From assembly GCA_015061465.1 (NCBI GenBank), contig SUWN01000022.1, positions 1-38,790 of the forward strand: a DNA stretch of 38,790 bases, in the 5' to 3' direction. Under the pieces are notes generated by a model that was not told the origin of the DNA, ran no database searches, and saw only the letters and a list, made by a program, of their open reading frames with translations. Made by a program: the position numbers and the translations under genes. Below are positions 1-38,790 of this stretch, piece by piece. Positions within the stretch are counted from its first letter, which is position 1; every line of letters starts with the position of its first letter. This DNA comes from Treponema bryantii (lineage in GTDB: Bacteria > Spirochaetota > Spirochaetia > Treponematales > Treponemataceae).

Positions 1-14
1 AGGTAAGGTAAAAG

Positions 15-818
15 ATGTCTGTTGTTACTCTAAAAGATGTTCACAAAATTTATCCAATGGGAAAACAATTCGTAGAAGCTGTAAAAGGTGTTTCTTTTCA
101 AATTGAAAAAGGAGAATTTGCCGCAATTTCTGGACCATCTGGTTCTGGAAAATCAACTCTTTTAAATATGATTGGTTTAATTGACGTTCCTTCTGATGGT
201 GAAATTAATATTGGCGGTACAAATGTTTATGAAGGCGTAAATTTAAAAGAAGATTCTAACATTTTAAAAACTGCAATTCCTGCAAAATTAGATAAAAGAA
301 TTACTGCTTTGCGTCGCTCTCACATCGGTTTTATTTTTCAAACATTCAACTTAATTCCTGTTTTAAATGTTTACGAAAACATCGAATTTCCACTTATGTT
401 GGAATCAAAAAATCCTGCTTCTAAAAGTCCAGTTGATGATTTTTCAAAAGCACAAAAACAAGAATGGATTAACTATTTAATAGAAAAAGTTGGTCTTTCT
501 GATTGGAAAAAACACAAAGCAAACGAACTTTCTGGCGGTCAAAGACAACGTGTTGCAATCGCACGTGCTTTAGTTACAAAAGCTCCTGTTATTCTTGCCG
601 ATGAACCAACTGCAAACCTCGATTCCAAAAACTCAGAACAAATTTTGTCTTTGATGAAATCGTTGAATAATGACAAAGATTTACAAACAACTTTTATTTT
701 TTCAACTCACGATTCTAGAATTGTAGATATGTGTGACCACGTTATTCATATTTTGGACGGACTTGTTGTAAAAGATGAACACAAAGTTGGTAGCGACGTT
801 TATAAGGTAGGTAAATAA
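15..818 (+). CDS. LolD/MacB-type ABC transporter ATP-binding protein
   Basis: This is the cytoplasmic ATPase of an envelope ABC transporter of the LolCDE/MacB class, which uses ATP to release or move lipoproteins or other molecules from the inner membrane. Seen in the 267-residue product: Walker A GPSGSGKST (about 40-48), Q-loop Q109, signature LSGGQ (172-176), Walker B VILADEP (192-198) and the switch histidine in STHD (about 232). It is longer than a typical LolD (about 225-235 aa) because of insertions around residues 75-97 and 132-150. The stop codon shares its last base with the ATG of the next gene, a FtsX-like permease, so the two are translationally coupled. An AGGTAA-type ribosome site precedes the start. 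The family call is firm; the transported substrate is unknown. Confidence 0.93.
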   Translation: MSVVTLKDVHKIYPMGKQFVEAVKGVSFQIEKGEFAAISGPSGSGKSTLLNMIGLIDVPSDGEINIGGTNVYEGVNLKEDSNILKTAIPAKLDKRITALRRSHIGFIFQTFNLIPVLNVYENIEFPLMLESKNPASKSPVDDFSKAQKQEWINYLIEKVGLSDWKKHKANELSGGQRQRVAIARALVTKAPVILADEPTANLDSKNSEQILSLMKSLNNDKDLQTTFIFSTHDSRIVDMCDHVIHILDGLVVKDEHKVGSDVYKVGK

Positions 819-2362
819 TGAAAGAAATTTTTCGACTTGCTTTACGAAATCTTTCTGAACATAAATCTAAAACAATCATCATTTCTTTATTTTTAGTTTT
901 TGGAATGGCGATTGTTGTTCTTGGAAACTCTTTCCTTGAATCTATAAACAGAGGTTTAGAAAAAGATTTTCGTCAAAATTACACTGGCGATTTGGTAATT
1001 TCAATTCAGCCAGAAAAAGGCACAATTTTAGATATTTTTGGCGTTGCTGCAACAGCAAATATCGGTGGAGAAATTCCTCAAGTTCCAGCAATTCCTGATT
1101 TAAAAAACGTTGAAGAAATTGTTTATGCGCAAGAAGGAATAAAAGGAACAACTAAACAAATTTCTGCACAGATTTTGATTGCTAAAGGAAAAGAAATGGA
1201 CATGTCCGACTTCATTGAAAACGATGATTTAGGGTTTGACGATTTGCCAATTTCTATGCTTTTTGGTGTTGAAGAATCTTATTGGGATTTGTTTCCAAAA
1301 GTTAATCTTGTAGAAGGTCGCTATCCACAAAAAGACACAAACGAAGTTATGATTGACACTCGTGTTAAAAATGCGTTTGAAAGTCTTTATAAAAAACCAC
1401 TGAACGTTGGCGATGATATTTTGATGCTCGGTGCAAATACAAACGGAGTTATTCGAGAAGGAAAACTCGTTGGTATTTTTGATCCACCAAACGAAAATTC
1501 TGCAATGTTCCAAATTGTTTATTGTGATCCAAATTTAGCACGTGCTTTTGCAGATTTAACTTACGCAGCAAATTTTGAATCTGAACTTCCTTCATACGTT
1601 GATTTTTCAATTTCTGAACTTTCGGAAGATGATTTGTTTGGAAGTTCCGACGACGATTTATTTGGTGACTTAATAGAAGAATCCGATGAAATTCTTCGCC
1701 AAGATACAACTGATTTTTCTGATATTTTGGGCGACACAACGCTTCGTGATGAATTAAACAAAACTGATGAAGGTGCTTGGAACTTTATTTTAGCAAAAGT
1801 AAAAAATCCTTCTCAAACAAAAAACGTAATTGAAGAATTAAAAACAAAATTTGCCGATGCAAACTTAAACGTTCAAGTTATGGATTGGAAAGCCGGCGCT
1901 TATTCTTATTCAGGAACTGTGGAAGGAATTGGCTTCATTTTCAATTTGTTGATAATTATTCTTGCCGTTGTTGTTTTCATCATCATTATGAACACAATGG
2001 TTGTTTCTGTAATAGAAAGAACTGGCGAAATTGGAACTATGCGCGCAATCGGTGCAGAAAAAAGTTTTGTAAAAAAATTGTTCTTTACAGAAACTCTTTT
2101 TTTGACAGTTGTTTCATCTATTATTGGATTTATAATCGCTTTTATTGCAATGGCAATCTTTAATAGTTTGGAAATTACAATTACAAATAGTATTGCAAAA
2201 ATGATTTTGGGCGGCGGTCTACTTCATTTTAGTCCAACTGTAAAAATCATCGTTGCAACTTTCTTTGTAGCAATTATTGGAAGCATTTTAAGTAATCTTT
2301 ATCCAATTTCATCTGCGTTAAAAATTACACCGTTAAAAGCTCTTTCCAAAGGTTCTGATTAA
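818..2362 (+). CDS. FtsX/LolE-like ABC transporter permease with acidic insert
   Basis: Inner-membrane permease of the MacB/LolC-E type (514 aa). Seen: an N-terminal membrane segment at about 20-40, a large periplasmic domain (about 45-365), then three membrane segments in the C-terminal FtsX domain (about 370-395, 420-450, 475-500). The conserved ERTGEIGTMRAIGA stretch, which couples to the ATPase, lies at about 400-413. The periplasmic domain carries an unusual acidic stretch at about 265-306 with a repeated D-LFG motif (DDLFGSSDDDLFGD, 271-284). A very similar motif occurs at the mature N terminus of the outer-membrane protein encoded at 4513-5805. The gene sits between the ATPase and a second permease, and the three probably form one transporter. 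Substrate unknown. Confidence 0.9.
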   Translation: MKEIFRLALRNLSEHKSKTIIISLFLVFGMAIVVLGNSFLESINRGLEKDFRQNYTGDLVISIQPEKGTILDIFGVAATANIGGEIPQVPAIPDLKNVEEIVYAQEGIKGTTKQISAQILIAKGKEMDMSDFIENDDLGFDDLPISMLFGVEESYWDLFPKVNLVEGRYPQKDTNEVMIDTRVKNAFESLYKKPLNVGDDILMLGANTNGVIREGKLVGIFDPPNENSAMFQIVYCDPNLARAFADLTYAANFESELPSYVDFSISELSEDDLFGSSDDDLFGDLIEESDEILRQDTTDFSDILGDTTLRDELNKTDEGAWNFILAKVKNPSQTKNVIEELKTKFADANLNVQVMDWKAGAYSYSGTVEGIGFIFNLLIIILAVVVFIIIMNTMVVSVIERTGEIGTMRAIGAEKSFVKKLFFTETLFLTVVSSIIGFIIAFIAMAIFNSLEITITNSIAKMILGGGLLHFSPTVKIIVATFFVAIIGSILSNLYPISSALKITPLKALSKGSD

Positions 2363-2374
2363 TCGAGGTAAATT

Positions 2375-3715
2375 ATGGGTAAAATATTCAAACTTGCATT
2401 AAGAAATCTAACAAGACAAAAACGAAGAAACGTAATTTTGGCAATCGCAATTGCATTTGGATTTTTTGTTGTTACAACTATCGACGGATTAATTTCTGGA
2501 ATGGTTGGAAATTTGGAAGATTGTATTACAGAATTAACAGGTGGAACTGTTTTAATTTCTGGTTATGAAAAAATTCCTGCAACTCAAGAAGGTGAAAAAT
2601 CACAACTTGTAAATATTATTCGCGATAAAGATTACATTAAAAATATTGTGGAAGAAAATAATTTTGATTATAAATACTTTTCTTCTTTTACACTTTCTGC
2701 TGGACAAGTAATTTTCAACGGAAAAAAATCCATGGCAACAATCTACGGACGAAACATTCTAGATAAGGATTTTTTGGATAATTTACAAATTATTGAAGGT
2801 TCGGTAGAAAATCTTTCTGATCCACAAGCGTTAATTATCAGTGATAAAATGGCTGAATCGCTAAATATTCAAGTTGGCGATCAATTGATTTATACAACAA
2901 CAACAATTTATGGCCAAAATAACGTTGCTGATTTTACAATTGCAGCAATCATAAAATCAAACAATTTTATTAATTCAATGCAATCTTACGCAAATATCGA
3001 TACAATCAACGCGCTTGTAAATATGCCAGAAGGTGGATATAACACATTTACAATTTATTTGAACGATAAAAACCAACAAACAAAAGTCGCTCAACAAATT
3101 GAAAATCTGATTCGTGCCGACGGTGTAAATGTTTCTAGTAGATTGGAAGCTCTTAAAACAAATCCAGCAAATCCTGGACGCGGAATTGATAAACAATTTA
3201 CAAAAGAAGAATTCCAATGGGAAGGAACAAAATACGGCGTTGTTTCTTTGAACGATGAAATTCCTGCAATAAAAACTGTTCTTTCTGTAGTTCACACTGT
3301 AACAACAACAATTTTAATTGTAATTTTGTTAATTGTTATGGTCGGAGTTTCAAATACTTACAGAATGGTTTTATACGAACGAATCCGCGAAATTGGAACT
3401 ATGCGCGCCCTTGGAATGAACGGAAAAGATACAGGAAAGATTTTTACAACAGAAGCGTTAATTCTTTGTTTAATCGGTGCAATTTCTGGTTTAATTCTTT
3501 CTGTTATCGTGATGGGTTGTATTCATTTAATTCCTATTAATATAGAAAGTCTTTCTTTCTTCTTACACAAAGGTCATTTCACATTCAAACTTTCGTTTGG
3601 CTCGATTATTGTGCAATATTTCTTGTTAATTTTATTAACATTCTTTGCTGTAAAAGGAAGTGCAAAAAAAGCTGCGGCAATGAGTCCAGCAGTTGCTTTA
3701 AGAACAATAAAATAA
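2375..3715 (+). CDS. FtsX/LolE-like ABC transporter permease (second subunit)
   Basis: Second permease of the same transporter, 446 aa. It has an N-terminal membrane segment (about 20-40), a periplasmic domain (about 45-300) and three C-terminal membrane segments, with the family-typical ERIREIGTMRALGMNG stretch before the second of them. It lacks the acidic LFG insert of its partner, so the two permeases are distinct, as LolC and LolE are. GAGGTAA precedes the ATG, and the gap to the upstream gene is 12 nt. The heterodimer is inferred from gene order and family knowledge. Confidence 0.9.
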   Translation: MGKIFKLALRNLTRQKRRNVILAIAIAFGFFVVTTIDGLISGMVGNLEDCITELTGGTVLISGYEKIPATQEGEKSQLVNIIRDKDYIKNIVEENNFDYKYFSSFTLSAGQVIFNGKKSMATIYGRNILDKDFLDNLQIIEGSVENLSDPQALIISDKMAESLNIQVGDQLIYTTTTIYGQNNVADFTIAAIIKSNNFINSMQSYANIDTINALVNMPEGGYNTFTIYLNDKNQQTKVAQQIENLIRADGVNVSSRLEALKTNPANPGRGIDKQFTKEEFQWEGTKYGVVSLNDEIPAIKTVLSVVHTVTTTILIVILLIVMVGVSNTYRMVLYERIREIGTMRALGMNGKDTGKIFTTEALILCLIGAISGLILSVIVMGCIHLIPINIESLSFFLHKGHFTFKLSFGSIIVQYFLLILLTFFAVKGSAKKAAAMSPAVALRTIK

Positions 3716-3728
3716 TTTTGAGGTTAAT

Positions 3729-4493
3729 ATGAAAAAATCACTTTTAATTTTATCAATTTTTTTAGCTTCTTGTTTTGTTTGTTTTGCTCAAGTTTCTGAC
3801 GAACAATCTGAACAAGCATTTAAAATCATGGAATCAACTGACGACGTTTTGGCGTATCACGGGGATTATTCGGCAACAATTTCTCTTGTTATAGAAAAAC
3901 CTGGAAAACCAAAAGAAAGTCTTCAATACAAAATTTTTGAACGCACAGATTCAGAATTAATGACAATCGTTCAACTTTTTCCAGAAGCAGATAAAGGAAA
4001 CGGTTTTTTGCGCGACGGAGAAAATATTTGGTCTTATGATCCAATCAGCCGAAAATTCACTCACACTTCTTTAAAAGAAGCGCTCGGTGAATCTGACGTG
4101 AAAATCGACGATATTAATCAAAGCGAAACTCATTGGCGCGATAATTATACAGTTTCTGGATTTGAAGAAGGAACTCTTGGAAAATTCCCTGTTTATATCA
4201 TCACTTTGGATGCAAAAACAACAAAACCTTCTTATTCAAAAGTTAAATATTTCATCCGTAAAGACGTTCCTCTTACTTTAAAAGAAGAAGATTTTTCTGG
4301 TTCAGGAAGATTGATGAGAACAATTCTAATTCCAAAATATACAAAAGTTCCTGCTGGCTACGTTCCAACACAAATGTTACTTCGTGATGAATTAAACAAG
4401 GGTGAAAATACTCAGCAAGTTGTTTCTGATTTAACATTTGACGCACTTCCAGATAAAATTTTCACAAAAGCGTATTTGGAAAGTTTAAACTAA
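3729..4493 (+). CDS. LolA-like outer-membrane lipoprotein-sorting family protein
   Basis: Periplasmic protein of 254 aa with a Sec signal peptide (hydrophobic core about 4-20, probable cleavage after CFA). The rest reads as the LolA-like 'outer membrane lipoprotein-sorting' family: a beta-rich half-barrel with the GENIWSYDPISRKFTH stretch (about 96-111) and a late SGSGRLMRTILIPKY segment. Such proteins act as periplasmic carriers or accessories that pass lipids or lipoproteins to the outer membrane. It follows an ATPase and two permeases and precedes an outer-membrane barrel, which supports a trans-envelope route. A GAGGTTA ribosome site lies just upstream. The specific cargo is not known. 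Confidence 0.82.
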   Translation: MKKSLLILSIFLASCFVCFAQVSDEQSEQAFKIMESTDDVLAYHGDYSATISLVIEKPGKPKESLQYKIFERTDSELMTIVQLFPEADKGNGFLRDGENIWSYDPISRKFTHTSLKEALGESDVKIDDINQSETHWRDNYTVSGFEEGTLGKFPVYIITLDAKTTKPSYSKVKYFIRKDVPLTLKEEDFSGSGRLMRTILIPKYTKVPAGYVPTQMLLRDELNKGENTQQVVSDLTFDALPDKIFTKAYLESLN

Positions 4494-4512
4494 TTTTATA
4501 AAAGGACTTTTT

Positions 4513-5805
4513 ATGAAAAAAATATTTTTACTTTGTAGTTTTTTTGCTTGTTCCTTACTTTTTGCTCAAACAGAAGAAGAACTTTTTGGTTCTGCCGACG
4601 ATGATTTTTTCTTTGACGATGGAATTGAAGAATTTGTAGAAACAAAAACAACAGAAGAAGCTGTTGATTTAAGCAAAGGCGTTTTATTTCAAACAGGTTC
4701 AGTAGAAATCAGCGGAAATTTTGATTTATCGCTTACAACTTGCACAACTTTTAATAAAGACACAGAAACAAAAGATTCTTTTGAAAATACAATTTTATTT
4801 CCTGCTGCAGACGCACAAATTATTGTAGACGCTCGTCCATCTGAAAATTTGCGCCTTTATTTAAAATCGGGAATTAATTATCCTTACGTAACAGAATCAA
4901 AAGCAACTATTATAACTTCGCCATTTCCTCAAACTCCTACAACTTTTGATTTTAAAAATATGTTCTACGTAAAAGAACTTTTTGGCGATTTCAACATTGG
5001 TCCAAACGTTGCTTTTAGATTTGGTAAACAAACTGTAACTTGGGGCGTTGGTTATTTCTTTAGTCCAGCCGATGTTATTAATCTAACAGCAATTGACCCA
5101 GAAAACCCAACAGCACAAGTTGAAGGTCCACTTGCTTTAAGAACACAAGTTGTTTTCCCAGGAACCCAGCACGCAATTTGGACTTACGTTATTCCAGAAA
5201 ATCCTGTGCTCTATGTTGAAGGACAAGGTGCAATTTCTTACGCTAAAAATACAGCTTTTGCTGCAAAAGGTGACATTGTAATTGGACCAAATGAATTTGG
5301 AATAGGTGGTTGGTACAAATATCAAAATTCACCACGCGCAATGCTTACATTTTCTGGAACAATTTTTAGAAATTACAGCATTTTTGCAGAAGGCGTTCTT
5401 GCTTTTGGAAAAGATTCGGCTTGGCTAAAAAATTCCACAGAAGATAAAAAACCTATTTTCCAAACAACAGCCGGAATTATGCGCTTCTGGAAAGACCAAA
5501 ATATCACGGTAGCTTCGCAATATTATTATAATCAACAAGAAGATGCTGCTAACGCAAGTTTTTCTACACACGGACACAACGCCGCTATAATGTGTAACTT
5601 TGGAAAAATCGGTACAGATTCTTTTTCTTCACAAATTTTTGCGATGATGAACTTTAATAAAGTTGCAGGAATTGCTTCTGTCATGTTAAAATATAATCCA
5701 ATAAACGAATTTAGCATTAGTTGTGGTCCATATTTTGATTGGAAAGAAGATAACCTTTCAACTTCTATAAAACTTGTTTTTGATTTTGGTAGCGGAAAAT
5801 TCTAA
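4513..5805 (+). CDS. Outer-membrane beta-barrel protein with acidic LFG N terminus
   Basis: Exported protein of 430 aa with a signal peptide (about 1-18, cleavage after LFA). The mature protein begins with an acidic low-complexity stretch EEELFGSADDDFFFDDGIEE (21-40) and continues as alternating beta-strands ending in an aromatic-terminated strand (LVFDFGSGKF), typical of outer-membrane barrels. It is the last gene of the Lol-like operon, 19 nt after the LolA-like gene. I do not recognise a named family. It may be the outer-membrane partner or acceptor of the transporter. The acidic LFG motif is shared with the permease at 818-2362, which hints at a physical link. Confidence 0.72.
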   Translation: MKKIFLLCSFFACSLLFAQTEEELFGSADDDFFFDDGIEEFVETKTTEEAVDLSKGVLFQTGSVEISGNFDLSLTTCTTFNKDTETKDSFENTILFPAADAQIIVDARPSENLRLYLKSGINYPYVTESKATIITSPFPQTPTTFDFKNMFYVKELFGDFNIGPNVAFRFGKQTVTWGVGYFFSPADVINLTAIDPENPTAQVEGPLALRTQVVFPGTQHAIWTYVIPENPVLYVEGQGAISYAKNTAFAAKGDIVIGPNEFGIGGWYKYQNSPRAMLTFSGTIFRNYSIFAEGVLAFGKDSAWLKNSTEDKKPIFQTTAGIMRFWKDQNITVASQYYYNQQEDAANASFSTHGHNAAIMCNFGKIGTDSFSSQIFAMMNFNKVAGIASVMLKYNPINEFSISCGPYFDWKEDNLSTSIKLVFDFGSGKF

Positions 5806-5856
5806 AAATCTATCTTAATATACAACATAACGTATGCTTTTTATTAAGGAGTTTTT

Positions 5857-7338
5857 ATGCGAAAAAAGGTGTACGTTATTGGAGCGGGCGTTTCTGGTCT
5901 TTCGGCTGGAATTTACGCCGCTCGTTGTGGTTTTGATGTAACAATTTTAGAACAACATTTTACTTTTGGTGGACTTTCTACTAGTTGGAGTCGAAAAGGA
6001 TATTTCTTTGAAGGAGGAATGCATTGGCTCACTGGTTCGGGAGAAGACCAACCTTTAAATAAAGTTTGGAAGCAATTAGGCGCTCTTCAAGAAAACAATC
6101 CTGTAGAAAATAAAGAAATTCTTTATTCTTTTGTAGATAAAAACGGCAAACAAATAAATCTTTGGCGCGACATTGAAAAAACACGTCAAGAATTCATACA
6201 ATATTCTCCAGAAGATAAAAACGTTATAAACACTTTGTATAACGATGTAAAAAAATATACAAAAGTTCATCTTCCTGTTGCTGATTTACCCGGCTTAAAA
6301 TCTATGGAACCAATGCATCCATCTATAAAAGAACTTCTTGCAATGATTCCAGCTGGAATTCGAACTCTCCAACTTTCAAACACATCCTTTTTAGATTACA
6401 TTAATCGATTTAAAAACAAAGATTTAAGAGAATTATTAAAAGCCGTTACAAGCAATCAATATAATGCAACTTCTTTTTTGTACACAATGGCTTCTTTTGC
6501 CTGCGGCGATTCAGGATTCCCAAAAGGCGGTTCAATTCAATTTGTAAAAAATATGGTTGATACTTTTGAAAGCCTTGGCGGAGAAATTCAATATAAAACA
6601 ACTGTTGAAAAAGTCGTTGTAAAAAACGGAATTACAACTGGCGTTCAAACAAAAGATGGATTTTTGCCAGCTGATGCAGTAATTGTTTCGCAAGATTTTA
6701 GACAAGCCGTTGATACTTTATTTGATGTTCCTATCACTTCAAAATTTGTTCAAACAATGAAGAAAAATCTTGTTCCAGAAGAAAATACTTTTATTTGTTT
6801 AGGTGTAAAAGCAGATTTGTCCCATCTTCCTCACACTTGTATTTTCCCTTTGGAAAAACCTTTTGAATGTGCAAACAATTTTTATACACATTTAAGAGTA
6901 AACAATTATTCTAGAAATAAAGAAGCCGCTCCTGAAGGTTGTACATCAGTTACATCCATTTTGATTGGTGAATCGTACGATTATTGGAAAGCGGCAAAAG
7001 AAGACGGAACTTACAAAGCAAAAAAAGATGAACTTGCACAAAGATTCATTAAAGAATTAGAAGCTTTTGTTCCAGAAATAAAAGACAACGTTGAAGTTAT
7101 CGATGTTGCAACTCCTTGTACTTACGAACGATATTGTTCTTCATATCATGGTTCTTGGATGAGTGTTTGGTGTAAAGGAACTCCAAAAATCAAATATCCA
7201 CATAAATTACCAGAAATACAAGGATGTTATTTTGCAGGCCAACGTCTTCAAATGCCAGGCGGACTTCCAATCGCTGGTTACACAGGAAGAATGGCTGTTC
7301 AACATTTGTGTAAAGATACAGAAACTATTTTTGTTTAA
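5857..7338 (+). CDS. CrtI/RetSat-like FAD-dependent oxidoreductase
   Basis: FAD- or NAD(P)-binding oxidoreductase of the phytoene desaturase / carotenoid isomerase / retinol saturase superfamily, 493 aa. Seen: the N-terminal dinucleotide-binding motif VIGAGVSGLSAG with a glutamate at the end of the second strand (TILEQ), the family-typical GGLSTSWSRKGYFFEGGMHW region, and a C-terminal FAD-contact segment (CYFAGQRLQMPGGLPIAGYTGRMA). The substrate cannot be told: bacteria without carotenoids carry many such genes. AAGGAG lies 7-8 nt before the ATG. It follows the envelope operon by 51 nt on the same strand and may be cotranscribed; no terminator is visible between them. Confidence 0.85.
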   Translation: MRKKVYVIGAGVSGLSAGIYAARCGFDVTILEQHFTFGGLSTSWSRKGYFFEGGMHWLTGSGEDQPLNKVWKQLGALQENNPVENKEILYSFVDKNGKQINLWRDIEKTRQEFIQYSPEDKNVINTLYNDVKKYTKVHLPVADLPGLKSMEPMHPSIKELLAMIPAGIRTLQLSNTSFLDYINRFKNKDLRELLKAVTSNQYNATSFLYTMASFACGDSGFPKGGSIQFVKNMVDTFESLGGEIQYKTTVEKVVVKNGITTGVQTKDGFLPADAVIVSQDFRQAVDTLFDVPITSKFVQTMKKNLVPEENTFICLGVKADLSHLPHTCIFPLEKPFECANNFYTHLRVNNYSRNKEAAPEGCTSVTSILIGESYDYWKAAKEDGTYKAKKDELAQRFIKELEAFVPEIKDNVEVIDVATPCTYERYCSSYHGSWMSVWCKGTPKIKYPHKLPEIQGCYFAGQRLQMPGGLPIAGYTGRMAVQHLCKDTETIFV

Positions 7339-7395
7339 AATTTATAATAATATGTTATAATTTTTATATAACTTTTTTTTCCCAAGGAGGATTTT

Positions 7396-7794
7396 ATGGG
7401 TAAGAAAAAAAATAGTATGAGTTTATTGTACTTAATCGGTATGATTGCTGTTGTTGTTGGTTGTTTCCTTCCAATTATCGAAGTAAAACTTGGGCCTTTA
7501 GGTTCAATTAAAACTAATGTTATTAGAGCATTCCAATCTTTGGATACAGCAAATTCTTGGTGGCAATTACTTATGTTCGTTGCTGCAATTGTTGGAGCAG
7601 TTTTAAGCCTTGTTAGCGTAAAAAATGGTAATTTAATTAAATTAGTTGCATTAATCGCTTCTATCGTTGGCGGACTTATTTTCTTCGTAGATGCAGGCTT
7701 CTTTGATTACTTCTTCAAAATCGTAGGAATCGGTTTCTTTGTAATTATCGGTGGTTGGGTTGTTGCTTTAATCGGTTACATTACAAAGAAATAA
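7396..7794 (+). CDS. Small four-helix membrane protein, unknown function
   Basis: 132-residue integral membrane protein with about four hydrophobic segments (about 9-27, 52-72, 78-96, 103-128) and almost no soluble part. A strong AAGGAGG ribosome site precedes the ATG. A possible promoter (TTGTTT at 7331, TATAAT at 7356) lies in the 57-nt gap upstream. Its last 14 bases overlap the end of the convergent rsm22-like gene, and its terminator lies inside that gene. Family not recognised. Confidence 0.78.
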   Translation: MGKKKNSMSLLYLIGMIAVVVGCFLPIIEVKLGPLGSIKTNVIRAFQSLDTANSWWQLLMFVAAIVGAVLSLVSVKNGNLIKLVALIASIVGGLIFFVDAGFFDYFFKIVGIGFFVIIGGWVVALIGYITKK

Positions 7795-9031
7795 TTTTAT
7801 AACCTGTTTTATAATCAGTCGGTAGATTTTCTACCGGCTTTTTTATTTTAACACAGATTAAATCACCGCTTTTAAATTCATTCTGTTTTTCTGTAGAAAC
7901 AACAACAGTTCCAATTTTGCTACAAGCGTAAAACCCATTTTTATTTTTTGGCAATTTAAAACAATCAGAAACAATTCTTAATAAAAATTCATCGCTTTCG
8001 TTTTCTGATGATTTTGGCACAGCGCTTACAAAAGATAAAACAGCTCTTTCTTTTGGTAATTTTGCCAATTCTGAAAGTCGTTGCAATTTTTTAGGCGCAT
8101 CTTCTGTATTAAAAGAAAAATTACACCACTTGTTTTTACTTCCTGTGTATGCCTTAAAGCCATCCATCGAACAAATTTCAGCGTGTGGACAAGGTGAAGT
8201 TACATCATAATTTGCCTTTAAAAATCTATCTCTAAACAAACACAATGTTCTTGCTGATTTTGGAACACCCGGTTCTATCAATAAATAACGTGCATTTTCT
8301 TCTGAATAAGTTTTTAATTGGTCAAAATATTTTTTTACCCTAAATTCTGGTGGCATATCACTTGCTTGGTCCAATTCATTAAACATATTTGCACAAGTGA
8401 TGAATCCGCATCTTTGTTTTATAAAAGCACCAAAACTATCTTTTACACGAATAATTTTCCAGTGAGGATTTGCACCTTCTTGTGTTGGCGGAGTTTTTGA
8501 AGCAATGGACAAATAAATATCTTCACCAAGCGACAATGAATTTTGAGAAACATCCAAACAATACCAAGTTAGATTTTTATTTCTTAATTCTGGTCTACTA
8601 AGCCACAACGCACTTACAACAGTTAGCGGGCCACTTCCCAAGTCCAAACAAAAACAATCTTCTTGTGGAAAAGATTTTTCTTCCAAATTTGAAAAAAGTC
8701 TTGTTAAACGAACCAAATTCCACCAAACAAAATATCTTACGTACGCGCTAAGTTGAATGTTTTCGTTCATATAACCCAAACGTCGGCTCGCACGATTATC
8801 TGTCATTTGGTGTGAAAGTTCACGAATATTTTCTGGTAATTGTTGAAGTTGTTTTGAATTCAGCGGTTTTATACTTTGAATGATTTTATCAAAATTTTCC
8901 AACACATTTTTGGCATCTTCTGGAATTCTGTCTACACAAAATAATTCTGAAATTTTTTTATATGAATTGCTCTGAATTTTTGATTTGTCGTTTTTTAATT
9001 CTTTTTTATTCGGTTTTCTTTCAGTTTTCAT
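7781..9031 (-). CDS. Rsm22-like (mitochondrial small-subunit assembly type) methyltransferase
   Basis: Protein of 416 aa resembling Rsm22/METTL17, a SAM-methyltransferase-fold family with a cysteine-bound metal or Fe-S site linked to small ribosomal subunit assembly. Seen: a SAM-binding motif CLDLGSGP (about 128-135), an ANMFNELD stretch (about 214-221), the LIEPG loop (251-255) and the family hallmark SPCPHAEIC followed by WCNFSF, giving Cys281, Cys287 and Cys303. The C-terminal third looks like a beta-rich OB or RNA-binding extension. The start overlaps the merR-type gene by 11 nt, so it is the last gene of ptsI-der-merR-rsm22. Activity on rRNA is inferred from the family. Confidence 0.8.
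   Translation of the reverse strand: MKTERKPNKKELKNDKSKIQSNSYKKISELFCVDRIPEDAKNVLENFDKIIQSIKPLNSKQLQQLPENIRELSHQMTDNRASRRLGYMNENIQLSAYVRYFVWWNLVRLTRLFSNLEEKSFPQEDCFCLDLGSGPLTVVSALWLSRPELRNKNLTWYCLDVSQNSLSLGEDIYLSIASKTPPTQEGANPHWKIIRVKDSFGAFIKQRCGFITCANMFNELDQASDMPPEFRVKKYFDQLKTYSEENARYLLIEPGVPKSARTLCLFRDRFLKANYDVTSPCPHAEICSMDGFKAYTGSKNKWCNFSFNTEDAPKKLQRLSELAKLPKERAVLSFVSAVPKSSENESDEFLLRIVSDCFKLPKNKNGFYACSKIGTVVVSTEKQNEFKSGDLICVKIKKPVENLPTDYKTGYKIISL
7820..7849 (+). terminator. Rho-independent terminator inside the convergent rsm22-like gene
   Basis: Stem CGGTAG / CTACCG (7820-7825 and 7831-7836) with a 5-nt loop, followed by GG-C and a T-rich run (7839-7849). It lies 26 nt after the stop of the small membrane protein, within the 3' coding end of the opposite-strand gene. 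Confidence 0.7.
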
Positions 9032-9374
9032 CTTCGTTTCCGTTTGTTGAATCTTTACGTTTGTTTTTTACTTTTAAATACAAATTAGAAATATCCGCAC
9101 GTGTTTGATGAATCAATTTTATCAATTCAAAATTATCTTGCGCAACGCCCGCTTCTTCCATAATTTGCTGACCAGCGCCTTCTGCGGTAAATTTTTTTTC
9201 ATAAATCAAATATTTTAATCTGAAAATTAAATCAACTTCTCTTTGAGTGTAAAAACGTCTTCCTCCATCATCTTTTTGAGGTTTAAACGACGGAACAACA
9301 TCTTCCCAATATCTTAAAACATGAGCTTTTATTCCTGTTAATTCTTCAACCTCGCTAATAGAAAAAGACGCCAT
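9021..9374 (-). CDS. MerR-family transcriptional regulator
   Basis: 117-residue DNA-binding protein. The N terminus is a MerR winged helix-turn-helix (FSISEVEELTGIKAHVLRYWE, split here as FSISEVEELTGI and HVLRYWE; then GGRRFYTQREVDLIFRLKYL, about 37-56). It is followed by a short helical tail rather than a long effector domain, as in MlrA/HspR-like small MerR proteins. It sits between der and the rsm22-like gene, with GAGGAT upstream of its ATG. Target promoters cannot be told from sequence; in treponemes this type is often found beside der or infB-like housekeeping genes, which I cannot verify here. Confidence 0.83.
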   Translation of the reverse strand: MASFSISEVEELTGIKAHVLRYWEDVVPSFKPQKDDGGRRFYTQREVDLIFRLKYLIYEKKFTAEGAGQQIMEEAGVAQDNFELIKLIHQTRADISNLYLKVKNKRKDSTNGNEDEN

Positions 9375-9383
9375 TTTATCCTC

Positions 9384-10898
9384 TTATTCTCTTTCTTCCC
9401 ATTTTTTGCGACTACCTTTCATTTCCAAAATAACAGGAATTTGATCGTAGCCCAAATCTTCTCTTATTCGATTTTTTAGGTAAGTAACATAAGTTTCTGG
9501 AACAACTTCCGGGCGAGTTGCAAAAATCAAGAATTTAATTGGATTTGTTCCTGTTTGAACCATGTAGCGAATTTTAAAATGCGCAGTTTTACTTGCTGGA
9601 GGCGGATATCTGTCCAACCAATCTTTTAGCGCTGCATTCAAACTTGCTGTTTCTATTTTTCTTGTAAGTTGATTGTAAATATCGATTGTCGTATTCAACA
9701 AATCTTTTATGCCTTTGCCTTCCAAAGCCGAAAGTGGCAAAATCGGTGCATAATCCATTTGCGCAAACATGATGTTTATATTTTCTTTTTCTTTTTTAAA
9801 CGTTTTTTTGTCTTGGTCTTGTGTGTCCCATTTATTCAAAACAAAAATAATTCCACGTCCTTTTTCGTAAGCAAGACTACAGATTTTTTTATCTTGTTCT
9901 GCCAAACCTTCTTGCGCATCAATCATCAAGAAAACAATGTCACATTCATCCAAAGTTTTTATTGCTCTATTTACAGAATAATATTCAACATCTTCATGAA
10001 CTTTTGCTTTTCGTCTAATTCCGGCAGTGTCCAAAACTTTAAAATGTTTTCCACCGTAAGAAAATTCACCTTCTACAACGTCACGAGTTGTTCCTGCGTA
10101 ATCACAAACAATAGACGCGTTAGAATGAGTTAATCTATTTGAAAGAGTTGATTTTCCTGTATTTGGTTTACCAAGAATCGCAATTTTAATTGGTCTATCT
10201 TCGTTCAAAACTTTTACGTTAGAAAAATCACATCGCTTTACCAAAGAATCTGTAAGTTCTCCAATTCTATCCCCATGTTCTGCCGAAATAAAGAACAATT
10301 CATTAAAACCGTATTTTGCGTAATTCCAAGCTTCACTTTCGTTTTTACCGCCTTCAGTTTTATTTACAGCAGCAATTACTTTATTCCAATAAGGACGCAT
10401 TTTTAAGATGAATTCTTCATCTTCGCCAGTAATAACGCCAGCTTCCAACAATAAAAGAATTACATCGGCTTTTTCAATTTGTTCCAATGATTTTTCAACA
10501 ACGTATTCATCCAATTCCGCTTCAATTGTTCCAATATCACGTTGAAGTTTATAACCACCAGTATCTACAAGATGAACAGGATTTCCATTCAAAATTGCAG
10601 TCGCTTCTACAGGGTCGCGTGTTACACCGGGAGTTGGATTTGTGATTGCAATACGTTTGTGCAAAAATCTATTAAACAAAGTTGATTTTCCAACATTTGG
10701 TCTACCAGCAATTACAATCGTTGGTAAACCTTCGTATTCCAAATCACGAGGATCAACATATTCTTCTTCTATGTCATTTTTTTCTTCTGGCTGAATTTGT
10801 GGCTTTGTTTGAATTTCTACAACGTTATCTTGAAAATCATCAATTTTTTGAGGGCGCGGTTTATTAAAATCCGGTTTTATTTTTTTCTTTTTTGCCAT
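9384..10898 (-). CDS. der: Ribosome-assembly GTPase Der (EngA)
   Basis: Double-GTPase needed for 50S subunit maturation, 504 aa. Two tandem G domains are seen: GRPNVGKST (65-73) with DTGGY, and GKPNTGKST with DTAG and NKWD, followed by the C-terminal KH-like domain ending in GSRKKWEERE. Two oddities: a charged extension of about 55 residues precedes the first G domain (usual Der is about 440-490 aa and starts almost at G1), and the G4 motif of the first domain reads NKTE instead of NKxD. It lies 12 nt downstream of ptsI with GAGGAATTTT before the ATG. Confidence 0.96.
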   Translation of the reverse strand: MAKKKKIKPDFNKPRPQKIDDFQDNVVEIQTKPQIQPEEKNDIEEEYVDPRDLEYEGLPTIVIAGRPNVGKSTLFNRFLHKRIAITNPTPGVTRDPVEATAILNGNPVHLVDTGGYKLQRDIGTIEAELDEYVVEKSLEQIEKADVILLLLEAGVITGEDEEFILKMRPYWNKVIAAVNKTEGGKNESEAWNYAKYGFNELFFISAEHGDRIGELTDSLVKRCDFSNVKVLNEDRPIKIAILGKPNTGKSTLSNRLTHSNASIVCDYAGTTRDVVEGEFSYGGKHFKVLDTAGIRRKAKVHEDVEYYSVNRAIKTLDECDIVFLMIDAQEGLAEQDKKICSLAYEKGRGIIFVLNKWDTQDQDKKTFKKEKENINIMFAQMDYAPILPLSALEGKGIKDLLNTTIDIYNQLTRKIETASLNAALKDWLDRYPPPASKTAHFKIRYMVQTGTNPIKFLIFATRPEVVPETYVTYLKNRIREDLGYDQIPVILEMKGSRKKWEERE

Positions 10899-10910
10899 AA
10901 AATTCCTCGT

Positions 10911-12635
10911 TTATTCTTCATAAAAATTATTTAAATGCTTTGCACTAATTGCTTCTAATTCTTGAATTGTGAATCTAGACAAAAGTTCTTTTGTGCTACA
11001 AATCAATTTTGGACTCATACTCAAATGTCTAATTCCCATTCCTCCAAGAACCATCACACTATCATGTCTTCCTGCCATTTCTCCACAAACAGAAACAGGA
11101 ATTTTTGCATTTTCTGCACTGATTATTGTTGTTTGTATCAATCTTAAAACTGCTAAACTGAATTCATTATACAATCCAGCAACGTGCATATTTTCTCTAT
11201 CGATTCCAAGCGTATATTGCGTCAAATCGTTTGTTCCCAAAGAAAAGAAATCGCTCACTTTTGCAAGACAATCTGACATAATCGCAGCAGCCGCAGTTTC
11301 TACCATTATTCCAATTGGAATATCAGCTTTGTATGGAATCTTTTCAAAATCCAATTCTTTTTTTGCTTCTTCTATGATTGCCAAACATTGCCGAACTTGT
11401 TCCACGCTCGTAATCAAAGGAAGCATAATTCTTAAATTTCCGTAAAGACCAGCTCTATACAATGCACGAATTTGTGTTTTAAAAACGTTTGGATGAGCCA
11501 AACTCAATCTTACCGCACGCAATCCCATCAAAGGATTTTTTTCATCGTAATTTGGCAAATCAACAGAATTGATTAATTTATCTCCACCTGCATCCAACGT
11601 ACGAATTGTTACAGGTTTGTCTTCCATAATTTGTAAAACTTTTTTATAAGCTTCAAATTGAGTTTCTTCGCTAAAAGAACGTGCCGCAGCATGAATCGAG
11701 GCCCCAGATTCACTCATGAACAAAAACTCTGTTCTGAACAAACCAATTCCATCTGCACCTTCGGCTTTTGCAATTTCCGCTTCTTCTGGAGTACCGATGT
11801 TTGCATATAATTTAAATTCTGTTCCATCTTTTGTAAGAGCCGGTTTATCCAAAAATCGTTTTAGTGAAATTTTATGTTGGTATTCTTCCCGAATTTTCGC
11901 CTTGTATTCTTCCATAGTCGCTCTGTCAGGATTTACAAGGATTTCTGCTGAAGAACCATCTATGATTACAGTTTCGCCGTTATGAACTTTTTTGTTTATA
12001 TTTTCCAAGCCCAAAACTGTTGGAATTCCGTAGTTTCTAGCAAGAATAACAACATGGCTCGAAATTCCACCTTCTGACAATGCCAAGCCCATAATCTTTC
12101 TTTTGGAAAGAACAATCGTATCTGCCGAACTTAACGAATTTGCAAAAATAACAGAACCATCTGGAACTCGATTTATATCAAAAGGATGAATATCCAACAT
12201 TTCGTCCAAAACTCGACCAAAAACATCTGTAATATCTTGCGCTCGTTCTGACAAATAATAATTTCCTGCCTGGCGCAATTTTGTTGCATATTCTTCCGCT
12301 TTAAACTGAACAGAATATTCTATGTTGAAAAGTTCACGTTCATAAAAATCTTTTACTTCCTGATTAAAAACAGGATCTTCCAGCATCAAAATATAAGTTT
12401 CAAAAACTTCACGTTGTAATTTATCTTTTTCGTCTGTTTTAGAAAGGGTTTCTAATTCTTCTTTTAAATTCAAAATAACAGTTTGAGCTGCCATTTCAAA
12501 ACGATTCCAACCCTTGTTTAATTGATCTATTTTGATTCTATGTTGAGGAATTGCTCTTTTTACTGTATCGGGAATTACAAAAGCAGTTCCTATTCCTGTG
12601 CCATCTGCAGCAGGTATTCCAAGAAAAACTTCCAT
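10911..12635 (-). CDS. ptsI: PTS enzyme I (phosphoenolpyruvate-protein phosphotransferase)
   Basis: First enzyme of the PEP:carbohydrate phosphotransferase system; it takes phosphate from PEP onto a histidine and passes it to HPr. 574 aa, usual length. Seen: the start MEVFLGIPAADG, the phospho-histidine motif GGISSHVVILAR (His194), a PEP-binding barrel with GLFRTEFLFM, GIMVETAAAA and FSLGTNDLTQYTLGIDR, and the active-site cysteine in SVCGEMAGR. No ptsH or EII is present in the window, so the enzyme may serve regulation rather than sugar uptake; this is inference. There is no Shine-Dalgarno; a perfect extended -10 sits 6 bases before the ATG, suggesting a leaderless mRNA. Confidence 0.96.
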   Translation of the reverse strand: MEVFLGIPAADGTGIGTAFVIPDTVKRAIPQHRIKIDQLNKGWNRFEMAAQTVILNLKEELETLSKTDEKDKLQREVFETYILMLEDPVFNQEVKDFYERELFNIEYSVQFKAEEYATKLRQAGNYYLSERAQDITDVFGRVLDEMLDIHPFDINRVPDGSVIFANSLSSADTIVLSKRKIMGLALSEGGISSHVVILARNYGIPTVLGLENINKKVHNGETVIIDGSSAEILVNPDRATMEEYKAKIREEYQHKISLKRFLDKPALTKDGTEFKLYANIGTPEEAEIAKAEGADGIGLFRTEFLFMSESGASIHAAARSFSEETQFEAYKKVLQIMEDKPVTIRTLDAGGDKLINSVDLPNYDEKNPLMGLRAVRLSLAHPNVFKTQIRALYRAGLYGNLRIMLPLITSVEQVRQCLAIIEEAKKELDFEKIPYKADIPIGIMVETAAAAIMSDCLAKVSDFFSLGTNDLTQYTLGIDRENMHVAGLYNEFSLAVLRLIQTTIISAENAKIPVSVCGEMAGRHDSVMVLGGMGIRHLSMSPKLICSTKELLSRFTIQELEAISAKHLNNFYEE

Positions 12636-12641
12636 ACGTTC

Positions 12642-12650
12642 ATTATATCA
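12642..12650 (-). promoter_or_regulatory. ptsI promoter, extended -10, predicts leaderless mRNA
   Basis: On the minus strand the sequence reads TGATATAAT followed by GAACGT and then the ATG of ptsI. This is an extended -10 element with the initiation site expected at or next to the A of the start codon. No ribosome-binding site lies between. Confidence 0.72.
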
Positions 12651-12722
12651 AAACAATGAAAAAATAAAAATATATGACCGTTTAAAAATTTATTTGTTTT
12701 TATTTTATATAAAAAAATTTTC

Positions 12723-12751
12723 TTGACATCCACTATAGTTTGTGATTTAAT
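12723..12751 (+). promoter_or_regulatory. Sigma-70 promoter for the small exported protein gene
   Basis: TTGACA (12723-12728), 17-bp spacer, TTTAAT (12746-12751). Expected transcription start is near 12758, giving a 150-nt leader before the ATG at 12908. Confidence 0.75.
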
Positions 12752-12758
12752 AGTTTCA

Positions 12759-12775
12759 TATCGTTATTAACGATA
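12759..12775. promoter_or_regulatory. Palindromic operator candidate at the transcription start
   Basis: Perfect 8-1-8 inverted repeat TATCGTTA-T-TAACGATA, located exactly where transcription from the 12723 promoter should begin, a classic repressor position. A second palindrome, AAAACGTTTT, follows at 12778-12787. The binding protein is unknown. Confidence 0.5.
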
Positions 12776-12806
12776 CTAAAACGTTTTCGTAAAATAAAAA
12801 AAGTTT

Positions 12807-12827
12807 AGTTTGCGTTGCAAACTTTTT
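12807..12827 (+). promoter_or_regulatory. Attenuator-like hairpin in the 5' leader
   Basis: AGTTTGC-GTT-GCAAACT stem-loop followed by TTTT-A. It resembles a short intrinsic terminator inside the leader. Further down, GGGGTTATCT (12837-12846) can pair with AGATACCC (12882-12889), just before the GGGAG ribosome site (12897-12901). A regulated leader is possible but unproven. Confidence 0.4.
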
Positions 12828-12907
12828 ATATTTCTTGGGGTTATCTTTTTTGTTTTCTAGGTAACTTCTACTAAACTTTTTAGATACCCTTTTTATGGGA
12901 GTTTTTT

Positions 12908-13384
12908 ATGAAAAAACTTTTATCTGTTTTAGCTGTTCTTTTTGTTTTAGGAACAACAAACGTATTTGCTTTTGGTATTGGTATACAAGGTGGAGCTGAT
13001 TTAGGAGCTGCAGGCGCAGGTTCCGCTGCAGTAACATTTAAACTTGATACTAAACCTTTTATTTTTGCAGTTAATGGTGCTTTCTACAAAGATTATGTTG
13101 CTTTGGGTGGAACAGCAGATTATTGGTTAGGAACAGGTGAAATTGCTGGTCCTTTAAACTATTTTTACGGATATGGATTAAATGCAGCTTTTGGTATTGG
13201 AAACGAAAATCTTGCTTTTAATTTTGGTCCAAGAATTGTTGGTGGTTTAAATCTTTACGTTCTTGATAATTTCTTGGAATTCTATATCCAAGCAGCTTGG
13301 CAACCAACATTCTTTATTCTTCCAAAATTTGACTTCAATTTAGTAAACTTCCCTGTAGCTGCTGGTATTCGCTTCTGGCTCTAA
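12908..13384 (+). CDS. Small exported beta-barrel-like protein
   Basis: 158 aa with a clear signal peptide (about 1-21, cleavage after VFA). The mature part is rich in glycine, aromatic residues and alternating hydrophobic strands and ends with the aromatic-terminated strand GIRFWL, as expected of a small outer-membrane barrel (about 8 strands). No named family recognised. The gene stands alone between a strong promoter with operator-like palindromes and a strong terminator (13414-13460), which suggests high, regulated expression of an abundant envelope protein. Confidence 0.75.
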   Translation: MKKLLSVLAVLFVLGTTNVFAFGIGIQGGADLGAAGAGSAAVTFKLDTKPFIFAVNGAFYKDYVALGGTADYWLGTGEIAGPLNYFYGYGLNAAFGIGNENLAFNFGPRIVGGLNLYVLDNFLEFYIQAAWQPTFFILPKFDFNLVNFPVAAGIRFWL

Positions 13385-13413
13385 TCTGATTTATAATTAC
13401 TAAACAGATTTAT

Positions 13414-13460
13414 AGCACTTCTAAAAAGAATTAATTTTCTTTTGGAAGTGCTTTTTTTTT
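13414..13460 (+). terminator. Rho-independent terminator
   Basis: AGCACTTC (13414-13421) pairs with GAAGTGCT (13445-13452); the stem extends inward through AAAAGAA/TTCTTTT and is followed by nine Ts. It ends the small exported protein gene. Confidence 0.9.
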
Positions 13461-13462
13461 AA

Positions 13463-13476
13463 CTAACATTTGTTCA
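13463..13476. promoter_or_regulatory. CTAAC-N4-GTT motif upstream of the xylB promoter
   Basis: CTAACATTTGTTCA, 19 bases upstream of the xylB -35 box. One of five similar 14-mers found only in the intergenic DNA of 13.4-21.1 kb (see findings). Confidence 0.35.
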
Positions 13477-13494
13477 TTTAGTTAATTTTCCGTA

Positions 13495-13523
13495 TTGAAA
13501 GAATTATATTTGTATTACATAAT
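13495..13523 (+). promoter_or_regulatory. xylB promoter
   Basis: TTGAAA (13495-13500), 17-bp spacer, CATAAT (13518-13523). The expected start near 13530 gives a leader of about 39 nt ending in the GGAGG ribosome site (13559-13563). Confidence 0.65.
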
Positions 13524-13568
13524 ATTATATCTATAAAAATAAAATCCCATAAAATTTTGGAGGAAAAA

Positions 13569-15059
13569 ATGAAAACAGTTGCTGGTATCGACTTAGGTAC
13601 ACAAAGCATGAAAGTTGTAATTTACGACTACGAAAATCATAATATTATTGAAAAGGCTTCTTGTCCTGTTGAACTCATTTCTGCAGACGACGGAACTCGC
13701 GAACAAAAAACAGAATGGTTCGATGAAGCTTTAAAAGTTTGTTTTGAAAAACTCAGCGCAGAAAATAAATCAACTATAGAAGCAATTGGTGTTTCTGGAC
13801 AACAACACGGTTTTGTACCTTTGGCAGCAGATGGTTCTCCTCTCTACAATATTAAACTTTGGTGCGATACATCAACAACAGCTGAATGTGAAGAAATCAC
13901 AGCTAAAGTTGGTGGAAAAGATGCTGTTATTAATGCAACAGGAAACTTAATGCTTACTGGATTTACAGCACCAAAAATCCTTTGGCTCAAGAAAAACAAA
14001 AAAGATGCTTGGAACAACTTAAAATACATTATGCTTCCACACGATTATTTGAACTGGAAACTCACTGGTGATTATGTAATGGAATACGGTGATGCTTCTG
14101 GAACAGCTTTATTCGACAGCAAAAATCGTGTGTGGTCAAAAGTTGTTTGTGACGCAATCGACGAAAAATTAATCGACATTTTACCACCTCTTATTGAACC
14201 TCAAGCAAAAGCAGGAAGCGTTTCTGCCGAAGCTGCAAAATTATACGGCATCCCAGAAGGAATCCCTGTTTCTGCTGGTGGCGGTGATAACATGATGGGT
14301 GCAATCGGAACTGGTACAGTAAGCGACGGATTCTTAACAATGAGTATGGGAACATCAGGAACTTTATACGGTTATTCTGCAAAACCAATTTCTGACCCAG
14401 AAAATGGACTTTCAGGATTCTGTTCTTCTAGTGGCGGATGGTTACCTCTTCTTTGTACAATGAACTGTACTGTTGCTACAGAATTTGTTCGTGGATTATT
14501 CAATTTCTCTATCAGTGATTTGGAAGCACATTCTTCTAAAGCTCCTTGTGGTTCAGAAGGTGTTATCGTTCTTCCTTTCTTTAATGGTGAAAGAACTCCT
14601 AACTTACCAAATGGACGTGCAAGTATCACAGGATTAACAACAGCAAATACAAACAAAGAAAACATTTGTCGTGCTTCTATGGAAAGTGCTGTTTTTGCAA
14701 TGCGCGGTGGATTAGATGCATTTAGAAAACTTGGATTTGAACCAAAAGAAATTCGTTTGATTGGTGGTGGTTCAAAAAGTGCTACATGGCGTCAAATTGC
14801 AGCAGATATTATGAATCTTCCTGTTAGAGTTCCTGTTCTTGATGAAGCAGCAGCTCTTGGTGCAGCAGTTCAAGCTCTTTGGTGTCTTGAATCAGAAAAA
14901 ACTGGTAAAACAGCAGATATCGCAGCTCTTTGTGCAGAACACATCAAATTAGACACAGAAGCAACAACAAATCCTATTCCAGAAAATGTTGCTGCTTATG
15001 ACAAAGCTTATGATGCATACAACACTGTTTTAGATGCAGTAAAACCTTTGTACATCTAA
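13569..15059 (+). CDS. xylB: Xylulokinase (FGGY carbohydrate kinase)
   Basis: Phosphorylates D-xylulose to xylulose-5-phosphate, feeding the pentose phosphate pathway. FGGY-kinase features are seen: N-terminal phosphate-binding GIDLGTQSMKVVIYD, SGQQHGFV (substrate region), the conserved GGGDNMMGAIGTG stretch and the C-terminal ATP-domain motif LIGGGSKSATWRQIAADI. Length 496 aa is normal. A TTG four codons upstream is in frame, but GGAGG at 13559-13563 would then overlap the start, whereas it is ideally spaced for the ATG at 13569. No xylose isomerase or transporter gene is beside it. Other FGGY substrates are possible, but the xylulokinase type fits best. Confidence 0.9.
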   Translation: MKTVAGIDLGTQSMKVVIYDYENHNIIEKASCPVELISADDGTREQKTEWFDEALKVCFEKLSAENKSTIEAIGVSGQQHGFVPLAADGSPLYNIKLWCDTSTTAECEEITAKVGGKDAVINATGNLMLTGFTAPKILWLKKNKKDAWNNLKYIMLPHDYLNWKLTGDYVMEYGDASGTALFDSKNRVWSKVVCDAIDEKLIDILPPLIEPQAKAGSVSAEAAKLYGIPEGIPVSAGGGDNMMGAIGTGTVSDGFLTMSMGTSGTLYGYSAKPISDPENGLSGFCSSSGGWLPLLCTMNCTVATEFVRGLFNFSISDLEAHSSKAPCGSEGVIVLPFFNGERTPNLPNGRASITGLTTANTNKENICRASMESAVFAMRGGLDAFRKLGFEPKEIRLIGGGSKSATWRQIAADIMNLPVRVPVLDEAAALGAAVQALWCLESEKTGKTADIAALCAEHIKLDTEATTNPIPENVAAYDKAYDAYNTVLDAVKPLYI

Positions 15060-15079
15060 AATAAATTAATTTAGAGACT

Positions 15080-15114
15080 AAAGACTGTTCTTTTTAAAGG
15101 ACAGTCTTTTTTTT
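15080..15114 (+). terminator. xylB terminator
   Basis: AAAGACTGTTCTT (15080-15092) pairs with AAGGACAGTCTTT (15097-15109), one G-T pair, followed by a run of Ts to 15114. Its T tract is the outer edge of the left inverted-repeat arm. Confidence 0.92.
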
Positions 15115-15189
15115 ATTTAGGGTTTATTACAAATCCTAAAAACGGACGAGTCAAGGCCTTGAGCAAAGCGTGCCTTGACCGTACGTATT
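15108..15189. repeat. Left arm of an 82-bp inverted repeat flanking the parS island
   Basis: Matches the reverse complement of 16134-16215 at 80 of 82 positions (mismatches at 15130 and 15137). It contains one copy of a GTCAAGG-type palindromic element (about 15149-15180). The intervening region (15190-16133) holds all six parS sites. Confidence 0.93.
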
Positions 15190-15200
15190 CTTTCAAATTT

Positions 15201-15214
15201 CTAACTAATGTTCG
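15201..15214. promoter_or_regulatory. CTAAC-N4-GTT motif
   Basis: CTAACTAATGTTCG, just inside the left inverted-repeat arm. Confidence 0.3.
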
Positions 15215-15418
15215 TTATTCTTTTTTTGTTAGAAAAATATCACCTTAAAAAGATTCCTTCACAAAATATAATATTTCAAAACATTTTGTTTTTTTTCATT
15301 AATTTTATCAAAAAAAATGTATATTACTTAGTTTTATCTTTATTCTTCCAGAACAAATCTTCTTTTATTTTCTAAGCTTAATTTTTTTATCTAAAAATAG
15401 AACTACATCAAAAATCAA

Positions 15419-15432
15419 CTAACGAACGTTCG
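15419..15432. promoter_or_regulatory. CTAAC-N4-GTT motif overlapping a 12-bp palindrome
   Basis: CTAACGAACGTTCG, 37 bases before the first parS; overlaps the perfect palindrome ACGAACGTTCGT. Confidence 0.35.
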
Positions 15433-15468
15433 TAATTAACTCTATTTATAATAAATTTTGTTTTTCTC

Positions 15469-15484
15469 TGTTTCACGTGAAACA
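15469..15484. promoter_or_regulatory. parS site 1 (ParB/Spo0J binding)
   Basis: TGTTTCACGTGAAACA, a perfect 16-bp palindrome that matches the widely conserved chromosomal parS consensus TGTTNCACGTGAAACA. Confidence 0.93.
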
Positions 15485-15500
15485 ACCACAAGTTATGCAC

Positions 15501-15542
15501 TTTGTGGAAAAGTCGGTGTAAGTTGTGGAAAACTTTTTGAAA
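15501..15542 (-). repeat. DnaA-box-pair module A
   Basis: Two TGTGGAAAA sequences (15503 and 15524), reverse complement TTTTCCACA, one mismatch from the DnaA box TTATCCACA. Their starts are 21 bp apart. The tail TTGTGGAAAACTTTTTGAAA (15523-15542) recurs exactly at 15789-15808. Confidence 0.6.
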
Positions 15543-15555
15543 ATACCCTCCTCTC

Positions 15556-15569
15556 GTTTCACGTGAAAC
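15556..15569. promoter_or_regulatory. parS site 2
   Basis: GTTTCACGTGAAAC core, perfect palindrome; the first outer base is C instead of T. Confidence 0.9.
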
Positions 15570-15663
15570 ACTTAATTTTCATTCTTACAAAACAATCTTC
15601 ACTTTATACATTCTTTTTAACAAAATAATTTTACAGCTTTTTTTTGTGTTATTTTTCACCTAC

Positions 15664-15677
15664 GTTTCACGTGAAAC
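15664..15677. promoter_or_regulatory. parS site 3
   Basis: GTTTCACGTGAAAC core, perfect palindrome. Confidence 0.9.
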
Positions 15678-15734
15678 ATGATTTATACTTTTTTCATTTT
15701 TTGTTTATTCATATATTTTATTTTTCATACATTC

Positions 15735-15750
15735 TGTTTCATGTGAAACA
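15735..15750. promoter_or_regulatory. parS site 4 (variant)
   Basis: TGTTTCATGTGAAACA: one C-to-T change breaks the central CACGTG. Affinity for ParB may be lower. Confidence 0.8.
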
Positions 15751-15766
15751 CTATAACTTATTCATA

Positions 15767-15809
15767 TTTATGGAAAAATCTGTGCATCTTGTGGAAAACT
15801 TTTTGAAAT
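15767..15809 (-). repeat. DnaA-box-pair module B
   Basis: TATGGAAAA (15769) and TGTGGAAAA (15790), starts 21 bp apart. The module lies exactly 266 bp after module A, and the flanking parS sites are displaced by the same 266 bp. Confidence 0.6.
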
Positions 15810-15821
15810 TAATTTTATATT

Positions 15822-15835
15822 GTTTCACGTGAAAC
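15822..15835. promoter_or_regulatory. parS site 5
   Basis: GTTTCACGTGAAAC core, perfect palindrome. Confidence 0.9.
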
Positions 15836-15886
15836 GTTGTTTTTCATCTTTTAAATTCTTATAAAGCTTTTACATTATTTTACGTC

Positions 15887-15900
15887 GTTTCACGTGAAAC
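15887..15900. promoter_or_regulatory. parS site 6
   Basis: GTTTCACGTGAAAC core, perfect palindrome, followed directly by an inverted DnaA-like box TTTTCCACA (15903-15911). Confidence 0.9.
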
Positions 15901-15902
15901 AC

Positions 15903-15953
15903 TTTTCCACAAATGTGGAAATCTTTGTTGAAGTTGTGGATAACTCTATGAAT
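15903..15953. repeat. DnaA-box-pair module C with a consensus DnaA box
   Basis: TTTTCCACA (15903-15911, + strand), TGTGGAAAT (15914) and TGTGGATAA (15935-15943). The last is a perfect DnaA box on the minus strand. The two minus-strand boxes again start 21 bp apart. Unit C lacks a following parS and is 6 bp shorter between parS and first box. Confidence 0.65.
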
Positions 15954-16062
15954 AGAATTAATAATAAATATGGCTATACAAAGTTTTGATTAAACTATTA
16001 TATGTTCTGGCAGACGTCTTTAATTTAATCCTCGATTCATCTTTTTTAGAAGCAAAATACAG
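15954..16062. other. Gene-free AT-rich stretch, nothing recognised
   Basis: No ORF, parS or DnaA box seen here. It leads into the palindromic elements at 16063. Confidence 0.5.
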
Positions 16063-16100
16063 GTGGTCAAGGGACGTTTCACTAACACCCTTGACTCACC
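16059..16100. repeat. REP-like palindromic element, copy 1
   Basis: AGGTGGTCAAGGG pairs with CCCTTGACTCACCT around a 14-nt loop. The layout GGTCAAGGn-ACGnTT-n-CTnA-n-CCTTGACTC is shared with copy 2 at 16138-16180 and, inverted, with the left arm at about 15143-15185. Confidence 0.7.
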
Positions 16101-16108
16101 TTTGTTTG

Positions 16109-16134
16109 GGTTCTTCAAGCATTGTAGAACCCAA
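16109..16134. repeat. Hairpin between the two REP-like copies
   Basis: TGGGTTCT / AGAACCCA stem with a short loop around TCAAGCATTGT, located between the two GTCAAGG elements. Confidence 0.6.
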
Positions 16135-16215
16135 ATACGTACGGTCAAGGCACGCTTTGCTCAAGGCCTTGACTCGTCCGTTTTTCGGATTTTTAATAAA
16201 CCCTAAATAAAAAAA
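16134..16215. repeat. Right arm of the 82-bp inverted repeat; contains REP-like copy 2
   Basis: Reverse complement of 15108-15189 at 80 of 82 positions. It contains CGTACGGTCAAGGC ... GCCTTGACTCGTCCG (16137-16180). Its outer edge is the T tract of the gyrA terminator on the minus strand, just as the left arm begins at the xylB terminator T tract. Confidence 0.93.
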
Positions 16216-16254
16216 GGTGTGCTCAAAAAATTTTCATTTTTTAAGACACACCTT
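16209..16254 (-). terminator. gyrBA operon terminator
   Basis: On the minus strand, AAGGTGTG-type arms (16247-16254 with 16214-16221) with extended A/T pairing, then a run of seven Ts (16215-16209). It lies about 150 nt beyond the gyrA stop. The stretch between (16255-16405) holds three weak hairpins (AACTAT/ATAGTT 16278-16294; AACATT/AATGTT 16326-16341; CTAATTC/GAATTAG 16369-16395) and no gene. Confidence 0.8.
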
Positions 16255-16405
16255 GCCTGATGTATATATTTTTCCCTAACTATTATCTATAGTTATTTCC
16301 CTTTGATTATTATCATTTAAATATTAACATTTGTCAATGTTTAAATTCATAATTTATTATTCAATCGTCTAATTCTTTGTATTATAAGGAATTAGAACGT
16401 TTGTT

Positions 16406-18922
16406 TTATTCATTATCACGTTTTTCTTGAACTTTGTCTATTCCAACAAGATAATCAGGTTCAGAAACTTTAACAATTGTAATTCCAGAAGCGCCAGCTC
16501 CTTGTTGTTTAATTTCTGTTGCTTTAATTCTTAAAGTTTTTCCCTGACTTGTCATACAAACAATTTCATCAGAATCACAAATACTAACAGCTCCAATAAT
16601 TTCACCTTTGCCATCTATATTTCCAAAGATTCTTTGACCTCCAGTTCCTCTTCCATGTGTAGAGAACAAGTCTGAAGAAATTCGTTTTCCGTGACCTTTT
16701 TCTGTAACAAGAATTAATCCTGTTCCTTCTTCTACTTTTACAGCAGCAGCAATTTCATCACCTTCAGCAAGCTTCATTCCTTTTATACCGCGGCTAGCTC
16801 TTCCCATAGAACGAACAGAATCTTCTTTTATCTTTAATGCTTTTCCTCTTCTAGAAATTAACATTACTTCTGTTGAACCAGTTGTTTGAATTGCACTGAT
16901 TAATTTGTCTCCTGTATCAAGTTTAAGACCGATGATACCTCTTGTTTTTGCGTTGCTAAATTCTGTTGTATGAACTTTCTTTACAACACCATTTGCTGTA
17001 GTCATAAACAAGTATTGATCTTCTGCAAATTCTTTTAGTGAAACAACAGCTGTAATTTCTTCATCTGGACCAACAGCCAAAAGACTCTTTATGTGAGCTC
17101 CTCGGCTTGTTCTTTCAGATTCAGGAATTTCATGAACTTTTATCCAATACGCTTTTCCAACGTTTGTAATAAAAAGCAAATAATCTTTTGTAGAACCAAT
17201 AAATAATTGATTAATATAATCGTCTTCAAGGAGAGCGGCACTGTTACTTCCCTTGCCTCCCCTATCTTGTTTTTTATATTTTTCTACAGAAACGCGTTTG
17301 ATATAACCAAGACGAGAAATCATGACAACCATGTCTTCTTCTTTAATCATATCTTCAACGTTGATTTGTTCAACTTCATCAGCAACGATTTCTGTTTTTC
17401 TATCGTCACCATATTTTTCTGCAAGTTCATTTGTGTCGTTTTTGATGATTTCCAAAATCTTATTGTGATTATCAAGCAAGTCTTGTAAATAATCTATCCA
17501 AGCCTGAAGTTCTTTAATTTCTTTTTGTAAATCTTCAATTTGCAAATGTGTAAGACGTTTAAGTTGCATATCAACAATTGCTTGTGATTGTTCTTCATCA
17601 AAATCAAAGCGTTTTTCCAAAGAACGTTTTGCAGCTTCTGTGTCAGCACTTTCTTTAATTATTTTGATAACTTCATCAATATTATTAATTGCTTTTATCA
17701 ATGCTTGCAAAATGTGCATTCTATGTTTTGCAACTTTTAAATCATAAATTGTACGACGTGTAATAACTTCATCACGATGTTTTACAAAAAGAGCAATTAA
17801 TTGTTTGAGAGTCAAAATCTCTGGTTTTAAATATTGCGAAGGAAGTGTATATAATCCTGGTTCATCATAACGAGGAGCGCCTTCTTTATCTTGAGGAACA
17901 AGAGCAAGATTTATTACACCAAAGTTTGACTGTAAATCAGTTTTTGCAAAAAGTTGATTCAAAACTATTTTTGTGATTGCACCACGTTTTAAATCAACAA
18001 CAATACGCATTCCTGTACGGTCAGAAGATTCATCGTTTGCGTTTACAATTCCTTCAATTTGTTTGTCACGAACAAGTTCTTTTATACGACGAATAATATT
18101 TGTTGTATTTACGCCATAAGGTACTTCTGTAAAAACAATAGATTCCTTTCCTTTTTTGTCAGTTTCGATTGTGAACTTAGAACGTATCGTTACTTTTCCA
18201 CGACCTGTTGTATATGCTTTTTTAATTCCCGCTTTTCCGTAGATTGTTCCTCCTGTTGGAAAATCAGGACCTTTTATATATTTCATTAATTCTTCTATTG
18301 TAATGTCAGGATTATCAATATAAGCACTAACAGCTGCTGCAACTTCGCGCAAGTTATGACTTGGCATATTTGTTGCCATACCAACTGCAATACCTGTTGT
18401 TCCGTTACAAAGAAGGAATGGAAATTTTGCAGGAAGAACAGAAGGTTCGTCTGTTGTATCATCAAAGTTTCGAACCATATCAACTGTGTTTTTGTTGATA
18501 TCTGCAACCATTTCTTCTGTAATTTTAGACATCTTTGCTTCTGTATAACGATAAGCTGCTGGAGGGTCACCGGCAATTGTACCAAAGTTTCCCTGAGGAG
18601 TAACAGTTGTATAACGTTGAGCAAAATCTTGTCCAAGACGAACTAAAGCATCATAAACAGAAGCGTCGCCGTGTGGGTGATATTTTCCTAATACATCTCC
18701 GACGATTGTCGCACATTTTTTTGTAGCACCACCAGATTTTAAATGTAAACTTTCCATTGAATACATAATTCTACGATGAACAGGTTTTAATCCATCACGA
18801 ACATCTGGCAAAGCACGTTGAACAATTACGGACATCGAATAGTCAATGTACGCTTGTTTTACTTCGTCTTCAATTGGTATTTTTATTACAGTTCCACCTT
18901 CTGGTGTTTTGATTTCTTCCAT
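16406..18922 (-). CDS. gyrA: DNA gyrase subunit A
   Basis: Breakage-reunion subunit of gyrase, which introduces negative supercoils; 838 aa. Seen: catalytic tyrosine Tyr126 in RYTEAKMSKI, the winged-helix/tower core, and a C-terminal beta-pinwheel with the GyrA-box QDRGGKG, which marks it as gyrase rather than topoisomerase IV. The quinolone-determining region reads HPHGDASVYDAL, so the residue equivalent to E. coli Ser83 is Ala87; Asp91 (E. coli 87) is kept. This predicts intrinsically lower quinolone susceptibility. It lies 38 nt downstream of gyrB with AAGGAT as ribosome site; the two form one operon ending at 16209. Confidence 0.97.
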   Translation of the reverse strand: MEEIKTPEGGTVIKIPIEDEVKQAYIDYSMSVIVQRALPDVRDGLKPVHRRIMYSMESLHLKSGGATKKCATIVGDVLGKYHPHGDASVYDALVRLGQDFAQRYTTVTPQGNFGTIAGDPPAAYRYTEAKMSKITEEMVADINKNTVDMVRNFDDTTDEPSVLPAKFPFLLCNGTTGIAVGMATNMPSHNLREVAAAVSAYIDNPDITIEELMKYIKGPDFPTGGTIYGKAGIKKAYTTGRGKVTIRSKFTIETDKKGKESIVFTEVPYGVNTTNIIRRIKELVRDKQIEGIVNANDESSDRTGMRIVVDLKRGAITKIVLNQLFAKTDLQSNFGVINLALVPQDKEGAPRYDEPGLYTLPSQYLKPEILTLKQLIALFVKHRDEVITRRTIYDLKVAKHRMHILQALIKAINNIDEVIKIIKESADTEAAKRSLEKRFDFDEEQSQAIVDMQLKRLTHLQIEDLQKEIKELQAWIDYLQDLLDNHNKILEIIKNDTNELAEKYGDDRKTEIVADEVEQINVEDMIKEEDMVVMISRLGYIKRVSVEKYKKQDRGGKGSNSAALLEDDYINQLFIGSTKDYLLFITNVGKAYWIKVHEIPESERTSRGAHIKSLLAVGPDEEITAVVSLKEFAEDQYLFMTTANGVVKKVHTTEFSNAKTRGIIGLKLDTGDKLISAIQTTGSTEVMLISRRGKALKIKEDSVRSMGRASRGIKGMKLAEGDEIAAAVKVEEGTGLILVTEKGHGKRISSDLFSTHGRGTGGQRIFGNIDGKGEIIGAVSICDSDEIVCMTSQGKTLRIKATEIKQQGAGASGITIVKVSEPDYLVGIDKVQEKRDNE

Positions 18923-18940
18923 TTTGTTTTATCCTTTTAA

Positions 18941-18954
18941 CTAACTATCGTTAG
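18941..18954. promoter_or_regulatory. CTAAC-N4-GTTAG hairpin/motif between gyrB and gyrA
   Basis: CTAACTATCGTTAG in the 38-nt gap between gyrB stop and gyrA start. It can form a 6-bp stem ACTAAC/GTTAGT in the mRNA or act as a DNA site. Confidence 0.35.
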
Positions 18955-18960
18955 TTTGTT

Positions 18961-20925
18961 TTATATATCCAAATTAGCATAACTTGAATTGGATTCTATG
19001 AAGTTTCTTCTTGGTTCAACTTCTTCACCCATACAAACGCTAAAAATTTTATCAGCAGCAATTGCATCAGGAACAGTTACAACTCTCATTTTTCTTTGTG
19101 TTGGATTCATAGTTGTTTCCCAAAGTTGTTTTCCGTCCATTTCACCAAGACCTTTGTATCTTTGGATGATTGCTTTATTTCTTGCTTCTCCCAAAGATTC
19201 AAGCGCTTTTTCTTGTTCTTCATCACTGTATGTGTAAATTGGATTTTTATCATTTGTTGTTTTCTTAATGCTGTACAAAGGTGGCATTGCAAGATAGATG
19301 TGTCCTTTTTCAATAAGTTCAGGCATATATCTGAAGAAGAATGTTAACAACAAAGTACGAATATGGCTTCCGTCAACATCGGCATCGGCCATAATAATGA
19401 TTTTGTGATAACGCAATTTATCAATATTAAAATCTTTACCAAAGCCCGCACCTAATGTTGCAATAACTGGTTCCAATTTTTCGTTGCTCATTACTTTTTC
19501 TGGACGAACTTTTTCTACGTTCAACATTTTTCCCCACAGAGGAAGAATTGCCTGTGTTTTTGGGTCTCGTCCTTTTTTTGCAGAACCGCCGGCAGAGTCT
19601 CCTTCGACGATGTAAACTTCACATAGTTCAGGATTTTTTAATGAACAGTCAGCAAGTTTTTCTGGAAGCCCAAATCCATCAGACATTGTTTTTTTACGCA
19701 TATTGTCTTTGGCTTTGCGAGCTGCAATTCTGGCTCTTGCTTCATCCATTGCTTTTTTAAGAATCGCTTCTGTAACTTGTGGATTTTGTTCAAAATAAAT
19801 TGTGAGTTTTTCTTTTACAATTTGATTTACGATTGTTGCAACTTCTGTGTTTCCAAGTTTGTCTTTTGTCTGACCAACAAATTCTGGTTCAGGAACTTTC
19901 ATAGAAATTACACAAGTCAAACCTGAACGAACATCTTCGCCCATAAGTTTTTCGCCTTTATTTTCATCGGCTTTTTTGCTTTTATCGCTTGTGTCTTTTT
20001 CAAATTGTTTTTTTAATTTTTCGTTGTTATCAAGACATTTATTTAAAACGAATGTAAGCGCTGTTTTAAAACCATCTAAGTGAGTACCACCGTCACGTGT
20101 ATTAATATCGTTTACATAAGTTCTGATATTTTCAGCAAAAGATGTGTTGTAATGCATTGAAATTTCTGTGATTACATCATCTTTTTCTTCGTAAATATAA
20201 ATTGGTTCAGCAGGAAGAACGTTTTTGCCTTCATCAATACTTTTTACAAATTCGTTGATTCCGCCTTCATATCTTAAAACTTCTTCTTTTACTTTTTCTA
20301 AGCGTTCATCACGGAAGATGATTGTTACACCGCTATTTAAAAAAGCAAGTTCTCTTAATCTATCTTTTAGAACGTCAAAATCATAAGTTGTTGTTTCTGT
20401 AAAAATTGTTTTATCAGCTTTCCAACGAATTGTAGTTCCGTGTTTGTCTGTATCGCCAATAACTTCAACTTTTGTTTTTGGAATTCCTCTTTCGTATTTT
20501 TGTCTGTGAATATGACCATCTTTATAAATTGTTGCTTCAAGCCAATCTGAAAGTGCGTTTACACAAGAAACACCGACACCGTGCAAACCACCAGAAACTT
20601 TGTATGAACCTTTATCAAATTTTCCTCCAGCGTGAAGGCGTGTTAATACAAGTTCCAAAGCACTGATTTTTTCTGTTGGGTGAATATCAACTGGAATACC
20701 ACGTCCATTATCTTCAACACGAACAATATCATCTTTTTCTAGAGCAATAACAATATTATCACAAAAACCTGCCATTGCTTCGTCAATTGAGTTATCTACT
20801 GTTTCGTAAACAAGATGATGAAGTCCTTTTGGTCCTGTTGAACCTATATACATACCTGGTCTTTTTCTTACAGCTTCAAGTCCTTTTAAAACTTGAATAC
20901 TACCAGCACCGTAATCTGCAGCCAT
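18961..20925 (-). CDS. gyrB: DNA gyrase subunit B
   Basis: ATPase subunit of gyrase, 654 aa. Seen: GHKL ATPase motifs ETVDNSIDEA (41-50), DNGRGIPVD (72-80) and GGLHGVGVSCVNALS (112-126), and the TOPRIM metal-binding EGDSAGGSAKKGRD (Glu441) with DADVDG (514-519). The quinolone-region segment reads LPLWGKMLNVEK, with tryptophan at the position of E. coli Lys447. A charged insert lies at about 305-330. AAAGGAT precedes the ATG. It is transcribed divergently from dnaA across a 167-bp gap and upstream of gyrA. Confidence 0.97.
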   Translation of the reverse strand: MAADYGAGSIQVLKGLEAVRKRPGMYIGSTGPKGLHHLVYETVDNSIDEAMAGFCDNIVIALEKDDIVRVEDNGRGIPVDIHPTEKISALELVLTRLHAGGKFDKGSYKVSGGLHGVGVSCVNALSDWLEATIYKDGHIHRQKYERGIPKTKVEVIGDTDKHGTTIRWKADKTIFTETTTYDFDVLKDRLRELAFLNSGVTIIFRDERLEKVKEEVLRYEGGINEFVKSIDEGKNVLPAEPIYIYEEKDDVITEISMHYNTSFAENIRTYVNDINTRDGGTHLDGFKTALTFVLNKCLDNNEKLKKQFEKDTSDKSKKADENKGEKLMGEDVRSGLTCVISMKVPEPEFVGQTKDKLGNTEVATIVNQIVKEKLTIYFEQNPQVTEAILKKAMDEARARIAARKAKDNMRKKTMSDGFGLPEKLADCSLKNPELCEVYIVEGDSAGGSAKKGRDPKTQAILPLWGKMLNVEKVRPEKVMSNEKLEPVIATLGAGFGKDFNIDKLRYHKIIIMADADVDGSHIRTLLLTFFFRYMPELIEKGHIYLAMPPLYSIKKTTNDKNPIYTYSDEEQEKALESLGEARNKAIIQRYKGLGEMDGKQLWETTMNPTQRKMRVVTVPDAIAADKIFSVCMGEEVEPRRNFIESNSSYANLDI

Positions 20926-21002
20926 TTTTTTATCCTTTTTTTTTAATTTTCAAAAAAAATACAATATATAAGTATAAAGTAAATAAAAAAAAGTTTCCAT
21001 AA

Positions 21003-21016
21003 CTAACAAGTGTTAA
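21003..21016. promoter_or_regulatory. CTAAC-N4-GTT motif in the gyrB/dnaA divergent region
   Basis: CTAACAAGTGTTAA, an inverted repeat CTAACA-AG-TGTTAA located 78 bp upstream of the gyrB start and 77 bp upstream of dnaA. Confidence 0.35.
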
Positions 21017-21054
21017 TTTGAATGAATAAAATTTACTTAATAAAAATATGTTGC

Positions 21055-21084
21055 TTGCTAAAAATTCACAAAACAATTTATAAT
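21055..21084 (+). promoter_or_regulatory. dnaA promoter, near-leaderless
   Basis: TTGCTA (21055-21060), 18-bp spacer, TATAAT (21079-21084). Only 8 bases separate the -10 from the dnaA ATG, and there is no Shine-Dalgarno, so the mRNA should have little or no leader. Confidence 0.6.
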
Positions 21085-21092
21085 AAATCGCT

Positions 21093-22529
21093 ATGAGTGA
21101 AAGAATTTATGAAGAAGCATGGCATTATGCTATGCAAGAAATTAAGAAAGAATTTGAAAATCTCAATAAATCAACAGAATTTTCTCTTTATTTTGAAAAA
21201 ATGATTTATTTTGAAGACACAATTGATACAATCACAATTTCTTTAGGAACAGTTTTTTTAAAAACAATGATTGAAACTAAAGGATATTTGGACAAAATTT
21301 TAAACAAAATTAAAGAACTCACTTGTCAGGATAATCTTAAAATTGAATGTTTGATAAAAGAAGAAAAAAAAGCTACAGAAAATTTAGAAATTCCAACTGA
21401 AGAAAAACCAAAAGAAAATTATGAAAAAGATTTTGTTCCAGAAGAAACAGCTGATTTTTCAATAAAACAAGATTCTTTACCAAAAACAAATAAAAAACAT
21501 CCTCAATTAAAAGAGGAATATAATTTTGATTCTTTTGTTTCTAGCGATAATACAATGTTTGCTTATAATGCAGCTCTCGCAATTTCAAAAAATCCAGGAA
21601 AACAACACAATCCTGTTTTATTTTACGGTGGTGTTGGTCTTGGAAAAACTCACTTAATGCAAGCAGTTGGAAATTACATTCATCAAAACAATAGCGATTT
21701 AAAAGTTTGTTATGTTACAGCAGAAACTTTTACAAATGAATTTACTTCATCATTTGTTTCTGGAACAACAAATGCTTTTAAAAATAAATATAGAAATCTT
21801 GATGTTTTATTAATTGACGACATCCACTTTTTACAAGGAAAAGAAGGAACTCAAGAAGAACTTTTTTACGCTTTTAATTCTCTTCATGATAAAAAAGCTC
21901 AAATGGTTTTTACTTGCGACAGACCAATTCGTGAAATTAGAAATATGACAGAACGTCTTTTAAGTAGACTTTCAAACGGTTTGTGTATTGATTTACAACC
22001 TCCAACTTACGAAACAAGATGTGCAATTATTCAAAAAAAATTGGAACTTCAAAATAAACAATTAAGTTCCGAAATTATTGATTTTATTGCAAAAAATGTT
22101 CAAACAAATATTAGAGATTTAGAATCTGCTTTAAATAAACTTTTAGGTTACGCAGAATTAACAAACAAAGAAATAACAATGGAAAGTGCAAAAAATTTAT
22201 TAAAAGATATTTTTTCAGGACCAAATTCAGAAAATATTTCTTTAGAAACAATCCAAAAAGTTATTGCAAAAAATTACAACATTACAGTTACTGAATTAAA
22301 AGGCAAAAAAAGAGATAAAAAATTTGTAATTCCTCGCCAAATTGCAATTTATATAACAAGAGAATTAACAGAATATTCATTTACAGAAATTGGAAATGAA
22401 TTTGGAGGAAAAGATCACTCTACAATTATGCATGCTTGTGAAAAAATAAATGAACAAATAAGAACTGATTCTTCATTTGATTTAAAAATCCAAGCATTTA
22501 TAAGAGAGATTAGAGAATATAAAAAATAA
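21093..22529 (+). CDS. dnaA: Chromosomal replication initiator DnaA
   Basis: Binds DnaA boxes at oriC and melts the origin. 478 aa. Domain I about 1-85, a lysine/glutamate-rich linker (domain II) about 88-145, AAA+ domain with Walker A GGVGLGKTH (179-187), Walker B LLIDDIHF and sensor I VFTCDRP, and the C-terminal domain IV DNA-binding signature GGKDHSTIMHACEKI. The binding sites lie immediately downstream (22565-22685) and in the parS island at 15.5-15.95 kb. Confidence 0.98.
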   Translation: MSERIYEEAWHYAMQEIKKEFENLNKSTEFSLYFEKMIYFEDTIDTITISLGTVFLKTMIETKGYLDKILNKIKELTCQDNLKIECLIKEEKKATENLEIPTEEKPKENYEKDFVPEETADFSIKQDSLPKTNKKHPQLKEEYNFDSFVSSDNTMFAYNAALAISKNPGKQHNPVLFYGGVGLGKTHLMQAVGNYIHQNNSDLKVCYVTAETFTNEFTSSFVSGTTNAFKNKYRNLDVLLIDDIHFLQGKEGTQEELFYAFNSLHDKKAQMVFTCDRPIREIRNMTERLLSRLSNGLCIDLQPPTYETRCAIIQKKLELQNKQLSSEIIDFIAKNVQTNIRDLESALNKLLGYAELTNKEITMESAKNLLKDIFSGPNSENISLETIQKVIAKNYNITVTELKGKKRDKKFVIPRQIAIYITRELTEYSFTEIGNEFGGKDHSTIMHACEKINEQIRTDSSFDLKIQAFIREIREYKK

Positions 22530-22564
22530 TTTCTTTTTTTAAAGTGCATATTATGATACAATAA

Positions 22565-22778
22565 TGTGGATAACTTTTAAAAAGTTGTGGATAATGTGGA
22601 TAAGTGGAAAAATTGTGGAATAAACATAGTTACTTATAAACTTTATAATTTGTTTATTTATAAAGAATTAAGTATCTTTTCCACAGTATCAACGCACTTA
22701 TTATTACTATTATTAAATTTATAAATTTATATTATAGTTATACATTGTATAAAAAAATAAATATTTTAGGAGATTCTT
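22565..22778. other. oriC: DnaA-box cluster, unwinding region
   Basis: The dnaA-dnaN intergenic region. Perfect DnaA boxes on the minus strand (TGTGGATAA) lie at 22565-22573, 22586-22594 and 22595-22603, the last two directly adjacent. A near match TGTGGAATA is at 22614-22622. A plus-strand box TTTTCCACA at 22677-22685 is followed by the GC-richer spacer GTATCAACGCAC (22686-22697) and a run of six trinucleotides TTA/CTA (22698-22715). Then comes a very AT-rich stretch to 22770. This order matches the bacterial basal origin unwinding system (DnaA box, GC spacer, DnaA-trio). Confidence 0.9.
22698..22715 (-). promoter_or_regulatory. DnaA-trio run within oriC
   Basis: The plus strand reads TTATTATTACTATTATTA; the complementary strand read 3' to 5' is AAT-AAT-AAT-GAT-AAT-AAT, matching the (G/A)A(T/A) trio motif that DnaA filaments use to open the origin. 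It is positioned 12 bp from a DnaA box. Confidence 0.72.
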
Positions 22779-23909
22779 ATGAAGTTTACATTTGATAGAG
22801 ATGCAATGATAAAAGAAATTGCTATTGCTCAAGAAATCATTACTAACAAAAGTCCAGTTTCTATTTTATCAAACATTTTAATTATTGCAGAAAACAATTC
22901 TTTAACAATTAAAGCAACTGATTCTACAGTAAAATTTACAACATCACTTCCTGTTGATATTCAAGAAGAAGGAAGTACAACAATCTTCTGTGATAAATTC
23001 ATGAGTATTCTTTCTAATTCTCCTTCTGGTGATATGGAATTTATAAAAGACGACATCACTGTTACAATTAAACCAATTGCAAAAAAAGTTAAATTCCAAC
23101 TTAAAAGCCAAACAAGTGATAAATTCCCAGAAATTTCTAAATATGATAATGTTCCTTTCTTTGAAATTTCATCAAAAGATTTTAAAGAAATGATTAAAGA
23201 AACAATTTTTGCAGTTTCTGAAGATAAAAACCGTTTCTTTATGACTGGTGTTTATTTTGTAAAAGAAAACGATATTTTGACAATGGTTGCAACAGATGGA
23301 AGACGCCTTTCTTGCGTAACAAAAAACTTTGGATACAATATTCCTGATTTTACACCAGCAATTATTCCTACAAAAATTTTAAGTTGTGTTCTTAAAAACG
23401 CATCTGACGAAGGAAATATTAAAATTGCAGTTGTTGATAAATCAATTTTTATAAAATTTGCAAATTATGAATTTTCATCAGTTCTTATTGATGGACAATT
23501 CCCAAATTATAAAAAAGTAATTCCAGAAAATCTAACAATGTCAATTATGGTAAACAAAGCTGATTTAGAAGCTGCTTTAAAACGTACAACAATCATGGTT
23601 GATAAAAAAGTTAGTAGAATTATTTTTAGAATTTCTTCTGGCGTTTTAAAACTTATTTCTCCAGAATCAGATATTGGTACTGCTGATGAAGAAATTCCAT
23701 GTCGTTACAATGGACAAGATATTGCAATGGCATTGAATTTTACATACGTTACAGAACCTTTAAAAGTAATTGATTCAGAAAATGTAGTTTTTGAATTCAA
23801 CGTAAACGAAAGCCAAAACGGAGAAGAAGCAAGTATTACAAAGGCAGTAATTATGAGAAGTGAACCAGCAGGTGATTATATTCACGTAATTATGCCAATG
23901 AATTTCTAA
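22779..23909 (+). CDS. dnaN: DNA polymerase III sliding clamp (beta subunit)
   Basis: Ring-shaped processivity clamp, 376 aa, normal length. Three repeated clamp folds; the N-terminal MKFTFDRDAMIKEI, the central TDGRRLSCV and the C-terminal YIHVIMPMNF (the family ends in ...MPM/LR-like) are recognisable. TAGGAG lies 7 nt before the ATG. First gene downstream of oriC, followed after 1 nt by recF. Confidence 0.97.
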   Translation: MKFTFDRDAMIKEIAIAQEIITNKSPVSILSNILIIAENNSLTIKATDSTVKFTTSLPVDIQEEGSTTIFCDKFMSILSNSPSGDMEFIKDDITVTIKPIAKKVKFQLKSQTSDKFPEISKYDNVPFFEISSKDFKEMIKETIFAVSEDKNRFFMTGVYFVKENDILTMVATDGRRLSCVTKNFGYNIPDFTPAIIPTKILSCVLKNASDEGNIKIAVVDKSIFIKFANYEFSSVLIDGQFPNYKKVIPENLTMSIMVNKADLEAALKRTTIMVDKKVSRIIFRISSGVLKLISPESDIGTADEEIPCRYNGQDIAMALNFTYVTEPLKVIDSENVVFEFNVNESQNGEEASITKAVIMRSEPAGDYIHVIMPMNF

Positions 23910-23910
23910 A

Positions 23911-24993
23911 ATGCCTTTTTTATATCAAACTCTATATAATTTTCGCAATCTAAAAAATGATACAATAGACCTTTCTAATAGAGAGGTCTATTTTGTCGGC
24001 GAAAATGGACAAGGCAAAAGTAATATTTTAGAATCTCTTTATTATTCTTCATACGGAGTTTCTTTTAGAACTCATACAGAATCTCAAATTATAAAAAAGA
24101 ACCAAAAAAATTTTAGTATAAATTCCATTTACAAAAAAAATGATGAAATTCAAAAGGTTTCCATAATTTATGATGAAGGAAAAAAAAGAATTGAAAAAAA
24201 TGGAAAAAAAATTGTAGATAGAAAAGAATTAATAAATACGATTCCTTGTATTCTTTTTTGTCACGATGATATGCGTTTTGCAACAGGCGAGCCAGAAAAT
24301 CGACGTTTTTTTATAGACCAATCTTTGACTTTGTACGATTCACTTTATATTGACGATTTAAGAAATTACAAAAAAATCTTAAAAAGTAGAAATTTAATTT
24401 TGAAAAGTCATCAGTATGAAATGCTCGATGTTTATGATAATCAGTTGGCCCAACAAGGTTTAATAATTCAGGAAAAACGTAAAAAAGCGATTTTTTTGTT
24501 TAATCAAATTTTTGGAAAAATTTACGCGGAAATTACAGGAATTGAAGGTTTGACAATTCATTATGGAACTTCATGGAAATCTGAAAATGAAAAAATCACT
24601 TATGAAGAAATTTTAAAAATCCTTGAATCAAAAAGAGAACAAGACAAAACTTTTGAAACAACAATGAGCGGACCTCACAGAGACAGAATAAATTTTGTTT
24701 TGGAAAATAAAAATTTTGTTCAAACGGCTTCTACTGGACAATGCAGATTAATTTCGCTTTTATTAAGAGTTGCTCAAGCTGTTTTTTACACAAGAACAAC
24801 AGGATTAAAACCAGTTTTATTAATGGACGACGTTTTACTTGAATTGGATCCGGATAAAAGACAAAAATTAACCGCACTTCTTCCTGAATATGAACAATTA
24901 TTTTGTACATTTTTACCCGGTGAACCTTACGAAAGATATATGAAAGACACAACAAAAATTTATAAAATTTCAAACGGAGAATGGTATGAGTGA
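23911..24993 (+). CDS. recF: Recombination/repair ATPase RecF
   Basis: SMC-like ATPase that loads RecA at gaps with RecO/RecR. 360 aa. Seen: Walker A VGENGQGKSN (about 31-40), the signature region TASTGQCRLISLLLRVAQ, and Walker B PVLLMDDVLLELDPDKR. The ATG follows the dnaN stop by one base without a clear ribosome site, suggesting translational coupling. The 3' end overlaps dciA by 8 nt. Confidence 0.95.
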   Translation: MPFLYQTLYNFRNLKNDTIDLSNREVYFVGENGQGKSNILESLYYSSYGVSFRTHTESQIIKKNQKNFSINSIYKKNDEIQKVSIIYDEGKKRIEKNGKKIVDRKELINTIPCILFCHDDMRFATGEPENRRFFIDQSLTLYDSLYIDDLRNYKKILKSRNLILKSHQYEMLDVYDNQLAQQGLIIQEKRKKAIFLFNQIFGKIYAEITGIEGLTIHYGTSWKSENEKITYEEILKILESKREQDKTFETTMSGPHRDRINFVLENKNFVQTASTGQCRLISLLLRVAQAVFYTRTTGLKPVLLMDDVLLELDPDKRQKLTALLPEYEQLFCTFLPGEPYERYMKDTTKIYKISNGEWYE

Positions 24994-25501
24994 AATTAGA
25001 AATTTTTCTGATATTGCAATAAGCATAATGTCAAATTTAACTGAAAGTGAAAGAAGTTTACCTTCTATTTGGAAAAAAGTTGTTTCTAAAGTAAATAAAT
25101 ACGGCGACAGACTTTGTGGAAATACAAGAGTTGTTGATTATAAAAATGGAGTTTTGTTAATTGAAACAGACCATCCAGGTTGGAATCAAATTATGAATAT
25201 TTATCAAAAATTCATAATTACAGGATTGAATAGAGAACTTCCAGATTTAAAAATTAACACACTGGCTTTTAGAGTAAAAGGAAATGATGCACAATTAAGT
25301 CAAAGTTATGATGAATATTTGGAAGAAAAAAATAAAGAGTATCAAGAAAAATTAGAAAAAGACGAAAAAGAAATAGACAAGTTTTATGAAAATTTGGGAA
25401 AAAATCGTGAAGAAGAAAAAAAAGAAAGTTCACTTCCTCCCGAAATTTTGGAAAAATTTGAAAGACTAAAACAAAGTATGTTGACCAACGATGAAAAATA
25501 A
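24986..25501 (+). CDS. DciA-like (DUF721) helicase-loader-type protein
   Basis: 171 aa. The N-terminal half (about 1-95) is a DUF721/DciA domain with the family-typical VLLIETDHPGWNQIM and a final strand KINTLAFRVKG. DciA helps recruit the replicative helicase in bacteria lacking DnaC/DnaI. The C-terminal half is a highly charged coiled-coil (Glu/Lys rich, about 105-165), as expected for the disordered tail of this family. It overlaps recF by 8 nt, the usual place for DUF721 in spirochaetes. The loader role is from family knowledge. Confidence 0.85.
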   Translation: MSEIRNFSDIAISIMSNLTESERSLPSIWKKVVSKVNKYGDRLCGNTRVVDYKNGVLLIETDHPGWNQIMNIYQKFIITGLNRELPDLKINTLAFRVKGNDAQLSQSYDEYLEEKNKEYQEKLEKDEKEIDKFYENLGKNREEEKKESSLPPEILEKFERLKQSMLTNDEK

Positions 25502-25601
25502 TGATATATTTTGTTACTATTATTTTTAAATCATTAAATTATTATTTATTTCAATTTTTGGAGTTTGTAATAATTAAAAAATATAAAAGGAGTCTCGTTT
25601 T

Positions 25602-25757
25602 ATGAAACGTACATATCAACCAAGCAAAGTAAAACGTAATAGAAAATTTGGTTTTAGAGCTCGCATGGCTACAAAAGGTGGACGCAAAGTTCTTGCTAGA
25701 AGACGTGCAAAGGGTAGAAAAAAGCTAACTGTTTCTGACGAAAAGAAAAAATACTAA
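25602..25757 (+). CDS. rpmH: Ribosomal protein L34
   Basis: 51-residue basic protein of the large ribosomal subunit. [20 protein letters not shown] and the following [20 protein letters not shown] are the standard L34 sequence, with an extra charged tail ([10 protein letters not shown]). AAAGGAG (25587-25593) precedes the ATG. It lies between dciA and rnpA, the conserved rpmH-rnpA order. Confidence 0.97.
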
Positions 25758-25769
25758 TATTTATTAGGG

Positions 25770-26132
25770 ATGGGAACAGATTTTATAAAAACAGGATTTT
25801 TTAAACGTGAAGAACGAATAAAAAATCCTGCAGATTTTAAGAAACTGTTTAAAAATGGAAAAAAGATAAGTATTCAGGGCGCTAAAATTTTCTTTATGGA
25901 AAATGGTCTTGAAATAAACCGTGTTGGTTTTCCTTTAATTCGTGGATACGGTAACGCAGTTCAAAGGAACTTATCAAAAAGATACAGCCGAGAAGTCTAT
26001 CGTTTATTAAAATCACACTTGAACACCGGATATGATATTTTATTTCTAGTTTATCCAGGCAATGATTCGTTCAGCTCGCGGTGTGATCAATTTCGTTTAT
26101 TGTTAAATAAGGCAGGATTAATTAAGGAATGA
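25770..26132 (+). CDS. rnpA: Ribonuclease P protein component
   Basis: Protein subunit of RNase P, which matures the 5' ends of tRNAs. 120 aa. The signature [18 protein letters not shown] (about 61-78) contains the RNA-binding RN..KR..RE motif; [20 protein letters not shown] is the usual N-terminal region. The only nearby purine-rich stretch (AGGG, 25766-25769) abuts the ATG, too close for a normal ribosome site, so translation may be coupled to rpmH 12 nt upstream. The stop overlaps the yidD start (ATGA). Confidence 0.94.
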
Positions 26133-26350
26133 AAAATTTAATCGCTAAATTTTTCTGCATTCTTATTCGTGCTTATCAAATTTGTATTTCTCCTTTATTT
26201 CCTTCGTGTTGTAGATTTACGCCGACGTGTTCCGCGTATGCATTGGAGGCAATAAAAAAATATGGAGCAGCAAAAGGTTTATTTTTATCAATCAAACGAA
26301 TTTGTAAATGTAATCCATTTCATAAAGGCGGATACGATCCAGTTCCGTAA
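26129..26350 (+). CDS. yidD: Membrane protein insertion efficiency factor YidD
   Basis: 73-residue small membrane-associated protein that assists YidC-dependent insertion. Family motif [18 protein letters not shown] followed by [16 protein letters not shown]. Starts inside the rnpA stop codon (ATGA overlap) and is followed by yidC after 16 nt. Confidence 0.95.
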
Positions 26351-26366
26351 TAATTAGGAGATATTT

Positions 26367-28160
26367 GTGGAAAAAAATACTATATGGGCCATAGTTCTTT
26401 CTACAATTGTTGTTATTGCATCATTCCTTTTGCAACCAATCATTTTTGGACCTCAAATTGAAGCTGCTATGCAACAACAAGAAATTGCAGCACAAGAACA
26501 AAAAGAAAAGGGAGAAAAAGAAAATTCTGTTTTAATTGAATCAGAAATTTTACAAAATGATTCAGAATTTGTTAACGCAGAAATTCAAGAAAACTTAAAA
26601 GAAGAATTTGTAACAATCACAACAGATGTTGTAGAAGTTGTTTTTTCAAACAAAGGTGGAGACATCATCAGTTACAAACTTTTAAAACACTTTGATAAAG
26701 ACACAGGAACAGGAATTCAGCTTGCAGATAATGTAACTGAAACAAACAGAGCTTGTGCTTTAGCTTTGGGAACAGCAGATAAAGAAATTATCAATCAAAT
26801 TTTTGAACACGAAATGATTGATGAAAATACAATTTTATTCAAAAGAAATTTTGTTTTTGAAAAAAATGGTAAAAGAGAAGTTGTTACTTTAGGAAAAAAA
26901 TATTCTTTCAAACCGGGCGAATATATGTTCAAATTGGACATTCTTGTTCACGGATTGGAAAATTTTACTGGATTTGATTACGACGGAACTGCTTATACTT
27001 TAAGAACTTCGCCACAAATTGGTCCTCATTTTGATCCTAAAAAAGATAAATACGAAAACAGACAATTCCTTGCTTACAATGGTAAAAAAACAAAAAAAGT
27101 TATTTTAGCACAAGGACAATTCAAACCTTACGAAAAAAGCTTTATGTGGTGTGGAATTGCTGGAAAATATTTTGAAGAATTAGTTATTCCAAATAATCCA
27201 GAAATTATCAAAGAAGGATTATATTCTTCACAAATTGAAGTTAATGATTATGCAAACGCTCAAGCTTTCTTAGAAAGACGCGCATTTAATAGTGCAGACA
27301 TTCAAGATACATATTATATGTATTTTGGACCACGCAGCGAAAAATACTTGAAAGTTTACAACGTTTCTGATGAAAATGCTTGGAATTTTGGTGGAAGAAG
27401 AGTTACAGAAAGTTTACAAACAAGTGGATTTTTGAGTTGGTTGGAAAACATCTTAAAATGGGCTTTGGAAGTTATTCACAAAGTTGTAAAAAACTGGGGT
27501 GTTGCAATCATCGTTCTTACAATCATTCTTAAACTTTTGATGTTCCCTCTTTCAAAGAAACAATCTTTGGGAACTGTAAAAATGCAAGAATTACAGCCAA
27601 GAGTTCAAGAAATTCAAAAGAAATATGAAAATGATAAGCAAAAACAACAAATGGAAATGACAAAACTTTATCAAGAAGCTGGTTATAATCCTGCAAGTGG
27701 ATGTTTACCAATGATTTTCCAATTCTTGATTTTGTTTGCAATGTATAATTTGTTTAATAACTATTTTGATTTCCGTGGAGCAAGTTTTATTCCTGGTTGG
27801 ATTCCAGATTTAACTGTTGGAGATAGCGTTTATCAATTCAAATTTAACATTCCTCTTTTAGGAAATCATTTAAGACTTTTACCAATTATTTATACAGCTT
27901 CACAGTTGTTATTTGGAAAAATCACTCAATATAATGGCGCACAAAGTAATGCATCAATGAAATTTATGACTTATGGTATGCCATTAATTTTCTTCTTCTT
28001 GTTCTACAATGCACCAGCAGGTCTTTTGCTTTATTGGACAGTAAGTAACTTCTTCCAAATGGGACAGCAAATCATCTTGAATAAAATGGTTGCAAAGAAA
28101 AAAGCAGAATCAAAAAATAATAAAACAAATGTTCCTATAAAGAAAAATAACAAAAGATAA
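26367..28160 (+). CDS. yidC: Membrane protein insertase YidC
   Basis: Inserts proteins into the inner membrane alone or with SecYEG. 597 aa, the long Gram-negative form: N-terminal membrane anchor (about 7-26), periplasmic beta-sandwich domain (about 75-350), then the conserved five-helix core with WGVAIIVLTIILKLLMFPLSKKQ, LYQEAGYNPASGCLPM and a C-terminal membrane segment, ending in a basic lysine-rich tail that can bind ribosomes. The start is GTG with TAGGAG 7-8 nt upstream. Confidence 0.96.
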   Translation: MEKNTIWAIVLSTIVVIASFLLQPIIFGPQIEAAMQQQEIAAQEQKEKGEKENSVLIESEILQNDSEFVNAEIQENLKEEFVTITTDVVEVVFSNKGGDIISYKLLKHFDKDTGTGIQLADNVTETNRACALALGTADKEIINQIFEHEMIDENTILFKRNFVFEKNGKREVVTLGKKYSFKPGEYMFKLDILVHGLENFTGFDYDGTAYTLRTSPQIGPHFDPKKDKYENRQFLAYNGKKTKKVILAQGQFKPYEKSFMWCGIAGKYFEELVIPNNPEIIKEGLYSSQIEVNDYANAQAFLERRAFNSADIQDTYYMYFGPRSEKYLKVYNVSDENAWNFGGRRVTESLQTSGFLSWLENILKWALEVIHKVVKNWGVAIIVLTIILKLLMFPLSKKQSLGTVKMQELQPRVQEIQKKYENDKQKQQMEMTKLYQEAGYNPASGCLPMIFQFLILFAMYNLFNNYFDFRGASFIPGWIPDLTVGDSVYQFKFNIPLLGNHLRLLPIIYTASQLLFGKITQYNGAQSNASMKFMTYGMPLIFFFLFYNAPAGLLLYWTVSNFFQMGQQIILNKMVAKKKAESKNNKTNVPIKKNNKR

Positions 28161-28174
28161 ATGAGGTACAGAAA

Positions 28175-28870
28175 ATGACATACGAATTTGAAGGAAAAAC
28201 AGAAAAAGAAGCAATAGAAAAAGCTGCAATTGAATTAAATCTTGAAAGAGATCAATTTGATGTTGAAATTTTGGAAACACAAAAAAATTCTCTTTTCAAA
28301 AAAGGTTATGTAAAAATTAGAGTTCATACTTTGGATGATGAAAAACCTTCTTTTGGATTTAAAGAAAGAGAAGAAAATTTTACAAGAATTGTTTCGGATC
28401 CTCTTCCTCAGAGTGAATTTGAACAAAAACTTATTGAATTTATTACAAACGTTGTAGAAAAAATGGGTTACGATGTAAAAGTTGAAGTAACTTACAGAGA
28501 AGATAAAAAACTTGGAATCAAAATGGATTCTTCATATTCTTCAATTTTGATTGGAAGAAAAGGTAAAAATCTTGATGCTTTACAAGTTTTGGCAAATATT
28601 TACGCAGGAAGATTAGGACACGAAGAAATTAGAGTTATTCTTGATACAGAAAACTACAGAATTAGACGTGAAGAAACTTTGGTAAGACTTGCTTATAACA
28701 CAGCAGACAAAGTTCGTTTGAGCAAAAAATCAATTCTTCTTGAACCAATGAATCCTTTTGAAAGAAGACTTATTCACACAACTTTAAATGATATTCCTGA
28801 TGTTGAAACCAAAAGCGAAGGAGATGGTTTATATAAACAGGTAAGAGTTTTCTACAAAGGAATTCGTTAA
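28175..28870 (+). CDS. jag: Jag/KhpB RNA-binding protein
   Basis: 231 aa with the three-part Jag layout: N-terminal Jag_N domain (1-50, YEFEGKTEKEAIEKA), KH domain with the SSILIGRKGKNLDALQVL loop (about 125-145), and C-terminal R3H domain (about 165-230, EPMNPFERRLIHTTLNDIPDV). KhpB binds many mRNAs and sRNAs and affects cell division and envelope in other bacteria. Usual place after yidC. Its stop overlaps the ATG of the next gene (TAATG). Confidence 0.94.
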   Translation: MTYEFEGKTEKEAIEKAAIELNLERDQFDVEILETQKNSLFKKGYVKIRVHTLDDEKPSFGFKEREENFTRIVSDPLPQSEFEQKLIEFITNVVEKMGYDVKVEVTYREDKKLGIKMDSSYSSILIGRKGKNLDALQVLANIYAGRLGHEEIRVILDTENYRIRREETLVRLAYNTADKVRLSKKSILLEPMNPFERRLIHTTLNDIPDVETKSEGDGLYKQVRVFYKGIR

Positions 28871-29667
28871 TGAGAAAAACTAAATTTTTACAAATCTGTT
28901 TAATTTTTTGTGTTTGTTTGAATGTTTTTGCGCAAGCAAAAGATGTAAAATCACTTGTGAGCGCAGAAATTTTTGATGAATTACAAAAAAATGGATTTGT
29001 AAAAAAAATTCACGCAGGACAAGATTCTGATTATGAATTGTTGCCTTTGTGTGAATACAAAGAAATTTGTTTGCAAAATAAAATTGCAAAAGAGGAAAAA
29101 AATTTTCCGTTCATTTACGAAAGTTTGTTTTTGATTCCAAAAGCTGAAATTCTTGAAAAAAGCAATTCTGCAAAACAAACTTTCAACATAGAAGATGTTT
29201 CGACTGTTTTTAGAAGTTTTTCTAAAATGCAAGGAATGAAATATTTTTCTACAACAAGAAAAAAGGAAAAAATCCTTTACGAAAAAGCGTATACAATCGC
29301 AAACGAAACAAGTTCTGAAAAAATTTCTGATAAAAACACAGGAAATGCGGATGGAAAAGTTTTGTTTTGTTATCAAGAAGATGCATCTTTTGGCGTTTGT
29401 AGATACAAAGTAGAATACAAACAAAATCAAGATACACTTTTTGCTTTATTTTCAAACATTGATACTTTAGGAATTGGTCCGTTTAAGGCTATTTTTCCGG
29501 GAAAAATGAAAATAAACACAATTGTAATTGATTGTGGAGATTCAATTTTGTTGTATTTGGGAACAGATGCTGATAGCAAAAAACTTCCGGGAATAAAAGG
29601 TCAGTTAGAAGATTCTTTTTCTTCTAGAATGGACGCTATTTACAAATGGTTCTTGACACAATTTTAA
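28870..29667 (+). CDS. Exported protein of unknown function
   Basis: 265 aa with a signal peptide (about 4-22, cleavage after VFA). The mature part is an alpha/beta periplasmic domain with no motif I can name. A central segment [27 protein letters not shown] (about 116-142) and a late strand [18 protein letters not shown] (about 218-235) look like its core. Start codon overlaps the jag stop, so it is cotranslated with jag. The next gene, a lipoprotein PPIase, begins 17 nt after its stop. Probably a spirochaete-specific family. Confidence 0.75.
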
Positions 29668-29684
29668 TTCAGGAGGGAACAAAA

Positions 29685-30716
29685 ATGAATAAAATAAAAA
29701 AAATTATAATTGCATTTTTACTTGGAACAGTTTTTATTGTAAATTGTTCTTGTAATTCAAGGAGTAAAGCAATGGACGCACTAAAGGGAAAAGAAGGTGT
29801 TTTTGCTGTTTTAACAACAGAAAAAGGTGAAATAGTATTAAATCTTTTTTACAAAGAAACACCAATGACTGTAACAAACTTTGTTGGATTAGCAGAAGGA
29901 ACTTTAAAAGCTGCTAATGGAAAACCTTTCTACGATGGATTGAAATTTCACCGTGTAATTGCAAACTTTATGATTCAAGGTGGAGATCCAAGAGGAAATG
30001 GAACTGGTGGTCCAGGATATAAATTCCCAGATGAATTTGTTGATGAATTGATTTTTGACAAACCTGGTAAACTTGCTATGGCAAACTCTGGTGCAAACAC
30101 AAACGGAAGCCAATTCTTTATTACACACGTTCCAACAGATTGGTTGAACCACAAACACACAATTTTTGGTGAAGTTGTAACAGGTCAAGATGTTGTAGAT
30201 TCTGTTGCTCAAGGTGATACAATTATTTCTATCAAAATTATTCGTCAAGGTGCTGAAGCAGAAAAATTCACAGCAACTCAAGAAGATTTTGACAATTTGA
30301 TTGCTGCACAAAAAAAATTGAACGAAGAAAAAGAAGCTAAAAAATTAGCAAAAATTACAGAAGGTTGTACAAAACACGATTCTGGAGTTTATTATCAAAT
30401 CTTAAAAGAAGGTTCGGGAGAACCAACAGGAAAAGGAAAAAATGTTTCTGTTGAATACAAAGGTTACTTACCAGATGGACCAATTTTTGATGCAACAAAA
30501 GAATTCCACCCACAAGGTCACCAACCATTAGAATTCAAAACAGATGCTGGAAAAATGATTCCTGGATTTGATATTATGGTTCAAGAAATGAAACTTGGTG
30601 AAACAAGAAAAATGGTAATTCCACCAGAATTAGCATACGGAGCTTATGGAATTCCACAAGCAGGAATTCCTGGAAATGCTTATATTTGTTTTGATGTTAC
30701 ATTAAAAAAGAACTAA
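29685..30716 (+). CDS. Dual-family immunophilin: cyclophilin-FKBP fusion lipoprotein
   Basis: Peptidyl-prolyl isomerase with two unrelated catalytic domains in one 343-aa chain. Seen: signal peptide with a lipobox-like end (IVNC, Cys21); a cyclophilin domain (about 35-200) with [16 protein letters not shown] and GSQFFITH; a helical linker (about 205-235); and a C-terminal FKBP domain (about 245-343) with [18 protein letters not shown] and [11 protein letters not shown]. The order cyclophilin-then-FKBP is the CFBP class of dual-family immunophilins known from Treponema denticola. Start chosen at 29685 because AGGAGGG (29671-29677) precedes it; an upstream ATG at 29646 lies within the previous gene. 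Probably folds envelope proteins in the periplasm. Confidence 0.93.
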
Positions 30717-30724
30717 AATTTAAT

Positions 30725-31290
30725 ACGATTAAATTAAACAATAAAATCTAAAGAGTAAAAAAACAATTTAAAATTGCTCCCGCTTACGTAGGCTGGCACA
30801 AAACCGCTCGATAACTCGCTACACGCTGCTTGTGGTATAGAAACTATAGAACCAGCCACTATTGTGGCTGCCACAAGCAGAGTATTTTTGCACCAACCTC
30901 CGTTCGCTCGCGCAAAATCTATTTTTTTAAACATTTTTATAATTGTTTATTTTTTCAAAACAGGCGGAAATATCTAAAAAACGAACGTTGGTATATGTAA
31001 AATTCATTTAAAAATTCCGGGTAAATTCGATAAAATAAACATTTTGAAAAATTATTGAAAAAAATGCGTAGTGGATGTTCGTTGGCGCAGCTGTTCATTT
31101 TTATTGCGAACTTATCTTGCTGCGCCGCCAGTTTTGTAGAAACTACAAAACTGGAAGCACGGACAAGACATTCTAACGTTATACGATGTTCAAAAGTCCG
31201 TGCTATCTCTCGGCGGAGCATAAGTACGGTTATCCACGAAAGCAATTTTTTTGCTCAATACGTTATAAAAAATATGTTTAATTTAATCGT
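30725..31290. repeat. Gene-free mosaic of hairpins bounded by 16-bp inverted repeats
   Basis: ACGATTAAATTAAACA at 30725-30740 recurs inverted at 31275-31290. Between them the DNA is clearly richer in G+C than its surroundings and made of inverted repeats: CTGCTTGTGG/CCACAAGCAG (30826-30835, 30871-30880) enclosing CAGCCAC-TATT-GTGGCTG (30853-30870); GGCGCAGC/GCTGCGCC (31084-31091, 31119-31126); CCAGTTTTGTAG/CTACAAAACTGG (31128-31154); GCACGGAC/GTCCGTGC (31157-31164, 31196-31203). Short ORFs here have no ribosome sites and look accidental. It resembles dispersed intergenic repeat elements or a decayed mobile element. The right boundary repeat overlaps the end of the gntR-type gene. Confidence 0.7.
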
Positions 31291-31651
31291 AAAATTTTTT
31301 TATAAGTTCTAATAATTCATCTGCCGAAATTCCTTCTTCTTTTGCTTGTTTGCAGAAGTTTTGAACAAGGATTTCGGCATTTTTATTTTTGATGCTTTCT
31401 ATTTGAGTTTGTTGTAACGAAGCAACAAACGTTCCTTTACCAACGATAGTTTTTATAAAACCATCACGGTCCAATTCTTCCCACGCGCGTTTTACTGGAA
31501 TAACGCTGATTCTTAATTCAGAAGCGACGAATCTGATTGTGGGAAGTTGGGTTCCTGCTTGTAAAGAACCGTTTAGAACTTGCGATTTTATTTGTGAATA
31601 AATCTGCATGTAAATTGGTTCAGAAGAATTTTCTGAAAGAATTATATTCAT
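31283..31651 (-). CDS. GntR-family regulator, YtrA type
   Basis: 122-residue repressor-type DNA-binding protein. The winged helix (about 10-75: EPIYMQIYSQIKSQVLNG, LPTIRFVASELRI, ELDRDGFIKTIVGKGTFVA) is followed by only a short helical tail, the hallmark of the YtrA subfamily, whose members usually control the ABC-transporter operon they belong to. It is the last gene of that operon here, one base after the permease. Its probable operator is the palindrome at 33191-33213 over the operon promoter. Confidence 0.9.
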   Translation of the reverse strand: MNIILSENSSEPIYMQIYSQIKSQVLNGSLQAGTQLPTIRFVASELRISVIPVKRAWEELDRDGFIKTIVGKGTFVASLQQTQIESIKNKNAEILVQNFCKQAKEEGISADELLELIKKFYD

Positions 31652-31652
31652 T

Positions 31653-32312
31653 TTACAAGTCTACCTTTTTAAAGTTTTTACAAGAAACTTTGTAAGTTGC
31701 AAACCAGCTAAGTGAATAAATTACAATTCCAACAAAAAGAATAATCAGTTTTAATCCTAAATCTTGCGAATTTGAAGAATCTAATCTTCTAAATAAATCA
31801 AAAGAAAACAAATCTTTTATAATAAAAGGAACATCAAAAAGAATATAAAGCAAAAGAAAAGCAATTCCTCCAAGCAAGAATGGACCACCAATTTTTTCTG
31901 TTTTTTTGTAAACTTTTGTAATAAATATAAAATTAAACGCTGAAATAACAATCAAAAGAAGTCCAAAAAAAGCTATGTTTGCATTAATTCCTGTTGGATT
32001 TCCGTCTGGGAAAAATTTGTTGTGTAAAAAAGCAAAAGGAATTGATAACAAAATAAAAACAATTTCGTAAAGTGCAACTAATAAACAGCGCGCTTTTACA
32101 ATATTATTTTTGGAAATAGGCAACAAAATGTTAAAAAGAGAATCTTTATTTATTAATGAGTTATTAAAAATCCAAAAAACGCTTAAACACATATAAAAAA
32201 ATCCGATGTAAACAGGATAATGAGGAATTAAAAGCATTGCAGCAAATCCCAAGAAAAAGTAATTAAGTGGATTTAAACAAAGATTTATTTCTTTATAAAG
32301 TAAATTTTTCAT
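31653..32312 (-). CDS. ABC transporter permease (ABC-2-like)
   Basis: 219-residue membrane protein with about six hydrophobic segments, partner of the ATPase encoded just upstream. The ATG at 32312 is preferred: AAAGGGAG lies 8-9 nt upstream on the minus strand, whereas the longer start (32342) falls inside the ATPase gene without a ribosome site. No strong family motif is visible, as is usual for YtrC/D- or BcrB-like permeases. Substrate unknown; in the related systems the cargo is often a cell-envelope-active peptide or antibiotic, which is only inference here. Confidence 0.8.
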   Translation of the reverse strand: MKNLLYKEINLCLNPLNYFFLGFAAMLLIPHYPVYIGFFYMCLSVFWIFNNSLINKDSLFNILLPISKNNIVKARCLLVALYEIVFILLSIPFAFLHNKFFPDGNPTGINANIAFFGLLLIVISAFNFIFITKVYKKTEKIGGPFLLGGIAFLLLYILFDVPFIIKDLFSFDLFRRLDSSNSQDLGLKLIILFVGIVIYSLSWFATYKVSCKNFKKVDL

Positions 32313-32328
32313 AAATTTCTCCCTTTTA

Positions 32329-33177
32329 TTATTTGTATTCACGTTCGATGTGAATCATGATTTCTTCAAAAGAAGGTTCTGATAAATTGAAAGAAGCAAA
32401 AAGTTCTTTATCTTTTGTGTTAATCATTCCTTCAAAACCAAATTTATTTATGTTTAAACCGATGATTTTAGATTTAAGTTCGTCTGAAAGTTCATCATTT
32501 TTGCCAGAAATTAAGCGATAATCTTGTTTAAAAGAAACTGAATCGGTGCTTTTTAAGATTTTTCCGTTGTTTATGTAAGTGATGAAATCTGCACATTTTT
32601 CTAAATCTGAAATAACGTGTGTTGAAAACAAAATAGAATGTTTTTCGTCAGCAACATATTCTTGGAATAAAAGAATCAATTCGTCGCGGCTAACAGGATC
32701 CAAACCACTTGTTGGTTCATCTAAAATCAAAAGTTTTGCGTCGTGACTCATTGCAAGAGCAAGTTGAAATTTAATTTTCATTCCTGCAGAAAGTTCTTTG
32801 ATTTTTTTATTTTCATCTAGTTTGAATTTTTGAAGAAGAGATTCGTATTTTTCTTGATTCCAAGTGGCAAAAAATTTTTTGTAAACAGAAGAAATAGTTT
32901 TAAGTTTTTTTGTTGAATAAAAGCCATCTGTTCCAGAAATGAAACCAATAGATTTTTTAACTTCGTCTTCATTAGTTTGTATGTCATAACCACAAATTTT
33001 AGAAGAACCTTTTTCTGCAGAAACGATGTTGAGCATAGATTTTATTGTTGTTGTTTTTCCAGCTCCGTTTCGACCAATGAAACCCATGATATAACCTTCT
33101 TCCAAAGAAAAGCTTACATCTTGTAATTTAAATGATGGATAAGTTTTGCAAAGATTTTCAACTTTTAAAAGTTCCAT
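32329..33177 (-). CDS. ABC transporter ATP-binding protein (YtrB/BcrA-like)
   Basis: 282 aa ATPase. Seen: Walker A GRNGAGKTT, Q-loop region GFISGTDGFYSTKKL, signature LSAGMKIKFQLALAM (degenerate LSAGM), Walker B KLLILDEPTSGLDP, and the switch histidine in LFSTHVISDLEKC. The signature with M in place of GQ is typical of the YtrB/BcrA exporter group. Start set at 33177 because GGAG lies 8 nt upstream; the longer frame back to 33240 would begin inside the promoter. First gene of an ATPase-permease-GntR operon. Confidence 0.92.
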   Translation of the reverse strand: MELLKVENLCKTYPSFKLQDVSFSLEEGYIMGFIGRNGAGKTTTIKSMLNIVSAEKGSSKICGYDIQTNEDEVKKSIGFISGTDGFYSTKKLKTISSVYKKFFATWNQEKYESLLQKFKLDENKKIKELSAGMKIKFQLALAMSHDAKLLILDEPTSGLDPVSRDELILLFQEYVADEKHSILFSTHVISDLEKCADFITYINNGKILKSTDSVSFKQDYRLISGKNDELSDELKSKIIGLNINKFGFEGMINTKDKELFASFNLSEPSFEEIMIHIEREYK

Positions 33178-33190
33178 ATTTACTCCGTGA

Positions 33191-33213
33191 TTGTGTATAT
33201 TCAATATACACAA
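33191..33213. promoter_or_regulatory. GntR/YtrA-type operator over the ABC operon promoter
   Basis: Perfect 11-1-11 palindrome: left arm TTGTGTATATT, central C, right arm AATATACACAA. The nonamer AATATACAC is repeated directly at 33203-33211 and 33212-33220, with its inverse GTGTATATT at 33193-33201, giving three half-sites. It covers the predicted transcription start and touches the -10 box. Confidence 0.8.
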
Positions 33214-33240
33214 TATACACACTGAAAAAAGAATTGTCAA
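33212..33240 (-). promoter_or_regulatory. Promoter of the ABC-GntR operon
   Basis: On the minus strand: TTGACA (33240-33235), 17-bp spacer, TATATT (33217-33212). Near-consensus; should be strong unless repressed. Confidence 0.82.
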
Positions 33241-33252
33241 TAAATTTTTTCG

Positions 33253-33281
33253 TTGATTTTTAAAATAAAAATAAATATAAT
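33253..33281 (+). promoter_or_regulatory. Promoter of the ECF S-component gene
   Basis: TTGATT (33253-33258), 17-bp spacer, TATAAT (33276-33281), expected start near 33288, then GGAG at 33302-33305 and the ATG at 33312. The divergent operon promoter is 13 bp away. Confidence 0.7.
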
Positions 33282-33311
33282 TCCGTATATTTTAATTGTA
33301 TGGAGATTTTT

Positions 33312-33923
33312 ATGGAAAATAAAACATTAACTAGAAATAAAAAATTAGCATTGACAGGTGCATTTAGCGCTTTGGTTATCGTTCTTGCAATAACAAATCT
33401 TGGTTTAATTCCAATTGGAGCAACAGCTTCTATTACTATTTTGCAGATTCCAGTTATTTTGATTGTAATGTTAGCTGGTTTGGGAGAAGGACTTTTTGTA
33501 GGTGCTGTTTTTGGAATTATGACATTAATTCGTGCGGCAATGAGTCCATCTGGAATTTTGGATCCACTTTTTGTAAATCCTTTGTGTTCAGTTCTTCCTA
33601 GAATGCTTTTGGCTGTTGTTGCTTGGGCTGTTTGGAAACTTTTAGATAAAGTTTTGCATTGTCCAAAAACAATTTCTGCAGGAATCACAGGTTTTGTTGC
33701 AACAGTTGCGCACACTTTGCTTGTAATTGGATGTATTTATATTTTTGAAGGCGCAGACGTTCGTGCAGCAATGGGAGGAATGGGATATTTTGCAGTAATT
33801 GCAGCTCTTTCTTTTAATGCAATTTTGGAAAGTGTTGCTTCTACAATTGTTTGTGTTGCTGTTTACCTTGGATTGTTCATTTCTTCAAACAAAAAATCAA
33901 AATTATCACAAGAAGAAGATTAA
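33312..33923 (+). CDS. ECF transporter substrate-binding (S) component
   Basis: 203-residue membrane protein with about six segments. The N-terminal pattern LALTGAFSALVIVLA, then LIPIGATASITILQIPVILIVMLAGLGEG and NPLCSVLPRMLLAVVAW, is typical of PF12822-type S components of energy-coupling-factor vitamin transporters. The energizing module (EcfA/T) is not in the window. Substrate is uncertain; the adjacent metF may hint at a folate- or methionine-related compound, but only weakly. Start at 33312 is favoured by GGAG 6 nt upstream; another ATG at 33300 precedes the ribosome site. Confidence 0.85.
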   Translation: MENKTLTRNKKLALTGAFSALVIVLAITNLGLIPIGATASITILQIPVILIVMLAGLGEGLFVGAVFGIMTLIRAAMSPSGILDPLFVNPLCSVLPRMLLAVVAWAVWKLLDKVLHCPKTISAGITGFVATVAHTLLVIGCIYIFEGADVRAAMGGMGYFAVIAALSFNAILESVASTIVCVAVYLGLFISSNKKSKLSQEED

Positions 33924-33974
33924 TTTTATAAAAAACTTATTGATAATAAAACAAACTTTTTATACACTTTAAAA

Positions 33975-34886
33975 ATGATAAACGAAACAGAACTTTCTAA
34001 AAAAACAATTTTCTCTTTTGAAGTTTTTCCACCAAAAAAAACAATGCCCATCGATACAATTTATTCAACCCTCGATGAGCTTAAAGATTTAAAACCAGAT
34101 TTTATTTCTGTAACTTTTGGTGCTGGCGGAAGCGAAAATTGCGATAATACATTGAATATTGCAAAAAGAATAAAAGAAGTTTGCGGTGTTGAGCCAGTTG
34201 TTCACATGCCTTGTATCAACATGACAAAACAAGAAGCGAATTATATTTTGCAACAATTTCAACAAGCTGGAATTGATAATATTCTTGCTTTGCGTGGCGA
34301 CAAAGTTGAAGGAAAAGAACCATCCAACGAATTTTTACACGCCAGCGATTTGATTTCGTTTATAAAAGATTTTGATTCAAAAAGAACAGATGGAAAATCT
34401 TTTGCAATAATGGGTGCGTGTTATCCGGAACAACATCCACAATCTAAAGATGTTTTTGATGATATTGCAAACTTAAAATTAAAAGTGGACTCAGGTGCTT
34501 CACATTTGCTTTCTCAATTGTTTTTTGATAATGAACAATTTTATCGCTTTTTAGAAAGAGCGCGCATCGCAGGAATTAACGTTCCAATTGAAGCGGGAAT
34601 TATGCCAGCAACAAACAAAAAATCAATTGAACGCATGGTTTCTATGACAAATGCAATTCTTCCTAAAAAGTTCACACGAATGATGGAGCGATATTCTGAT
34701 TCACCAGAAGCAATTCGTGATGCAGGAATTGCTTATGCTGTAGACCAAATTGTAGATTTAGTAACAAACGGAGTTCAAGGAATTCATCTTTATACAATGA
34801 ACAATCCCTATGTTGCAAAAAAAATCAACGAAGCAATTCGCAATATTTTTGATGTTCCACCAACAATTGAATTTTGTAACAGATAA
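33975..34886 (+). CDS. metF: Methylenetetrahydrofolate reductase
   Basis: Reduces 5,10-methylene-THF to 5-methyl-THF, the methyl donor for methionine synthesis. 303 aa, normal bacterial length. Seen: FSFEVFPPKK with the catalytic glutamate, SVTFGAGGS, NILALRGDK, GACYPEQHP, LLSQLFFDNEQFYRF, IPIEAGIMPATN and the late GVQGIHLYTMNNP. A FAD-dependent barrel enzyme. There is no Shine-Dalgarno; a -10-like TATACA (33961-33966) sits 8 bases before the ATG and TTGATA (33940-33945) lies upstream with a short 15-bp spacer, so a leaderless transcript is possible. Confidence 0.95.
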   Translation: MINETELSKKTIFSFEVFPPKKTMPIDTIYSTLDELKDLKPDFISVTFGAGGSENCDNTLNIAKRIKEVCGVEPVVHMPCINMTKQEANYILQQFQQAGIDNILALRGDKVEGKEPSNEFLHASDLISFIKDFDSKRTDGKSFAIMGACYPEQHPQSKDVFDDIANLKLKVDSGASHLLSQLFFDNEQFYRFLERARIAGINVPIEAGIMPATNKKSIERMVSMTNAILPKKFTRMMERYSDSPEAIRDAGIAYAVDQIVDLVTNGVQGIHLYTMNNPYVAKKINEAIRNIFDVPPTIEFCNR

Positions 34887-34890
34887 AAAA

Positions 34891-35652
34891 TTATTTTGAA
34901 TTTACGCCTTCGCCAAAAAGTGCAAAATCACCTTTGCACGGGTCGTTTGGCCAAATAAGTTTTAATTGTTCAGTGATTAATAACGCGGTTTTTAAGGAAG
35001 AAGCCGCGTTTTTTTCTATAAGTCCATATTTTACCGATTGTTGGATTACGTGAGTGTCCAGCGGAATTATTAAATCTTTTGAATCAAACCAAGTCCAAAT
35101 TCCTAAATCTACGGGAGAATTTTGACGAACCATCCATCTTAAAAACATATTAACTCTTTTGTTGGCGCAAGTTTTGCCTTGCGGAACGACTTTACAACCA
35201 TCAAAAATTCTGGAAATTGTTTGGCTCAAATGTTCGTCTTTATTTAAACGAGTTTGATATTCATTTTTTACGAATTCACCAAAAGTTGAATTTTTTTCCA
35301 AAAGAAGTTTTATTCTGGAAAAAAAAGCGTGCATATCTTCATAAGAATAAAAACGATAAAATTTTTTTTGATTATTTGAATCGGCACTGTTAAAATCATT
35401 CAGAAATGAGGATGTTTTTATCCATTTGTAAATTCCGCCAGATTTGTCTGCCAATTCAAAAATTTGTTTTATTTTTGGAATGAATTGTTTTCTGTTTCCA
35501 AACGATAGAATTGCTGCGATAAAGCATGCAATTTCACAATCAGATGGATTTTTATACCAACGAGTGAATTGACTTGGGTCGGAATTCAAAAATTGTGAAA
35601 CTTCATTTTGTTCGGCGAGAAAAATTAGTTTTTGTTTTAAATCTTGTGTCAT
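34891..35652 (-). CDS. TIGR02757/DUF2400 family protein
   Basis: 253 aa. Resembles the TIGR02757 (DUF2400) family found in Bacteroidetes and spirochaetes: SDCEIACFIAAILSFGNRKQFIPKI near the N terminus, RVNMFLRWMVRQNSPVDLGIWTW with LIIPLDTHVIQ in the middle, and the ending NDPCKGDFALFGEGVN. The all-helical fold with LDTHVIQ recalls HhH-type DNA glycosylases, but no activity is established. Its ATG overlaps the stop of the upstream PilZ-like gene (TAATG) and lacks a ribosome site, so it is translationally coupled. Convergent with metF, 4 bp apart. Confidence 0.85.
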   Translation of the reverse strand: MTQDLKQKLIFLAEQNEVSQFLNSDPSQFTRWYKNPSDCEIACFIAAILSFGNRKQFIPKIKQIFELADKSGGIYKWIKTSSFLNDFNSADSNNQKKFYRFYSYEDMHAFFSRIKLLLEKNSTFGEFVKNEYQTRLNKDEHLSQTISRIFDGCKVVPQGKTCANKRVNMFLRWMVRQNSPVDLGIWTWFDSKDLIIPLDTHVIQQSVKYGLIEKNAASSLKTALLITEQLKLIWPNDPCKGDFALFGEGVNSK

Positions 35653-36533
35653 TAATGTGAATAAATATTTTCTATTTCTTCAATAGAAAGATTTTGTTTT
35701 GCATGTTTATAAAAAACGTCTTCCAACAAATTTTTACAGTTGAATTCCATGAGTTGGTAAATAACAGGTGTAAGTATTTGTTTAGAACGGTCGTCTAACC
35801 CGCCTCCTGCTTCAGAAGTAAAAGCAAAAACGTATAAAAATCCTTTATCAGTATTTCGTTTCATAATAAGAACTGCGCTTGAAGTAAATAAGAATCCACG
35901 TAAAGAAAATTGAATTTCTTTTATTTTTTCATAATCAGCTAATTCAAGTTCGTTTGCAGGAAGAATAAAAGAAAAATGGCTCATACTTACATCTTGCAAA
36001 TGTCCAGTAAAAGTTAATTCATCTTTTTTAAAAGAAAAAGTACATGCTTTTGTACAAATGGCACGAATGTTTTTTCGTCTTCCTTGTGCTTGATTTGCAA
36101 ATAAAATTTTCTGAATAATTTCAAAATTGTTTGCTTTTTTATATTCGATTTGAATACAACCACACTGGCAACCCATTTCCATCAAGTAAAGATGTTCTAA
36201 TTGGGCTTTTTCGTCTTTTGATTGGCGTTTGTTGTATAAAATTCCGATTAAAACTTTGTTTTCGTATTTCTTTTGAATTTCTTTAATGAATTTAGGCCAA
36301 TCAATTCCAACAACATTATAATCAATATTAAAAAATAAAATGATGTCTTTAAAAAGAGAGATTAAAATATCGATTTTTTTATCCAAGGAAAGAAGTTTAT
36401 CGTTATTTATAAAATAACACTCATAACCTAAAGAAAAATATTCTTCCAAATAATCTTCAGGAATGAGTGAAGTATCTGGAGTAATAAAAAAAGTTTTTCT
36501 ACCAACAACAATGTCTTTAATTGAAGTACTCAA
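35652..36533 (-). CDS. PilZ-like domain protein with receiver-like N terminus
   Basis: 293 aa. The N-terminal half (about 10-130) is an alpha/beta domain resembling a response-regulator receiver without its phosphorylation site. The C-terminal half (about 150-260) looks like a PilZ domain: GRRKNIRAICTKACTFSF, then LQDVSMSHFSFIL and a final strand KGFLYVFAFTSE. The c-di-GMP motif is degenerate (RxxxR present as RRKNIR, but D-x-S-x-x-G reads DVSMSH), so ligand binding is doubtful. The start is TTG, preferred because AGGAG lies 8-9 nt upstream and no ATG fits. Leads the coupled TIGR02757 gene. Confidence 0.75.
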   Translation of the reverse strand: MSTSIKDIVVGRKTFFITPDTSLIPEDYLEEYFSLGYECYFINNDKLLSLDKKIDILISLFKDIILFFNIDYNVVGIDWPKFIKEIQKKYENKVLIGILYNKRQSKDEKAQLEHLYLMEMGCQCGCIQIEYKKANNFEIIQKILFANQAQGRRKNIRAICTKACTFSFKKDELTFTGHLQDVSMSHFSFILPANELELADYEKIKEIQFSLRGFLFTSSAVLIMKRNTDKGFLYVFAFTSEAGGGLDDRSKQILTPVIYQLMEFNCKNLLEDVFYKHAKQNLSIEEIENIYSH

Positions 36534-36567
36534 ATGTTATATCTCCTATAGAAACACTTTTTATAAT

Positions 36568-36596
36568 ATTATCCAATGATTTTATGATAAAAGCAA
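36568..36596 (-). promoter_or_regulatory. Promoter of the PilZ-like / TIGR02757 operon
   Basis: On the minus strand: TTGCTT (36596-36591), 17-bp spacer, GATAAT (36573-36568). It lies just past the stop of the upstream symporter gene on the same strand. Confidence 0.6.
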
Positions 36597-36601
36597 TTAA
36601 A

Positions 36602-37831
36602 TTAAATAAAATGTTGCACTGTATGATGTTCAATCATTTTTGTTTTTACAGCAACGATGTAACTTCCGAACATAGCAGTCGCAACATCAAAAACTGTAGA
36701 GAAAGAACAAATTATTAACGAAGCAGGTTTTAATAAGTGGAAACTTGTTTCAAAACCTTTTCCGTATGCTTCGCACAAAATTGTTAATAAAATGAAAACG
36801 CCACCGCTTGGAATTCCGCCAAGTAAGAATGAAAGTCCAAATGAAGCAAAGAAAATCCACATTACGTCAGCAAAAGCCATGTTCAAACTTGAATAAGAAC
36901 GCCAAATCAAAATAAAACAAATTGTTGCAACCAAAGATGAACCGCCGCGAGCAAAAACAGAGAATAACGGATATGTAAAACCGCTACAACGACGACGAAT
37001 TCCTAAACTTTCTTTTCCGTGACGAATGTTCATTGGAAGAACAAGGTTTGAATCTGTACTAAAGAAAGCTAAAAGCATTGGAGCAACGCTTGCAAAAAGA
37101 ACTTTATAAGGATGTGGGTCGTGACAAACGTATCTGATAATTACAGGATAAACAATTCCGATGATAAAAATTAATGTACACAAAAGCATGATGATAAGTG
37201 GAGTGTAAATTCCTGTTAATAACAAACTTCTAAATGTGATTGTCCAATTACAAACTGCCGCGATGATGAAAATAGACATAATTTCTGTGAAGAAAACAGC
37301 GATGTTGTAAAAAAGTTTGGATAAAGCATCTACAAAAGAAAAAATTGGTCTGTAAGTTGATTCTTCTGAAGCACATTCCCATCCAATTAAGAAAGCAAAA
37401 ACAAAAGAAACTAACAAGAAAGAACCTTCTGTTAATGAATCAAAAGCTGATAAAGGAAACAAAGAAAGAATCAACGATTTTAAATTAATATTTACAAGTT
37501 CAGGAGCACCGTCGATTGTAATAGGAATTCGAGGTAATTTGACGATGGAAATTGCTAACAAACCAACTAAAGTTAATAAAAGTGAAGAAATCACAATGAT
37601 AGAAAAAGTCCAGATTGTTGTTTTTAAAATCAACTTAGAACTTCTTAATTTACAAATAGAAACAATTACCGAAGAAAAAACGATTGGGATGACTAAATAT
37701 CGTCCAAAATTTATAAATAATTGTGTTAAAAATCCTAAAACTTCTGAGCTTTTTGCTCCATCCAAAGGAAGAACTAAAGCTGAAACAACACCAAGAGCAA
37801 TACCAATTAAATATTTAATCCAAACTTTCAT
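36602..37831 (-). CDS. SDF-family (GltP/DctA-like) cation:dicarboxylate symporter
   Basis: 409-residue multi-pass membrane protein, about eight segments plus two re-entrant loops. Family-like features: VFSSVIVSICKL near the first re-entrant half, AFFSTDSNLVLPM in hairpin 1, and GGIPSGGVFILLTILCEAYG in the TM7/hairpin-2 region. The substrate-binding TM8 motif (usually D..RT..NV.GD) is replaced by FDVATAMFGSYIVAV, so canonical glutamate/aspartate binding is not expected. No ribosome site; an extended -10 sits 6 bases upstream of the ATG (leaderless). Transcribed divergently from the gene at 37887. Confidence 0.85.
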   Translation of the reverse strand: MKVWIKYLIGIALGVVSALVLPLDGAKSSEVLGFLTQLFINFGRYLVIPIVFSSVIVSICKLRSSKLILKTTIWTFSIIVISSLLLTLVGLLAISIVKLPRIPITIDGAPELVNINLKSLILSLFPLSAFDSLTEGSFLLVSFVFAFLIGWECASEESTYRPIFSFVDALSKLFYNIAVFFTEIMSIFIIAAVCNWTITFRSLLLTGIYTPLIIMLLCTLIFIIGIVYPVIIRYVCHDPHPYKVLFASVAPMLLAFFSTDSNLVLPMNIRHGKESLGIRRRCSGFTYPLFSVFARGGSSLVATICFILIWRSYSSLNMAFADVMWIFFASFGLSFLLGGIPSGGVFILLTILCEAYGKGFETSFHLLKPASLIICSFSTVFDVATAMFGSYIVAVKTKMIEHHTVQHFI

Positions 37832-37837
37832 AACGTC

Positions 37838-37846
37838 ATTATATCA
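37838..37846 (-). promoter_or_regulatory. Symporter promoter, extended -10, predicts leaderless mRNA
   Basis: The minus strand reads TGATATAAT-GACGTT-ATG, nearly identical to the ptsI arrangement at 12642-12650. Confidence 0.7.
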
Positions 37847-37871
37847 TATACTAGATTGTGATTCCATAGTG

Positions 37872-37880
37872 TGTTATATT
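37872..37880 (+). promoter_or_regulatory. Promoter of the 37887 gene, extended -10, predicts leaderless mRNA
   Basis: TGTTATATT (37872-37880), then ATAAAT, then ATG at 37887. No Shine-Dalgarno. Shares the 55-bp intergenic region with the symporter promoter. Confidence 0.55.
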
Positions 37881-37886
37881 ATAAAT

Positions 37887-38618
37887 ATGTCTGATATCCT
37901 ATTAATTGGTAAAGAATTACCAGATGTTCTTGAATTTGCAGAAAGTATTTCATTAAAAGAAAGACGGATTTTTACAACAAGTAAAAATGCTACAGAAGTT
38001 TCAAATTTTGAAGCAGAAAACATTTTTTCTGTAACATGGAATAAAAATTCTGCAATATCAGCGCGTTCTTTAATCATAAAAGCAGAAACAAAACTTGATA
38101 ATTTGGACGAATATCTTTTTTATTTTGACGCACCTTATTTTGCTTCAAAATTTGAATTAGATAAATCTGAAGAAGTTTCGGCTGCAATTGATACAATGAT
38201 TTCTTCTTATCAATACGCAATCAATGAACTTTTATATAGATTGGAACAGAAAAAAGAAAAAGCAATTATTTCATTTTTAATAAAAACAGCGTCTTCTAAA
38301 TTTGATGTTTTACAGGCAGGAAATAAAACTGTTAATTCAAGACCTGTTAGCAATATTGTAGATAGCGCTCAAATGGCTTTTAAAGCGCTTGCACAAAATG
38401 TTGCGACTTTGGTTGCAGAAAAATCGTATCTTTCTGTTTTGTTGGCGCAAAATCTTCCTACAAACGAACTTTATGAAAACGAAAAAGAAGTTGTTTCTTG
38501 GTTGATGAATTCTATAAATGAAATTAAAAATGCAAAAAACAAACAGACTGCAAAACAAGCTTGTACTTGGGTAAAAGTTGGCGCAAAAATTCCGAGCGGA
38601 TTTTCTCTTTTTAAATAA
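37887..38618 (+). CDS. Conserved-looking soluble protein, function unknown
   Basis: 243 aa, soluble, alpha/beta start (MSDILLIGKELPDVLEFAES) followed by long helices (about 95-235). The opening strand, the NSAISARSLIIKAETKLDN helix and a central FYFDAPYFASKF segment vaguely recall a short-chain dehydrogenase-like fold, but the glycine-rich nucleotide motif and Tyr-x3-Lys pair are not seen, so I do not assign a function. The start at 37887 is chosen because the longer in-frame extension (to 37539) lies antisense to the symporter gene. It ends 11 nt before the next gene on the same strand. Confidence 0.75.
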   Translation: MSDILLIGKELPDVLEFAESISLKERRIFTTSKNATEVSNFEAENIFSVTWNKNSAISARSLIIKAETKLDNLDEYLFYFDAPYFASKFELDKSEEVSAAIDTMISSYQYAINELLYRLEQKKEKAIISFLIKTASSKFDVLQAGNKTVNSRPVSNIVDSAQMAFKALAQNVATLVAEKSYLSVLLAQNLPTNELYENEKEVVSWLMNSINEIKNAKNKQTAKQACTWVKVGAKIPSGFSLFK

Positions 38619-38629
38619 TTTTTGAATTT

Positions 38630-38790
38630 ATGACATTTGTAATAATTGGATGTTTTTGTTCAGTAATTTTTATTCCTCTTGGAATCGCTTTAATGTGGTT
38701 TTATTCTGATTGGAAAAAGAAAACAAAATTCATTTTATCTTTTTCAACAGGATTTTTGTATTTATTTTTAATTCTTCTTTTGTTAGTTCG
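38630..38790 (+). CDS. Membrane protein, truncated by window end
   Basis: Starts ATG at 38630 (MTFVIIGCFCSVIFIPLGIA...) and runs off the window with 53 complete codons visible. Two hydrophobic segments are visible (about 2-23 and 34-53) separated by a short lysine-rich loop (DWKKKTK). No clear ribosome site. Likely cotranscribed with the gene at 37887. Family not recognised. Confidence 0.55.
   Translation, partial: MTFVIIGCFCSVIFIPLGIALMWFYSDWKKKTKFILSFSTGFLYLFLILLLLV

Follow-up and report, generated by a model that had tools for sequence, protein, structure and literature searches.

Why do an inner-membrane permease and an outer-membrane protein encoded by one operon of Treponema bryantii carry the same acidic peptide? 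The operon begins at position 15 of the window (the whole stretch of 38,790 nucleotides analysed here, contig SUWN01000022.1 of assembly GCA_015061465.1). Its genes encode, in order, an ATPase, permease 1, permease 2, a LolA-like protein and a barrel. The features of the locus are as follows, with the source of each assignment in parentheses.

15..818, + strand: LolD-like ABC ATPase (ABC_tran, E 5e-34; the top NCBIfam model is LolD, under its cut-off, 187 vs 308 bits)
818..2362, + strand: permease 1, motif-bearing, type VII / LolC-LolE/MacB fold (FtsX and MacB_PCD domains)
1577..1777, + strand: periplasmic insertion of permease 1, residues 254-320, largely disordered (AF2 pLDDT, hhalign)
1628..1669, + strand: acidic LF motif of permease 1, DDLFGSSDDDLFGD, residues 271-284 (sequence)
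2375..3715, + strand: permease 2, of the same fold family but lacking the motif (FtsX, MacB_PCD)
3729..4493, + strand: LolA-like periplasmic carrier with a signal peptide (PF17131 LolA_like, E 2e-36)
4513..5805, + strand: predicted outer-membrane beta-barrel, 18 strands, OprD/Occ-like fold (AF2 model)
4567..4692, + strand: N-terminal tail of the mature barrel, disordered and predicted to be periplasmic, approximately residues 19-60 (AF2 pLDDT)
4573..4620, + strand: acidic LF motif of the barrel, EEELFGSADDDFFFDD, residues 21-36 (sequence)

The sequence-only reading had placed the motif at residues 271-284 of permease 1 and 21-36 of the barrel, and had described permease 2 as lacking it. Both peptides are found exactly there, and permease 2 of the window is indeed devoid of the motif, as is the window's LolA-like protein. 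When aligned with permease 1 of its own operon, the barrel tail scores 62; the LolA-like protein gives 31 and permease 2 gives 26. The score of 62 (z = 4.6) was reached by none of 200 composition-preserving shuffles of the tail, a test that covers the window's single pair and is weaker than the comparative evidence given below. Synonymous codons differ between the two motif copies, and recent gene conversion between the permease 1 and barrel genes is therefore ruled out as the origin of the likeness.

The AF2 model of permease 1 (pLDDT 82.9) finds its best fold matches in LolE (Z 24.8) and the LolC periplasmic domain (Z 16.2). The periplasmic insertion is mostly gapped when aligned with E. coli LolC and LolE by hhalign, and is largely without counterpart in either. 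Within it, the motif loop has pLDDT values below 50 at residues 268-270 and 275-301. The barrel is modelled with about 18 strands spanning residues 63-425 and a C-terminal Phe, and its tail has pLDDT values below 50 at residues 15-57. The model resembles the 18-stranded OprD/Occ porins (OpdO/OccK) with a Z of 20.4 and an rmsd of 4.2 over 297 aligned residues, a likeness of fold only, with 5-10% identity to these porins. Unlike them, the barrel has a long acidic N-terminal tail and is encoded in the operon of a Lol-like pump. It gave no Pfam or NCBIfam match (Pfam scanned at E up to 1), a profile of 37 sequences matched no PDB sequence, and the Pfam scan detected no Omp85 domain in it. The even strand number would place both barrel termini in the periplasm, so that the tail and the permease 1 loop would face the same compartment. 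As for the LolA-like protein, its profile matches a solved protein of the LolA superfamily, 3buu, with an E of 3e-31.

The module of five genes, comprising the LolD-like ATPase, two LolC/E-fold permeases, the LolA-like carrier and the OprD-like barrel, is conserved among relatives, which our genome collection names as metagenome-assembled genomes of Treponema and other spirochaetes. In the relatives' operons sampled, no neighbour outside the five genes is conserved that could hint at the cargo. In the window a CrtI/carotenoid-isomerase-like FAD oxidoreductase (5857-7338) adjoins the barrel gene downstream; it is absent beside the relatives' operons sampled. Several irregular copies of the operon were also seen. 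In G050, where the barrel gene is unlinked, permease 2 and the LolA-like gene are separated by an extra open frame of 394 codons (L071:1282-2463). Permease 1 is apparently split into two overlapping frames in G063 (L079:5752-7333) and has an internal stop in G057 (G057:C1:2391790-2393319), each through decay or sequencing error. Finally, one assembly holds two seemingly identical paralogous operons (G113:C13 and G113:C18), which are either a true duplication or an assembly artefact.

A motif occurring at the N terminus of many unrelated exported treponeme proteins would be a generic acidic tail, and the genome-wide motif searches reject this. Among 145 whole family genomes, the consensus SDDDLFGGSDDDFFGDD gave 14 matches in 8 genomes, all 14 in permease 1 or the barrel. 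The paralogous variant DDFDSLFDDAEDVEEAVV gave 18 matches, 17 of them in the paralogous operon's own permease or barrel. Matches to both patterns were assigned to proteins by position, and background rates were derived from pattern and short-protein searches. In the genome of origin and two relatives, the remaining readable [DE][DE][LF]FG matches lie in ordinary proteins, none at an exported N terminus. The acidic LF loop is absent from 13 other FtsX-type permeases of seven genomes, where the few regex matches lack such a context. The motif shared by permease 1 and the barrel is neither a chance occurrence nor a generic tail.

The eighteenth match to the variant pattern lies in a predicted lytic transglycosylase lipoprotein of G093 (L233:6510-8735), which has a variant-B motif, DDIDSLFDDAADTD, in its linker. 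We considered this protein as a third carrier of the motif and rejected it, its orthologues being without the motif.

Confinement to two proteins also bears on the proposal that both motifs bind some general periplasmic factor, such as a chaperone, a BAM component or a peptidoglycan-linked protein, that co-localises pump and barrel. Chaperones bind at the mature N terminus, and the tail is indeed located there. However, a general factor would lead one to expect the motif in other envelope proteins, and every paralogous operon has its own variant of it. We regard this proposal as improbable.

The motif of close relatives is SEDDLFGxDDDFFGD in permease 1 and QSDDDLFGGDDDFFxDDG in the barrel tail. 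F274 of permease 1 is one of 17 invariant columns among 53 permeases with 23-71% identity to the window copy. The position is Phe in 91 of 91 permeases and in 108 of 109 permease 1 relatives when other classes of the phylum Spirochaetota are included. This near-invariant residue sits within an otherwise disordered and variable loop. The strict acidic-LF pattern was sought in 79 cognate sets and found in 77 permease 1 loops and 72 barrel tails, compared to 6 of 78 permease 2 proteins and two LolA-like proteins. In other orders and classes loop and tail alike retain the motif: one pair reads SEEDIFAEDS in the loop and SSEEDIYSEEN in the tail, and a further distant pair reads DDFDSLFGDD and DDFDMDSLFGEE. 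The barrel family is present in 123 of the 248 genomes of the class (64 of 101 genera). The carrier profile finds a match in 215 of 393 phylum genomes and none in the small class genomes G163, G185, G201 and G216 (1.0-1.5 Mb).

The conserved Phe weighs on two further explanations. In the first, the peptides would be convergent, low-complexity acidic linkers with no specific function. Many disordered acidic linkers do hold an occasional LF pair, and single matches occur in unrelated proteins, but a Phe that is near-invariant across the phylum, the restriction to two proteins and the paired variants of paralogous operons make this reading, which we disfavour, very improbable. In the second, divalent cations would link pump and barrel directly by way of their acidic motifs. 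Motifs on both sides are very acidic and prone to repetition, and (GGSDDDLF)n superficially resembles calcium-binding repeats; however, the most conserved residue is Phe and not an acid, and most tails have one or two copies without calcium-binding spacing. We give such bridging equally little credence.

The repeat (GGSDDDLF)n is encoded in the barrel tail by a tandem array of about 8 copies of a 24-base unit (L061:2701-2898, and also L058; genomes G075 and G062). It is an expansion of the putative docking motif that possibly varies between strains.

The form of the motif differs between operons, and it differs in pairs. A second operon family with the same layout has its own variant (DIDSLFDDAEDV...), common to its permease and its barrel. 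Examples from paralogous pairs are DDLFGEELDMEQVVQSE with DSLFDGASDMEQVVVSE, and DFSIDDLFADT with DFSLDDLFADS. In seven genomes that contain both operons, 14 comparisons of the cognate loop with the other operon's loop gave 12 wins for the cognate loop, one tie and one loss. Over the class-wide set, cognate pairing was better than random (0 of 20,000 permutations, phylogeny uncorrected). The cognate score exceeded the score to relatives of 30-45% permease identity by a mean of 11.9 and was the higher in 67 of 79 cases. This excess vanishes at the nearest relative, where the comparison of cognate loop with relative's loop stands at 42 to 36. Moreover, motif copy number in the loop correlates with that in the tail (rho 0.47, phylogeny uncorrected), and the motif pair is retained in genomes whose barrel gene is remote from the operon (G043, G050 and G064). 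Within a cognate pair, a change in the form or copy number of one motif goes with a change in the other, for the most part along phylogenetic lines. Motifs diverging together along the tree are what would be expected of a maintained interaction, although such divergence alone is no independent proof of one.

In G008 and G028 (L066 and L067) and in G192 (L196), loop and tail are both greatly expanded into Phe-rich acidic repeats within the same genome, which suggests concerted elaboration.

This pairing could also arise if pump and barrel met directly, and the chief rival explanation is a bridge that engages a site on the transporter. The permease loop would dock on its own transporter, at the periplasmic domains of permease 1 and permease 2; the barrel tail would displace the loop and so bridge the membranes. 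Transport would occur only where pump meets barrel, with the carrier moving within the bridge. The presence of one motif on both proteins with cognate specificity, the co-expansion of loop and tail in G008, G028 and G192, and the length and flexibility of the tails, which could span the periplasm, are all consistent with this switch. In the AF2 model, however, the loop (pLDDT below 50) makes no contact with the folded domain, although such docking is poorly tested by a model of one chain with no partner present. We consider the switch unlikely, if less so than the other alternatives.

The earlier proposal that one functional motif is presented from opposite sides of the periplasm finds support in phylum-wide conservation, restriction to two proteins and co-variation, and a shared function of the permease 1 and barrel motifs is well supported. 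Since direct binding between two acidic motifs is improbable, docking to a single partner is the simplest account. Our preferred reading, to which we assign a probability of about 0.58, is that the motif is a short linear docking site displayed at both membranes for one common partner, most likely the LolA-like carrier, within an ATP-driven export module of the Lol/type VII kind. The LolA-like protein is favoured because it is the operon's own soluble periplasmic protein, and because there is a type VII precedent for a pump that recruits its carrier via a periplasmic loop. In E. coli, LolC, and not LolE, recruits LolA via a periplasmic Hook loop (residues 167-179) that enters the LolA cavity (PMC10865981). 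Simple electrostatic pairing of the motif with a basic carrier was rejected: the LolA-like carriers have a median charge of -2, and the window copy -9. A carrier without net positive charge would have to recognise the motif locally and in part through hydrophobic contacts. Conserved basic residues of the carrier are R72, K89, K185, R197 and K247.

On this reading, the five genes would make up an export module of the Lol/type VII ABC kind that uses ATP to move cargo from the inner to the outer membrane. Permease 1 would present the acidic LF motif on its flexible periplasmic loop, and the barrel would present the same motif on its flexible periplasmic N-terminal tail. The LolA-like carrier would dock on permease 1 and pick up a hydrophobic cargo, which may be a lipid, a glycolipid or a lipoprotein. 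The loaded carrier would then cross the periplasm and be caught by the barrel tail, and the cargo would pass to the outer membrane. One tag at both ends would allow reversible docking and would limit each operon to its own carrier. The hand-over, its direction and its cargo are what we infer from this arrangement.

The module shares with E. coli LolCDE-LolA-LolB a LolD-like ATPase, two LolC/E-fold permeases and a LolA-fold carrier. In both systems one permease of the two has a special periplasmic loop, permease 1 here and LolC there. However, its proteins score below the NCBIfam family cut-offs (LolD 187 vs 308 bits, lolCE 53 and 60 vs 362, lolA 17.5 vs 112). It has no hairpin of Hook length either: the LolC Hook (167-179) faces an eight-residue gap at about residues 203-213 of permease 1 in an hhalign alignment of one sequence. 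The Hook and the motif loop occupy different sites, and the parallel between the two would be one of function and not of loop homology. Moreover, the outer-membrane partner is a beta-barrel here and the lipoprotein LolB in E. coli. With the curated cut-offs not reached and the Hook lacking, we describe the module as a variant of the Lol type and not as a member of the Lol family.

The spirochaete cluster BBJ23-29 of Borrelia similarly combines a LolDE-like ABC transporter, a LolA-like protein and an outer-membrane barrel, for which a non-polar ligand was proposed (PMC13078400). It differs in having an Omp85-type barrel of 346 aa where the present one is OprD-like, one homodimeric permease and extra TPR proteins, and no motif has been reported for it. 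MacAB-TolC and other type VII ABC systems (e.g. YbbAP, PMC12646458) share the permease fold, but in the present operon the ATPase is a separate gene, a MacA-type adaptor and TolC are absent, and the partner is an 18-stranded barrel. In the literature searched, which reached few subscription papers, we found no report of a motif common to pump and barrel, nor any description of Lol systems with a motif shared at both ends.

To our knowledge, the Spirochaetota have no recognisable LolB. We tentatively propose, with less confidence than the docking itself, that throughout the phylum the barrel may replace LolB as the receptor, catching the LolA-like carrier by the same motif that recruits it at the pump. 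One linear motif would then serve departure and arrival and keep paralogous export lines apart. A recent review calls the transfer from LolA-type carriers to the outer membrane in LolB-less bacteria unresolved (PMC11784454). Envelope lipid and lipoprotein transport in spirochaetes is poorly understood, and the motif common to pump and barrel offers a concrete, mutable handle on the step from carrier to outer membrane. Docking of the kind favoured here would mean a new variant of Lol-type transport, possibly with a barrel instead of LolB. The motif would further supply a rule by which to pair paralogous export operons, and would allow unlinked outer-membrane partners to be found from sequence alone.
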